DNA of 41,229 nt from NCBI GenBank assembly GCA_031285265.1, contig JAITWM010000125.1, positions 1 through 41,229 of the forward strand, read 5' to 3'. Origin of the DNA: Lysobacteraceae bacterium. Its GTDB lineage: Bacteria > Pseudomonadota > Gammaproteobacteria > Xanthomonadales > Xanthomonadaceae. This document shows, piece by piece, positions 1 through 41,229 of this stretch; the stretch's first letter is position 1; each line of letters starts with the position of its first letter. The notes under the pieces are model-generated. The model saw nothing but the letters and a program-made list of their open reading frames with translations, ran no database searches and had not been told where the DNA came from. The position numbers and the translations under genes are program-made.

Positions 1-1094
1 ATCTGCGATGCCTTGCGAGAAGCAACCACGGGCCCTTTGGCCTGCAATCCGGCAACATAGGCATCGGCGGCGGCGGCGAACGCCTCCGGCAACTCGCCGT
101 GCGAGCGGCGGGCCAGCTCTGCGGCTTCTGCCGGATAATGCGCAGCATAACGATCGAACAGGTTATTCCATAGTGCTTCGCGCGCGATACCTCCATTGAC
201 CGAGCGCCAACCGTCATAGATCACGCCGGGAATCTCGAACGGGCCATACGGCCAGTCCAATGCCGCCCGTGTCGCAGCGATCTCTTCCCCACCCAGTGGG
301 GCGCCATGCACGGACTCTTTGCCGGCACGATTCGGCGAACCGAATCCGATCGTCGTGCGACAGCATATCAATGTCGGCCGACCACCATCGGCCATTGCCA
401 TTTCGATCGCCGCTTTGATCGATTCCGGGTCCTGCCCGTCCACGGCGCGCACCACTTGCCATCCATAAGCTTCGAACCGAGCGGGCGTGTCGTCGGTGAA
501 CCAGCCTTGGGTATCTCCGTCGATCGAAATATGGTTGTCGTCCCAAAAGCAGATCAATTTGCCTAGTTTCCAGGTTCCCGCCAATGATGCGGCTTCATGC
601 GAGATGCCTTCCATCAGGCAACCATCACCGAGAAACACCCAGGTACGATGATCGACGATTTCATACTCGGGACGATTGTATTTACGCGCCAGCAGCTTTT
701 CGGCCAACGCCATGCCCACGGCATTGGCGAGACCTTGGCCGAGCGGACCGGTCGTCGTTTCCACGCCCGGTGTCGCATGCCGCTCCGGATGCCCGGCGGT
801 CTTGCTATGCAACTGCCGGAATTGCTTGATGTCATCCAGCGACACGTCATAACCGGACAGGTGCAGCAGCGCATAGTGCAGCATCGAGCCATGACCGTTA
901 GACAGAACGAAACGATCGCGATTGAACCAATGCGGATTGCCCGGATTGTGGATCAAGTAGTCGTTCCACAATACTTCCGCAATATCCGCCATGCCCATGG
1001 GCATTCCCGGATGACCGGATTTCGCCGCTTCGACAGCGTCAATAGAAAGAAAACGAATAGCGTTGGCAAGTTGGCGGCGGGTAGGCGTGGTCAT
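1..1094 (-). CDS. tkt: Transketolase, N-terminal part (runs off the window)
   Basis: The enzyme moves two-carbon ketol units between sugar phosphates in the pentose phosphate pathway, using thiamine diphosphate and a divalent metal in the cytoplasm. Translation from the ATG at 1094 gives [16 protein letters not shown], then [44 protein letters not shown], the cofactor motif [13 protein letters not shown] and the metal/diphosphate segment [11 protein letters not shown]. All are hallmarks of the transketolase PP domain. About 364 codons are visible with no stop. The family is normally about 660-670 residues, so the Pyr and C-terminal domains lie beyond base 1. I exclude DXP synthase because the H-G-S-M-L-H arrangement and N-terminus follow transketolase. 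It stands alone here, with about 270 bp separating it from the upstream symporter gene. Family assignment is firm; the isoform is not determined. Confidence 0.95.
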
Positions 1095-1364
1095 AAAAGA
1101 AGAAATTTGCGGTTCGAAGGAAACCCGGCAATCGCGGGCCGCCTATTGTCCCATGCCGCAAACCAAAACATACAAACAAATACCATCAAATTCATGTCGC
1201 TCGCACCCGATGTGATGCCCCCATGACGACACGTCGGTCCATCATCCGTGAATCCTCTCGCAACCATTGTTTTCATCCATCGACATGACTCCGGCCATAG
1301 CCGCAACATCATCGATATATCGCACTCGGCAAAACCTGCGATCCGGCGTCCATCGCAGCGTCCG

Positions 1365-2669
1365 TCATATCGCCTGGGATTCCGGAATATCCTTCTCGCT
1401 TTTCGATACCAACGTCGCCAGAACGAGATCACCGCTCACGTTCAACGTCGTTCTGCACATATCCAAAAACCGGTCCACTCCCAAAATGATGCCGATACCT
1501 TCCGGAGGAATACCGACCATCGCGCAGATCATCGCGATGACCGGCAATGATCCTGCCGGCACGCCAGCGGTTCCTATGCCACCGAGAATACAGACGAACA
1601 TCACCGTGACCTGCTGCCCAAAGGTGAGATCCACGCCAAAGAACTGCGCCAAAAAAATGACCGTCACGCCTTCGAACAGCGCGGTACCGTTCTGATTGGC
1701 GGTCGCACCTACCGTCAACACGAATCGAGACACCTTGTTCGGAAGTTGCAGATTGCGTTCCGCGACCCGCAATGCAGTCGGCAACGTCGCGTTACTGGAA
1801 GCGGTGGAAAACGCCATGACCATCACTTCCTGTATCGCCTTGAAGAATTTCAATGGCGACCACCCGGCGTATTTCACGGCGATCGAATAGACCACGATCA
1901 TGTGCAGCCCCAATGCCAGAACCACCACTCCCACATACGCGCCGAGTCGATACAACAATTCCCAGCCAAACAATGCCGCCAAGTTGAACATGAAGCAGAA
2001 CACCGCATAAGGCGCCAACCTGATCACCAATCCGATCAGCGTCATCGATATCTCGAACAAGCCTTGGATGCCATGCTTGAGCGTATTGGCCGCATCGGTA
2101 CGAACCAACACCAGACCGATACCTACCATCAATGCGAAAAACATCACGCTCAGAATTTCGTTGTTTGCAGCCGCACCAATCACATTTTCCGGAACAATCG
2201 AAATCAGCATCTTGAAGCCACTGGGATGCTCGACATTACTCCGGATAATCGCCTGAGCACGGTCGGACCCCTCTCGCAGCATCTGCTCGGCGATACCATG
2301 ATCGACACCGCCGCCCGGCCTGATCACATTCACCAGCACCAGTCCGATCAGAACCGCGATCCCGGAAATAAATACCGTGTAACCAAGCGTTTTCCAGCCG
2401 ATCCGCCCCAACGAGCGGATGTCGCCCATTTCCGCAACACCGATCACCAATGCGGAAAAAAGCAACGGGATGACCAACATGAAAATCAGACGCAAGAACA
2501 CGGTCCCCGCCGGCTGCGTGACGTAATCGGTCAGCCACTTCACCCACGTCGCATCACTGCCAACCGTGAGATGAACGATCATCCCCAACACCAATCCCAG
2601 TCCAAAACCGATCGCCATCTTCCAATAAAGTGGAAGGCCGGTTTTATGGGGCAATCGGGTTCGACTCAT
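1365..2669 (-). CDS. Dicarboxylate/amino acid:cation symporter (GltP/DctA family)
   Basis: A 434-residue secondary transporter of the DAACS family (SLC1-like fold) in the inner membrane, importing glutamate, aspartate or C4-dicarboxylates with H+ or Na+. Sequence marks include several N-terminal hydrophobic helices, the serine-rich re-entrant loop STASSNATLPT, the TM7 motif TANQNGTALFEG (counterpart of NMDGT), the loop AGVPAGSL and the TM8 segment GVDRFLDMCRTTLNVSGD. These residues line the substrate and cation sites in GltPh-type proteins. Length is typical. GAGGAA lies about 7 nt before the ATG and supports this start. It is a single gene between tkt and the Bat cluster. Substrate and coupling ion cannot be decided by reading, so I give no symbol. 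Confidence 0.93.
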   Translation of the reverse strand: MSRTRLPHKTGLPLYWKMAIGFGLGLVLGMIVHLTVGSDATWVKWLTDYVTQPAGTVFLRLIFMLVIPLLFSALVIGVAEMGDIRSLGRIGWKTLGYTVFISGIAVLIGLVLVNVIRPGGGVDHGIAEQMLREGSDRAQAIIRSNVEHPSGFKMLISIVPENVIGAAANNEILSVMFFALMVGIGLVLVRTDAANTLKHGIQGLFEISMTLIGLVIRLAPYAVFCFMFNLAALFGWELLYRLGAYVGVVVLALGLHMIVVYSIAVKYAGWSPLKFFKAIQEVMVMAFSTASSNATLPTALRVAERNLQLPNKVSRFVLTVGATANQNGTALFEGVTVIFLAQFFGVDLTFGQQVTVMFVCILGGIGTAGVPAGSLPVIAMICAMVGIPPEGIGIILGVDRFLDMCRTTLNVSGDLVLATLVSKSEKDIPESQAI

Positions 2670-2806
2670 TCACGCATTCCTCGACACGATACGTGAACCA
2701 GCTTAACAAACCGGAAGATACGGTATGTCAATCATCCGGCCGCATCGCAGATCGCCCAACCGGAAGCACCGATATTCCCCCGTCTTCGGCCAATAGCGAT
2801 ATCACC

Positions 2807-4548
2807 CTACGAATCAGACCGCCGCTGCGGATACAACGGCGGCAGAATCTGTATTTCTTCTATAGCCGGAACGGTCCGCCAACGCGGACCTTCGCGAAAT
2901 GCCGCGCGTAATGCCGATCTTGCCGTCGCTGCATCGACACCGGCTCCCCAGCAGGCCTGCTGCAATTGCACTACGGCTTCGCGCTGCCGGTGATCTCCAA
3001 GATGCTCGATCAACGCATCCATATCCGGTAAAACCGGCGAAGTCATATGCAAAAGAACATGGCCGACTTCCTGCAAATCCCCCGTATCGAGAATATGGCG
3101 CAATTCCGTCACGGTAAGCTTACGTCCCGTGCTGTCCGGCAAGTCATCCGGCATTGCCGCTGATGGCAATGAACGCCTGCGACGATACTGCCAATAAAAA
3201 AATGCGCCTAAAGAAACCAACCATAAGCACGCCATCGCCATTGTCAGCTCCTTCCACGGCAAACGCTCGACGCGGACTTCCGCCCGATCCGTCGTTGCGG
3301 AAGCCGTCGATGACATGTCGACGCCATCGGTATCGACTGTGGCGGATACATCGCCCGGAACAGAAACCGTAGCGGCATCGCCGGCTGCGACCGTCAATGT
3401 AATCGCCGGCAACGCCGCTACGCTCGCTTCGCTGGTGGTGGTGTTCCACCAATCGATATGCATTCCGGGCACGGACAGATCGCCCGCTCGCGATGGCACG
3501 ATGGAATAACGCCGCCTCATCCGCAAGTGCGGCAATCCATCGACAAAAGATTCGCTGTATTCGATCGGCTCCGCAAACACTTGCGCGCCAGGGATGGAAT
3601 ATTCAGGCCATGACGGAAACTGCGGTTTGGTCGCGCCCTGCGCAATGACCTCCACTTCCACCATAGTCGCTTCGCCAACACGGAACTGCTTCGGCAAAGA
3701 CACATAACGCAATGATAGGTTGCGCAATGGCAACCACGGTTGGACAGCATCATCCGGCAGTGGGCGAACTTGCAGTGTTACGGATCGACCAACTGCATGC
3801 AATTCGCTGGTACCTCCTAGAAAATGATCATATATCCCTTGCGATAGCTGACCGGAAAACTGCGGCGCCGGCAGTTGCAACTCTCCGCTGCGTTCGGGCA
3901 CCAGTAGAAACCGCCGCTCGACGACGTTATAACGCCGCTCATTGATGACACGGCTGGATTGCAGATCGTTGCCGATCCGCTGCAAAGCCGCGCCATCGGG
4001 CGCGGCGAGATCCAATTGCCCTGAAACAATCGGCACCGCGTAATACAACCGCAATATGACACCGACGTTCTGCTGCACATAAGGACGCGATTGATCCACC
4101 TCCATCTCAAGAAAAACATCCTGATCCGATGACTGTGTTTGACTACCGGCGATAACCGTCAATGCAAGCGGCTGGGTATATTCATTTCCCACCTTCAACG
4201 CCGGAATGGTCAACTCCCCCATTCGCTCCGGCGCCAATGCCAAACCGAACCGTACCCGCTTCGACACTTCCCCATTGATTATGGAAAACTCTTGCCGGCG
4301 CTGTGGATTGCTTATCTTGAATTCCTGATGCAATGGCGTGTAATCGGGTACTGCGTGTACTTGGTCGGTTTCGATATTCAACGTAACGACCTGTCCTTGC
4401 GCAATTTGCGTACGATCCAGCCAGGCGCGTGTCGTAGCTGGCGCATTACTGGAAATCGATGACAGAACAACGACAATCCATAACCAACACCCAACGATCC
4501 GCCTTGTAAATGCACTTTGCACGATCTGCGTGGACAATCCGTTCTCGT

Positions 4549-4552
<4 letters not shown>
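2807..4552 (-). CDS. BatD-like protein, last gene of the Bat cluster
   Basis: A 581-residue membrane-anchored periplasmic protein of the BatD (oxygen tolerance) family. It has an N-terminal hydrophobic segment (about residues 18-38, likely signal/anchor), a long beta-rich region typical of BatD (RTQIAQGQVVTLNIETD near the start), one C-terminal transmembrane helix (LTMAMACLWLVSLGAFFYW) followed by basic residues, and a cytoplasmic helical tail. BatD proteins occur with MoxR ATPases and VWA proteins and are thought to help assemble or protect envelope complexes; the mechanism is not established. The start overlaps the previous stop as ATGA (4549-4552), indicating translational coupling. No catalytic motif is visible, so the call rests on architecture and position as well as sequence. 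Confidence 0.85.
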
Positions 4553-6254
<1,702 letters not shown>

Positions 6255-6258
<4 letters not shown>

Positions 6259-7271
6259 GCTGTTTTCCTCGGCCAAAGGAATCCAAGCAGCAATAGCCCC
6301 AATGCCAACGCCAACGGCCAGTGATAACGCTCTATTTTCGGACGCATCGACAAGTCTTTTGCCTTGACCGGCTCCAAATGATTGAGCTCGTTATAAATAG
6401 CGACGAGTTCTCTGGTATCGCGTGCGCGAAAAAACCGTCCTCCGGTTGCTTCGGCAATCTGTTGCAATGTCGCCTCATCGATACTCTCGTCATTGACCGG
6501 AATACGAACTCCGAGCAAAGAAAAGATGCTATTTGAAGCATTGCCGCCAAAAGCGATCGTATAAACACGCACGTGTTCGGCTTTTGCCAATTCCGCCGCC
6601 TTCATCGGCTCCAGCACGCCTGCGTTGTTGACTCCATCTGTCAACAGGATCAATACGCGCTCCCCCTCCGGCTGTTCGCGTAACCGTTTGACCGACAGAC
6701 CAATGGCGTCGCCCAATGCGGTATCCCTTCCCGCCAGGCCGACGACGCTATCGCGCAACTGGTCACGGACCGAATCATGATCCAATGTCAGCGGTGTCAA
6801 AACGTAAGCCCGCTCGCCGAACACCAACAAGCCGATGCGGTCCCCGGTGCGACGTTCCAAAAAATCCGCCAACACTGCTTTCGCCGCCGTCAATCGGTCC
6901 ACCACACGCCCGCCCAGCTCCATATCCGGCTCGGACATGGAGCCGGATAGATCGACCGCCAACATCATTTGTCGACCTTGTTGCGGCAATTCCACCTTGT
7001 CGCCTAGTTGCTGCGGACGTGCAATGGCAGTACACAGCAAAATCCATACCAGCCAAGGCAATACCCTCATCCTCCTGGAGAAGGAGTGTCCGCCGATGCC
7101 CATCAACGCTTTCCATTGGGGGCCATAAGGAACGCGCAACGCAGCCGCTTCGGAACGCCGTGGCGGCAAGACCCATTTCACCAGCCATGGCAACGGCAAT
7201 ATCAGCCATGCCCACGGCCAGGCAAAGTCATCGAACACACCATGCCAATACACCGCATTCGCCATGTTCAT
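6255..7271 (-). CDS. VWA-domain membrane protein (BatA-type)
   Basis: A 338-residue inner-membrane protein with a von Willebrand factor A domain exposed to the periplasm. It has an N-terminal hydrophobic segment (WAWLILPLPWLVKWV), a second (MRVLPWLVWILLCTAIA), then a VWA domain with an intact MIDAS motif DLSGSMS, the distal threonine region and ILLTDGVNNAG, and a C-terminal helix (WPLALALGLLLLGFLWP). BatA proteins work with MoxR ATPases and DUF58 proteins in metal-dependent protein-protein contacts. Both ends overlap neighbours by ATGA: the start with the DUF4381 gene stop, the stop with the next VWA gene start. The four genes from DUF4381 to BatD are therefore tightly coupled. A second ATG two codons in could also serve. 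Confidence 0.92.
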
Positions 7272-7720
7272 CGACGTCCAGCCATCAGCGTCAAGAAACG
7301 CGCACGCGCCACCGCTTTGAAGCGCGCGAAAACCTCTGGGTCCACTTGTCTCAGGTATGCCCCTTCGAGCAATACCTGTCCCGGTCCCATCAAAAAATCA
7401 CGCCGTTTCTCGCCATCCAGGAAGCGCAGCCAGTCCTCGCCGTGCAAACGGTCCGCTTCCTTGTCCACCCGCCGCGCCGCACGCCGTAATAGTTCCGACA
7501 TGGCAGCCAACTTTTCCGGAGATGCCTCGCCCTGGCATGTTTGATCGAACAATGTCATCCATTGCCGATATCTTCGCCGACACCGGACCAGCCATATGGT
7601 TCCCAACACCAGTAACAACAGCGCACCGCCGGCAAGTACCCACCAGCCCGGAGCGGGCGGCCACCAGGAAGGCGGCGGCGGAAAATGCACATCGTGCAAA
7701 GGCAGGTCGGCAGGATTCAT
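7268..7720 (-). CDS. DUF4381 membrane protein of the Bat cluster
   Basis: A small protein of about 150 residues with one transmembrane helix (GWWVLAGGALLLLVLGTIWLV) preceded by the family signature HDVHFPPPPSWWPPAPGWW, then a basic, helical cytoplasmic tail. DUF4381 proteins sit between DUF58 and the first VWA gene in many gammaproteobacterial MoxR loci. They are probable membrane partners of the VWA proteins, with no known catalytic role. The ATG at 7720 is preceded by GTG at 7723, either of which is in frame; GGTG lies about 7 nt before the ATG. The stop overlaps the following gene by 4 bp, while a 97-bp spacer separates this gene from DUF58 upstream. Confidence 0.88.
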   Translation of the reverse strand: MNPADLPLHDVHFPPPPSWWPPAPGWWVLAGGALLLLVLGTIWLVRCRRRYRQWMTLFDQTCQGEASPEKLAAMSELLRRAARRVDKEADRLHGEDWLRFLDGEKRRDFLMGPGQVLLEGAYLRQVDPEVFARFKAVARARFLTLMAGRR

Positions 7721-7817
7721 CACAAATCACCGCTCCCATCATCGAGATGAAGTCTCACGTTTCTGGGAATTTCCATAGGCCGATATGCTCTCCTTGTCCT
7801 ACGACTCGATATTCTGA

Positions 7818-8726
7818 TCATCTCGAGACCGCCGTTCTTGCCGCACCGCCATCCATCGCAGGCATCAACCAGGACTCGGTGGGATCGTCAGTGAACAACT
7901 CGCGGACTCGAACGCCATAATGCGGCAACTCCTCCATTGCCATCTTTATGGGCTCAACGAACAGTCGCTCCCACTCCAAACGTTGCGAGGCATCGTCCAG
8001 TGCCAATTCGAATCGATGTCCTTCTGCAGTAAACGGCAATGCCGCAAACGGCGGAGCCACTTCGAGAGGATCGCTCAGCAACACGACCGTTACTTCGCCG
8101 TGCGTCGTCAGGGCCAGCCAACACGCAGCCGGTATCGCGGAAAGACTCGATGGATCGGCCAGCACCACCAAGCGCGAACCGGGCCGGAGCAGCCGCACCG
8201 CATGCTCCAATGCCAACGCCAATCCCGCATCGTCTTCTGGCTGTTGCGAGTACCAACGGACCAACGCATTCAATACGCGCATGCCGCCACGCGTACCGCC
8301 CGCAGGCGAAATCAGCGCCTCTCCCAGACTGCCGCGCAATGCCGCAACGCGATCGCCGGCACGCAATGCCATCCAGACGGCCAATGCGCCGGCGCGCGCT
8401 GCCTGTACCGATTTAAACCGTATTCGCGTCCCGAAGTACAGAGATGCGGACGTATCAGCCACTAGCAATGTCAGCTGTTCTCGTTCCGCCTGGAACAATT
8501 TCGTATGTGTCCGCCCGCTGCGTGCAGTCAACCGCCAATCGATATGCCGCACTTCATCGCCGGGAACATAGTCACGCGACTCCGCATATTCCATACCTCG
8601 ACCACGCTGATTCGACATCATGGTGCCGCTCACTCCATGACGTCCACGCCGCAATGGCGACTTCCGCGGCGTCAATGCGCGTAACGCAACCAGTTCGGCC
8701 AACGTCGGTTTGAGTCCATCGCTCAT
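7818..8726 (-). CDS. DUF58 domain protein of the MoxR/Bat cluster
   Basis: A 302-residue soluble protein with the DUF58 signature GRGMEYAESRDYVPGDEVR followed by HIDWRLTARSG. After this comes a VWA-like fold (LTLLVADTSASLYFG, where the MIDAS-like motif is DTSAS). Family members are usually encoded immediately after moxR and act with the ATPase and VWA proteins, possibly as substrate adaptors; direct function is unproven. Length is typical for the shorter, non-membrane class. The spacer to moxR (384 bp) is long for this cluster, so it may have its own promoter there. No frameshift or missing block was noticed. Confidence 0.9.
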   Translation of the reverse strand: MSDGLKPTLAELVALRALTPRKSPLRRGRHGVSGTMMSNQRGRGMEYAESRDYVPGDEVRHIDWRLTARSGRTHTKLFQAEREQLTLLVADTSASLYFGTRIRFKSVQAARAGALAVWMALRAGDRVAALRGSLGEALISPAGGTRGGMRVLNALVRWYSQQPEDDAGLALALEHAVRLLRPGSRLVVLADPSSLSAIPAACWLALTTHGEVTVVLLSDPLEVAPPFAALPFTAEGHRFELALDDASQRLEWERLFVEPIKMAMEELPHYGVRVRELFTDDPTESWLMPAMDGGAARTAVSR

Positions 8727-9110
8727 CGGGTCACTTCACTGACAACTACCGGAACATCTATCGATCGCCGATCCATTCCTGTTCCCATTGAATCTGCCGT
8801 GAGGGACATCAGTGCCGTCCTTCCCACAGATCATCAACGATTTTTGAATCTCCATGGTTTCAACTCCCAAAGAATCATCAATGGAATCAGAATTATGTGC
8901 TTGGCTAAAGTCCCGCATAAAAGGTCGAGTACCTACCCAGCCTGTCTAGTAAATACGTCTTAAAACAAGTCATTTTTTATTTACATGGAAAGGATAGACA
9001 TGCGAGGGCGGTTCAATCTATAGGAACTTTAGTTAAGTACATAATTCCGAATGGAATACACCCCTGCCCCATTGTTCCTTGAACAAACACACCGAATGTC
9101 CCGATCGATT
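8727..9110. other. Gene-free spacer between moxR and DUF58 genes
   Basis: This 384-bp stretch has no convincing coding region. The part from about 8930 to 9060 is visibly AT-richer than its flanks, with runs such as ATTTTTTATTTACA, suggesting promoter or transcript-end function for the minus-strand genes. I see no good inverted repeat with a T-run and no clear -35/-10 pair. Short open frames here look random. Confidence 0.5.
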
Positions 9111-10136
9111 TCATGGCAATGGCACCCGCTCCAGCAACGCTCTGACCAACCGTTCTCCGTCCCAACCTTCCGCAGCGGCTTCGTAGCTGGGGAGCACGCG
9201 ATGGCGCAGTACATCCGGCGCAACCATGCGTACATCATCCGGGGTCACATAATCGCGACCCGCTAACCATGCGCGGGCGCGGGCACAACGCTCCAACGAA
9301 ATCGACCCGCGAGGACTCGCGCCCCAAGCGATACGTCGCGCCAATTCCGCATCGTAAGGTCGCGCATCCCGCGAAGCGAGCACCAGTTCGATCAAATAAC
9401 GCTCCAACTGTGGCGCGACATGCAGATCCAACACCTTTTGACGCGCCGAAAACACCTCGTCCTGCGTCAATCGCTTGGAGAATCCACCTGTTGCGACAGA
9501 AGATACGCTACGCGCGTTTTCTCGGGCCAAACGCAGAATCTCCGATTCTTTGTCCGCATCGGGATATCCGATACGGACATGCATCAAGAATCTGTCCAAT
9601 TGTGCTTCGGGCAGCGGGAATGTGCCTTCCTGCTCGATCGGGTTCTGTGTTGCCATCACCAGGAAAAGCCGTGGTAGCTTGTATGTGCGGCGTCCGACCG
9701 TCACCTGACGCTCTCCCATTGCCTCCAGCAACGCCGACTGCACTTTCGCGGGAGCTCGATTTATCTCATCCGCCAACAATACCGAATGAAAAATCGGTCC
9801 TGCCTGAAATTCGAATCTCCCTTCTTGCGGCTTCCAAATTTCAGTACCCGTCAGATCAGCGGGCAGCAAATCCGGCGTAAACTGCACGCGAGCGAAATCC
9901 GCCTCCAGATGTGACGCCAATATCCGTATCGCGGTCGTCTTGGCCAGTCCCGGCGCACCTTCCACCAGCAAGTGGCCATCGGCCAACAAAGCGATCAACA
10001 AGCGTTCTATCAATTCCGCTTGGCCGACAATCGCTTCCGAAAGACGCTGCCGTAAGCCACGAAATGCGTCATACACTGGATTGACCGCTGTGCTTTCCGA
10101 CATAAGGGTGGATTCTGGTACAGAGGGTGTATCCAT
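9111..10136 (-). CDS. MoxR family AAA+ ATPase
   Basis: A 341-residue cytoplasmic ATPase of the MoxR clade of AAA+ proteins, thought to act as a chaperone that remodels VWA-linked partners encoded downstream. Visible motifs: Walker A EGAPGLAKT (residues about 59-67), Walker B LLADEINRAP (acidic pair near 123-124), sensor 1 MATQNP, FPLPEAQLDRF, and the sensor 2 region ASPRGSISLERCARA. Length and order are normal. The first ATG (10136) is used here; a second at about 10103 (MSESTAVN) is possible because neither has a strong Shine-Dalgarno sequence. It heads the cluster moxR, DUF58, DUF4381, VWA, VWA-TPR, BatD on one strand. Confidence 0.95.
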   Translation of the reverse strand: MDTPSVPESTLMSESTAVNPVYDAFRGLRQRLSEAIVGQAELIERLLIALLADGHLLVEGAPGLAKTTAIRILASHLEADFARVQFTPDLLPADLTGTEIWKPQEGRFEFQAGPIFHSVLLADEINRAPAKVQSALLEAMGERQVTVGRRTYKLPRLFLVMATQNPIEQEGTFPLPEAQLDRFLMHVRIGYPDADKESEILRLARENARSVSSVATGGFSKRLTQDEVFSARQKVLDLHVAPQLERYLIELVLASRDARPYDAELARRIAWGASPRGSISLERCARARAWLAGRDYVTPDDVRMVAPDVLRHRVLPSYEAAAEGWDGERLVRALLERVPLP

Positions 10137-10457
10137 GAGTGATCATCGATGAAGTCCGAGCGCTATTTTGACTGATCGTACCTTCATTGGTTCAGTCAGC
10201 AACATATCCCAGGCATTCAATACGCCCTGTGTACCGGCAATCATCCGCCGTGTAATCCGGGCCTAATACTGGATTTACCGATGAATTCGACAACAGGGCT
10301 ATCATCGACGGCAGATTGCGATGCAGACATGCCACCGACTTCGCCGCATGAAGCCCGCATTCCATTGGATTCATCTCATCGGATACGACGCTATAAGCGA
10401 ATTTTGTACTCCATCGGCCACCGGGTATAGCACCGGTCAAAAGCAGCAACTGGACAT
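10137..10457. other. Gene-free region between moxR and the pilQ terminator
   Basis: About 320 bp with no supported gene. It must carry the moxR promoter on the minus strand, but I find no sequence close to consensus. Short open frames on both strands lack ribosome binding sites and recognisable protein features. Confidence 0.5.
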
Positions 10458-10489
10458 AAAAAAAGCGGAGCCATGTCGATGGCTCCGCT
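10458..10489 (-). terminator. Rho-independent terminator after pilQ
   Basis: A perfect 11-bp inverted repeat (AGCGGAGCCAT / ATGGCTCCGCT) with a 4-nt loop, followed on the minus strand by seven T residues. It lies about 35 bp downstream of the pilQ stop and ends the pilMNOPQ transcript. Confidence 0.93.
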
Positions 10490-10523
10490 CCTATTCCAAT
10501 TCGAAACAACGATTGAAAACCGT

Positions 10524-12461
10524 TTAACGGCCTACCGCACTCGGTGTTACCGTTCCGCGACCCGCTGTTCCTCCTGCAACCTGAAGCACCTTCGGCGTTA
10601 CGAAAACTAGCAGCTCGGCCTTGTTTCGCGTCGAACCGCGCTTCTTGAACAGATTCCCCAGGAAGGGAACATCGCCAAGGAACGGCACTTTGGAAACACT
10701 GCTGCTATCGGTGAATTCATAGACACCGCCGATTACCACTGTCTGCCCATCCTCGATCAGAACCGCAGTATTGATCTCGCGGCGATTGATTGAAGGCACG
10801 CTTCCATACCCATCCAACGTTATCCACTGATCAACTTCGTCTTTCTTCAAATTCATATTCAGGAAGACGCGGCCATCGTTGGTGATGGTGGGCGTTACGC
10901 GCAACTCCAACAGTACCTCTTTGAACTGCACGTTCGCCGTAGCGGCACCTGTGTTACCACCCGTGATCGTTACATAACCAATCTCTTTACCCTGCTTGAT
11001 AACGCCCTCGCGCTGGTTGGCCGTCACGATACGCGGATTGGAAATGACCTCACCACGGCCTTCTTCCTGCAATGCGGACAATTCCAGATCCAGGCTGAAA
11101 TTATTGCCAAGCAGCGTATAGGCCAAGCTGGGGACACTGGCACCGGATGTGACATTTCCAGCGGCGGGCAGATTTACGTTGGGCCCGAACGCATTATTAT
11201 GGTTATTGTTCAACGTGTTACCAAATATGGCTTGGTTATCGCCAAACTGTTTTTGCCCGAACACCCCAAATCGAACGCCCAGGTCACGCGCAAAAGTATC
11301 GGTCGCGATGACGATTCTTCCTTCGATCAATACTTGATCAACCGGCCTGTCGATCACGCTGATCAATTCACGCATTTGTGCGACTTTTTTCGGAATATCG
11401 CTGATCATCAACGTATTGGTGCGCTCGTCGGCAACCAAACGGCCACGCGGCGACAAGAAACCGTTATCGGTTACACCCGTACCGCCACCACTACTACCAC
11501 CACTACCACCACTACCACCACCGATACCTTTGGCTTCGGTTAATGCTTTATATATGGCGGCCGCATTGTGATAGTTGATCTGCACGTAGTCGGTAATCAG
11601 CTCGGCACTATTTTCGAGCTTGATCCGGGCGTCCTCCACGTCCTGCTCGTATCTCGCCAACTCTGCCTGTGGCGCGACCCAAATGACATTGTCACTACGC
11701 CGCTTATCCAGGCCTTTGGCACGCAATACGATGTCCAACGCCTGATCCCACGGAACGTTGACCAACCGCAATGTGACATTGCCTTGTACCGTGTCGGATG
11801 CAACAACGTTCAAATTCGACTCTTCGGCAATCAGCTGCAGTACCGTTCTTACCGGCACATCCTGGAAATTGAACGTGACCGGCCGACCGCTGTACCTGGG
11901 TTGCCCGGCCAATTGCGCGCGCGCGTTATCGACCGCATTACCGCTGACCGCCCCTACCGCAATCCGCTCATTCCGCGGAATAATTTCTACAACGTATTCA
12001 TTGCCGGTCTGATAGGCCAACGACTCGTATTCTCCCTTCGTGGCAAGAATAAGCTGCGTACCGCCGCCATAAGACCTAGCATCGATTCTTTGAACCGGAG
12101 TCGCAAAATCAGTGACATTTTGCAACTGCCGCCAATTCGTCGGCAATGTGACATTGGCGATATCCACGACCACATTTGCGCCTTGATTGCGCAGATCGGG
12201 CGCGACGCCACTGTCGTTGAAACGTAAGACCAAGCGTCCCGAACCGTTTTCGCCACGCTTGAAATCGACCGACGAAATGACTGCCTTATCGGCAGGAGAT
12301 TGGCTAACGGAACCGGCATCGGCAACGCCCGCTGTCACCACAGGAACAGAACCGGCATACGCTCCAAAAGTAACCAGGGCGATTGCAATCCCCAGCCCAC
12401 CGCTCCGGATTATCCCGAGGCGCCGGGCTGAGCATTGGCTCTGGGCTTTGAAAAAGGTCAT
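10524..12461 (-). CDS. pilQ: Type IV pilus secretin PilQ
   Basis: An outer-membrane secretin of about 645 residues that forms the channel for type IV pili. From the N-terminus: a signal peptide (GLGIAIALVTFGAYAGS), AMIN-type domains for peptidoglycan contact (VDFKRGENGSGRLVLRF), STN/N1 domains (FNFQDVPVRTVLQLIAEESN), a glycine/serine-rich linker (GGGSGGSGGSSGGG), and the secretin domain with PRIVTANQREGVIKQGKEIG and VIGGVYEF. It ends in LLVFVTPKVL, a typical secretin end. I chose the ATG at 12461 because AAGGGGA lies 7 nt upstream; in-frame starts further 5' lack this and would overlap pilP. It is the last gene of the pilM-Q operon. AMIN copy number was not resolved by eye. Confidence 0.96.
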   Translation of the reverse strand: MTFFKAQSQCSARRLGIIRSGGLGIAIALVTFGAYAGSVPVVTAGVADAGSVSQSPADKAVISSVDFKRGENGSGRLVLRFNDSGVAPDLRNQGANVVVDIANVTLPTNWRQLQNVTDFATPVQRIDARSYGGGTQLILATKGEYESLAYQTGNEYVVEIIPRNERIAVGAVSGNAVDNARAQLAGQPRYSGRPVTFNFQDVPVRTVLQLIAEESNLNVVASDTVQGNVTLRLVNVPWDQALDIVLRAKGLDKRRSDNVIWVAPQAELARYEQDVEDARIKLENSAELITDYVQINYHNAAAIYKALTEAKGIGGGSGGSGGSSGGGTGVTDNGFLSPRGRLVADERTNTLMISDIPKKVAQMRELISVIDRPVDQVLIEGRIVIATDTFARDLGVRFGVFGQKQFGDNQAIFGNTLNNNHNNAFGPNVNLPAAGNVTSGASVPSLAYTLLGNNFSLDLELSALQEEGRGEVISNPRIVTANQREGVIKQGKEIGYVTITGGNTGAATANVQFKEVLLELRVTPTITNDGRVFLNMNLKKDEVDQWITLDGYGSVPSINRREINTAVLIEDGQTVVIGGVYEFTDSSSVSKVPFLGDVPFLGNLFKKRGSTRNKAELLVFVTPKVLQVAGGTAGRGTVTPSAVGR

Positions 12462-12480
12462 TGTGCTATCCCCTTCATTA

Positions 12481-13038
12481 TCAGTCTTCGAGCGCAAGCG
12501 CAGCTGGACGTTCCATCCACCCGCCGGCACCATCAGGTATCAATTCAATTAATTCGATGCGCGTTTCCGTCCGGGTTGCCGATACCGCCGTGACACGCCC
12601 GTAATTCTGCCCCATGCGGGTGACTCCTGGATGGACCCGATAAGTGACGCGTTCCGGCGTCATCACCAGCCCGACCACTCCTGGCCCGCTTCCGATAGAA
12701 CCAACCACCACCAGGCTGTCAAGCGGGAACTGCTCCAGCGGCTGGTTGCCCCAAGTAGGATCGGGACGAGGGCCGCTGGCCTCCTTGTTTCGCCATGCAT
12801 TGGTGAATGGGTCGCGCATATGCTGCGCGGTATATTCGAAAGTCTCGAACTGCTGCATGACTGGCACGGGATCAAGCGGCGGCGCGGGCCTCAGTCTCAC
12901 CTTTTCCACCCAGTCCCGTAAGTTGGGAGCGTCGCCGTAAGTACTGGAAATCGAATGGGTGCTGCACGCCGTCATGCCGGCTATTGTCACTACCGCCAAG
13001 CCCAGATACCGCACCATTAAGCTGGAGCTATTACCCAT
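12481..13038 (-). CDS. pilP: Type IV pilus lipoprotein PilP
   Basis: An inner-membrane lipoprotein of about 185 residues that links the PilM/N/O platform to the PilQ secretin. The N-terminus MGNSSSLMVRYLGLAVVTI is followed by a lipobox ending in GMTAC, so processing before that Cys is expected. The C-terminal HR-type domain contains LDSLVVVGSIGSGPGVVGLV and the conserved YRVHPGVTRMGQNYGRV. The ATG at 13038 lies 1 nt after the pilO stop, with a G-rich Shine-Dalgarno sequence 7 nt upstream; longer in-frame starts within pilO are unlikely. Nineteen bp separate its stop from pilQ. Confidence 0.94.
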   Translation of the reverse strand: MGNSSSLMVRYLGLAVVTIAGMTACSTHSISSTYGDAPNLRDWVEKVRLRPAPPLDPVPVMQQFETFEYTAQHMRDPFTNAWRNKEASGPRPDPTWGNQPLEQFPLDSLVVVGSIGSGPGVVGLVMTPERVTYRVHPGVTRMGQNYGRVTAVSATRTETRIELIELIPDGAGGWMERPAALALED

Positions 13039-13039
13039 G

Positions 13040-13678
13040 TCACTGCCCCCCTGCTGCTTTTGAGTTGGCAGCCGCAGCCGTTTCCTCGTCATCAAGATAA
13101 CGATACGTCCTGACGGTGCCCGACAACTCTAGCGGCCCCTGCCCGGTGCCTCCTGCCCTAGGCTTGAGCGAGATATCGTTCATGGTCAGTATCACCACTC
13201 GCGGCAACGACGCTACGCCACTGACAAAAGCACCGAACTGGTGATAACTACCCACCAATCGCAAGGCAATGGGCTTTTCCGCATAAAACTCTCTCGCCAC
13301 TTCAGGCCCCGGTTGAAATAGCTCATTGGCCAAGCCACTCGAAAGCGCCGTCTGCGAAATATCGACGATCAAATCCGGCATTTCCGTCTTGCTCGGCAAT
13401 TGGCGCAGCATCTGATGTAGAACCTGCTCCATTTCCGCCAGTTGCAGACGCAGCGGTTCAAGATTGGCCGCTCGCCCTTGTTTTTCTTCGAAGTCCCCTC
13501 GCAACTTGGTTTCTTCATTCTCAAGCGTCCGGAGATGTTCAAGCTCCCCTCGCACATAAACTACATATGCCAGTGTCACAATCAGAGCAACCACCACCAC
13601 ATAGAACACCGTCTTGGCACCCTGAGGCCAACTGCCGATATTATCGAAACGAAGATCGCTGACTTTGGTCTTACTCAT
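13040..13678 (-). CDS. pilO: Type IV pilus inner-membrane protein PilO
   Basis: A 212-residue bitopic inner-membrane protein. A short cytoplasmic N-terminus leads to one transmembrane helix (TVFYVVVVALIVTLAYVVYV), a coiled-coil (ELEHLRTLENEETKLRGDF onward) and a periplasmic ferredoxin-like domain (EKPIALRLVGSYHQFGAF). It pairs with PilN and PilP in the alignment complex that spans the periplasm. The start overlaps the pilN stop by ATGA and its stop is 1 nt from pilP, consistent with one transcript. Length fits the family. Confidence 0.95.
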   Translation of the reverse strand: MSKTKVSDLRFDNIGSWPQGAKTVFYVVVVALIVTLAYVVYVRGELEHLRTLENEETKLRGDFEEKQGRAANLEPLRLQLAEMEQVLHQMLRQLPSKTEMPDLIVDISQTALSSGLANELFQPGPEVAREFYAEKPIALRLVGSYHQFGAFVSGVASLPRVVILTMNDISLKPRAGGTGQGPLELSGTVRTYRYLDDEETAAAANSKAAGGQ

Positions 13679-14426
13679 GGCACTGCTCCATCTCTCTGAC
13701 CGCGATCTTCTGTCGCATTGGATATATTGGTCAACGGATTATCGACAGTGGATGCAGTATCCTGGAGGACAGCTGACTCTTGCGACATGCTGGGATCTGG
13801 AGAACTGCTGTCCCCGCCCACCGTCATATTCTGCGCTACCGACTGATCCCGCTTGGCCTGATCGCTACTGGGTGTCGACAAAGTCACAGTCAAAGTAAAC
13901 ATAAACGGCAACCCCGCATCGGCTGCCTTGGATTTTTCATCCGTTTTGGCTTCGATAATGGATAGTTCCGGCCTCGTCATCCACCCGGAGCCTTCCAGGT
14001 TCCGCATATAAGTACTGACCAATGCGGTGGACTGCGTGCGCCCTTCCAATGTCAGCTTGGTACCATCCTGCTTCAATGTGGTCAGCATCACCCCATCGGG
14101 AATGGTTCGAACCAATGAGTCGAACAGATGAACCATTTGCGAACGATTGGCCTGAAGCTCTTCAATCACTCGTTTTCTTGCCAAAAGACGTTCTTTCTGC
14201 CGATCCAATTGCTCAATCTCGGCAATTTGCCTGTCGACCGTGACGATTTCGCCTCGCAAGAACTGATTCCTGCCGTTCTGTCCGCTGATCTGTCCTTTAA
14301 CCCCCACAATGACAACAATCGACAGCAGTAACCCGACTAGAGCGGACAATCCTAATGCACCATAAAAATCACGTTGGCGCTGTTTACGGCGATCATCACG
14401 CCATGAGAGAAGATTGATTCTGGCCA

Positions 14427-14427
<1 letters not shown>
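13675..14427 (-). CDS. pilN: Type IV pilus inner-membrane protein PilN
   Basis: A 250-residue bitopic protein beginning MARINLLSWRDDRRKQRQR, the short N-terminal INLL peptide that docks into PilM. One transmembrane helix follows (LGLSALVGLLLSIVVIVGV), then a coiled-coil and a periplasmic domain (TIPDGVMLTTLKQDGTKLTL). The C-terminal tail after about residue 195 is Ser/Asp-rich and probably disordered, making this protein somewhat longer than many PilN of about 190-200 residues. It overlaps pilM by one base (TGATG) and pilO by four. Confidence 0.95.
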
Positions 14428-15706
<1,279 letters not shown>

Positions 15707-18196
15707 ATGTCTCGCTTTCTTCGTTTGTTGCGCTGGGCGCTGATCATCCTGTTGTGCCTGGGCGTCATTGGCGCAATTGGTCTCGCGGTAGTCTACCGCT
15801 CTGTTTCGTCCCAATTGCCGGACGTCAATTCATTACGTGCCGTGGAGCTGCAAGAACCGCTGTACGTCTATGCACATGACGGTCAACTTATAGCCATTTT
15901 CGGCGAAAATCGTCGATATCCTAGCAAAATAGAAGAAGTTCCCGAGCGTCTGAAACAAGCGTTCATCGCAATCGAGGATACCCGTTTCTATGACCATCAT
16001 GGTGTCGACTACAAGGGTATCGGCCGTGCCATCTGGCTACTGGCAACCACCGACGGGAAGCGCGTACCCGGCGGTTCCACCATCACGCAACAGGTCGCCC
16101 GGCAGTTCTTTCTGAGTTCCGAATACAGTTACCAGCGCAAACTTGCAGAGATGCTGCTGGCGATCAAGATGGAAGAAATTCTCAGCAAAGATGAGATTCT
16201 GGAGCTATATCTGAACAAAAGTTTCTTCGGCAATCGCGCCTATGGCATCGGTGCGGCGGCCGAATTCTACTATGGCAAAAAAATGGATGAGCTGAGCTTG
16301 GACGAGATGGCCTCGCTTGCCGGCATTCCCAAATTCCCATCCAGCGGCAATCCCCTCAGCAATCCGGATAGAGCGAAAATCCGGCGCGACTACATCCTCG
16401 ATCGGATGGCCGAACTGGGGTTCATTACCGCAGCCGAAGCGGCTCAGGCAAAAGCGGTTCCCATACATGTATCGCCGCATGAGCCTCCTATCGAAGTTTC
16501 CGCGCCCTATGTCGCGGAAATGGTGCGGCAAGAAATGATTGCACGTTACGGCAGCGAAGCATTGACGATGGGACTTCGTGTCACTACGACCATCGATCCG
16601 ACACTACAGACTGCTGCCGATCAAGCCGTACGCAGTGGTTTGCGGGTCTACGATCACCGCCACGGCTGGCATGGCGTGGAACAACATTTCGATGTCGCCG
16701 CCGATGCCGATGCCAGCACTTTGGCGAAGCACCTGTCCGAAGTGACGCCACAAGCGGACCTACTACCGGCCATCGTCGCCAAAGTCGATACCACCAGCGG
16801 CATTACCGCCGTACTTGCCGATGGTCGCGAAGTTCTGATTCCTCCGAGCGCGGATAATCGTTGGGCCGGACGCAACCTGGCCACGCTGGTCCGACGCGGC
16901 GATCTGATTCGAGTACGCCGCGGCGAAAAAGAAGGCCAATATCTGCTCGACCAGATTCCCCGTGGCCAAGCAGCGCTGGTCTCTTTGGACGCAAATGACG
17001 GTTCACTACGCGCACTGGTCGGCGGCTACAGCTTTGCAGGCAATAAATTCAACCGCGCCACGCAAGCACGCCGGCAACCCGGTTCGAGCTTCAAACCATT
17101 CATTTACGCGGCATCCTTCGAGAAATCTTATAGCCCTGCATCAATCGTTCTCGACGCGCCGGTCGTATTCCGCGATCGGCGCGGACGTACCTGGAGTCCG
17201 CAAAACGACGGCGGCACTTTCCGCGGACCCATGCGGTTGCGGGAGGCACTGGTGCAATCACGTAATCTGGTATCGGTACGCCTGCTCGACTCGATCGGCA
17301 TCGACTTCGCGCGCAAGTACATTACCCAGTTCGGCTTCGATGAAGCGGAACTGCCGCCCAACCTATCGATGTCGCTAGGAACCGCGTCGCTGACACCGCT
17401 TTCCGTAGCACGCGGCTATGCGGTATTCGCCAATGGCGGATCCTTGGTCGACACCTGGTTCATCGATGAAGTGCGGGACCGTGACGGTGAAATCATCTTC
17501 AAAGAGATTCCCGCCGTAGCCTGCCGCACTTGCGTTGCGGCTGCCGCAGCGGCTTCCTCCACTCCGGCGAACAGCAACATTGTCGATGGCTTCAATTTCG
17601 GCTCCCTGGAGCCTGCGGCTGCTCCCCCTGCCGCTCCTGCCTCGCTGCCGCCGGAGGAAATGTCCGCGGAAGATACGTCGCCGCCAGAGACTGAACGCGA
17701 AACCCGGACCGCCCCCCGAGCTATTGACCCGCGCACTGCCTACCAATTGATATCGATGATGCGCGATGTCGTCCAACGCGGCACCGGCGCGGCCGCCAGA
17801 GCGTTGGGGCGTGCCGATGTCGGTGGCAAGACCGGTTCGACCAACGACCATCGCGACGCCTGGTTTTCCGGTTTCGGCGGCCCTTATGTCACCACGGTCT
17901 GGGTCGGCCGTGACGACTTTCAATCCCTGGGCTATCGTGAATATGGCGGCAAGGCGGCGTTGCCGATCTGGATCGACTACATGCGAGTCGCGCTCAAGGA
18001 CCAACCGTTGGCGAGCAATGACCCTCCGGCGAACATGGTCAAAGTCTACGTCGATGGCGGTGGCGGCCTCTCGACCAGCGGCGGGGGTATCGTTGAATAC
18101 GTCAAGGCGGAAGATCTGGAAAGATCGCGCAGTATCAATAGCTTCATTTCGGATCATCCGACAGGCGGTGACGATTCGGCCTTCGATATCTTTTGA
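15707..18196 (+). CDS. mrcA: Class A penicillin-binding protein 1A
   Basis: An 829-residue bifunctional peptidoglycan synthase (glycosyltransferase plus DD-transpeptidase) anchored in the inner membrane. One N-terminal helix covers residues about 9-30. The GT51 domain has the catalytic motif [15 protein letters not shown] (E90), [15 protein letters not shown] and [21 protein letters not shown]. An OB-like insert follows. The transpeptidase has SxxK at GSSFKPF (nucleophile S460), the SRN motif at QSRNLVS, and KTGST at residues 708-712. An Ala/Pro-rich, probably flexible insert sits before the KTG region, near residues 610-660. The ribosome binding site is weak (GGA 11 nt before ATG). PBP1A genes divergent from pilM are a common proteobacterial arrangement. 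The gene is also called ponA. Confidence 0.96.
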
Positions 18197-18321
18197 CGAT
18201 TGATGCCATGACGCATTGGCGAGCCTGTCTCCGGACCGAGGCAGGCTTGCAGTCCCATGCATCCCGGATTAGCCGTTCGTATGAACTATGATTCAGCAGT
18301 TCCCATAGATTCAGACCTCGC

Positions 18322-19002
18322 ATGCGCAGCTCTCGCCAGCCCACTCGGATACAAGAGTATCGACGCAGACTTGCTCAGGAAGCCGCTCGCCTGATGCTTG
18401 AAAGTGGCATTCGCGATTATCGGCGCGCGAAAATCAAAGCCGCCGAGCGATTGGGCATCAATGACACCGCTGCATGGCCTCCCAACAATGAAATAGACGA
18501 AGCGCTACTCGAACATCAGCGGCTGTTTTTCGACCGCACGCACGCCAATATGCTGCAAATCCAGCGAAAAGCCGCTTTGCAAGCATTGGCCTTTTTCTCG
18601 GCATTCTCACCCCGCCTGGTTGGTCCGGTCCTCGAAGGAACTGCCGGCGCTCGCTCTCCGATTCAACTGCATCTGCATAGCGACGATGCCGAAGCCGTCA
18701 CCCGCTTTCTGCATGACCGGCATATCCCCGCTCAGTTACGTTTCCAATCGCTGCGCCTGAATAAAGAACATACCCGGGACTTTCCACTCTGGTTATTCAC
18801 GATGGAAGAACTTCCATATGAACTCACCGTTCTCCCCTATGACGTATTGCGCCAAGCCCCACTGTCCCCTACAGACGGTCAACCGATGAAACGGGCGTCC
18901 AGAACGCAGCTCGACCGTCTTCTGCACTCCTCTCATGCTTTGGATGACGATAGCTCCGGTAGGGATAACACGCCATCGACGGATCCGACTTCTCCTGACT
19001 GA
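18322..19002 (+). CDS. Conserved hypothetical protein
   Basis: A 226-residue soluble protein with no signal peptide or membrane helix. It opens with a basic helical region (RIQEYRRRLAQEAARLMLE and IRDYRRAKIKAAERLG), then a hydrophobic helix (QRKAALQALAFFSAF). A block follows in which GTAGARSPIQLHLHSDDAE resembles the glycine-plus-acidic pattern of nucleotidyltransferase-fold proteins, though the usual GS-x10-DxD spacing is not evident. The C-terminal 50 residues are polar and low in complexity. It lies 125 bp after the PBP1A gene on the same strand. I recall similar uncharacterised proteins in gammaproteobacteria, some annotated as nucleotidyltransferase-like; that label is tentative. Confidence 0.75.
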   Translation: MRSSRQPTRIQEYRRRLAQEAARLMLESGIRDYRRAKIKAAERLGINDTAAWPPNNEIDEALLEHQRLFFDRTHANMLQIQRKAALQALAFFSAFSPRLVGPVLEGTAGARSPIQLHLHSDDAEAVTRFLHDRHIPAQLRFQSLRLNKEHTRDFPLWLFTMEELPYELTVLPYDVLRQAPLSPTDGQPMKRASRTQLDRLLHSSHALDDDSSGRDNTPSTDPTSPD

Positions 19003-19134
19003 CGGTTATCGGCGAGGCGAATGTCCCGGCGCACAAGCGAAACTCGAGATGTCCGGCCCATGGGCGTTCCAATGCCGCCGCCCACACCGAGCTGCCTTCC
19101 GTACTTGCCTGTGTCTACCCGTCCATCAAAACGC

Positions 19135-19162
19135 AACGCCCCGCTTAGCGGGGCGTTGTTTA
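19135..19162. terminator. Bidirectional terminator between hypothetical gene and gltA
   Basis: A perfect 10-bp inverted repeat (AACGCCCCGC / GCGGGGCGTT) with a TTA loop lies between two convergent genes. The plus strand continues GTTT; the minus strand continues through GCGTTTTG. It lies about 25 bp downstream of the gltA stop and probably serves both transcripts. Confidence 0.88.
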
Positions 19163-19186
19163 TGACCATAGCGCGACCGGCTTGAA

Positions 19187-20476
19187 TCAACGCTTGTCCA
19201 TTTCGACATAATCGCGGTCGGCATGACCGATGTAGACTTGGCGCGGACGGCCGATCTTCATCTCCGGATCGACCTGTTGCTCCAGCCAATGCGCCACCCA
19301 TCCGGCCGTGCGTGCAACCGCAAACATCACGGTGAACATCTCCGTCGGGATCTTCAATGCCTTGTAGATGATACCGCTATAGAAATCGACATTCGGATAA
19401 AGCTTGCGCTGGACGAAGTAATCGTCCTTCAATGCGGCCTCTTCCAATTTCAATGCGACTTCCAGCAGCGGATCATTGATACCCAGCTCTCCGAGCACCT
19501 TATGCGTCATCTCACGAATGATCGTGGCACGCGGATCGAAGCTCTTGTAGACGCGATGACCGAAGCCCATCAGCCGGAAATGCGAGTTCTTGTCTTTTGC
19601 CTTCGCGACGGCGGTTTCCACATTCTTCGGACCGCCGATACTTTCCAACATCGTCAATACCGCCTCATTGGCGCCGCCATGCGCCGGTCCCCACAGAGCG
19701 GTGATACCGGCCGCAACCGACGCATACGGATTCGCTCCGGTCGATCCCACCAGCCGCACCGTCGAAGTGGATGCGTTTTGCTCATGGTCGGCATGCAGGA
19801 TGAGCAACAGATCCATCGCCTTAGCCACCACCGGATTAAGCTCGAACGACTCGCCGGGGACTCCGAACATCATGTGTAAAAACCTGCTGACATAATCCAG
19901 GTCCGTACGCGGATGCAGTATCGGCAAATCCATCGAATAACGGTACGCCGCCGCCGCAAGCGTCGGCACCTTGGCAATCAGCCGGACTGCCGCCTGATTA
20001 CGCTGCTCGGGATCGTTGAGATCCAGGCTGTCGTGATAGAACGCCGATAACGACGCCACCGAAGCGCACAATATCGCCATCGGATGCGCGTTGTAGCGAA
20101 AGCCGCTAAAAAGTTTTTCCATCGACTCCGGCACCATTGCGTGATGCACGATATTTCGATCGAATTTGCTCAACTCCTGCCGGCCCGGCAATTCGCCGTT
20201 CATCAGCAGATAAGCAACCTCGGGGAACGTGGACTGCTTCGCCAACTGTTCGATCGGATAGCCGCGATACAGCAACACCCCCGCATCACCATCGATATAT
20301 GTCACTGCAGACTTGCAGCTGGCGGTCGCGGTGAAACCGGAGTCGTACGTAAACAGTCCGGTTTCCTTGTTGAGCCTGGAAATATCGATACAGGAATTGC
20401 CCAACGTAGGCTTGAGGACGGGCAAATCCACTGACTTATCACCGGCCTTCAGCGTGACCTGGTCAAGATCGGACAC
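19187..20476 (-). CDS. gltA: Citrate synthase (type II)
   Basis: Condenses oxaloacetate with acetyl-CoA to citrate at the entry of the TCA cycle; hexameric, NADH-regulated type in Gram-negative bacteria. About 429 residues: an N-terminal beta-rich domain ([20 protein letters not shown]), then the catalytic histidine regions [18 protein letters not shown] and [27 protein letters not shown], and the catalytic Asp region [14 protein letters not shown] set the start at the GTG at 20476 (VSDLDQVTL): AGGAG lies 8 nt upstream, whereas longer in-frame starts read into the leader. The gene is 294 bp downstream of rpmE2, a neighbourhood also seen in Xanthomonas. Confidence 0.97.
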
Positions 20477-20549
20477 AGCATACACTCCTAAAAATAATTG
20501 AAGAAAGAGCCGCCCTCGCGACAACGTGCGGCGGGGACGCATCAAAGGG

Positions 20550-20583
20550 CCGCACCCGACTCAATACGGGTGCGGATTTTTTT
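20550..20583 (+). terminator. Intrinsic terminator facing plus strand, inside the gltA leader
   Basis: A perfect 9-bp inverted repeat (CCGCACCCG / CGGGTGCGG) with an 8-nt loop is followed on the plus strand by A then seven Ts. This is the form of a rho-independent terminator for plus-strand transcription, yet no plus-strand gene precedes it: the neighbours gltA and rpmE2 are both minus. Read on the minus strand the hairpin lacks a T-run and would lie in the gltA 5' leader. Confidence 0.75.
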
Positions 20584-20770
20584 AATTATCGCATATACTG
20601 ATCGATCGGCCGTTCGCCACAAGTCGTATTCACTGTTCTCTTATTATCTGTTGTCATAAAGAGTTGCACACGACGGTAAGTGTCACGCAGACAGCAAAAC
20701 GGCCACGTCATGCGCGGCCGTCCTGGAGATCCGACAGCTCAATTAAGGCTAAGTTCAAGTGATCCAGAAA

Positions 20771-21019
20771 TCAACGCGCATAGCGCTTCTGGAACTTATC
20801 GATACGACCGCTGGTATCGATCACCTTATGCTTGCCCGTGTAGAACGGATGCGAAGCGGAAGAAATTTCAATCTTCACCAAAGGGTATTCGTTGCCGTCC
20901 TCCCACTTGGTGGTTTCCTTAGCGGTAACGGCCAAGGTAGAACGCGTCAGAAACTTGAAATCGGAAGTAACGTCGTGAAAAACGACTTCGCGATACTCAG
21001 GATGAATGTCGGCCTTCAT
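20771..21019 (-). CDS. rpmE2: 50S ribosomal protein L31, type B
   Basis: An 82-residue ribosomal protein of the zinc-free L31 type (RpmE2/YkgM-like). It begins [17 protein letters not shown], with [20 protein letters not shown] and the C-terminal [16 protein letters not shown]. No Cys residues of the CxxC zinc ribbon are present, which distinguishes type B from type A. In many bacteria type B is induced under zinc limitation and replaces type A, but in lineages with only one L31 it can be the housekeeping form. No Zur-like operator was recognised upstream, so regulation is open. Confidence 0.95.
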
Positions 21020-21209
21020 CGTCGTACACCATATAGCTTTCGTAAATTAAGCTGTCCATTTTAACGTCTTTAAGTGCGCGAACGCAAGCGTGCGTAATTT
21101 GCTTCTTCTCCCAAGCAACACATCCCGTCGCCAATGCTTCTCGAATCGAACGCCCAAAGCAAGACGGGTCATACCGTAGCAAATGCGAGCTTGTCCCGGC
21201 TTCCGGTCC

Positions 21210-21299
21210 AACAATCCCAGCCGCCACGGTGACCCCACTCGGCTTGTAGCGTCAGCGTGAACGGTATCTGAACAATCCCAGCCGCCACGGTGACCCCAC
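21210..21299. repeat. Two identical 29-bp direct repeats with a 32-bp spacer
   Basis: The 29 bases at 21210-21238 (starting AACAATCCCAGC, ending GGTGACCCCAC) recur exactly at 21271-21299. The intervening 32 bases are unrelated. The 29/32 geometry equals that of type I-E CRISPR units, but there are only two copies, no cas gene in the window, and the strong internal palindrome common in type I-E repeats is not obvious (only GGTGACC is palindromic). It may instead be a dispersed intergenic repeat family in tandem. Confidence 0.85.
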
Positions 21300-21706
21300 G
21301 CTGCATGTCGAACACCCATCCGATGCAAACAGCACAAGGCGCAGTTACGGATTTTCGATACCACATCAGGGAACATAGCTACCCATCACCGCCGCATCGG
21401 CTGCACCAATGGTGCCTATGCACCGACATCCCCGAATCCATCCCCGCATACACGCACTCAATGCCGGCAACCGACAGACACCATCATATCCGCGTGCATC
21501 CGGGCCGAAACGGCACAGGCAGTACCGCAGCCGATAAAACAGACGCCATATTTCCCGAAACGATGTGCCGGATTGCGACAGCGAAGTGATCCATCGCCAT
21601 AACGCGACATGCTCCATCATCATTCTCCGGCACGATTCCGATATATGGATCGATGGGATGAGGATACGATGCCGTTCCTATTCATTTACTGTTGGAAATA
21701 CGGATG

Positions 21707-21730
21707 AAATCCGCATCACCTTGCGGATTT
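21707..21730. repeat. Perfect 9-bp inverted repeat upstream of the dehydrogenase gene
   Basis: AAATCCGCA and TGCGGATTT flank a 6-nt loop, about 140 bp before the dehydrogenase start. There is no following T-run long enough for a terminator, so a regulator binding site or RNA hairpin is possible; nothing else supports either reading. Confidence 0.5.
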
Positions 21731-21867
21731 GGCACTGACCGGCTCGTGATCACAACCGCGATCGGCGCCACCGCTGACGTCAGGTAGCCCCATATCGCCA
21801 AGTAACGGATATTTTAGGCAGATTAGTTTATTCTCAAGCCCCCCAAGATGAGCCGGAATCATCAGTT

Positions 21868-22941
21868 ATGCCAAAAATGAAAGCTGCTATATTTGTCGAA
21901 AAGAACCGCATCGTTCTAGAAGACAAGCCAATCCCCGATGTCGGCCCGTTGGATGCCCTGATTCGCGTCACCACGACAACGATCTGCGGCACTGACGTAC
22001 ATATTCTCAAGGGTGAATACCCGGTCGCCAAAGGGCTGACCGTTGGTCACGAACCCGTCGGCGTGATCGAAAAGCTCGGTTCGTCCGTTACCGGCTACCA
22101 AGAAGGACAACGCGTCATTGCTGGCGCGATCACTCCCAGCGGACACAGCTATGCCTGTCTGTGTGGCTGCTCTTCACAAGACGGCCCGAACACCCGGCAC
22201 GGATTCGCGCCGATAGGCGGATGGAAATTCGGCAACACCATCGACGGCTGCCAAGCGGAATACGTGCTCGTACCGGACGCGCAAGCGAATCTGAGCCCGA
22301 TTCCGGACGGTCTGACCGACGATGAAGTACTGATGTGCCCGGACATCATGTCCACCGGGTTCTCGGCTTCCGAACGTGGCCGGGTCCAGATCGGCGATAC
22401 CGTCGTGGTATTCGCGCTGGGGCCGATCGGTCTGTGCGCCGTGGCCGGCGCAAAGCTCAAAGGCGCCACGACGATCATCGGCGTGGATACCGTACCGGCA
22501 CGGCAGGCGGTGGCGCGTCAGCTCGGCGCCAATCACATCGTCGATTTCAAGGCGGGAGACCCGGTCAAGCAGATCATGGAACTGACCGATGGCCGTGGCG
22601 TGGATGTTGCAATCGAGGCGTTGGGCACCCAATCCACGTTTGAATCCGCACTGAGAGTGCTGCGTCCGGGCGGAACACTGTCCAGCCTGGGAGTTTACTC
22701 CACCGATCTAAAGGTGCCGCTGGACGCGTTGAACGCTGGTCTGGGAGACAAGACGATCGTCACTACGCTGTGCCCGGGCGGCAAGGAGCGTATGCGCCGG
22801 CTGATGGAGGTCGTGGCATCCGGCCGGGTCGACCTGAAGCCGTTGGTCACCCATCGTTACAAACTGGACGATATCGAAGCCGCTTACGAACTCTTCGCCA
22901 ATCAACGCGATGGGGTCATGAAAATCGCGATCACTCCTTGA
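21868..22941 (+). CDS. Zinc-dependent NAD(P)-linked alcohol dehydrogenase
   Basis: A 357-residue medium-chain dehydrogenase resembling the secondary alcohol dehydrogenases of Thermoanaerobacter and Clostridium. Catalytic zinc ligands by comparison: Cys40 (TTICGTDVH), His61 and Glu62 (VGHEPVG), and Asp159 (MCPDIMSTGF). The nucleotide fold shows VFALGPIGLCAVAGA, and strand 2 ends in GVDTVPARQ: the Asp where NADP-specific relatives have Gly/Ser-Arg suggests NAD. C97, C99 and C101 (CLCGC) look like a partial structural-zinc lobe. The gene stands alone on the plus strand after a long gap and ends at a terminator shared with convergent recG. The physiological substrate is unknown. Confidence 0.92.
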   Translation: MPKMKAAIFVEKNRIVLEDKPIPDVGPLDALIRVTTTTICGTDVHILKGEYPVAKGLTVGHEPVGVIEKLGSSVTGYQEGQRVIAGAITPSGHSYACLCGCSSQDGPNTRHGFAPIGGWKFGNTIDGCQAEYVLVPDAQANLSPIPDGLTDDEVLMCPDIMSTGFSASERGRVQIGDTVVVFALGPIGLCAVAGAKLKGATTIIGVDTVPARQAVARQLGANHIVDFKAGDPVKQIMELTDGRGVDVAIEALGTQSTFESALRVLRPGGTLSSLGVYSTDLKVPLDALNAGLGDKTIVTTLCPGGKERMRRLMEVVASGRVDLKPLVTHRYKLDDIEAAYELFANQRDGVMKIAITP

Positions 22942-22962
22942 AATCGGCCACATGACCTATGA

Positions 22963-23003
22963 CGGGCCGTCCGGACTTTGCTCCGACGGCCCGCCGTATT
23001 TTT
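22963..23003 (+). terminator. Terminator between the dehydrogenase gene and recG
   Basis: CGGGCCGT pairs with ACGGCCCG; after a one-base bulge, CGGA pairs with TCCG around a 6-nt loop. Five Ts follow on the plus strand. It lies 20 bp after the dehydrogenase stop and 10 bp before the end of convergent recG. Confidence 0.85.
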
Positions 23004-23013
23004 CGTCCGCCCA

Positions 23014-25164
23014 TCAGGCCGCCGCATACCGTGCAAGACTCCCGATCCAGCGGGCTGCCAAGCGATCGGCAATATCGGGGTTCTCAGCCAGTAGGCGGTC
23101 CGCCAATTGATGTACTTGCGGCAACAGGCCGATGTCGCGCGCCAGATCGGCGATCCGAAAACTAACCAGCCCTGTTTGACGCGTCCCCAGCAATTCTCCC
23201 GGCCCCCGCAATTCCAGATCTTTTTCGGCGATGACGAATCCGTCGTTGGTCTGCCGCAGCGTCGCCAGCCTCTGTCTGGCCATCTGCGACAACAACGGCT
23301 GATACAGCAGCACGCAAGTCGATGCCACCGAGCCGCGTCCGACGCGTCCCCGCAGCTGATGCAACTGCGCCAAACCCAGCCGCTCGGCGTTTTCGATGAT
23401 CATCAGCGACGCATTGGCGACATCCACACCGACTTCGATCACCGTGGTCGCGACCAGCAAATCGATCTCGCCGTTCTTGAAGGCTTCCATTGTCCGCTGC
23501 TTTTCCTTGCCCTTCATCCGGCCATGCACCAACCCCACCCGCAGTTCGGGCAGTTGTCCGGAAAGCGATTCGAAAGTGCTTTGCGCTGCCTGTGCTTCGA
23601 TCCGCGCGGCATTCCGCTCGACGCTCGGGGCATCCAGGCTCTCTGCCTCATCGCTCTCATCGATCACGGTACAGACCCAATAAGCCTGCCTGCCCTCGGA
23701 GCAAGCGATGCGGATCCGCTCGATCAACTCCGGACGCCGTTCGGCATTCAAGGCGACCGTCTGCACCGGCGTCCGTCCCGGCGGCAGCTCGTCGATGGCC
23801 GATACGTCCAGATCGGCATAGGCGGTCATCGCCAACGTGCGCGGAATCGGCGTCGCCGTCATCACCAATTGATGCGGCATGTTACCATTGCCAGCGCCTT
23901 TGTCGCGCAATGCCAAACGTTGCTGCACGCCGAACCGATGCTGCTCATCGACGATGACCAATGCCAGATCGTGAAATTTCAGATCCTGCTGCATCAATGC
24001 ATGAGTACCGACCACGACTTGCGCTGCTCCCGAGGCGATGTCATCCAACACGGTCCTGCGCGCCTTGCCGGTGACCTTCCCCGTCAACCAAGCCACACGC
24101 ACGGCAAGCGGATCCAGCCAAGCGCGCAGATTGTGCAGATGCTGTTCGGCCAGGAGTTCGGTAGGCGCCGCCAACGCTGCTTGTTTGCCATGCCGCACCG
24201 CCAGCATCGCCGCCAATGCCGCCACCACCGTCTTGCCGCTGCCGACATCGCCCTGCACCAGCCGCTGCATCGGCGTTGCCTTGCCCAAGTCGTGGCGTAT
24301 CTGCTCGAACACCCGTTGCTGTGCTGCGGTCAACGCGAATGGCAATCCGGCGCGCAATCGTTCGGCCAGCACGGTGTCCTGTAACGGCACCGCCTGGTGC
24401 CGCTGCATCGCCAAACGCTGGCAACGCAGACTCAAATGATGCGCAAGCAACTCCTCCAATACCAATCGCCGTTGCGCCGGATGATCACCAGCCATCAGCG
24501 CCCCCATATCCACATCCGGAGCGGGACGATGCAAGGTCAGCAACGCACTGCGCAACGACGGCAGGCGCAAATCGCGCAACCAGCCGGAAGGCAACAATTC
24601 CAAAGCCGCTTCGTCCGGCAACCGATCCAGTGCTTGCCCGATCAATTTACGCAACGTCGCCGGGCCGATACCCTCGATCGTGGGATATACCGGATCCAGC
24701 CGGTCACCAAGCGCCGTCTCTACGCCTCCAGCCAACAAACGGTAGCTGGGATGGACGATTTCCAGGCCCTGTTGACCGGCGCGCGGCGTGCCATAGCAGC
24801 GGATGCGTGCGCCGATACGGAACTGTGCCGCCTGCGCCGCACGGAAATGGAAAAAACGCAGTACCAGCATTCCTCCCGAATGATCGCCGACGGCCACGCG
24901 CAACATCGGTCGACCGCGGAAGCTGCGATCGGCCGCCTCGACCTCGCCTTCGATCTGGGCTGGCATGCCGATACGCAAATCGCGAATCGGCGTCAAATGC
25001 GTCCGGTCCTCGTAGCTGCGCGGCAGGTGCAGCCACAAATCCTGCAACGTCGTCAGCCCGCGCGCCGCCAGTTTCTCGATGACGCGCGCGGTGGCTGCCG
25101 GCAAAGTAGCCACCGCCGCATCTCCGGCACGGACCAAGACAGGAGAAGGCCGGATACTGGGCAC
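23014..25164 (-). CDS. recG: ATP-dependent DNA helicase RecG
   Basis: A 716-residue helicase that reverses stalled forks and migrates branched DNA. An N-terminal wedge/OB domain (LWLHLPRSYEDRTHLTPI; GEVEAADRSFRGRPML) is followed by two RecA-like domains: Walker A QGDVGSGKT, DEQH box DEQHRFGVQQRL, motif III MTATPIPRTLAMTAYADLD, LVATTVIEVGVDVANA and motif VI LHQLRGRVGRG, then the TRG region (DGFVIAEKDLELRGPGE). Length is slightly above the E. coli protein (693). The start is GTG at 25164, only 8 bp after the ridA stop, so the two are probably co-transcribed. Confidence 0.97.
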   Translation of the reverse strand: MPSIRPSPVLVRAGDAAVATLPAATARVIEKLAARGLTTLQDLWLHLPRSYEDRTHLTPIRDLRIGMPAQIEGEVEAADRSFRGRPMLRVAVGDHSGGMLVLRFFHFRAAQAAQFRIGARIRCYGTPRAGQQGLEIVHPSYRLLAGGVETALGDRLDPVYPTIEGIGPATLRKLIGQALDRLPDEAALELLPSGWLRDLRLPSLRSALLTLHRPAPDVDMGALMAGDHPAQRRLVLEELLAHHLSLRCQRLAMQRHQAVPLQDTVLAERLRAGLPFALTAAQQRVFEQIRHDLGKATPMQRLVQGDVGSGKTVVAALAAMLAVRHGKQAALAAPTELLAEQHLHNLRAWLDPLAVRVAWLTGKVTGKARRTVLDDIASGAAQVVVGTHALMQQDLKFHDLALVIVDEQHRFGVQQRLALRDKGAGNGNMPHQLVMTATPIPRTLAMTAYADLDVSAIDELPPGRTPVQTVALNAERRPELIERIRIACSEGRQAYWVCTVIDESDEAESLDAPSVERNAARIEAQAAQSTFESLSGQLPELRVGLVHGRMKGKEKQRTMEAFKNGEIDLLVATTVIEVGVDVANASLMIIENAERLGLAQLHQLRGRVGRGSVASTCVLLYQPLLSQMARQRLATLRQTNDGFVIAEKDLELRGPGELLGTRQTGLVSFRIADLARDIGLLPQVHQLADRLLAENPDIADRLAARWIGSLARYAAA

Positions 25165-25172
25165 GGGACCCG

Positions 25173-25559
25173 TCAGTCGAGCACCATGACCGCATCGGCT
25201 TCGAACGCAACGCCTTTCGGCAGCGCCGCGACACCGACGGTCGACCGCGCCGGGAACGGCGCGGAGAAATACTCCTGCATTACGGCGTTGACGGCGGCGA
25301 ACTGGCTCAGATCGGTCAGATACAGCCCCAACCGGACGATCCGGTCCAGCGAGCCGCCAGCCGCTTCGGCCACCGCCCTAAGGTTCTCGAACACGCGCCT
25401 GGCCTGCAGGACGATATCGCCCGCGACGACTTCCCCCGTCGCCGGGTCCAATGGAATCTGCCCGGAAAAGTACACCGTATCACCGCTACGCACCGCCTGC
25501 GAATAAGGTCCGATCGCGGCAGGAGCGCGCGACGTTTGAATGATTTCGGTCGGCATCAT
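25173..25559 (-). CDS. ridA: RidA family reactive imine/enamine deaminase
   Basis: A 128-residue protein of the RidA/YjgF/UK114 family. It hydrolyses reactive 2-aminoacrylate and related enamines from PLP enzymes, protecting metabolism in the cytoplasm. Visible: AAIGPYSQAV near the N-terminus, VYFSGQIPLDPATGE, and the substrate-binding Arg in PARSTVGVAALPKGVAFEADA, which is typical of true RidA. Two adjacent ATGs (25559 and 25556) follow GAGGAAG; either may be used. It sits between spoT and recG on the same strand, an order common in Xanthomonadales. Confidence 0.95.
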   Translation of the reverse strand: MMPTEIIQTSRAPAAIGPYSQAVRSGDTVYFSGQIPLDPATGEVVAGDIVLQARRVFENLRAVAEAAGGSLDRIVRLGLYLTDLSQFAAVNAVMQEYFSAPFPARSTVGVAALPKGVAFEADAVMVLD

Positions 25560-25724
25560 GTCTTCCTCTTGGTTTTGGATTCAAAGTTGGCGATCAGGAC
25601 CATGCACCGATGACGCGCGCGCGCCCAACATGGCTCCTCATGCCCGGCCATCCGCACGGCTTCCGGCGCATTGTCCGATACTCAACGGTGCCCGATGGCA
25701 TCGGCGGCATTCTCATGATCCCGC

Positions 25725-27902
25725 TCAAGGCCGCCGCACATTCTGCACGACCTGGAGCCGGCGCAAACGGCGGATCACCTCGGCCAGATGATTGCGATTA
25801 CGCACCTGGATCACAAACCGCAGCGTCGCCACATTGACATCACGATCCAGGAAATCGACCTGATCGATATTCGATTGCCCCTGCGCCACCGTCGCGGCTA
25901 GTTGTGCCAGCATTCCGGTGCGGTTTTCCACATCGATCACCAGCGACGCATCGTAATCGCCGACGACATCCGGGTCCCAACCGATCGGAACCAAACGCTC
26001 CGGCGATTTTCGCAACTCGGCCAGATTGCTGCATCCCTGCCGATGCACCACGATGCCCTTGCCGGCGGTCAGATAACCGACGATGTCGTCGCCGGGAATC
26101 GGCTGACAACAATTGGCGAAGCTGACCACCCCGCGCTCGGTGCCGCTGATTAGGATCTTCTCCTGCGAACGGCGCGACGCGCCATCGCCATGCAGGTCGG
26201 CATAATTCATTAACGCCTGTGCCGCCTGATTCGGCATCCAGTTGCCCAGCGCGACATCCGATAGAAACATCTCCAGCCGCTGGTAGCGATGCTCGGCAAG
26301 GAACGCATCGAGCCGCTTCGGCGGCAGCCGTTCCAGCGAACTGCCCATCACCTCCAATACCCGGTCCAGCATCCGGTGCCCCAATTGCACCGCGTCTTCA
26401 TGTTCCAACTGTTTCAACTGATGCCGAATCGCCGTACGCGCCTTGCTGGTCACGACGAACTCCAGCCACTGCGGTTTGGGAGTAGCGGATTTGGCCGTGA
26501 TGATTTCCACCGTCTGACCGCTGTGAAGCTTGGTACGCAACGGCACCAACTTCTTGTCCACACGCGAAGCGACCGCCCGATTGCCGACATCGGTATGCAC
26601 CGCGTAAGCGAAATCCAGCGCCGTGCTATTGCGCGGCAGCGCCAGAATCTTGCCTTTCGGGGTGAACAGATACACCTCATCCGGAAACAGATCGACTTTG
26701 ACGTTTTCAAGGAATTCCAGCGAAGAGTCCGCCGATCGCTGCGATTCGATCAGTTCGACGATCCAAGCATGCGCACGGCTCTGCGCATTGTTGGAATTAT
26801 CATCGCCGTATTTGTAACTCCAATGCGCAGCAATGCCGCGTTCGGCGATCAAATCCATTTCTTCGGTACGGATCTGCACCTCGATCGGCGAGCCATACGG
26901 GCCGAACAACACGGTGTGCAACGACTGATAACCATTGGCCTTCGGAATGGCGATGAAATCGCGAAACCGGCTGTCCAACGGCTTGTACTGCGCATGGACC
27001 GCGCCAAGCGCATGGTAGCAATCGGCCACTTTGCGCACGACTACGCGGAAACCGAACACATCCATGACCTGATCGAAACTTTTTCCCTCGTTGCGCATCT
27101 TGCTGTAGATGCTCCATGGAGTCTTGATCCGGCTGACCAAGCGATGTTCGATGCCATCGCGCGCCAACCCCTGCGACAGATGCGCTTCAACCTGGGTGAT
27201 CGCTTCCCGCCGCATCACCGGCTGGCTGCGGATACGTTTCTCGATCACGGCATAGCGCCACGGATACAACGCACGGAACCCGAGATTCTGCAACTCGGCC
27301 TTGATCAGGTTCATACCCAAGCGTTGCGCGATCGGCGCATAGATTTCCAGCGTTTCACGCGCAATGCGTCCGCGCGCCTCGCCGCCCTGCGCACCCAGCG
27401 TGCGCATGTTGTGCATACGGTCGGCTAGTTTGATCATGATCACGCGCAGATCGCGCGACATCGCCAGCAACATCTTGCGAAAGCTTTCCGCCGCCGCCTC
27501 CTTGCGATCGCGGAATTTCAGCTTGTCCAGCTTGGTGACGCCTTCGACCAATTCCGCCACGGTTTCGCCGAATCCGGAGGTCAACGCCTCATGCGTCAGC
27601 GGCGTGTCCTCGATCGTGTCGTGCAATACCGCCGCGATCAGCGCTTCGACATCCAGGCCCATCTCGGCTAGTACGACCGCCACCGCAACCGGGTGCGTGA
27701 TATAGGGCTCGCCGGACTTGCGCGTCTGCCCGGCATGCGCGGCTGCGCCCGCTTCGCAGGCGCGCTGCAATTGCATCTTTTGATCCTCCGGCAAATAGGC
27801 GGCAGCATCAAGCAATGCAACGACATAGTCCGGCAGCATGGCATCCGGCGCCGACGGCGCCGTTCGGGATTTGGAAGATTTGGAGGATCGATACGGGCTC
27901 AT
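25725..27902 (-). CDS. spoT: Bifunctional (p)ppGpp synthetase/hydrolase SpoT
   Basis: A 725-residue long RSH protein that makes and degrades the alarmone (p)ppGpp. The hydrolase HD domain is intact (YITHPVAVAVVLAEMGLD; LHDTIEDTPLT). The synthetase domain has FGFRVVVRKVADCYH and RFRDFIAIPKANGYQSLHT: the RFRD motif is the basic RxKD-type form of Mn-dependent bifunctional enzymes. TGS (VYLFTPKGKILALPRNST), a central helical/zinc-finger region (ANCCQPIPGDDIVGY) and a C-terminal ACT domain (RTGMLAQLAATVAQGQSNI) follow. It starts 91 bp after the relA stop and is followed by ridA after 165 bp. No rpoZ gene sits upstream in the usual place. Confidence 0.95.
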   Translation of the reverse strand: MSPYRSSKSSKSRTAPSAPDAMLPDYVVALLDAAAYLPEDQKMQLQRACEAGAAAHAGQTRKSGEPYITHPVAVAVVLAEMGLDVEALIAAVLHDTIEDTPLTHEALTSGFGETVAELVEGVTKLDKLKFRDRKEAAAESFRKMLLAMSRDLRVIMIKLADRMHNMRTLGAQGGEARGRIARETLEIYAPIAQRLGMNLIKAELQNLGFRALYPWRYAVIEKRIRSQPVMRREAITQVEAHLSQGLARDGIEHRLVSRIKTPWSIYSKMRNEGKSFDQVMDVFGFRVVVRKVADCYHALGAVHAQYKPLDSRFRDFIAIPKANGYQSLHTVLFGPYGSPIEVQIRTEEMDLIAERGIAAHWSYKYGDDNSNNAQSRAHAWIVELIESQRSADSSLEFLENVKVDLFPDEVYLFTPKGKILALPRNSTALDFAYAVHTDVGNRAVASRVDKKLVPLRTKLHSGQTVEIITAKSATPKPQWLEFVVTSKARTAIRHQLKQLEHEDAVQLGHRMLDRVLEVMGSSLERLPPKRLDAFLAEHRYQRLEMFLSDVALGNWMPNQAAQALMNYADLHGDGASRRSQEKILISGTERGVVSFANCCQPIPGDDIVGYLTAGKGIVVHRQGCSNLAELRKSPERLVPIGWDPDVVGDYDASLVIDVENRTGMLAQLAATVAQGQSNIDQVDFLDRDVNVATLRFVIQVRNRNHLAEVIRRLRRLQVVQNVRRP

Positions 27903-27993
27903 GCAGCAAGACTACGACGACGCCATAGCGACGGTGAACTGAATACCATAAAGCGTCTGCATCACAAGCGGAAGCGCGGATTTGAACATCGGC

Positions 27994-30174
27994 TCATCCC
28001 AAGCGGCGTGCTTCGTCCACGCCGGGCAATGCAGCCAATTTCCCCAGTACCGTCGAGAGCTGTCCGTAATCGGCCACCCGCAACCGCAGCCGCAGCCGCA
28101 TGTACCCATTGGCGCGCGTTTCACTGTGAATCCCTAGTACATGCGCGTCTTCCTGTGCGATCAGCGTGGTCACATCCTTGAACAGCCATTTGCGGTCCAC
28201 CGCGTTCACCTGGACATCCACTTCATAACCGTTGCCGCCGTTCCCCCACTCCACCGTCAACACCCGTTGCGGATGCTCCGCCGCCAAATGCGCAAAAGCA
28301 CTGCAATCGGTGCGATGCACGGTGACGCCGCGATTGCGTGTCAGATAACCGATGATCGGCTCGCCGGATACCGGCTGACAGCAGCGCGCCAACTGCACCA
28401 GCAGATTGCCCACCCCCTGCACCGTAAAGCCATTCTTGTTCTCCTTGCGCTGACGGCGCCCCGGTGACGGCGAGGACGGCGCTATCGTCTGCGCCAGCGA
28501 CGGTTGCGCCTGCGCCCGCTCATATTCGTGCAACGCACGCCCGACTTGGCTCGGCCCGACATCCCCCAACGCCACCTGGATATACAGATCATCGATGCTG
28601 TCGGCATGAAACTTCTTCGTCACCGTCGCCAGATCGGCGTTATACAACCCTAAACGCCGCAATTCCCGATCCAGCAGCTCCTTGCCGTCCTGGACATTGC
28701 TCACCCGATCCAACTTGTGGAACCACGCCCTGACCTTGTCGCGCGAGCGTCCGCTGGCCAGATACCCATTCGCCGGCAGCAACCAATCACGGCGCGGGTC
28801 GGCCTCTTTCGATGTCAGCACCTCGACCCGATCGCCACTGCGCAGACGGTAACTCAACGGTACGATCCGGCCATTGACCTTGGCCCCGCGGCAACGATGC
28901 CCCACCATCGTATGCACGTGATAGGCGAAATCCAGCGGCGTCGAGCCGGACGGCAGATCGATCACTTCTCCCTTCGGCGTCAACGCATAGACGCGATCCT
29001 CAGCCAATTCCGCATCGAGCGCTCCCGCCAGTCCTTCGCCGTCACGGCTGCCATCGGCCGACTGTTCCAACAACTGACGCATCCAGGTGATCTTGCGATC
29101 GAACGCCTTTTCGGCTCCCTTCCCGCCTTCCTTGTAGCGCCAGTGCGCGGCCACGCCCAGCTCGGCCTGCGCATGCATCTCGTGCGTGCGGATCTGCACT
29201 TCCACGGTCCGGCCTTCCGGGCCGATCACCGCCGTATGCAACGAACGGTAACCATTGGCCTTGGGGCGGGCGATATAGTCATCGAACTCGCTCGATATCG
29301 GCGTCCACAATTCGTGGACGATGCCCAACACCGCGTAGCAAGCGGCAAGATCGTTCACCAGCACCCGTACCGCGCGCAGATCGTAAAGCTGATCCAAGGA
29401 TCGCTGCTTCTTCTGCAGCTTCCGCCAGATGCTGTAGATATGCTTGGGACGGCCGCTGATCTCGCCATCGATGCCGTGTTTCCGCAACGCCTGCTGCAAA
29501 GTCGCCTTGACCGACTCGATATAGTTTTCACGCTCGCTGCGGGACTCATCCAATTCATGCGAAAGATAACGGTAGGTATCCGACTCCAGATATTGAAACG
29601 CCAGATCCTCCAGTTCCCATTTCAATTGCCAGATACCCAATCGATTGGCCAACGGCGCATGAATATCACGCGTCAATTGCGCCAGCGCCCGGCGCTGTGC
29701 CTCGGGCAGATCCCCGGCAACGCGCATCACCGCCAACTGCCGCGCCAGCAGAATCGGCACCACGCGCAAATCCTGCACGATCGCCAGCAACAATCGACGC
29801 AGCCCCTCGCTGTTGCGCCCGGCCTCGCGTCCGGCATGCAGCGTCCATACCTGCGCCGCCGCATCCTGACCATCCAGCAATCCGGCCACCATCGGGAACG
29901 GCTGCTCGGCCTGTTCGCTCAACGCCGCGCGCAGACCGGGCAGGTCGAACAGCAAGGCCGCCGCCAACGTGATCTCGTCGGCCGACAACAACGCCAGCGC
30001 ATCCAGCGTATCGGCCAGCACCGGCCATGACGTAGCGACCGCACGGTCCGTTTCGGGCCGGTTCCACGTCTGTATCAGCCACTGCCGCATCGCCGGCGAC
30101 AACGTGCGCACCGACGGACGCGACAGCACATCCTCCAGATTTTCAAGCGGCGAACGATTCACGGCGAAACACAC
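27994..30174 (-). CDS. relA: (p)ppGpp synthetase RelA (degenerate hydrolase domain)
   Basis: A ribosome-associated alarmone synthetase of about 726 residues, responding to uncharged tRNA. The N-terminal HD domain is inactive: no HDxxED is present, and the corresponding place reads LLFDLPGLRAAL. The synthetase domain has LYDLRAVRVLVNDLAACY and EFDDYIARPKANGYRSLHT, where EFDD is the acidic ExDD motif of Mg-dependent, synthetase-only RelA. TGS (VYALTPKGEVIDLPSGST), RIS/zinc-finger (LARCCQPVSGEPIIGY) and ACT regions follow. The start is GTG at 30174, with a second in-frame GTG at 30162 (VNRSPLENL) also plausible. Lying directly before spoT is notable, because the two are usually unlinked in gammaproteobacteria. 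Confidence 0.94.
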   Translation of the reverse strand: MCFAVNRSPLENLEDVLSRPSVRTLSPAMRQWLIQTWNRPETDRAVATSWPVLADTLDALALLSADEITLAAALLFDLPGLRAALSEQAEQPFPMVAGLLDGQDAAAQVWTLHAGREAGRNSEGLRRLLLAIVQDLRVVPILLARQLAVMRVAGDLPEAQRRALAQLTRDIHAPLANRLGIWQLKWELEDLAFQYLESDTYRYLSHELDESRSERENYIESVKATLQQALRKHGIDGEISGRPKHIYSIWRKLQKKQRSLDQLYDLRAVRVLVNDLAACYAVLGIVHELWTPISSEFDDYIARPKANGYRSLHTAVIGPEGRTVEVQIRTHEMHAQAELGVAAHWRYKEGGKGAEKAFDRKITWMRQLLEQSADGSRDGEGLAGALDAELAEDRVYALTPKGEVIDLPSGSTPLDFAYHVHTMVGHRCRGAKVNGRIVPLSYRLRSGDRVEVLTSKEADPRRDWLLPANGYLASGRSRDKVRAWFHKLDRVSNVQDGKELLDRELRRLGLYNADLATVTKKFHADSIDDLYIQVALGDVGPSQVGRALHEYERAQAQPSLAQTIAPSSPSPGRRQRKENKNGFTVQGVGNLLVQLARCCQPVSGEPIIGYLTRNRGVTVHRTDCSAFAHLAAEHPQRVLTVEWGNGGNGYEVDVQVNAVDRKWLFKDVTTLIAQEDAHVLGIHSETRANGYMRLRLRLRVADYGQLSTVLGKLAALPGVDEARRLG

Positions 30175-30302
30175 ACCCTGGCGACGATACCACTACACTA
30201 ACATCAGGAAACTTCCGGGCAAGTCCGAAATCCTCCGCCCCTGCCATATCCATCGGGATGACCGCTTTCTCTTCTTCATTACCCGCTTTTCGAGGAACCC
30301 TC

Positions 30303-30818
30303 ATGCGCCGTCCGAGTCTGTCCCCCTTCTTGCTGTTCCTGCCGCTCTTTTTTTCCGCCGGTGCCGTCTGCGCGCAACAGACGATGACCAGCGATATAGA
30401 AAGACAAATGACCCCTGCCGAGTTCACCGCATCGGGCCTGGACAAACTGACTCCGCAAGAACTGGCCGCGCTCAATGCCTGGCTGCAAGGCAAGGTTCGC
30501 CAGGAAACCGCCGCCGCGGCCGCCGCCGCGCGGGCAGAGACCAAGAAGGAAATCGAAGACGAGAACCGGGGATTCTTCCATTTCGGCTCGCGCGAGCCGA
30601 TCATTTCCATTATTTCCGGCACCTTCACCGGCTTCGCCCAGGGCCGTCGCTTCCAGCTCGAAAACGGCCAGATATGGGAACAGATCGAACCCGCCTCGCT
30701 CGCCGGCGTGCGCCAGGAAAACCCGCACGTCGCCATCCGTCCCAGCATGATCGGCAATGCCTGGTACATGCAGATCCGAGGCTACAACACCACCGCCAAA
30801 GTCCGCCGCGTGGAATGA
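30303..30818 (+). CDS. Small exported protein of unknown function
   Basis: A protein of about 171 residues with a clear signal peptide (RRPSLSPFLLFLPLFFSAGAVCA, cleavage near VCA-QQ). The mature part starts with a short helical region (MTPAEFTASGLDKLTPQELAAL), an Ala-rich coiled helix (ETAAAAAAARAETKKEIEDE), then a beta-rich domain (SIISGTFTGFAQGRRFQLEN followed by GQIWEQIEP and WYMQIRGYNTTAKVRR). I chose the ATG at 30303 because CGAGGAA lies just upstream; an ATG 45 bp earlier lacks this and would spoil the signal peptide. Similar proteins occur in Xanthomonadales genomes as unnamed secreted proteins. No enzyme motif seen. Confidence 0.8.
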   Translation: MRRPSLSPFLLFLPLFFSAGAVCAQQTMTSDIERQMTPAEFTASGLDKLTPQELAALNAWLQGKVRQETAAAAAAARAETKKEIEDENRGFFHFGSREPIISIISGTFTGFAQGRRFQLENGQIWEQIEPASLAGVRQENPHVAIRPSMIGNAWYMQIRGYNTTAKVRRVE

Positions 30819-31037
30819 TGATCGTAGAACTGCCCTCCCGATGCCACGACATTCCGAAAAACGGATCGCCGCCCTATCGCAGATGCTGCCCGCAAAGCAT
30901 GCGGCGGATCTCCCGTTTCGTATATTCCAAAAGCCGATCCAGCCGGTATATTGTGTTTTACCTCTGTAGACGGCTCAAAGCAGAAAATACTTCCGGCCGC
31001 GCCAGCAGAAGAAGCCATGAGAGAGGCTCTCAATCGA

Positions 31038-32606
31038 TCATATCCGCGACGATTTTTCGACTGATGGGGGCGGGTCTGCCAAAGCGACAAGCAGATCCTG
31101 GATCTGCACCGGTTGAGCAAAGAAATAGCCTTGCAGAAGGTTGATCCCCTTGGTTTTCAGATAATCGACTTCCGACTGCGTTTCGATGCCTTCGGCAACG
31201 GTATCGAGCTTCAAGCGATCAGCAAGATCCACGATGCTGTCTAGAATGTGCCGCGCGGACTTGTTTGTGGGTACACCGGAGACAAACGCCCGATCGATCT
31301 TCAGCACATCCATTTGGAACTCCATCAGGTATTTCAGATTGCAGTAACCGACGCCGAAGTCATCGAGAGCCAGATGGACACCAATCTCGCGGAACTGCCG
31401 CAACCGCTCTAGGATCTCATCTGTCGCGACGATCTCCTCGCGTTCGGTCAGCTCAAGAAAAAGCGAAACGCCCGATGGGGATAAGCGCACCAGAAAGCGT
31501 CGGCAATAGTCGTAGAATCGAGAATCGACAAGATGAGCCGCCGAAATGTTGATCCCGACATGGAAGGGCTTCGGTAACTTATCCGCCACCGGAGCAAGCT
31601 CATCGGCGACGCATCCAAGAAGGTAGGTGGTCATCGGAACGATCAGCTCCGTACGCTCCATGAAAGGTATGAAGACATCGGGCGGTATCATGCCTTCAAG
31701 CGGGTGCTGCCAGCGAACCAACACTTCCACCCCCGCCCAGCTCTTCGCATCTCCACTGGTGAGAGGCTGATAGTAGGCAACCAGCTCACCGTTGCGTAGG
31801 CCTCGCTGCAATTCCGCGCGAAAGCTCCGTGCCTGGGTCAGAAACCTGTACGCGCCATAGCCTCCAACGACCCCAAGACACACGATAAGCGCCAAAAGAG
31901 GCCAGAAGCGGCTCCATAGATAGGCCCAAGCCGCATCGGTGGCGAAACCGGTCTTGATCGAATACGGATATCTGCCGGAGTTCGTCGTAACAAAGCCGAT
32001 TGGCAGGGACGTGAATTCACCTTCATGTATCTCCCCCCTCGAATCCAGCCATACCGATCCGATCGACAATACAGATTCATCGGAAGACTCGCCAAGACCC
32101 AGAAGTTGTGAGACGTGGAGTACATCGATGTAGGAAACGACCGAACGTTGGCCGGACGCGACTCGGACGCCCACCATGGATTTCCCAGGAGCGACGATTC
32201 TACTAATAAACAAGCCCAGCTCGCCGTCGACGAAAGACCGTTCCGGTTGGGCAGGTACAGCAGATCCGCTGACCGTACTGCAATAGACGTTCATTCCATC
32301 GAGCAATTGCATCGCGAATACAAAAGTGGCGGCCGCCGACCGGCGCCGCAGTTCACTGACGACCTGATTGCATTCACCTCCGAGTAGTTCCGCTGCCGAC
32401 GACATCGCCTGTTCTGTGCTATCGAGGATAGCGTCTATGCGCATGATGATTTCCTGATTCTGTCCGCTTGACGAGACTTCGAGCGCATTACGAGAGGCCC
32501 AGATCGCCAATGGCAGTCCCAGAAGAATAGGTGCAAACGAGACGAGCGCTACGATTCCAACGCGTTTCAGTCTCCAGCGATTATGCGCGAAGCCGACGTT
32601 CTTCAT
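31038..32606 (-). CDS. CSS-motif EAL domain cyclic-di-GMP phosphodiesterase
   Basis: A 522-residue inner-membrane enzyme predicted to hydrolyse c-di-GMP to pGpG, lowering this second messenger. Layout: first membrane helix (VGIVALVSFAPILLGLPLAIWA), a periplasmic sensor domain with Cys in GGECNQVV and VYCSTVSG (variant of the CSS motif), a second helix (LLALIVCLGVVGGYGAYRF), then an EAL domain. Catalytic signatures are present with variation: GVEVLVRW (EVL for EAL), NISAAHL, LELTERE, LALDDFGVGYCNLKYL, LKIDRAFV, TVAEGIET and QGYFFAQP. The acidic and lysine metal/water ligands appear intact, so activity is likely. In E. coli CSS-EAL proteins, a periplasmic disulfide controls activity and stability. 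Single gene. Confidence 0.93.
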   Translation of the reverse strand: MKNVGFAHNRWRLKRVGIVALVSFAPILLGLPLAIWASRNALEVSSSGQNQEIIMRIDAILDSTEQAMSSAAELLGGECNQVVSELRRRSAAATFVFAMQLLDGMNVYCSTVSGSAVPAQPERSFVDGELGLFISRIVAPGKSMVGVRVASGQRSVVSYIDVLHVSQLLGLGESSDESVLSIGSVWLDSRGEIHEGEFTSLPIGFVTTNSGRYPYSIKTGFATDAAWAYLWSRFWPLLALIVCLGVVGGYGAYRFLTQARSFRAELQRGLRNGELVAYYQPLTSGDAKSWAGVEVLVRWQHPLEGMIPPDVFIPFMERTELIVPMTTYLLGCVADELAPVADKLPKPFHVGINISAAHLVDSRFYDYCRRFLVRLSPSGVSLFLELTEREEIVATDEILERLRQFREIGVHLALDDFGVGYCNLKYLMEFQMDVLKIDRAFVSGVPTNKSARHILDSIVDLADRLKLDTVAEGIETQSEVDYLKTKGINLLQGYFFAQPVQIQDLLVALADPPPSVEKSSRI

Positions 32607-32787
32607 GGGCTTTTAAGTTATCCGCATGAGGCATTTTTTCGTTCCTCTCGCATATGCTTTGCCGGGCTCATCGGACGAACGCTATTCCGACGGACCGCCG
32701 AGGCTGGCTTAAGGAACGCTCGTCCGAGCCATCATTGTCATGAAAAGATAATCAAGCGTGAATCCGACAATCAGCAAGAGACCGTGA

Positions 32788-33060
32788 CGGCCTCAGAATA
32801 GCCTCGCTGCCAGTCTGCGCGAGATGGATCGAATCAAGTGTACGCCATTCATGCCGAAATAGCTGTGGGATTTAGTACTGCGGCGGCGCATGCCGGCCGA
32901 GATCAACAAGGGCGAAGTGTGCAATTTACCCACTCGGACAGTCTTCACAACCCGACAAGATTCGCGACCGATCGCATGACAACCAGTGCTGCCAGGCCAG
33001 CGGCCTGAATCTCGTGGCAGCCGCTATCACACTGTGGAACACGGTTTATCCAAGCTGCAA
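32788..33060 (+). pseudogene. Remnant of a Tn3-family transposase (tnpA), C-terminal region
   Basis: Translation in one plus frame gives RPQNSLAASLREMDRIKC, a stop at 32860, then [20 protein letters not shown]. After a frameshift near 32950 it continues [18 protein letters not shown] and [12 protein letters not shown]. These blocks follow, in order, the Tn3-family TnpA C-terminal pattern ([62 protein letters not shown]). The gene is dead: an internal stop, a frameshift, no N-terminus. No terminal inverted repeats or resolvase were recognised. It fills most of the space between the EAL gene and the first attC-like site and marks an old transposon insertion at the array edge. Confidence 0.8.
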
Positions 33061-33127
33061 TTGCACTGGCACAATCGTGCCATGCATAACAAGCTCGTCA
33101 GGCATTGCGCGCTCAGGTTAATCTTGC

Positions 33128-33185
33128 ATCTGACTCTACGCTCAAACGGACGGCCTTCGACCACCACTTGCCGCAAGCGTTAAAG
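33128..33185 (+). repeat. attC site 1
   Basis: The left box ATCTGAC and the right box GTTAAAG flank a centre with GCTCAAACGGACGGCC, a TTCG loop and ACCACCACTTGCC. It has the same layout and length (about 58 bp) as the next site, and is the first attC after the Tn3 remnant. No gene was recognised in front of it as its own cassette. Confidence 0.75.
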
Positions 33186-33251
33186 CGACGGCGCCACGGT
33201 CAGCCGTTCGCTTTATGGCAAAACTTACACCATCAGATCAGCCGCCAGACA

Positions 33252-33818
33252 ATGAAAAACACCATCTTCGCATTCGTATTAGTCTTTGCAGTCCTGCTCA
33301 CAGGCGGCTGCAACCAGACGGATGAACACGGGAGTGCTCCAGCTTCCGCCCCGGATCAACAAAGAGTCGATTCCGAAAAAGACAGCCATCAAATGCACGG
33401 AAACTCAAAGGAAGATTTTCTGGAATACCTCGAGAGCGGGAAAGCATTATCTTCATTTTTCAGCGACCATTGGACACTGGTCTATCACGAAGACAACCGA
33501 TGCGACGGCTCTACAGACGGGGAGGCGACCGGTCTAGCCAGGGCCGAAATTGATAAAACCATCGAGATAAAGGTAAAAAACGATGGAAAAAGCTGGCTTG
33601 AAGATTGTGGTGAAAAAACCCCCAGAGAGTTTGACCTGAATTTCAACTTGAAGGAACTAGTTTCAAATTGGGATAGATTTGAAATACCCGACTGGGAAAA
33701 TCAAATGGAAGGCGTTGTCTATATTATCGGCAGTGGAGAATCCGATTATCTCGTACTGCATTACGGCGATGACAATCTGATAGTAAAAATGGAATATCGC
33801 AGTGAAGATCCGGGCTGA
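33252..33818 (+). CDS. Cassette-encoded lipoprotein, unknown function
   Basis: A 188-residue putative lipoprotein. The signal peptide MKNTIFAFVLVFAVLLTGGC ends in a lipobox with Cys20. The mature protein is strongly acidic (EDFLEYLESGKALSSFFSDH; TLVYHEDNRCDGSTDGEA; DLNFNLKELVSNWDRFEIPD; VVYIIGSGESDYLVLHYGDD), with no domain I recognise. I chose the ATG at 33252 because it gives a complete lipoprotein signal; the frame is open further upstream through the attC but without a ribosome binding site. Codon use is more AT-rich than in the core genes. It sits between attC sites 1 and 2. Confidence 0.8.
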   Translation: MKNTIFAFVLVFAVLLTGGCNQTDEHGSAPASAPDQQRVDSEKDSHQMHGNSKEDFLEYLESGKALSSFFSDHWTLVYHEDNRCDGSTDGEATGLARAEIDKTIEIKVKNDGKSWLEDCGEKTPREFDLNFNLKELVSNWDRFEIPDWENQMEGVVYIIGSGESDYLVLHYGDDNLIVKMEYRSEDPG

Positions 33819-33935
33819 AATATCCAGCAAAATGCGAGGCCGATACCGCAGGACACCCCTGATCCTGCTTGCGTAGCGCGCACCAGAGTGAGCCCCGGAC
33901 GAAACCCAACCTGTGCGTGCTTCGGTTGGCCTTGT

Positions 33936-33993
33936 GCCTGACTCTATACTCAAGCGGACAGCCTTCGACTGCTGCTTATCTTTTACGTTAGAT
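33936..33993 (+). repeat. attC site 2
   Basis: GCCTGAC at the left and GTTAGAT (exact GTTRRRY) at the right enclose ACTCAAGCGGACAGCC-TTCG-ACTGCTGCTTATC, about 58 bp. Directly upstream, 33905-33928, CCAACC and GGTTGG form another small inverted repeat whose source is unclear. Confidence 0.85.
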
Positions 33994-34009
33994 TCCTACT
34001 GGGTATCTC

Positions 34010-34429
34010 ATGTACGAACAACATCTAAAGTTTAATTTTTCCGCAGACGCATCGCACGAAACACGCCTGTCATTCGTCGCGGAGCTTGCGCAACGACACC
34101 CCAAATACTTCTGGTACACCATCGAGCACTCCCCATCGGCGCAATGCGGCACATTCATCGTTCTCCAACCGGGTGTCTGGTCCAGCGTACTGGCAACGGC
34201 ACAAACGGCGCAGGCCGGCGGACTGATTCAAATCGTCTCACCCAAGCAGTACCGTTCCGCCACATGCGTGTTCAAACCTATGTCGTTTCTGATCTCTTAC
34301 TCTGCACTCGGCCCATATTTGGCCTCGCAATTGCATTCCGTGCTGATGCGCCAAGGTGCTATACTTCGTATCTCGCGCACTCGATTGGACTTCTATCAGA
34401 TTTTGCGCTCAAGCTGGGCCGCCGTTTAA
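34010..34429 (+). CDS. Cassette protein of unknown function, 139 residues
   Basis: No family recognised. The ATG lies 17 bp after attC site 2. The protein starts MYEQHLKFNFSADASHETRL, has a mixed alpha/beta look (RHPKYFWYTIEHSPSAQCG; TFIVLQPGVWSSVLATAQTA; GGLIQIVSPKQYRSATCVFK) and a hydrophobic stretch (PMSFLISYSALGPYLASQL), but no clear signal peptide. The last dozen codons run into the degenerate attC that follows, which is common for cassette genes. It could be soluble and domain-like; function is unknown. Confidence 0.6.
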   Translation: MYEQHLKFNFSADASHETRLSFVAELAQRHPKYFWYTIEHSPSAQCGTFIVLQPGVWSSVLATAQTAQAGGLIQIVSPKQYRSATCVFKPMSFLISYSALGPYLASQLHSVLMRQGAILRISRTRLDFYQILRSSWAAV

Positions 34430-34465
34430 CTTATTACTTCAAGCCGCTATACGCTATACACAAGA
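34396..34465 (+). repeat. Degenerate attC-like site
   Basis: GCGCTCAAGC, GGGCCGCCGTT and GTTTAAC resemble the centre and end of the neighbouring attC sites, but the TTCG loop and a clean left box are missing. A second RYYYAAC-like reading (GTTTAAC followed by ACTTCAAGCCGC) is also possible. I read it as a deleted attC between two cassettes. Confidence 0.45.
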
Positions 34466-34479
34466 CAAAGGGACTTCCT

Positions 34480-34866
34480 GTGAACTACGTACATATCATT
34501 GCGGTACTTGCGATTCTCCAATTCTCTCTTTTTGGTATTTTTGTCGGTCGCGCCAGAGCAAAATATGGGGTAAGCGCCCCTGCGACATCCGGCCATGAAC
34601 TTTTTGAACGTGCTTTCCGCGTTCAGATGAATACCCTCGAACAACTGGTTGGATTTTTACCAGCCCTTCTCATCGCAAGCTTATATTGGCCCAACGCGAT
34701 CATTGCAGGTATCGGCGCCGTCTATTTGGCAGGCCGATTCATTTACAGACAGTCGTACCTCGCAGACCCGGCCAAGCGAGGCCCGGGCTTCTTGCTAACT
34801 GTCATCCCTACATTCATTCTTTTAGCTGCCGCAGTCGCGGGTGCAATTACGCGGCACGCAGCCTAA
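34480..34866 (+). CDS. MAPEG family membrane protein
   Basis: A 128-residue integral membrane protein of the MAPEG superfamily, relatives of microsomal glutathione S-transferase. Four hydrophobic helices are visible: VHIIAVLAILQFSLFGIFVG, EQLVGFLPALLIASLYW, IIAGIGAVYLAGRFIY and GFLLTVIPTFILLAAAVAGA. The motif ERAFRVQMNTLEQ matches the conserved E-R-x(2)-R-x-x-x-N-x-x-E block of helix 2. The start is GTG at 34480 with AAAGGGA 6 nt upstream. The stop lies inside the left box of attC site 3 (GCCTAAC). Bacterial short MAPEG proteins are often uncharacterised; glutathione conjugation is possible but unproven. Confidence 0.88.
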   Translation: MNYVHIIAVLAILQFSLFGIFVGRARAKYGVSAPATSGHELFERAFRVQMNTLEQLVGFLPALLIASLYWPNAIIAGIGAVYLAGRFIYRQSYLADPAKRGPGFLLTVIPTFILLAAAVAGAITRHAA

Positions 34867-34918
34867 CTTTAGGCTCAAGCGGGCGGCCTTCGGCCGCCAT
34901 TTATCTTGCATGTCAGCT
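34861..34918 (+). repeat. attC site 3
   Basis: The left box GCCTAAC is an exact RYYYAAC. The centre GCTCAAGCGGGCGGCC-TTCG-GCCGCC forms the most complete hairpin of the array. The right end reads GTCAGCT, a decayed GTTRRRY. Confidence 0.88.
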
Positions 34919-34952
34919 CTCAATCCTCACCCATTGGAAGACACAATTCATT

Positions 34953-35483
34953 ATGAACAAAAAGGAAATCAAGGCAAGAATCGGTGAACTTTTGTCATCG
35001 GGTACTCCAAAAGCAGAGATATTCGCCCAGCTTTCCGGCCAGGGCATCAAAGACAGGCTGCTCGCCATTTACATCGCCTGTTATCCAGACTCTGCACTCT
35101 TCGATCGACACCGCGGAAAGGTCAAGCTGCTGGTTGCCATAATGCTTGCCAAGGCAGTCATAGTCTTTCTTCAGACCTACTATATTCTCGGCGAAGAATT
35201 CGGACCGAACGCCGAATTGCCATTCGTCGCTTTTCTGATAGCGTCTATTGAACTGCTGTTTGCGAGAGGCTTCTATACAAAGCGCGTGGGAGCTTATGAC
35301 GTGTACGTGCTTCTCTCCATATTATCGATGCGAAGATTACTCGTAGATTTCTCCTTGGTTGGCATTATCATCAAGATCGGAATAATAACCTACGTTATAT
35401 ACGTGCGGTGGAAGATTCTCCCCAAGGCTCCTTTTCTTGCGATACCAAGGAAAGTCAAAGGGCAGTATGTCTTTGTGGACTGA
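34953..35483 (+). CDS. Cassette-encoded membrane protein, unknown function
   Basis: A 176-residue protein starting MNKKEIKARIGELLSSGTPK, a soluble helical N-terminal part of about 45 residues (AEIFAQLSGQGIKDRLLAIY). At least four hydrophobic segments follow: VKLLVAIMLAKAVIVFLQTY, LPFVAFLIASIELLFARGF, YDVYVLLSILSMRRLLVDF and LVGIIIKIGIITYVIYVRW. It ends in a basic tail. I chose the ATG at 34953, the first giving the polar N-terminus and lying after attC site 3; the frame is open far upstream but through other cassettes. No family name can be given. Confidence 0.75.
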   Translation: MNKKEIKARIGELLSSGTPKAEIFAQLSGQGIKDRLLAIYIACYPDSALFDRHRGKVKLLVAIMLAKAVIVFLQTYYILGEEFGPNAELPFVAFLIASIELLFARGFYTKRVGAYDVYVLLSILSMRRLLVDFSLVGIIIKIGIITYVIYVRWKILPKAPFLAIPRKVKGQYVFVD

Positions 35484-35517
35484 CTCTCCGCGGAAAAGCC
35501 ATTGTGTTTCAACCATT

Positions 35518-35575
35518 ACTTAACCATCTGGTCCAGCGGACAGTCAGCTGGATACGCTGTCTGTCTACCACTGAC
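35518..35575 (+). repeat. Degenerate attC-like site
   Basis: ACTTAAC followed by CCAGCGGACAG and then CGCTGTCTG is reminiscent of a left box and attC core with a partial inverted repeat, but no clean right box follows. Its position between two cassette genes supports the reading more than its sequence. Confidence 0.4.
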
Positions 35576-35597
35576 CTTCGTCACTAGCAGGCGAAAA

Positions 35598-36128
35598 TGC
35601 CGATGAAGCATCAATACGACTACCGGCCAGGATGGATGGCCATTTTTCCCGCCTTATTCTTCGGTGGTCTGTTTATACCCACCTTCTGGGACATCTATGA
35701 AAATGGCTATGACCTGACCCAGACCCACAACGGGGAGGAGCGTTGAGGAGGCTTATCACCGCTTCCGGCGGCTATTTCGCCGTCATCCGCATGATAGTAC
35801 ATCGACGAATCGGCTTAACTGAGGCCGTGATTATGATCCCTCGTTCACGCTGGTCCGGTAAGGGAATCGCGATCCCGTTTACCGAGATTGTCGAGTGGAG
35901 AGAACATCACGATCTCACGATCGTATACAACAGAGGCAAGTTCAATTTGAACGCATCGATGCTGCCAAGAAAAAAGATTTTGATGACATCTGCACAGCAG
36001 TCGATCGAGGCGTGAGCGCCACCCGGATGCATGCCGCTGAGACTATCGACGATCTGCTGCGCACACTTCAAATGCTTGAGGGCAAGTTGCGCGCTCATAG
36101 TTTCAGGAAGTTTGATCCTGCTGCGTAG
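35598..36128 (+). pseudogene. Frameshifted cassette gene (PH-like membrane protein)
   Basis: Three reading frames seem to belong to one former gene. The first (35598-35747) encodes MKHQYDYRPGWMAIFPALFF and a hydrophobic segment, then stops. The second (35743-36015) encodes LTEAVIMIPRSRWSGKGIAI and FNLNASMLPRKK, like the end of small bacterial PH-domain proteins. At the A6 run 35970-35975 a one-base shift restores KKDFDDICTAVDRG, a better continuation than the frame actually in register. Alternatively 35598-35747 and the next frame are two coupled small genes; the overlap of TGA with a TTG start allows that. Decay in at least one place is the simpler view. Family assignment is tentative. Confidence 0.5.
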
Positions 36129-36308
36129 CTGCTTGCCGAAGCTTCGTTGAACATGGCAGTTCCAGGCGCGTCTGTAGCAGCGCCAGGATCATCCTTGCAT
36201 TTACTGCCGGACCTTCCACTGAAATCACTGCATTTGAATTTTCTGCTCAGCTTACCGCACCAGACACGGCGTTACTCCGCTACTTGTCGTGCCGTCATGC
36301 AGCCAGTA

Positions 36309-36361
36309 GCCTTACGCTTGAGCGGACGGCCTTCAGCCGCCGCTTGCCTTGTGCGCTAGGC
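36309..36361 (+). repeat. attC site 4
   Basis: GCCTTAC (one change from RYYYAAC) and GCTAGGC (one change from GTTRRRY) flank GCTTGAGCGGACGGCC-TTCA-GCCGCCGCTTGCC. Slightly shorter than sites 1-3. A further exact right-box-like GTTGAAC occurs at 36146-36152 and may mark the lost end of another attC between this site and the broken gene. Confidence 0.8.
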
Positions 36362-36408
36362 CACCCTACAAGAGCACGTCGGACAAGCAATATTACGAAT
36401 GAGATACC

Positions 36409-36768
36409 ATGCCCACTGACCGCATCGAAAAGCTACTTCAGGACATACGCCTGCTCGACAATGCACGTTTCGAGCTTATGCAGTCGTTGCGAGAGTTGAT
36501 CCTAAACTTGGACCCTTCGATTTCTGAGGAAGTCAAATACGGCGGCCTGCTATTCTCTGTGAGCAAGCCCTTTTGCGGCATCTTTTCTTACGCCAAGCAT
36601 GCCTCGCTCGAATTTGTAGAGGGAGCGTCGCTGCCGGACAAATTCAAGCAACTGGAAGGCGAAGGCAAACTGCGTCGCCACATCAAACTGTCATCGCTTC
36701 AAGACATCGAGGCCAAACATGTCCGCGAATATTTACTATCGGCGCTCGGTGCGTCCCGAAAATCATGA
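36409..36768 (+). CDS. DUF1801 domain protein
   Basis: A 119-residue soluble protein resembling the DUF1801 (YdhG-like) family: MPTDRIEKLLQDIRLLD, then EEVKYGGLLFSVSKPFCGIF (the conserved E-x-x-K/W-x-G-x-P/L-x-F block), SYAKHASLEFVEGASLPD, GKLRRHIKLSS and the closing DIEAKHVREYLLSAL. The family has a small alpha/beta fold with no established reaction. It is complete and lies between attC sites 4 and 5. DUF1801-type genes are frequent integron cassette cargo. Confidence 0.85.
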   Translation: MPTDRIEKLLQDIRLLDNARFELMQSLRELILNLDPSISEEVKYGGLLFSVSKPFCGIFSYAKHASLEFVEGASLPDKFKQLEGEGKLRRHIKLSSLQDIEAKHVREYLLSALGASRKS

Positions 36769-36797
36769 GAGCCGCACCTTGCGCGTCCTGACGCTCT

Positions 36798-36855
36798 TAG
36801 TCTAACTTTGTGCGCAAGCAGGCAGTCCTCAGCCGCCGTTTAGTGCGGCAATCAA
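36798..36855 (+). repeat. attC site 5
   Basis: The left box GTCTAAC is an exact RYYYAAC. The centre GCGCAAGCAGGCAGTCC-TCAG-CCGCCGTTTA is recognisable, but the right box is unclear (GTTTAGT or further on). The next gene's Shine-Dalgarno sequence follows within 20 bp. Confidence 0.75.
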
Positions 36856-36884
36856 GCTTCATCCACTCCAAGGAGGATTCGAGA

Positions 36885-37616
36885 TTGACTTTGTATATAA
36901 AGTACATAACGCTGACGCTCCTTTTTGTTGCCGTCCCAGCGCTCTCCGAAACATCCAGTTCTTTTAATGCCTGGATACCAAAAAACTGGGAACTCATTGC
37001 GACCGCAACAGGTGATTTAAACCGAGACGGAATTGAGGATGCGGTGCTTATATTGGAGCAAACGGATCCTGCCAATCTCGTGTCCAATGAAGGACTTGGA
37101 AGTTCAATCCTTAATCTGAATCCTCGCCGCCTTCTTATCCTGCTCAAGACACCTGAAGGCTATCAACAAGCCCTGAGCAGAGATAACCTGCTTCCAAGCC
37201 AGAACGATAATGACGCACCATGCCTGGCGGATCCGCTTCTCGAAGAGGGCGGTATCTCGATATCCGACGGAAAGCTCATGATTCAATTGGGAGCATGGTT
37301 AAGCTGTGGTGGCTGGGGCGTATCACATGAAACATTTACTTTCCGCCTTGAGAACGCCCGTTTCAGCCTTATTGGCTACGACTATTCGACGTTCGCTCGT
37401 AATTCAGGCGAAGCATCCGAAGAGAGCATCAATTACCTGACTGGCCGGAGAAAGACCACTACTGGTCTAAACATATTCGGTGATTCAGAGCCAAAGGTAT
37501 CGTGGAACCGAATTTCTGGCAGCCGCGAATTTTATCTGGACAATATGGTTTTCGACTGTAATCCAAATGACGAGCAGTACGACGAGTATCACTCCAGTTG
37601 CACTTGGAGCCGATAG
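36885..37616 (+). CDS. Cassette-encoded exported protein, unknown function
   Basis: About 243 residues beginning at a TTG start at 36885, chosen because a perfect AGGAGG lies 8 nt upstream and because it leaves a compact signal peptide (TLYIKYITLTLLFVAVPALS). The mature part has ATGDLNRDGIEDAVLILEQT, an EF-hand/FG-GAP-like D-x-N-x-D-G loop, then ISISDGKLMIQLGAWLSCGG and WGVSHETFTFRLENARFSLI, and ends with VFDCNPNDEQYDEYHSSCTW; the Cys residues could form disulfides. Similar D-x-N-x-D-G repeat-start proteins occur among cassette-borne exported proteins. No enzymatic motif was identified. Confidence 0.8.
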   Translation: MTLYIKYITLTLLFVAVPALSETSSSFNAWIPKNWELIATATGDLNRDGIEDAVLILEQTDPANLVSNEGLGSSILNLNPRRLLILLKTPEGYQQALSRDNLLPSQNDNDAPCLADPLLEEGGISISDGKLMIQLGAWLSCGGWGVSHETFTFRLENARFSLIGYDYSTFARNSGEASEESINYLTGRRKTTTGLNIFGDSEPKVSWNRISGSREFYLDNMVFDCNPNDEQYDEYHSSCTWSR

Positions 37617-37628
37617 GGAAACAACCGT

Positions 37629-37685
37629 GCCCAACCTTGTGCTCAAGGCAAACGGCTTCACCACCGCCCACCCTGTACGTTAGGG
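37629..37685 (+). repeat. attC site 6
   Basis: GCCCAAC (exact RYYYAAC) and GTTAGGG (GTTRRR with a changed last base) enclose GCTCAAGGCAAACGGCTTCACCACCGCC. The core differs by several bases but keeps length and order. Confidence 0.85.
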
Positions 37686-37714
37686 TATGCAACCGCAACC
37701 ACTCGAATCAAAAA

Positions 37715-38071
37715 ATGGAACAGACATTTGCCGAACGTTTCGCCACCGACTGGATCGATTCATGGAACGCCCACGATCTGAACAGAACCCTCTCGCACTA
37801 CGATGATGATTTTGAAATGTCATCGCCGGTAATAGTCCAAGTGACAGGGGAGCCTTCCGGGACGCTTCGTGGAAAACCCGCTGTTCAAGCGTATTGGAAA
37901 AAGGCACTAGCGCTTATCCCCGATTTGAAATTTGAATTACTGTCGGTTCTTGTCGGCGTAAACAGCATCACTCTTTACTACAAAGGAGCGCAGGGCCACT
38001 TGGCCGCTGAAGTTTTTCACTTTGGCCCGAATCAAAAAGTAGTGCGAGCATTTGCGCACTATGCAACGTGA
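37715..38071 (+). CDS. NTF2/SnoaL-like protein
   Basis: A 118-residue soluble protein with the NTF2-like cone fold signature: FAERFATDWIDSWNAHDLNR, LSHYDDDFEMSSPVI, then LRGKPAVQAYWKKALALIPD and ITLYYKGAQGHLAAEVFHFG, ending KVVRAFAHYAT. The N-terminal W-x-x-A/N-H-D pattern, the D-D-x-x-x-x-S/P core and the G-x-x-A-V-x-x-Y-W helix are typical of the SnoaL-like group. Members bind or transform small hydrophobic ligands or are structural; the substrate here is unknown. I chose the ATG at 37715; an earlier in-frame ATG lies inside attC site 6. Complete, between attC sites 6 and 7. Confidence 0.85.
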   Translation: MEQTFAERFATDWIDSWNAHDLNRTLSHYDDDFEMSSPVIVQVTGEPSGTLRGKPAVQAYWKKALALIPDLKFELLSVLVGVNSITLYYKGAQGHLAAEVFHFGPNQKVVRAFAHYAT

Positions 38072-38076
38072 CTTGC

Positions 38077-38137
38077 GCCCTAACAATTCATTTACCCAAA
38101 ACGCGCTGAAGCGCACCGACCAATTCAAACGTTAGGC
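38077..38137 (+). repeat. attC site 7
   Basis: GCCCTAAC at the left and an exact GTTAGGC at the right flank a different core (CAATTCATTT, ACGCGC, GCGCACCGACC, CAATTCAAAC). The CAATTCATT...AATTC arms resemble the Vibrio-type attC more than the other sites in this array, so this cassette may have a separate origin. Confidence 0.85.
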
Positions 38138-38142
38138 ATGGC

Positions 38143-38493
38143 ATGCGCTTTTCCCTGAATGGCAAAACATTCCGCTCCGTAGCTAACTCAGCTAATAGCG
38201 AAGTCGGCGCTGAGACGATCTTTCACTTCAGCCAAGATGAGCGAGTTGTTACCGCAACTTACTCCGGCGGCCAAATTGTCTGCGGCCACCTGATTGCGAC
38301 TATGTCGGATAGTGGCGATCTTGATATGAGATACCACCACTTGAGCAAAAGTGGAGAATTGATGATTGGGAAATGTCTTTCCCACCTTGAGCAACTGCCC
38401 GACGGTCGAATCAAGTACCACGAGAGCTGGCAATGGTTGTGTGGCGATATGTCTTTCGGGCACTCTGAAATCGAGGAAGTTTCTACTGCCTGA
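38143..38493 (+). CDS. Small cassette protein (often labelled N-acetylglutamate synthase)
   Basis: A 116-residue beta-rich protein: MRFSLNGKTFRSVANSANSE, ETIFHFSQDERVVTATYSGG, GHLIATMSDSGDLDMRYHHL, PDGRIKYHESWQWLCGD. This small family is common in integron cassettes and its members are frequently annotated as N-acetylglutamate synthase, but it lacks any GNAT acetyltransferase motif, so I treat that label as unsupported. The ATG is 6 bp after attC site 7. The stop lies inside the left box of the following, truncated attC. Confidence 0.82.
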   Translation: MRFSLNGKTFRSVANSANSEVGAETIFHFSQDERVVTATYSGGQIVCGHLIATMSDSGDLDMRYHHLSKSGELMIGKCLSHLEQLPDGRIKYHESWQWLCGDMSFGHSEIEEVSTA

Positions 38494-38515
38494 CAAGTCA
38501 TTCAAGCAGACACGC
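38488..38515 (+). repeat. Truncated attC site (left half only)
   Basis: GCCTGAC followed by AAGTCATTCAAGCAGACACG is the left arm of an attC of the same kind as site 7, lying directly at the end of the last cassette gene. No right arm or GTTRRRY box follows; instead the sequence passes into a minus-strand effector fragment. This is where the array was cut. Confidence 0.7.
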
Positions 38516-38598
38516 TCCTCATACCACTCGCCAACCCGGTCCTGGATCAGCACATTCACTTCCGAGGCGATCCCGGTCGCATCATCCAGCGCCGCCAT
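38516..38598 (-). pseudogene. Fragment of a second T6SS effector-like gene
   Basis: From an ATG at 38598 (in-frame TTG just before it, GGGAG upstream) the minus strand encodes MAALDDATGIASEVNVLIQD followed by RVGEWYEER, then runs into the half attC. The ALDD-x-x-GI-x-x-E-x-N-x-L pattern recalls an internal block of VasX/BTH_I2691-type effectors. Only about 28 codons remain, with neither a proper N-terminus nor any C-terminus. It could be the start of a small unrelated gene, since a ribosome binding site is in place; I favour an effector relic because a related effector gene lies immediately upstream in the same orientation. Confidence 0.5.
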
Positions 38599-38615
38599 CA
38601 AAAGGAAAAGCTCCC

Positions 38616-39620
38616 TTATTTGTCGAACTGTTTCATCCTCTCCAATAACCGCGCATCTCTCTCCGGATCATTCACAAACTCACCTGAGAATTTCGGTTCA
38701 GGCCAACGATTCGGATCATCGGGCTCAATCACGCTCTCCGCCTCGATCTCAGGCGGCCACTCGGGCACCTTGCTACTTTTGAACACCAGCCAGCGCGTCA
38801 ACGTCAACATCCCATACACTGGAAACAGCAAATAACGGATGGAGTAAAGCGTCGGCCCAAGACTGGCCGCCACATGCACATAGCAATTGGTCCACGTTTC
38901 ATCGACCGAGGTATCGACGTAGTGGTCGAGCGGATTACTCATCACCTTATCCGCACCTTCATCCATATAGCGGCGAATGAACTCCCACAACGCCTTGATC
39001 CGCTTGATCTGCGTATCGTCGAAATAATGCCCGACCACGAACGTCTCCTTGACCGTATCGCCGTCCAGCACATGGCAGCGCAGGTCGCGGATGTATTTCT
39101 GATGCGCACCCTCGCCGATAAAGAAGAATGCCTGCTCCCACGGCACGCTGACCACTCCGCCGGGGCCATTGTGCTGGAATGCATGGACCATCCGCGTCTT
39201 GCGGTTGAAACGGATCGGATAGTGCGTATAGGTAAAGAAATCATGGCGGAGCCCAAGCCACCATGCAAAGACAACAGGAAGAAGAAACAATACAGAGAAA
39301 AAAACAAAGTCAATAATAAAAGACCGTATCCCTACATTTATATATTCTGGAATAACTATCTTAAACAATATAAATACATAGAAATACAACAATATCCCTA
39401 CAACCAGCAAATAAACCGCTGTTGCCACCATTCCCCGCAACCGGTAGCGCCGATCAATAAAATCCGCATAGGTCGAATTGAAATGGATTAGCGATGCCAT
39501 CTCGTCAGGCTCGATTCCCGGCTGATACTCCCGCTCCAACTCGACGTAACGCTCATCAAATCGCAGCTTACGATCAATCTCATACCCCTTATGACCAAAC
39601 GCTTTCCAACCGGTATACAT
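38616..39620 (-). CDS. DUF6708 membrane protein, partner of T6SS effector
   Basis: A 334-residue protein with two central hydrophobic helices (VATAVYLLVVGILLYFYVFI and FVFFSVLFLLPVVFAWWLG) and possibly a third later (YSIRYLLFPVYGMLTLTRWL). Between them lies a beta-rich block: HYPIRFNRKTRMVHAFQHNG, VVSVPWEQAFFFIGEG, HVLDGDTVKETFVVG. These match the DUF6708 pattern (P-x-R-F-N-R-K-x-R and V-P-W). Such proteins are regularly encoded beside VasX-like effectors and are candidates for immunity or stabilising partners; this is inference. The start follows the effector stop by 3 bp with GAGGTAAGG between. Bases 39240-39400, over the membrane helices, are strikingly AT-rich compared with flanking sequence. 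Confidence 0.8.
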   Translation of the reverse strand: MYTGWKAFGHKGYEIDRKLRFDERYVELEREYQPGIEPDEMASLIHFNSTYADFIDRRYRLRGMVATAVYLLVVGILLYFYVFILFKIVIPEYINVGIRSFIIDFVFFSVLFLLPVVFAWWLGLRHDFFTYTHYPIRFNRKTRMVHAFQHNGPGGVVSVPWEQAFFFIGEGAHQKYIRDLRCHVLDGDTVKETFVVGHYFDDTQIKRIKALWEFIRRYMDEGADKVMSNPLDHYVDTSVDETWTNCYVHVAASLGPTLYSIRYLLFPVYGMLTLTRWLVFKSSKVPEWPPEIEAESVIEPDDPNRWPEPKFSGEFVNDPERDARLLERMKQFDK

Positions 39621-39623
39621 GCC

Positions 39624-41229
39624 TTACCTCTGCAAGTTGCTCAAAGCAGCAAATGCCTTCGACTGTGCTTCGAAATTAGGAAATCTTCCATTGCCACTCG
39701 AATTTCCGAAATGCATCGTTCGTGCCAGCCACTTGCTGATATCGTCCGGCTTAAAGAAGCCCACCACTACCATTACGATTGCGATCACGATGGCCAAAAT
39801 AAACCCCAATGGCGCAAATGAAGTAAACATCAAAAAAACGGAAAAAAGTGACAAGACACCCAAGCCTATCATCGCTCTACCATATCCAGGACTGATCGGC
39901 ATTTCCTTGGTTCCATCATAAATGGACAAGATCCCTCCCATGATCCCGCCCGCCGCACCGATCACTCTTCCAGCGAATCCAATGACATCCGCCCTTGTTG
40001 CTAACCGAATGAACCGCCTGTGAATCGGCTTCGCCAACGGCATTGCACCCCATTGGGTGACTTTCAACGCCGCCGCCGAGGTCTCAAATCCGGCCCCGAC
40101 GAATGCCGCGATCGCGCTGCCGAATTCCAGCGTCTTCTGGTTGGCTCCCGCGCCGCCATCCTTCATCATCCCGTCCCAGCCCGACTTCAGCATCAGCCCG
40201 GCGAAAATCACGCCGATGAATCCGGTCTTGACCTCGACATTGGCTATCCGCGGCGAGGCGCGCCGCAACAGGCCCTCAAAATCCTCTTCGCGCAAGGCCG
40301 CCGCTATCGCCCGGTCGCGCGCGCCGGGCGATAGGCCGCGCACGTTCAACTGATTGTTCAGACGCAGCGCCGCCGCCTCGTCCATCACCAGGACGCCGCG
40401 GTACCGGTAGCTCTTCTGACCGTGCGCCTGCTCCGCGTCCACCCAACGCCGCGCCTGGCTGCGGAAACGCGACTCCGGCTGTCCGGTCATCGAGGCCATC
40501 GCGCTGGACAGCACCCGCGTCGCCTGCTGCCGGGTCAGGTCGATCTGTACCGGCAGCAGACGCATCCGCGGGTGCTCCAGCCGGTAAACCGTCGTCAGCA
40601 GCGACATCAGCCGCTTCTCCGGCAGCTTGCCCGCGCCCCAGGCCGTGACCGCATCGGTGGCATTGCCCAGCATCCGCGTGATCGGGCCGGTCATGTTCAG
40701 CGTGTAGTTCGCCACCGCCGCGAACGGGCCGCTCAAGGCTCCGCCCGTGCTGGCGTCGAGGATCGCCTTGAAACCGCTATACAGCCTGTTGCTGGCGCCC
40801 AGCCAATCCAACGGCTGGTCGGCCAGGTTCAGGCTTTGACCCGCCGCCTCCACCCACGGCCGTAACAAAGCCTCCTGGTTCAGCAGCAATGCCCGCAGCT
40901 CCACCTGATCCGTATCCAGAGGATCGGCGCGGAAGCAGGTCTCCAGATAATCGCACACGCTCTGCCGCCCGGTCGCGTCCTTCAGCACGATGTAAGCCGC
41001 CTGGGTATAGGCCACCCCGCTGTCGGGATGACGGGTATCGAAATTCTCCTTGAAATACCGCTTGAACACCGCCGATTTCAGCCACGCCAGGTACGCCGCG
41101 TCCAGCGGCACGATCCGGCGGTCCTCGAACCGCTTCAGTTCGCTGGGAAATAGCTCCGTCAGATAGTTCTGAACTCCCGCATGATCGTAATTGCCCTGGT
41201 ATTTGTCCCTCCAGCGCTCTTCTCCCTTT
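39624..41229 (-). CDS. T6SS effector of the BTH_I2691/VasX-like type, C-terminal part
   Basis: The last 534 codons of a larger gene that continues past the window edge; the frame is open to base 41229, so its start is not here. The visible part begins KGEERWRDKYQGNYDH and has a long mostly helical region (YFKENFDTRHPDSGVAYTQA; LLLNQEALLRPWVEAAG). A hydrophobic C-terminal region follows with several membrane-spanning segments (VKTGFIGVIFAGLMLKSGW; IGFAGRVIGAAGGIMGGIL; AMIGLGVLSLFSVFLMFTSF; PLGFILAIVIAIVMVVVGFF), as in colicin-like pore-forming VasX proteins. Delivery by type VI secretion into neighbouring cells is the known role of the family. The next gene on the strand is its probable partner, DUF6708. 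Confidence 0.82.
   Translation of the reverse strand, partial: KGEERWRDKYQGNYDHAGVQNYLTELFPSELKRFEDRRIVPLDAAYLAWLKSAVFKRYFKENFDTRHPDSGVAYTQAAYIVLKDATGRQSVCDYLETCFRADPLDTDQVELRALLLNQEALLRPWVEAAGQSLNLADQPLDWLGASNRLYSGFKAILDASTGGALSGPFAAVANYTLNMTGPITRMLGNATDAVTAWGAGKLPEKRLMSLLTTVYRLEHPRMRLLPVQIDLTRQQATRVLSSAMASMTGQPESRFRSQARRWVDAEQAHGQKSYRYRGVLVMDEAAALRLNNQLNVRGLSPGARDRAIAAALREEDFEGLLRRASPRIANVEVKTGFIGVIFAGLMLKSGWDGMMKDGGAGANQKTLEFGSAIAAFVGAGFETSAAALKVTQWGAMPLAKPIHRRFIRLATRADVIGFAGRVIGAAGGIMGGILSIYDGTKEMPISPGYGRAMIGLGVLSLFSVFLMFTSFAPLGFILAIVIAIVMVVVGFFKPDDISKWLARTMHFGNSSGNGRFPNFEAQSKAFAALSNLQR

Follow-up and report, generated by a model that had tools for sequence, protein, structure and literature searches.

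A decayed Tn3-family transposase fragment beside an integrase-less cassette array in a Xanthomonadaceae genome

The remains of a transposase gene next to an array of integron cassettes raise the question of whether the transposon brought the array to its locus, removed part of it, or simply became debris within it. Such a locus is found in the window considered here, that is, the whole stretch of DNA that was analysed (41,229 bp), which corresponds to one entire contig (C120) of a Xanthomonadaceae MAG with an assembly size of 2.44 Mb in 229 contigs. The RelA encoded in the window is 79% identical to RelA of a same-genus genome and about 75% identical or less to RelA of named Stenotrophomonas, Xanthomonas, and Pseudoxanthomonas genomes, which makes the host a small-genome member of the Xanthomonadaceae. 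An earlier note on this DNA had described a decayed Tn3-family transposase adjoining a cassette array and had suggested that a Tn3 element either delivered the array or removed its integrase end. The coordinates of the features discussed below are collected in Table 1.

Table 1. Features of the transposase relic, the cassette array, and their flanks
Feature	Coordinates	Strand	Remarks
CSS-motif/EAL cyclic di-GMP phosphodiesterase (left flank)	31038..32606	-	PF00563 E 3.5e-62, PF12792 E 4e-19
tnpA relic, left, most eroded part	32718..32793	+	Codons before and including SIKQGTVTAS; profile E 0.002
tnpA relic, first frame block (QNSLAASLREMDRI...LRRR...NKGE)	32794..32961	+	TAG at 32860-32862; PF01526 265-321
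tnpA relic, second frame block (IRDRS...NQ...)	32951..33050	+	PF01526 320-352; abrupt end of homology
Cassette 1 ORF	33105..33818	+	No Pfam family
attC1	33128..33188	+	33.8 bits, E 5.9e-7 by model excluding attC1
attC2	33936..33996	+	Models R2 and R3
Cassette 2, two ORFs	34010..34866	+	34010-34429, no family; MAPEG-family membrane protein ending at 34866, PF01124 E 2.3e-20
attC3	34861..34921	+	Models R2 and R3
attC4	36304..36364	+	Models R2 and R3
Cassette ORF, DUF1801	36409..36768	+	PF08818 E 1.9e-14
attC5	36800..36860	+	Models R2 and R3
Cassette ORF, SnoaL-like	37598..38071	+	PF12680 E 2.2e-10
attC6	37629..37688	+	Models R2 and R3
attC7	38078..38140	+	Models R2 and R3
DUF6708 protein (right flank)	38616..39620	-	PF20455 E 1e-17
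BTH_I2691-like T6SS effector (right flank)	39624..41111	-	NF041559 E 1.7e-33, below cut-off

The identification as a decayed Tn3-family transposase is confirmed at both the protein and the DNA level. With its two frames joined and X placed at the stop, the relic matches the Tn3-family TnpA profile PF01526 over positions 265-352 of 389 (E 2.8e-17). The six-frame search of the whole assembly with this profile returned exactly two matches, both at the relic: the first, at 32791-32961 (+), covers profile positions 265-321 and contains one TAG (E 2.1e-6), while the second, at 32951-33049 (+), covers positions 320-352 (E 1.4e-4). The two matches are consecutive and share two profile positions. The joined relic also matches NCBIfam NF033527 (E 2.7e-18), although its 65 bits fall short of the whole-protein cut-off of 500. 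A DNA profile built from 13 related tnpA genes (nhmmer) gives its sole match in the window at 32793-33069 (E 1.2e-49), and the alignment of the relic with the nearest tnpA scores 224, the best of 100 shuffles reaching 59. An accidental likeness to TnpA in random frames has a practically negligible probability; the broken frames are the sole point in its favour, and it is refuted by these E-values and by the comparison with shuffled alignments. Apart from the relic, at about 32718-33050, the assembly holds no trace of a Tn3 transposase.

Only about 330 bp of tnpA remain. The extent proposed earlier, 32788-33060, was correct as to location but not as to the left limit: the relic begins at about 32718, and clear homology stops at 33050. 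The collinear left piece (32718-32794) matches the codons just upstream in a 220-nt profile search (E 0.002); among 400 shuffles, four gave any match, all weaker. This piece was also aligned pairwise with six tnpA references. None of 500 shuffles was as good against L085 and L086, and one and two of 500 were as good against two further references; the alignments with the remaining two, L016 and L018, were not significant. By estimate from both alignments, about 35 nt have been deleted at 32794, between the left piece and the main block. None of the six references significantly prolonged the match beyond 33050. Because homology ends abruptly at this point, the roughly 60 codons before the usual TnpA stop and the right end of the transposon are gone.

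The earlier description of TnpA blocks in two frames, interrupted by a stop and a frameshift, agrees with the translation, which shows them in two forward frames, and with the PF01526 matches. The frame change is identified as a 5-nt deletion by alignment to intact tnpA. With the in-frame TAG at 32860, this deletion, and truncation at both ends, no intact TnpA reading frame is left. Differences between the relic and the nearest intact gene amount to 0.21, 0.21, and 0.47 at codon positions 1, 2, and 3, respectively, whereas intact tnpA pairs of comparable distance mostly show 0.08-0.23, 0.02-0.17, and 0.40-0.69. Change at the second position is raised relative to the intact pairs, as expected after loss of function. 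The relic is a dead fragment that would yield no product and serve no function today.

At the DNA level, the relic is closest to plasmid-borne tnpA copies from Pandoraea, Paraburkholderia, Cupriavidus, Delftia, and others. The nearest is the copy in Pandoraea oxalativorans plasmid pPO70-3, and identity to the nearest tnpA is 69-70% over 257 aligned nucleotides. In several of these plasmid relatives, a classical 38-bp end (for example GGGGTCGTCTCAGAAAACGGAAAATAAAGCACGCTAAG) immediately adjoins the stop codon of tnpA. The short terminal repeats of the closest relatives are presumably of the Tn21-like class; too little of the relic is left to assign it firmly to a subgroup.

The neighbouring array is a CALIN, a class defined by at least two attC sites and no adjacent integron integrase, since it contains seven attC sites and no such integrase. 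All seven sites lie on the forward strand and are found in the window at E 1e-8 or better by covariance model R2, which was made from the sites of the array together with three clean ones from relatives and in which the R''/R' and L''/L' helices were specified. Model R3, built without attC1, recovers all seven at E 5.9e-7 or better. In the family, model R2 finds 58 attC sites at 18 loci around integron integrases, and the sites of the array are therefore assigned to the xanthomonad chromosomal type. The most decayed site of the array is attC1, in which six positions (three pairs) no longer pair; it is 68% identical to attC2 over 56 nt. Its start lies 77 bp from the end of the relic, so that the earlier statement that the relic adjoins a cassette array also stands. 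Model searches detected no further attC in the assembly and no attC at all in G001, the genome of the same genus, and the Rfam search of the window gave no match. No integron integrase (TIGR02249) was found in the assembly, where four partial XerCD-like matches on other contigs remain below the cut-off. Since the MAG is only 86.65% complete, intI may lie on an unassembled contig.

Several ORFs of the array match no family. The ORF of cassette 1 likely starts at an internal ATG in a lipoprotein-like MKNTIFAF...GGC segment. The ORF at 38143-38493 (+) begins 2 bp past attC7, has no attC behind it, and matches neither Pfam nor NCBIfam; it resembles a last cassette with its own attC lost. The interval between attC3 and attC4 (34922-36303) spans 1.4 kb and holds two or three ORFs. 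A vague attC likeness at about 35510-35590 may be an eroded site, and the model gives no match there. An imperfect inverted repeat at about 32667-32733 was considered as an upstream attC. It folds no better than shuffles (z -0.53) and is partly tnpA sequence, and this reading was dropped. Elsewhere in the family, the member L076/G009 has roughly a hundred attC sites on contigs C3, C4, C8, and C15, representing a large cassette collection.

The relic sits in the upstream region of the EAL gene, beyond which relA and then spoT follow leftward. The relA and spoT homologues are arranged in tandem at 25725-30174 (-), as in G001, G011, and many other xanthomonads. Of 80 relA loci in named xanthomonads, most retain the neighbouring gene, but none has the EAL gene, the cassettes, or DUF6708. 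Consequently, everything from about 30.8 kb to the end of the contig is regarded as lineage-specific. A scan of genome contigs with the small gene at 30143-30769 found nothing. For an empty-site comparison, G001 keeps relA-spoT and its contig ends 886 bp after relA; because of this early end, and because the EAL gene, cassettes, and DUF6708 are missing at the other 80 loci, there is no comparable junction. On the right side, the DUF6708 and BTH_I2691-like genes (38616-41111, -) form a possible effector/partner pair at the array border. Seven clustered DUF6708 matches occur on contig C4 of the relative G002.

The position of the relic is probably best described as that of a dead internal tnpA fragment at the first-cassette position (or at the lost integrase end) of the CALIN, where it would be a passive passenger with no part in moving the array. 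The fragment may have entered the first cassette by capture or by insertion, with trimming afterwards. The EAL gene and attC1 are 521 bp apart, and since this space is cassette-sized and followed by an attC, the relic can be placed in the slot of the first cassette. As cassette content, it has attC1 on its right and no attC detected on its left; models R2 and R3 find none between 32607 and 33127. The left boundary of this "cassette 0" is not recognisable, and membership of the relic in a cassette is accordingly argued from position and size. The available text of PMC12901181 cites the entry of cassettes into genomes at non-classical attG sites, and entry of this kind would leave no attC on the left side of the relic.

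An unlikely history is that an older integron received a Tn3 insertion at its integrase end and that an adjacent deletion removed intI, attI, and most of the transposon, leaving the array frozen. A Tn3-caused loss is possible because the array has no integrase end and the relic occupies the place expected for it, exactly on the intI/attI side and in cassette orientation. Intact intI is common in the family, where 188 of 297 genomes have a match above the cut-off. This suggestion of the earlier note thus fits by position, and positive evidence for it was not obtained: no trace of intI is present in the window or the assembly, and terminal repeats are missing. Moreover, according to the available text of PMC12444791, the integrase in Xanthomonas lies downstream of ilvD, and CALINs without intI are common away from that locus, about half of Xanthomonas genomes having them. 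The array studied here lies at a relA-side locus, and attC was detected at none of the 80 named xanthomonad relA loci. On both grounds, intI may never have been present at this site.

Arrival of the array inside a Tn3-family transposon, with the tnpA fragment as the sole remnant, is very unlikely. In its favour, integrons are known passengers of Tn3 elements (PMC7157771), the DNA from about 30.8 kb onward is lineage-specific, and the G+C content of the array is lower (0.50 versus 0.57). However, 38-bp repeats are found on neither side of the 32.6-38.6 kb region. With a matrix made from eight related 38-bp repeats, true terminal repeats score 47-55, while the best score in the window is 5.9, compared with a shuffled mean of 7.6. 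A search with the terminal repeat of one related element stayed at chance level, and no inverted 38-mer pair linking the two flanks was better than chance. The PF00239 search revealed no TnpR-type small resolvase in the assembly; the sole PF00239 protein is a 540-aa open frame on another contig, which is too long for a TnpR. The attC model that finds 58 sites at the 18 intI loci finds none in 20 regions (5-20 kb) around intact xanthomonad Tn3 transposases, and the attC sites of the array are themselves of the xanthomonad chromosomal type. Among 19 family genomes with located copies of both, intI and the Tn3 transposase are never close; in one of them, they share a contig at a distance of about 2.1 Mb. 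Several of these genomes are fragmented, so some linkage could be missed. The proposal that a Tn3 element brought the array is therefore unsupported.

The relic is a correctly identified, ordinary genomic fossil. Neither a decayed tnpA fragment nor a transposase gene in a cassette array is unusual, and the find has little significance alone. As a passive passenger, the relic would provide a modest data point on how integrase-less arrays gather debris at their ends. It also illustrates that a Tn3 relic beside an array, when terminal repeats are missing, is not to be read as the vehicle of that array. If a Tn3 insertion did remove intI and attI, and if intermediates were found in sister genomes, the locus would become a dated example of transposon-driven integron inactivation.

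Compared with known systems, the relic shares with Tn3-family TnpA (PF01526, NF033527) a series of conserved blocks, in the same order, from the C-terminal portion of the DDE domain. Unlike Tn3-family elements with Tn21-like repeats, it has a stop, a frameshift, and deletions, lacks the 3' end, and is accompanied by neither terminal repeats nor a nearby resolvase. Transposase genes inside integron cassettes are described in the available text of PMC12444791, in which transposases, integrases, or insertion sequences account for 47.7% of annotated Xanthomonas cassette proteins and 4.8% of all. The relic, too, derives from a transposase and occupies a cassette position in an array, but it represents only part of a Tn3 transposase, and the left cassette edge is not recognisable. 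The array resembles the CALINs of Xanthomonadaceae (PMC12444791) in having same-strand attC of xanthomonad type, no intI, a locus other than ilvD, and small ORFs of mostly unknown function. Its location, close to relA and bordered by an EAL gene and a DUF6708/T6SS-effector-like pair, is not among the Xanthomonas CALIN loci given in the available text. It further differs from these CALINs in that its first slot holds a tnpA relic.
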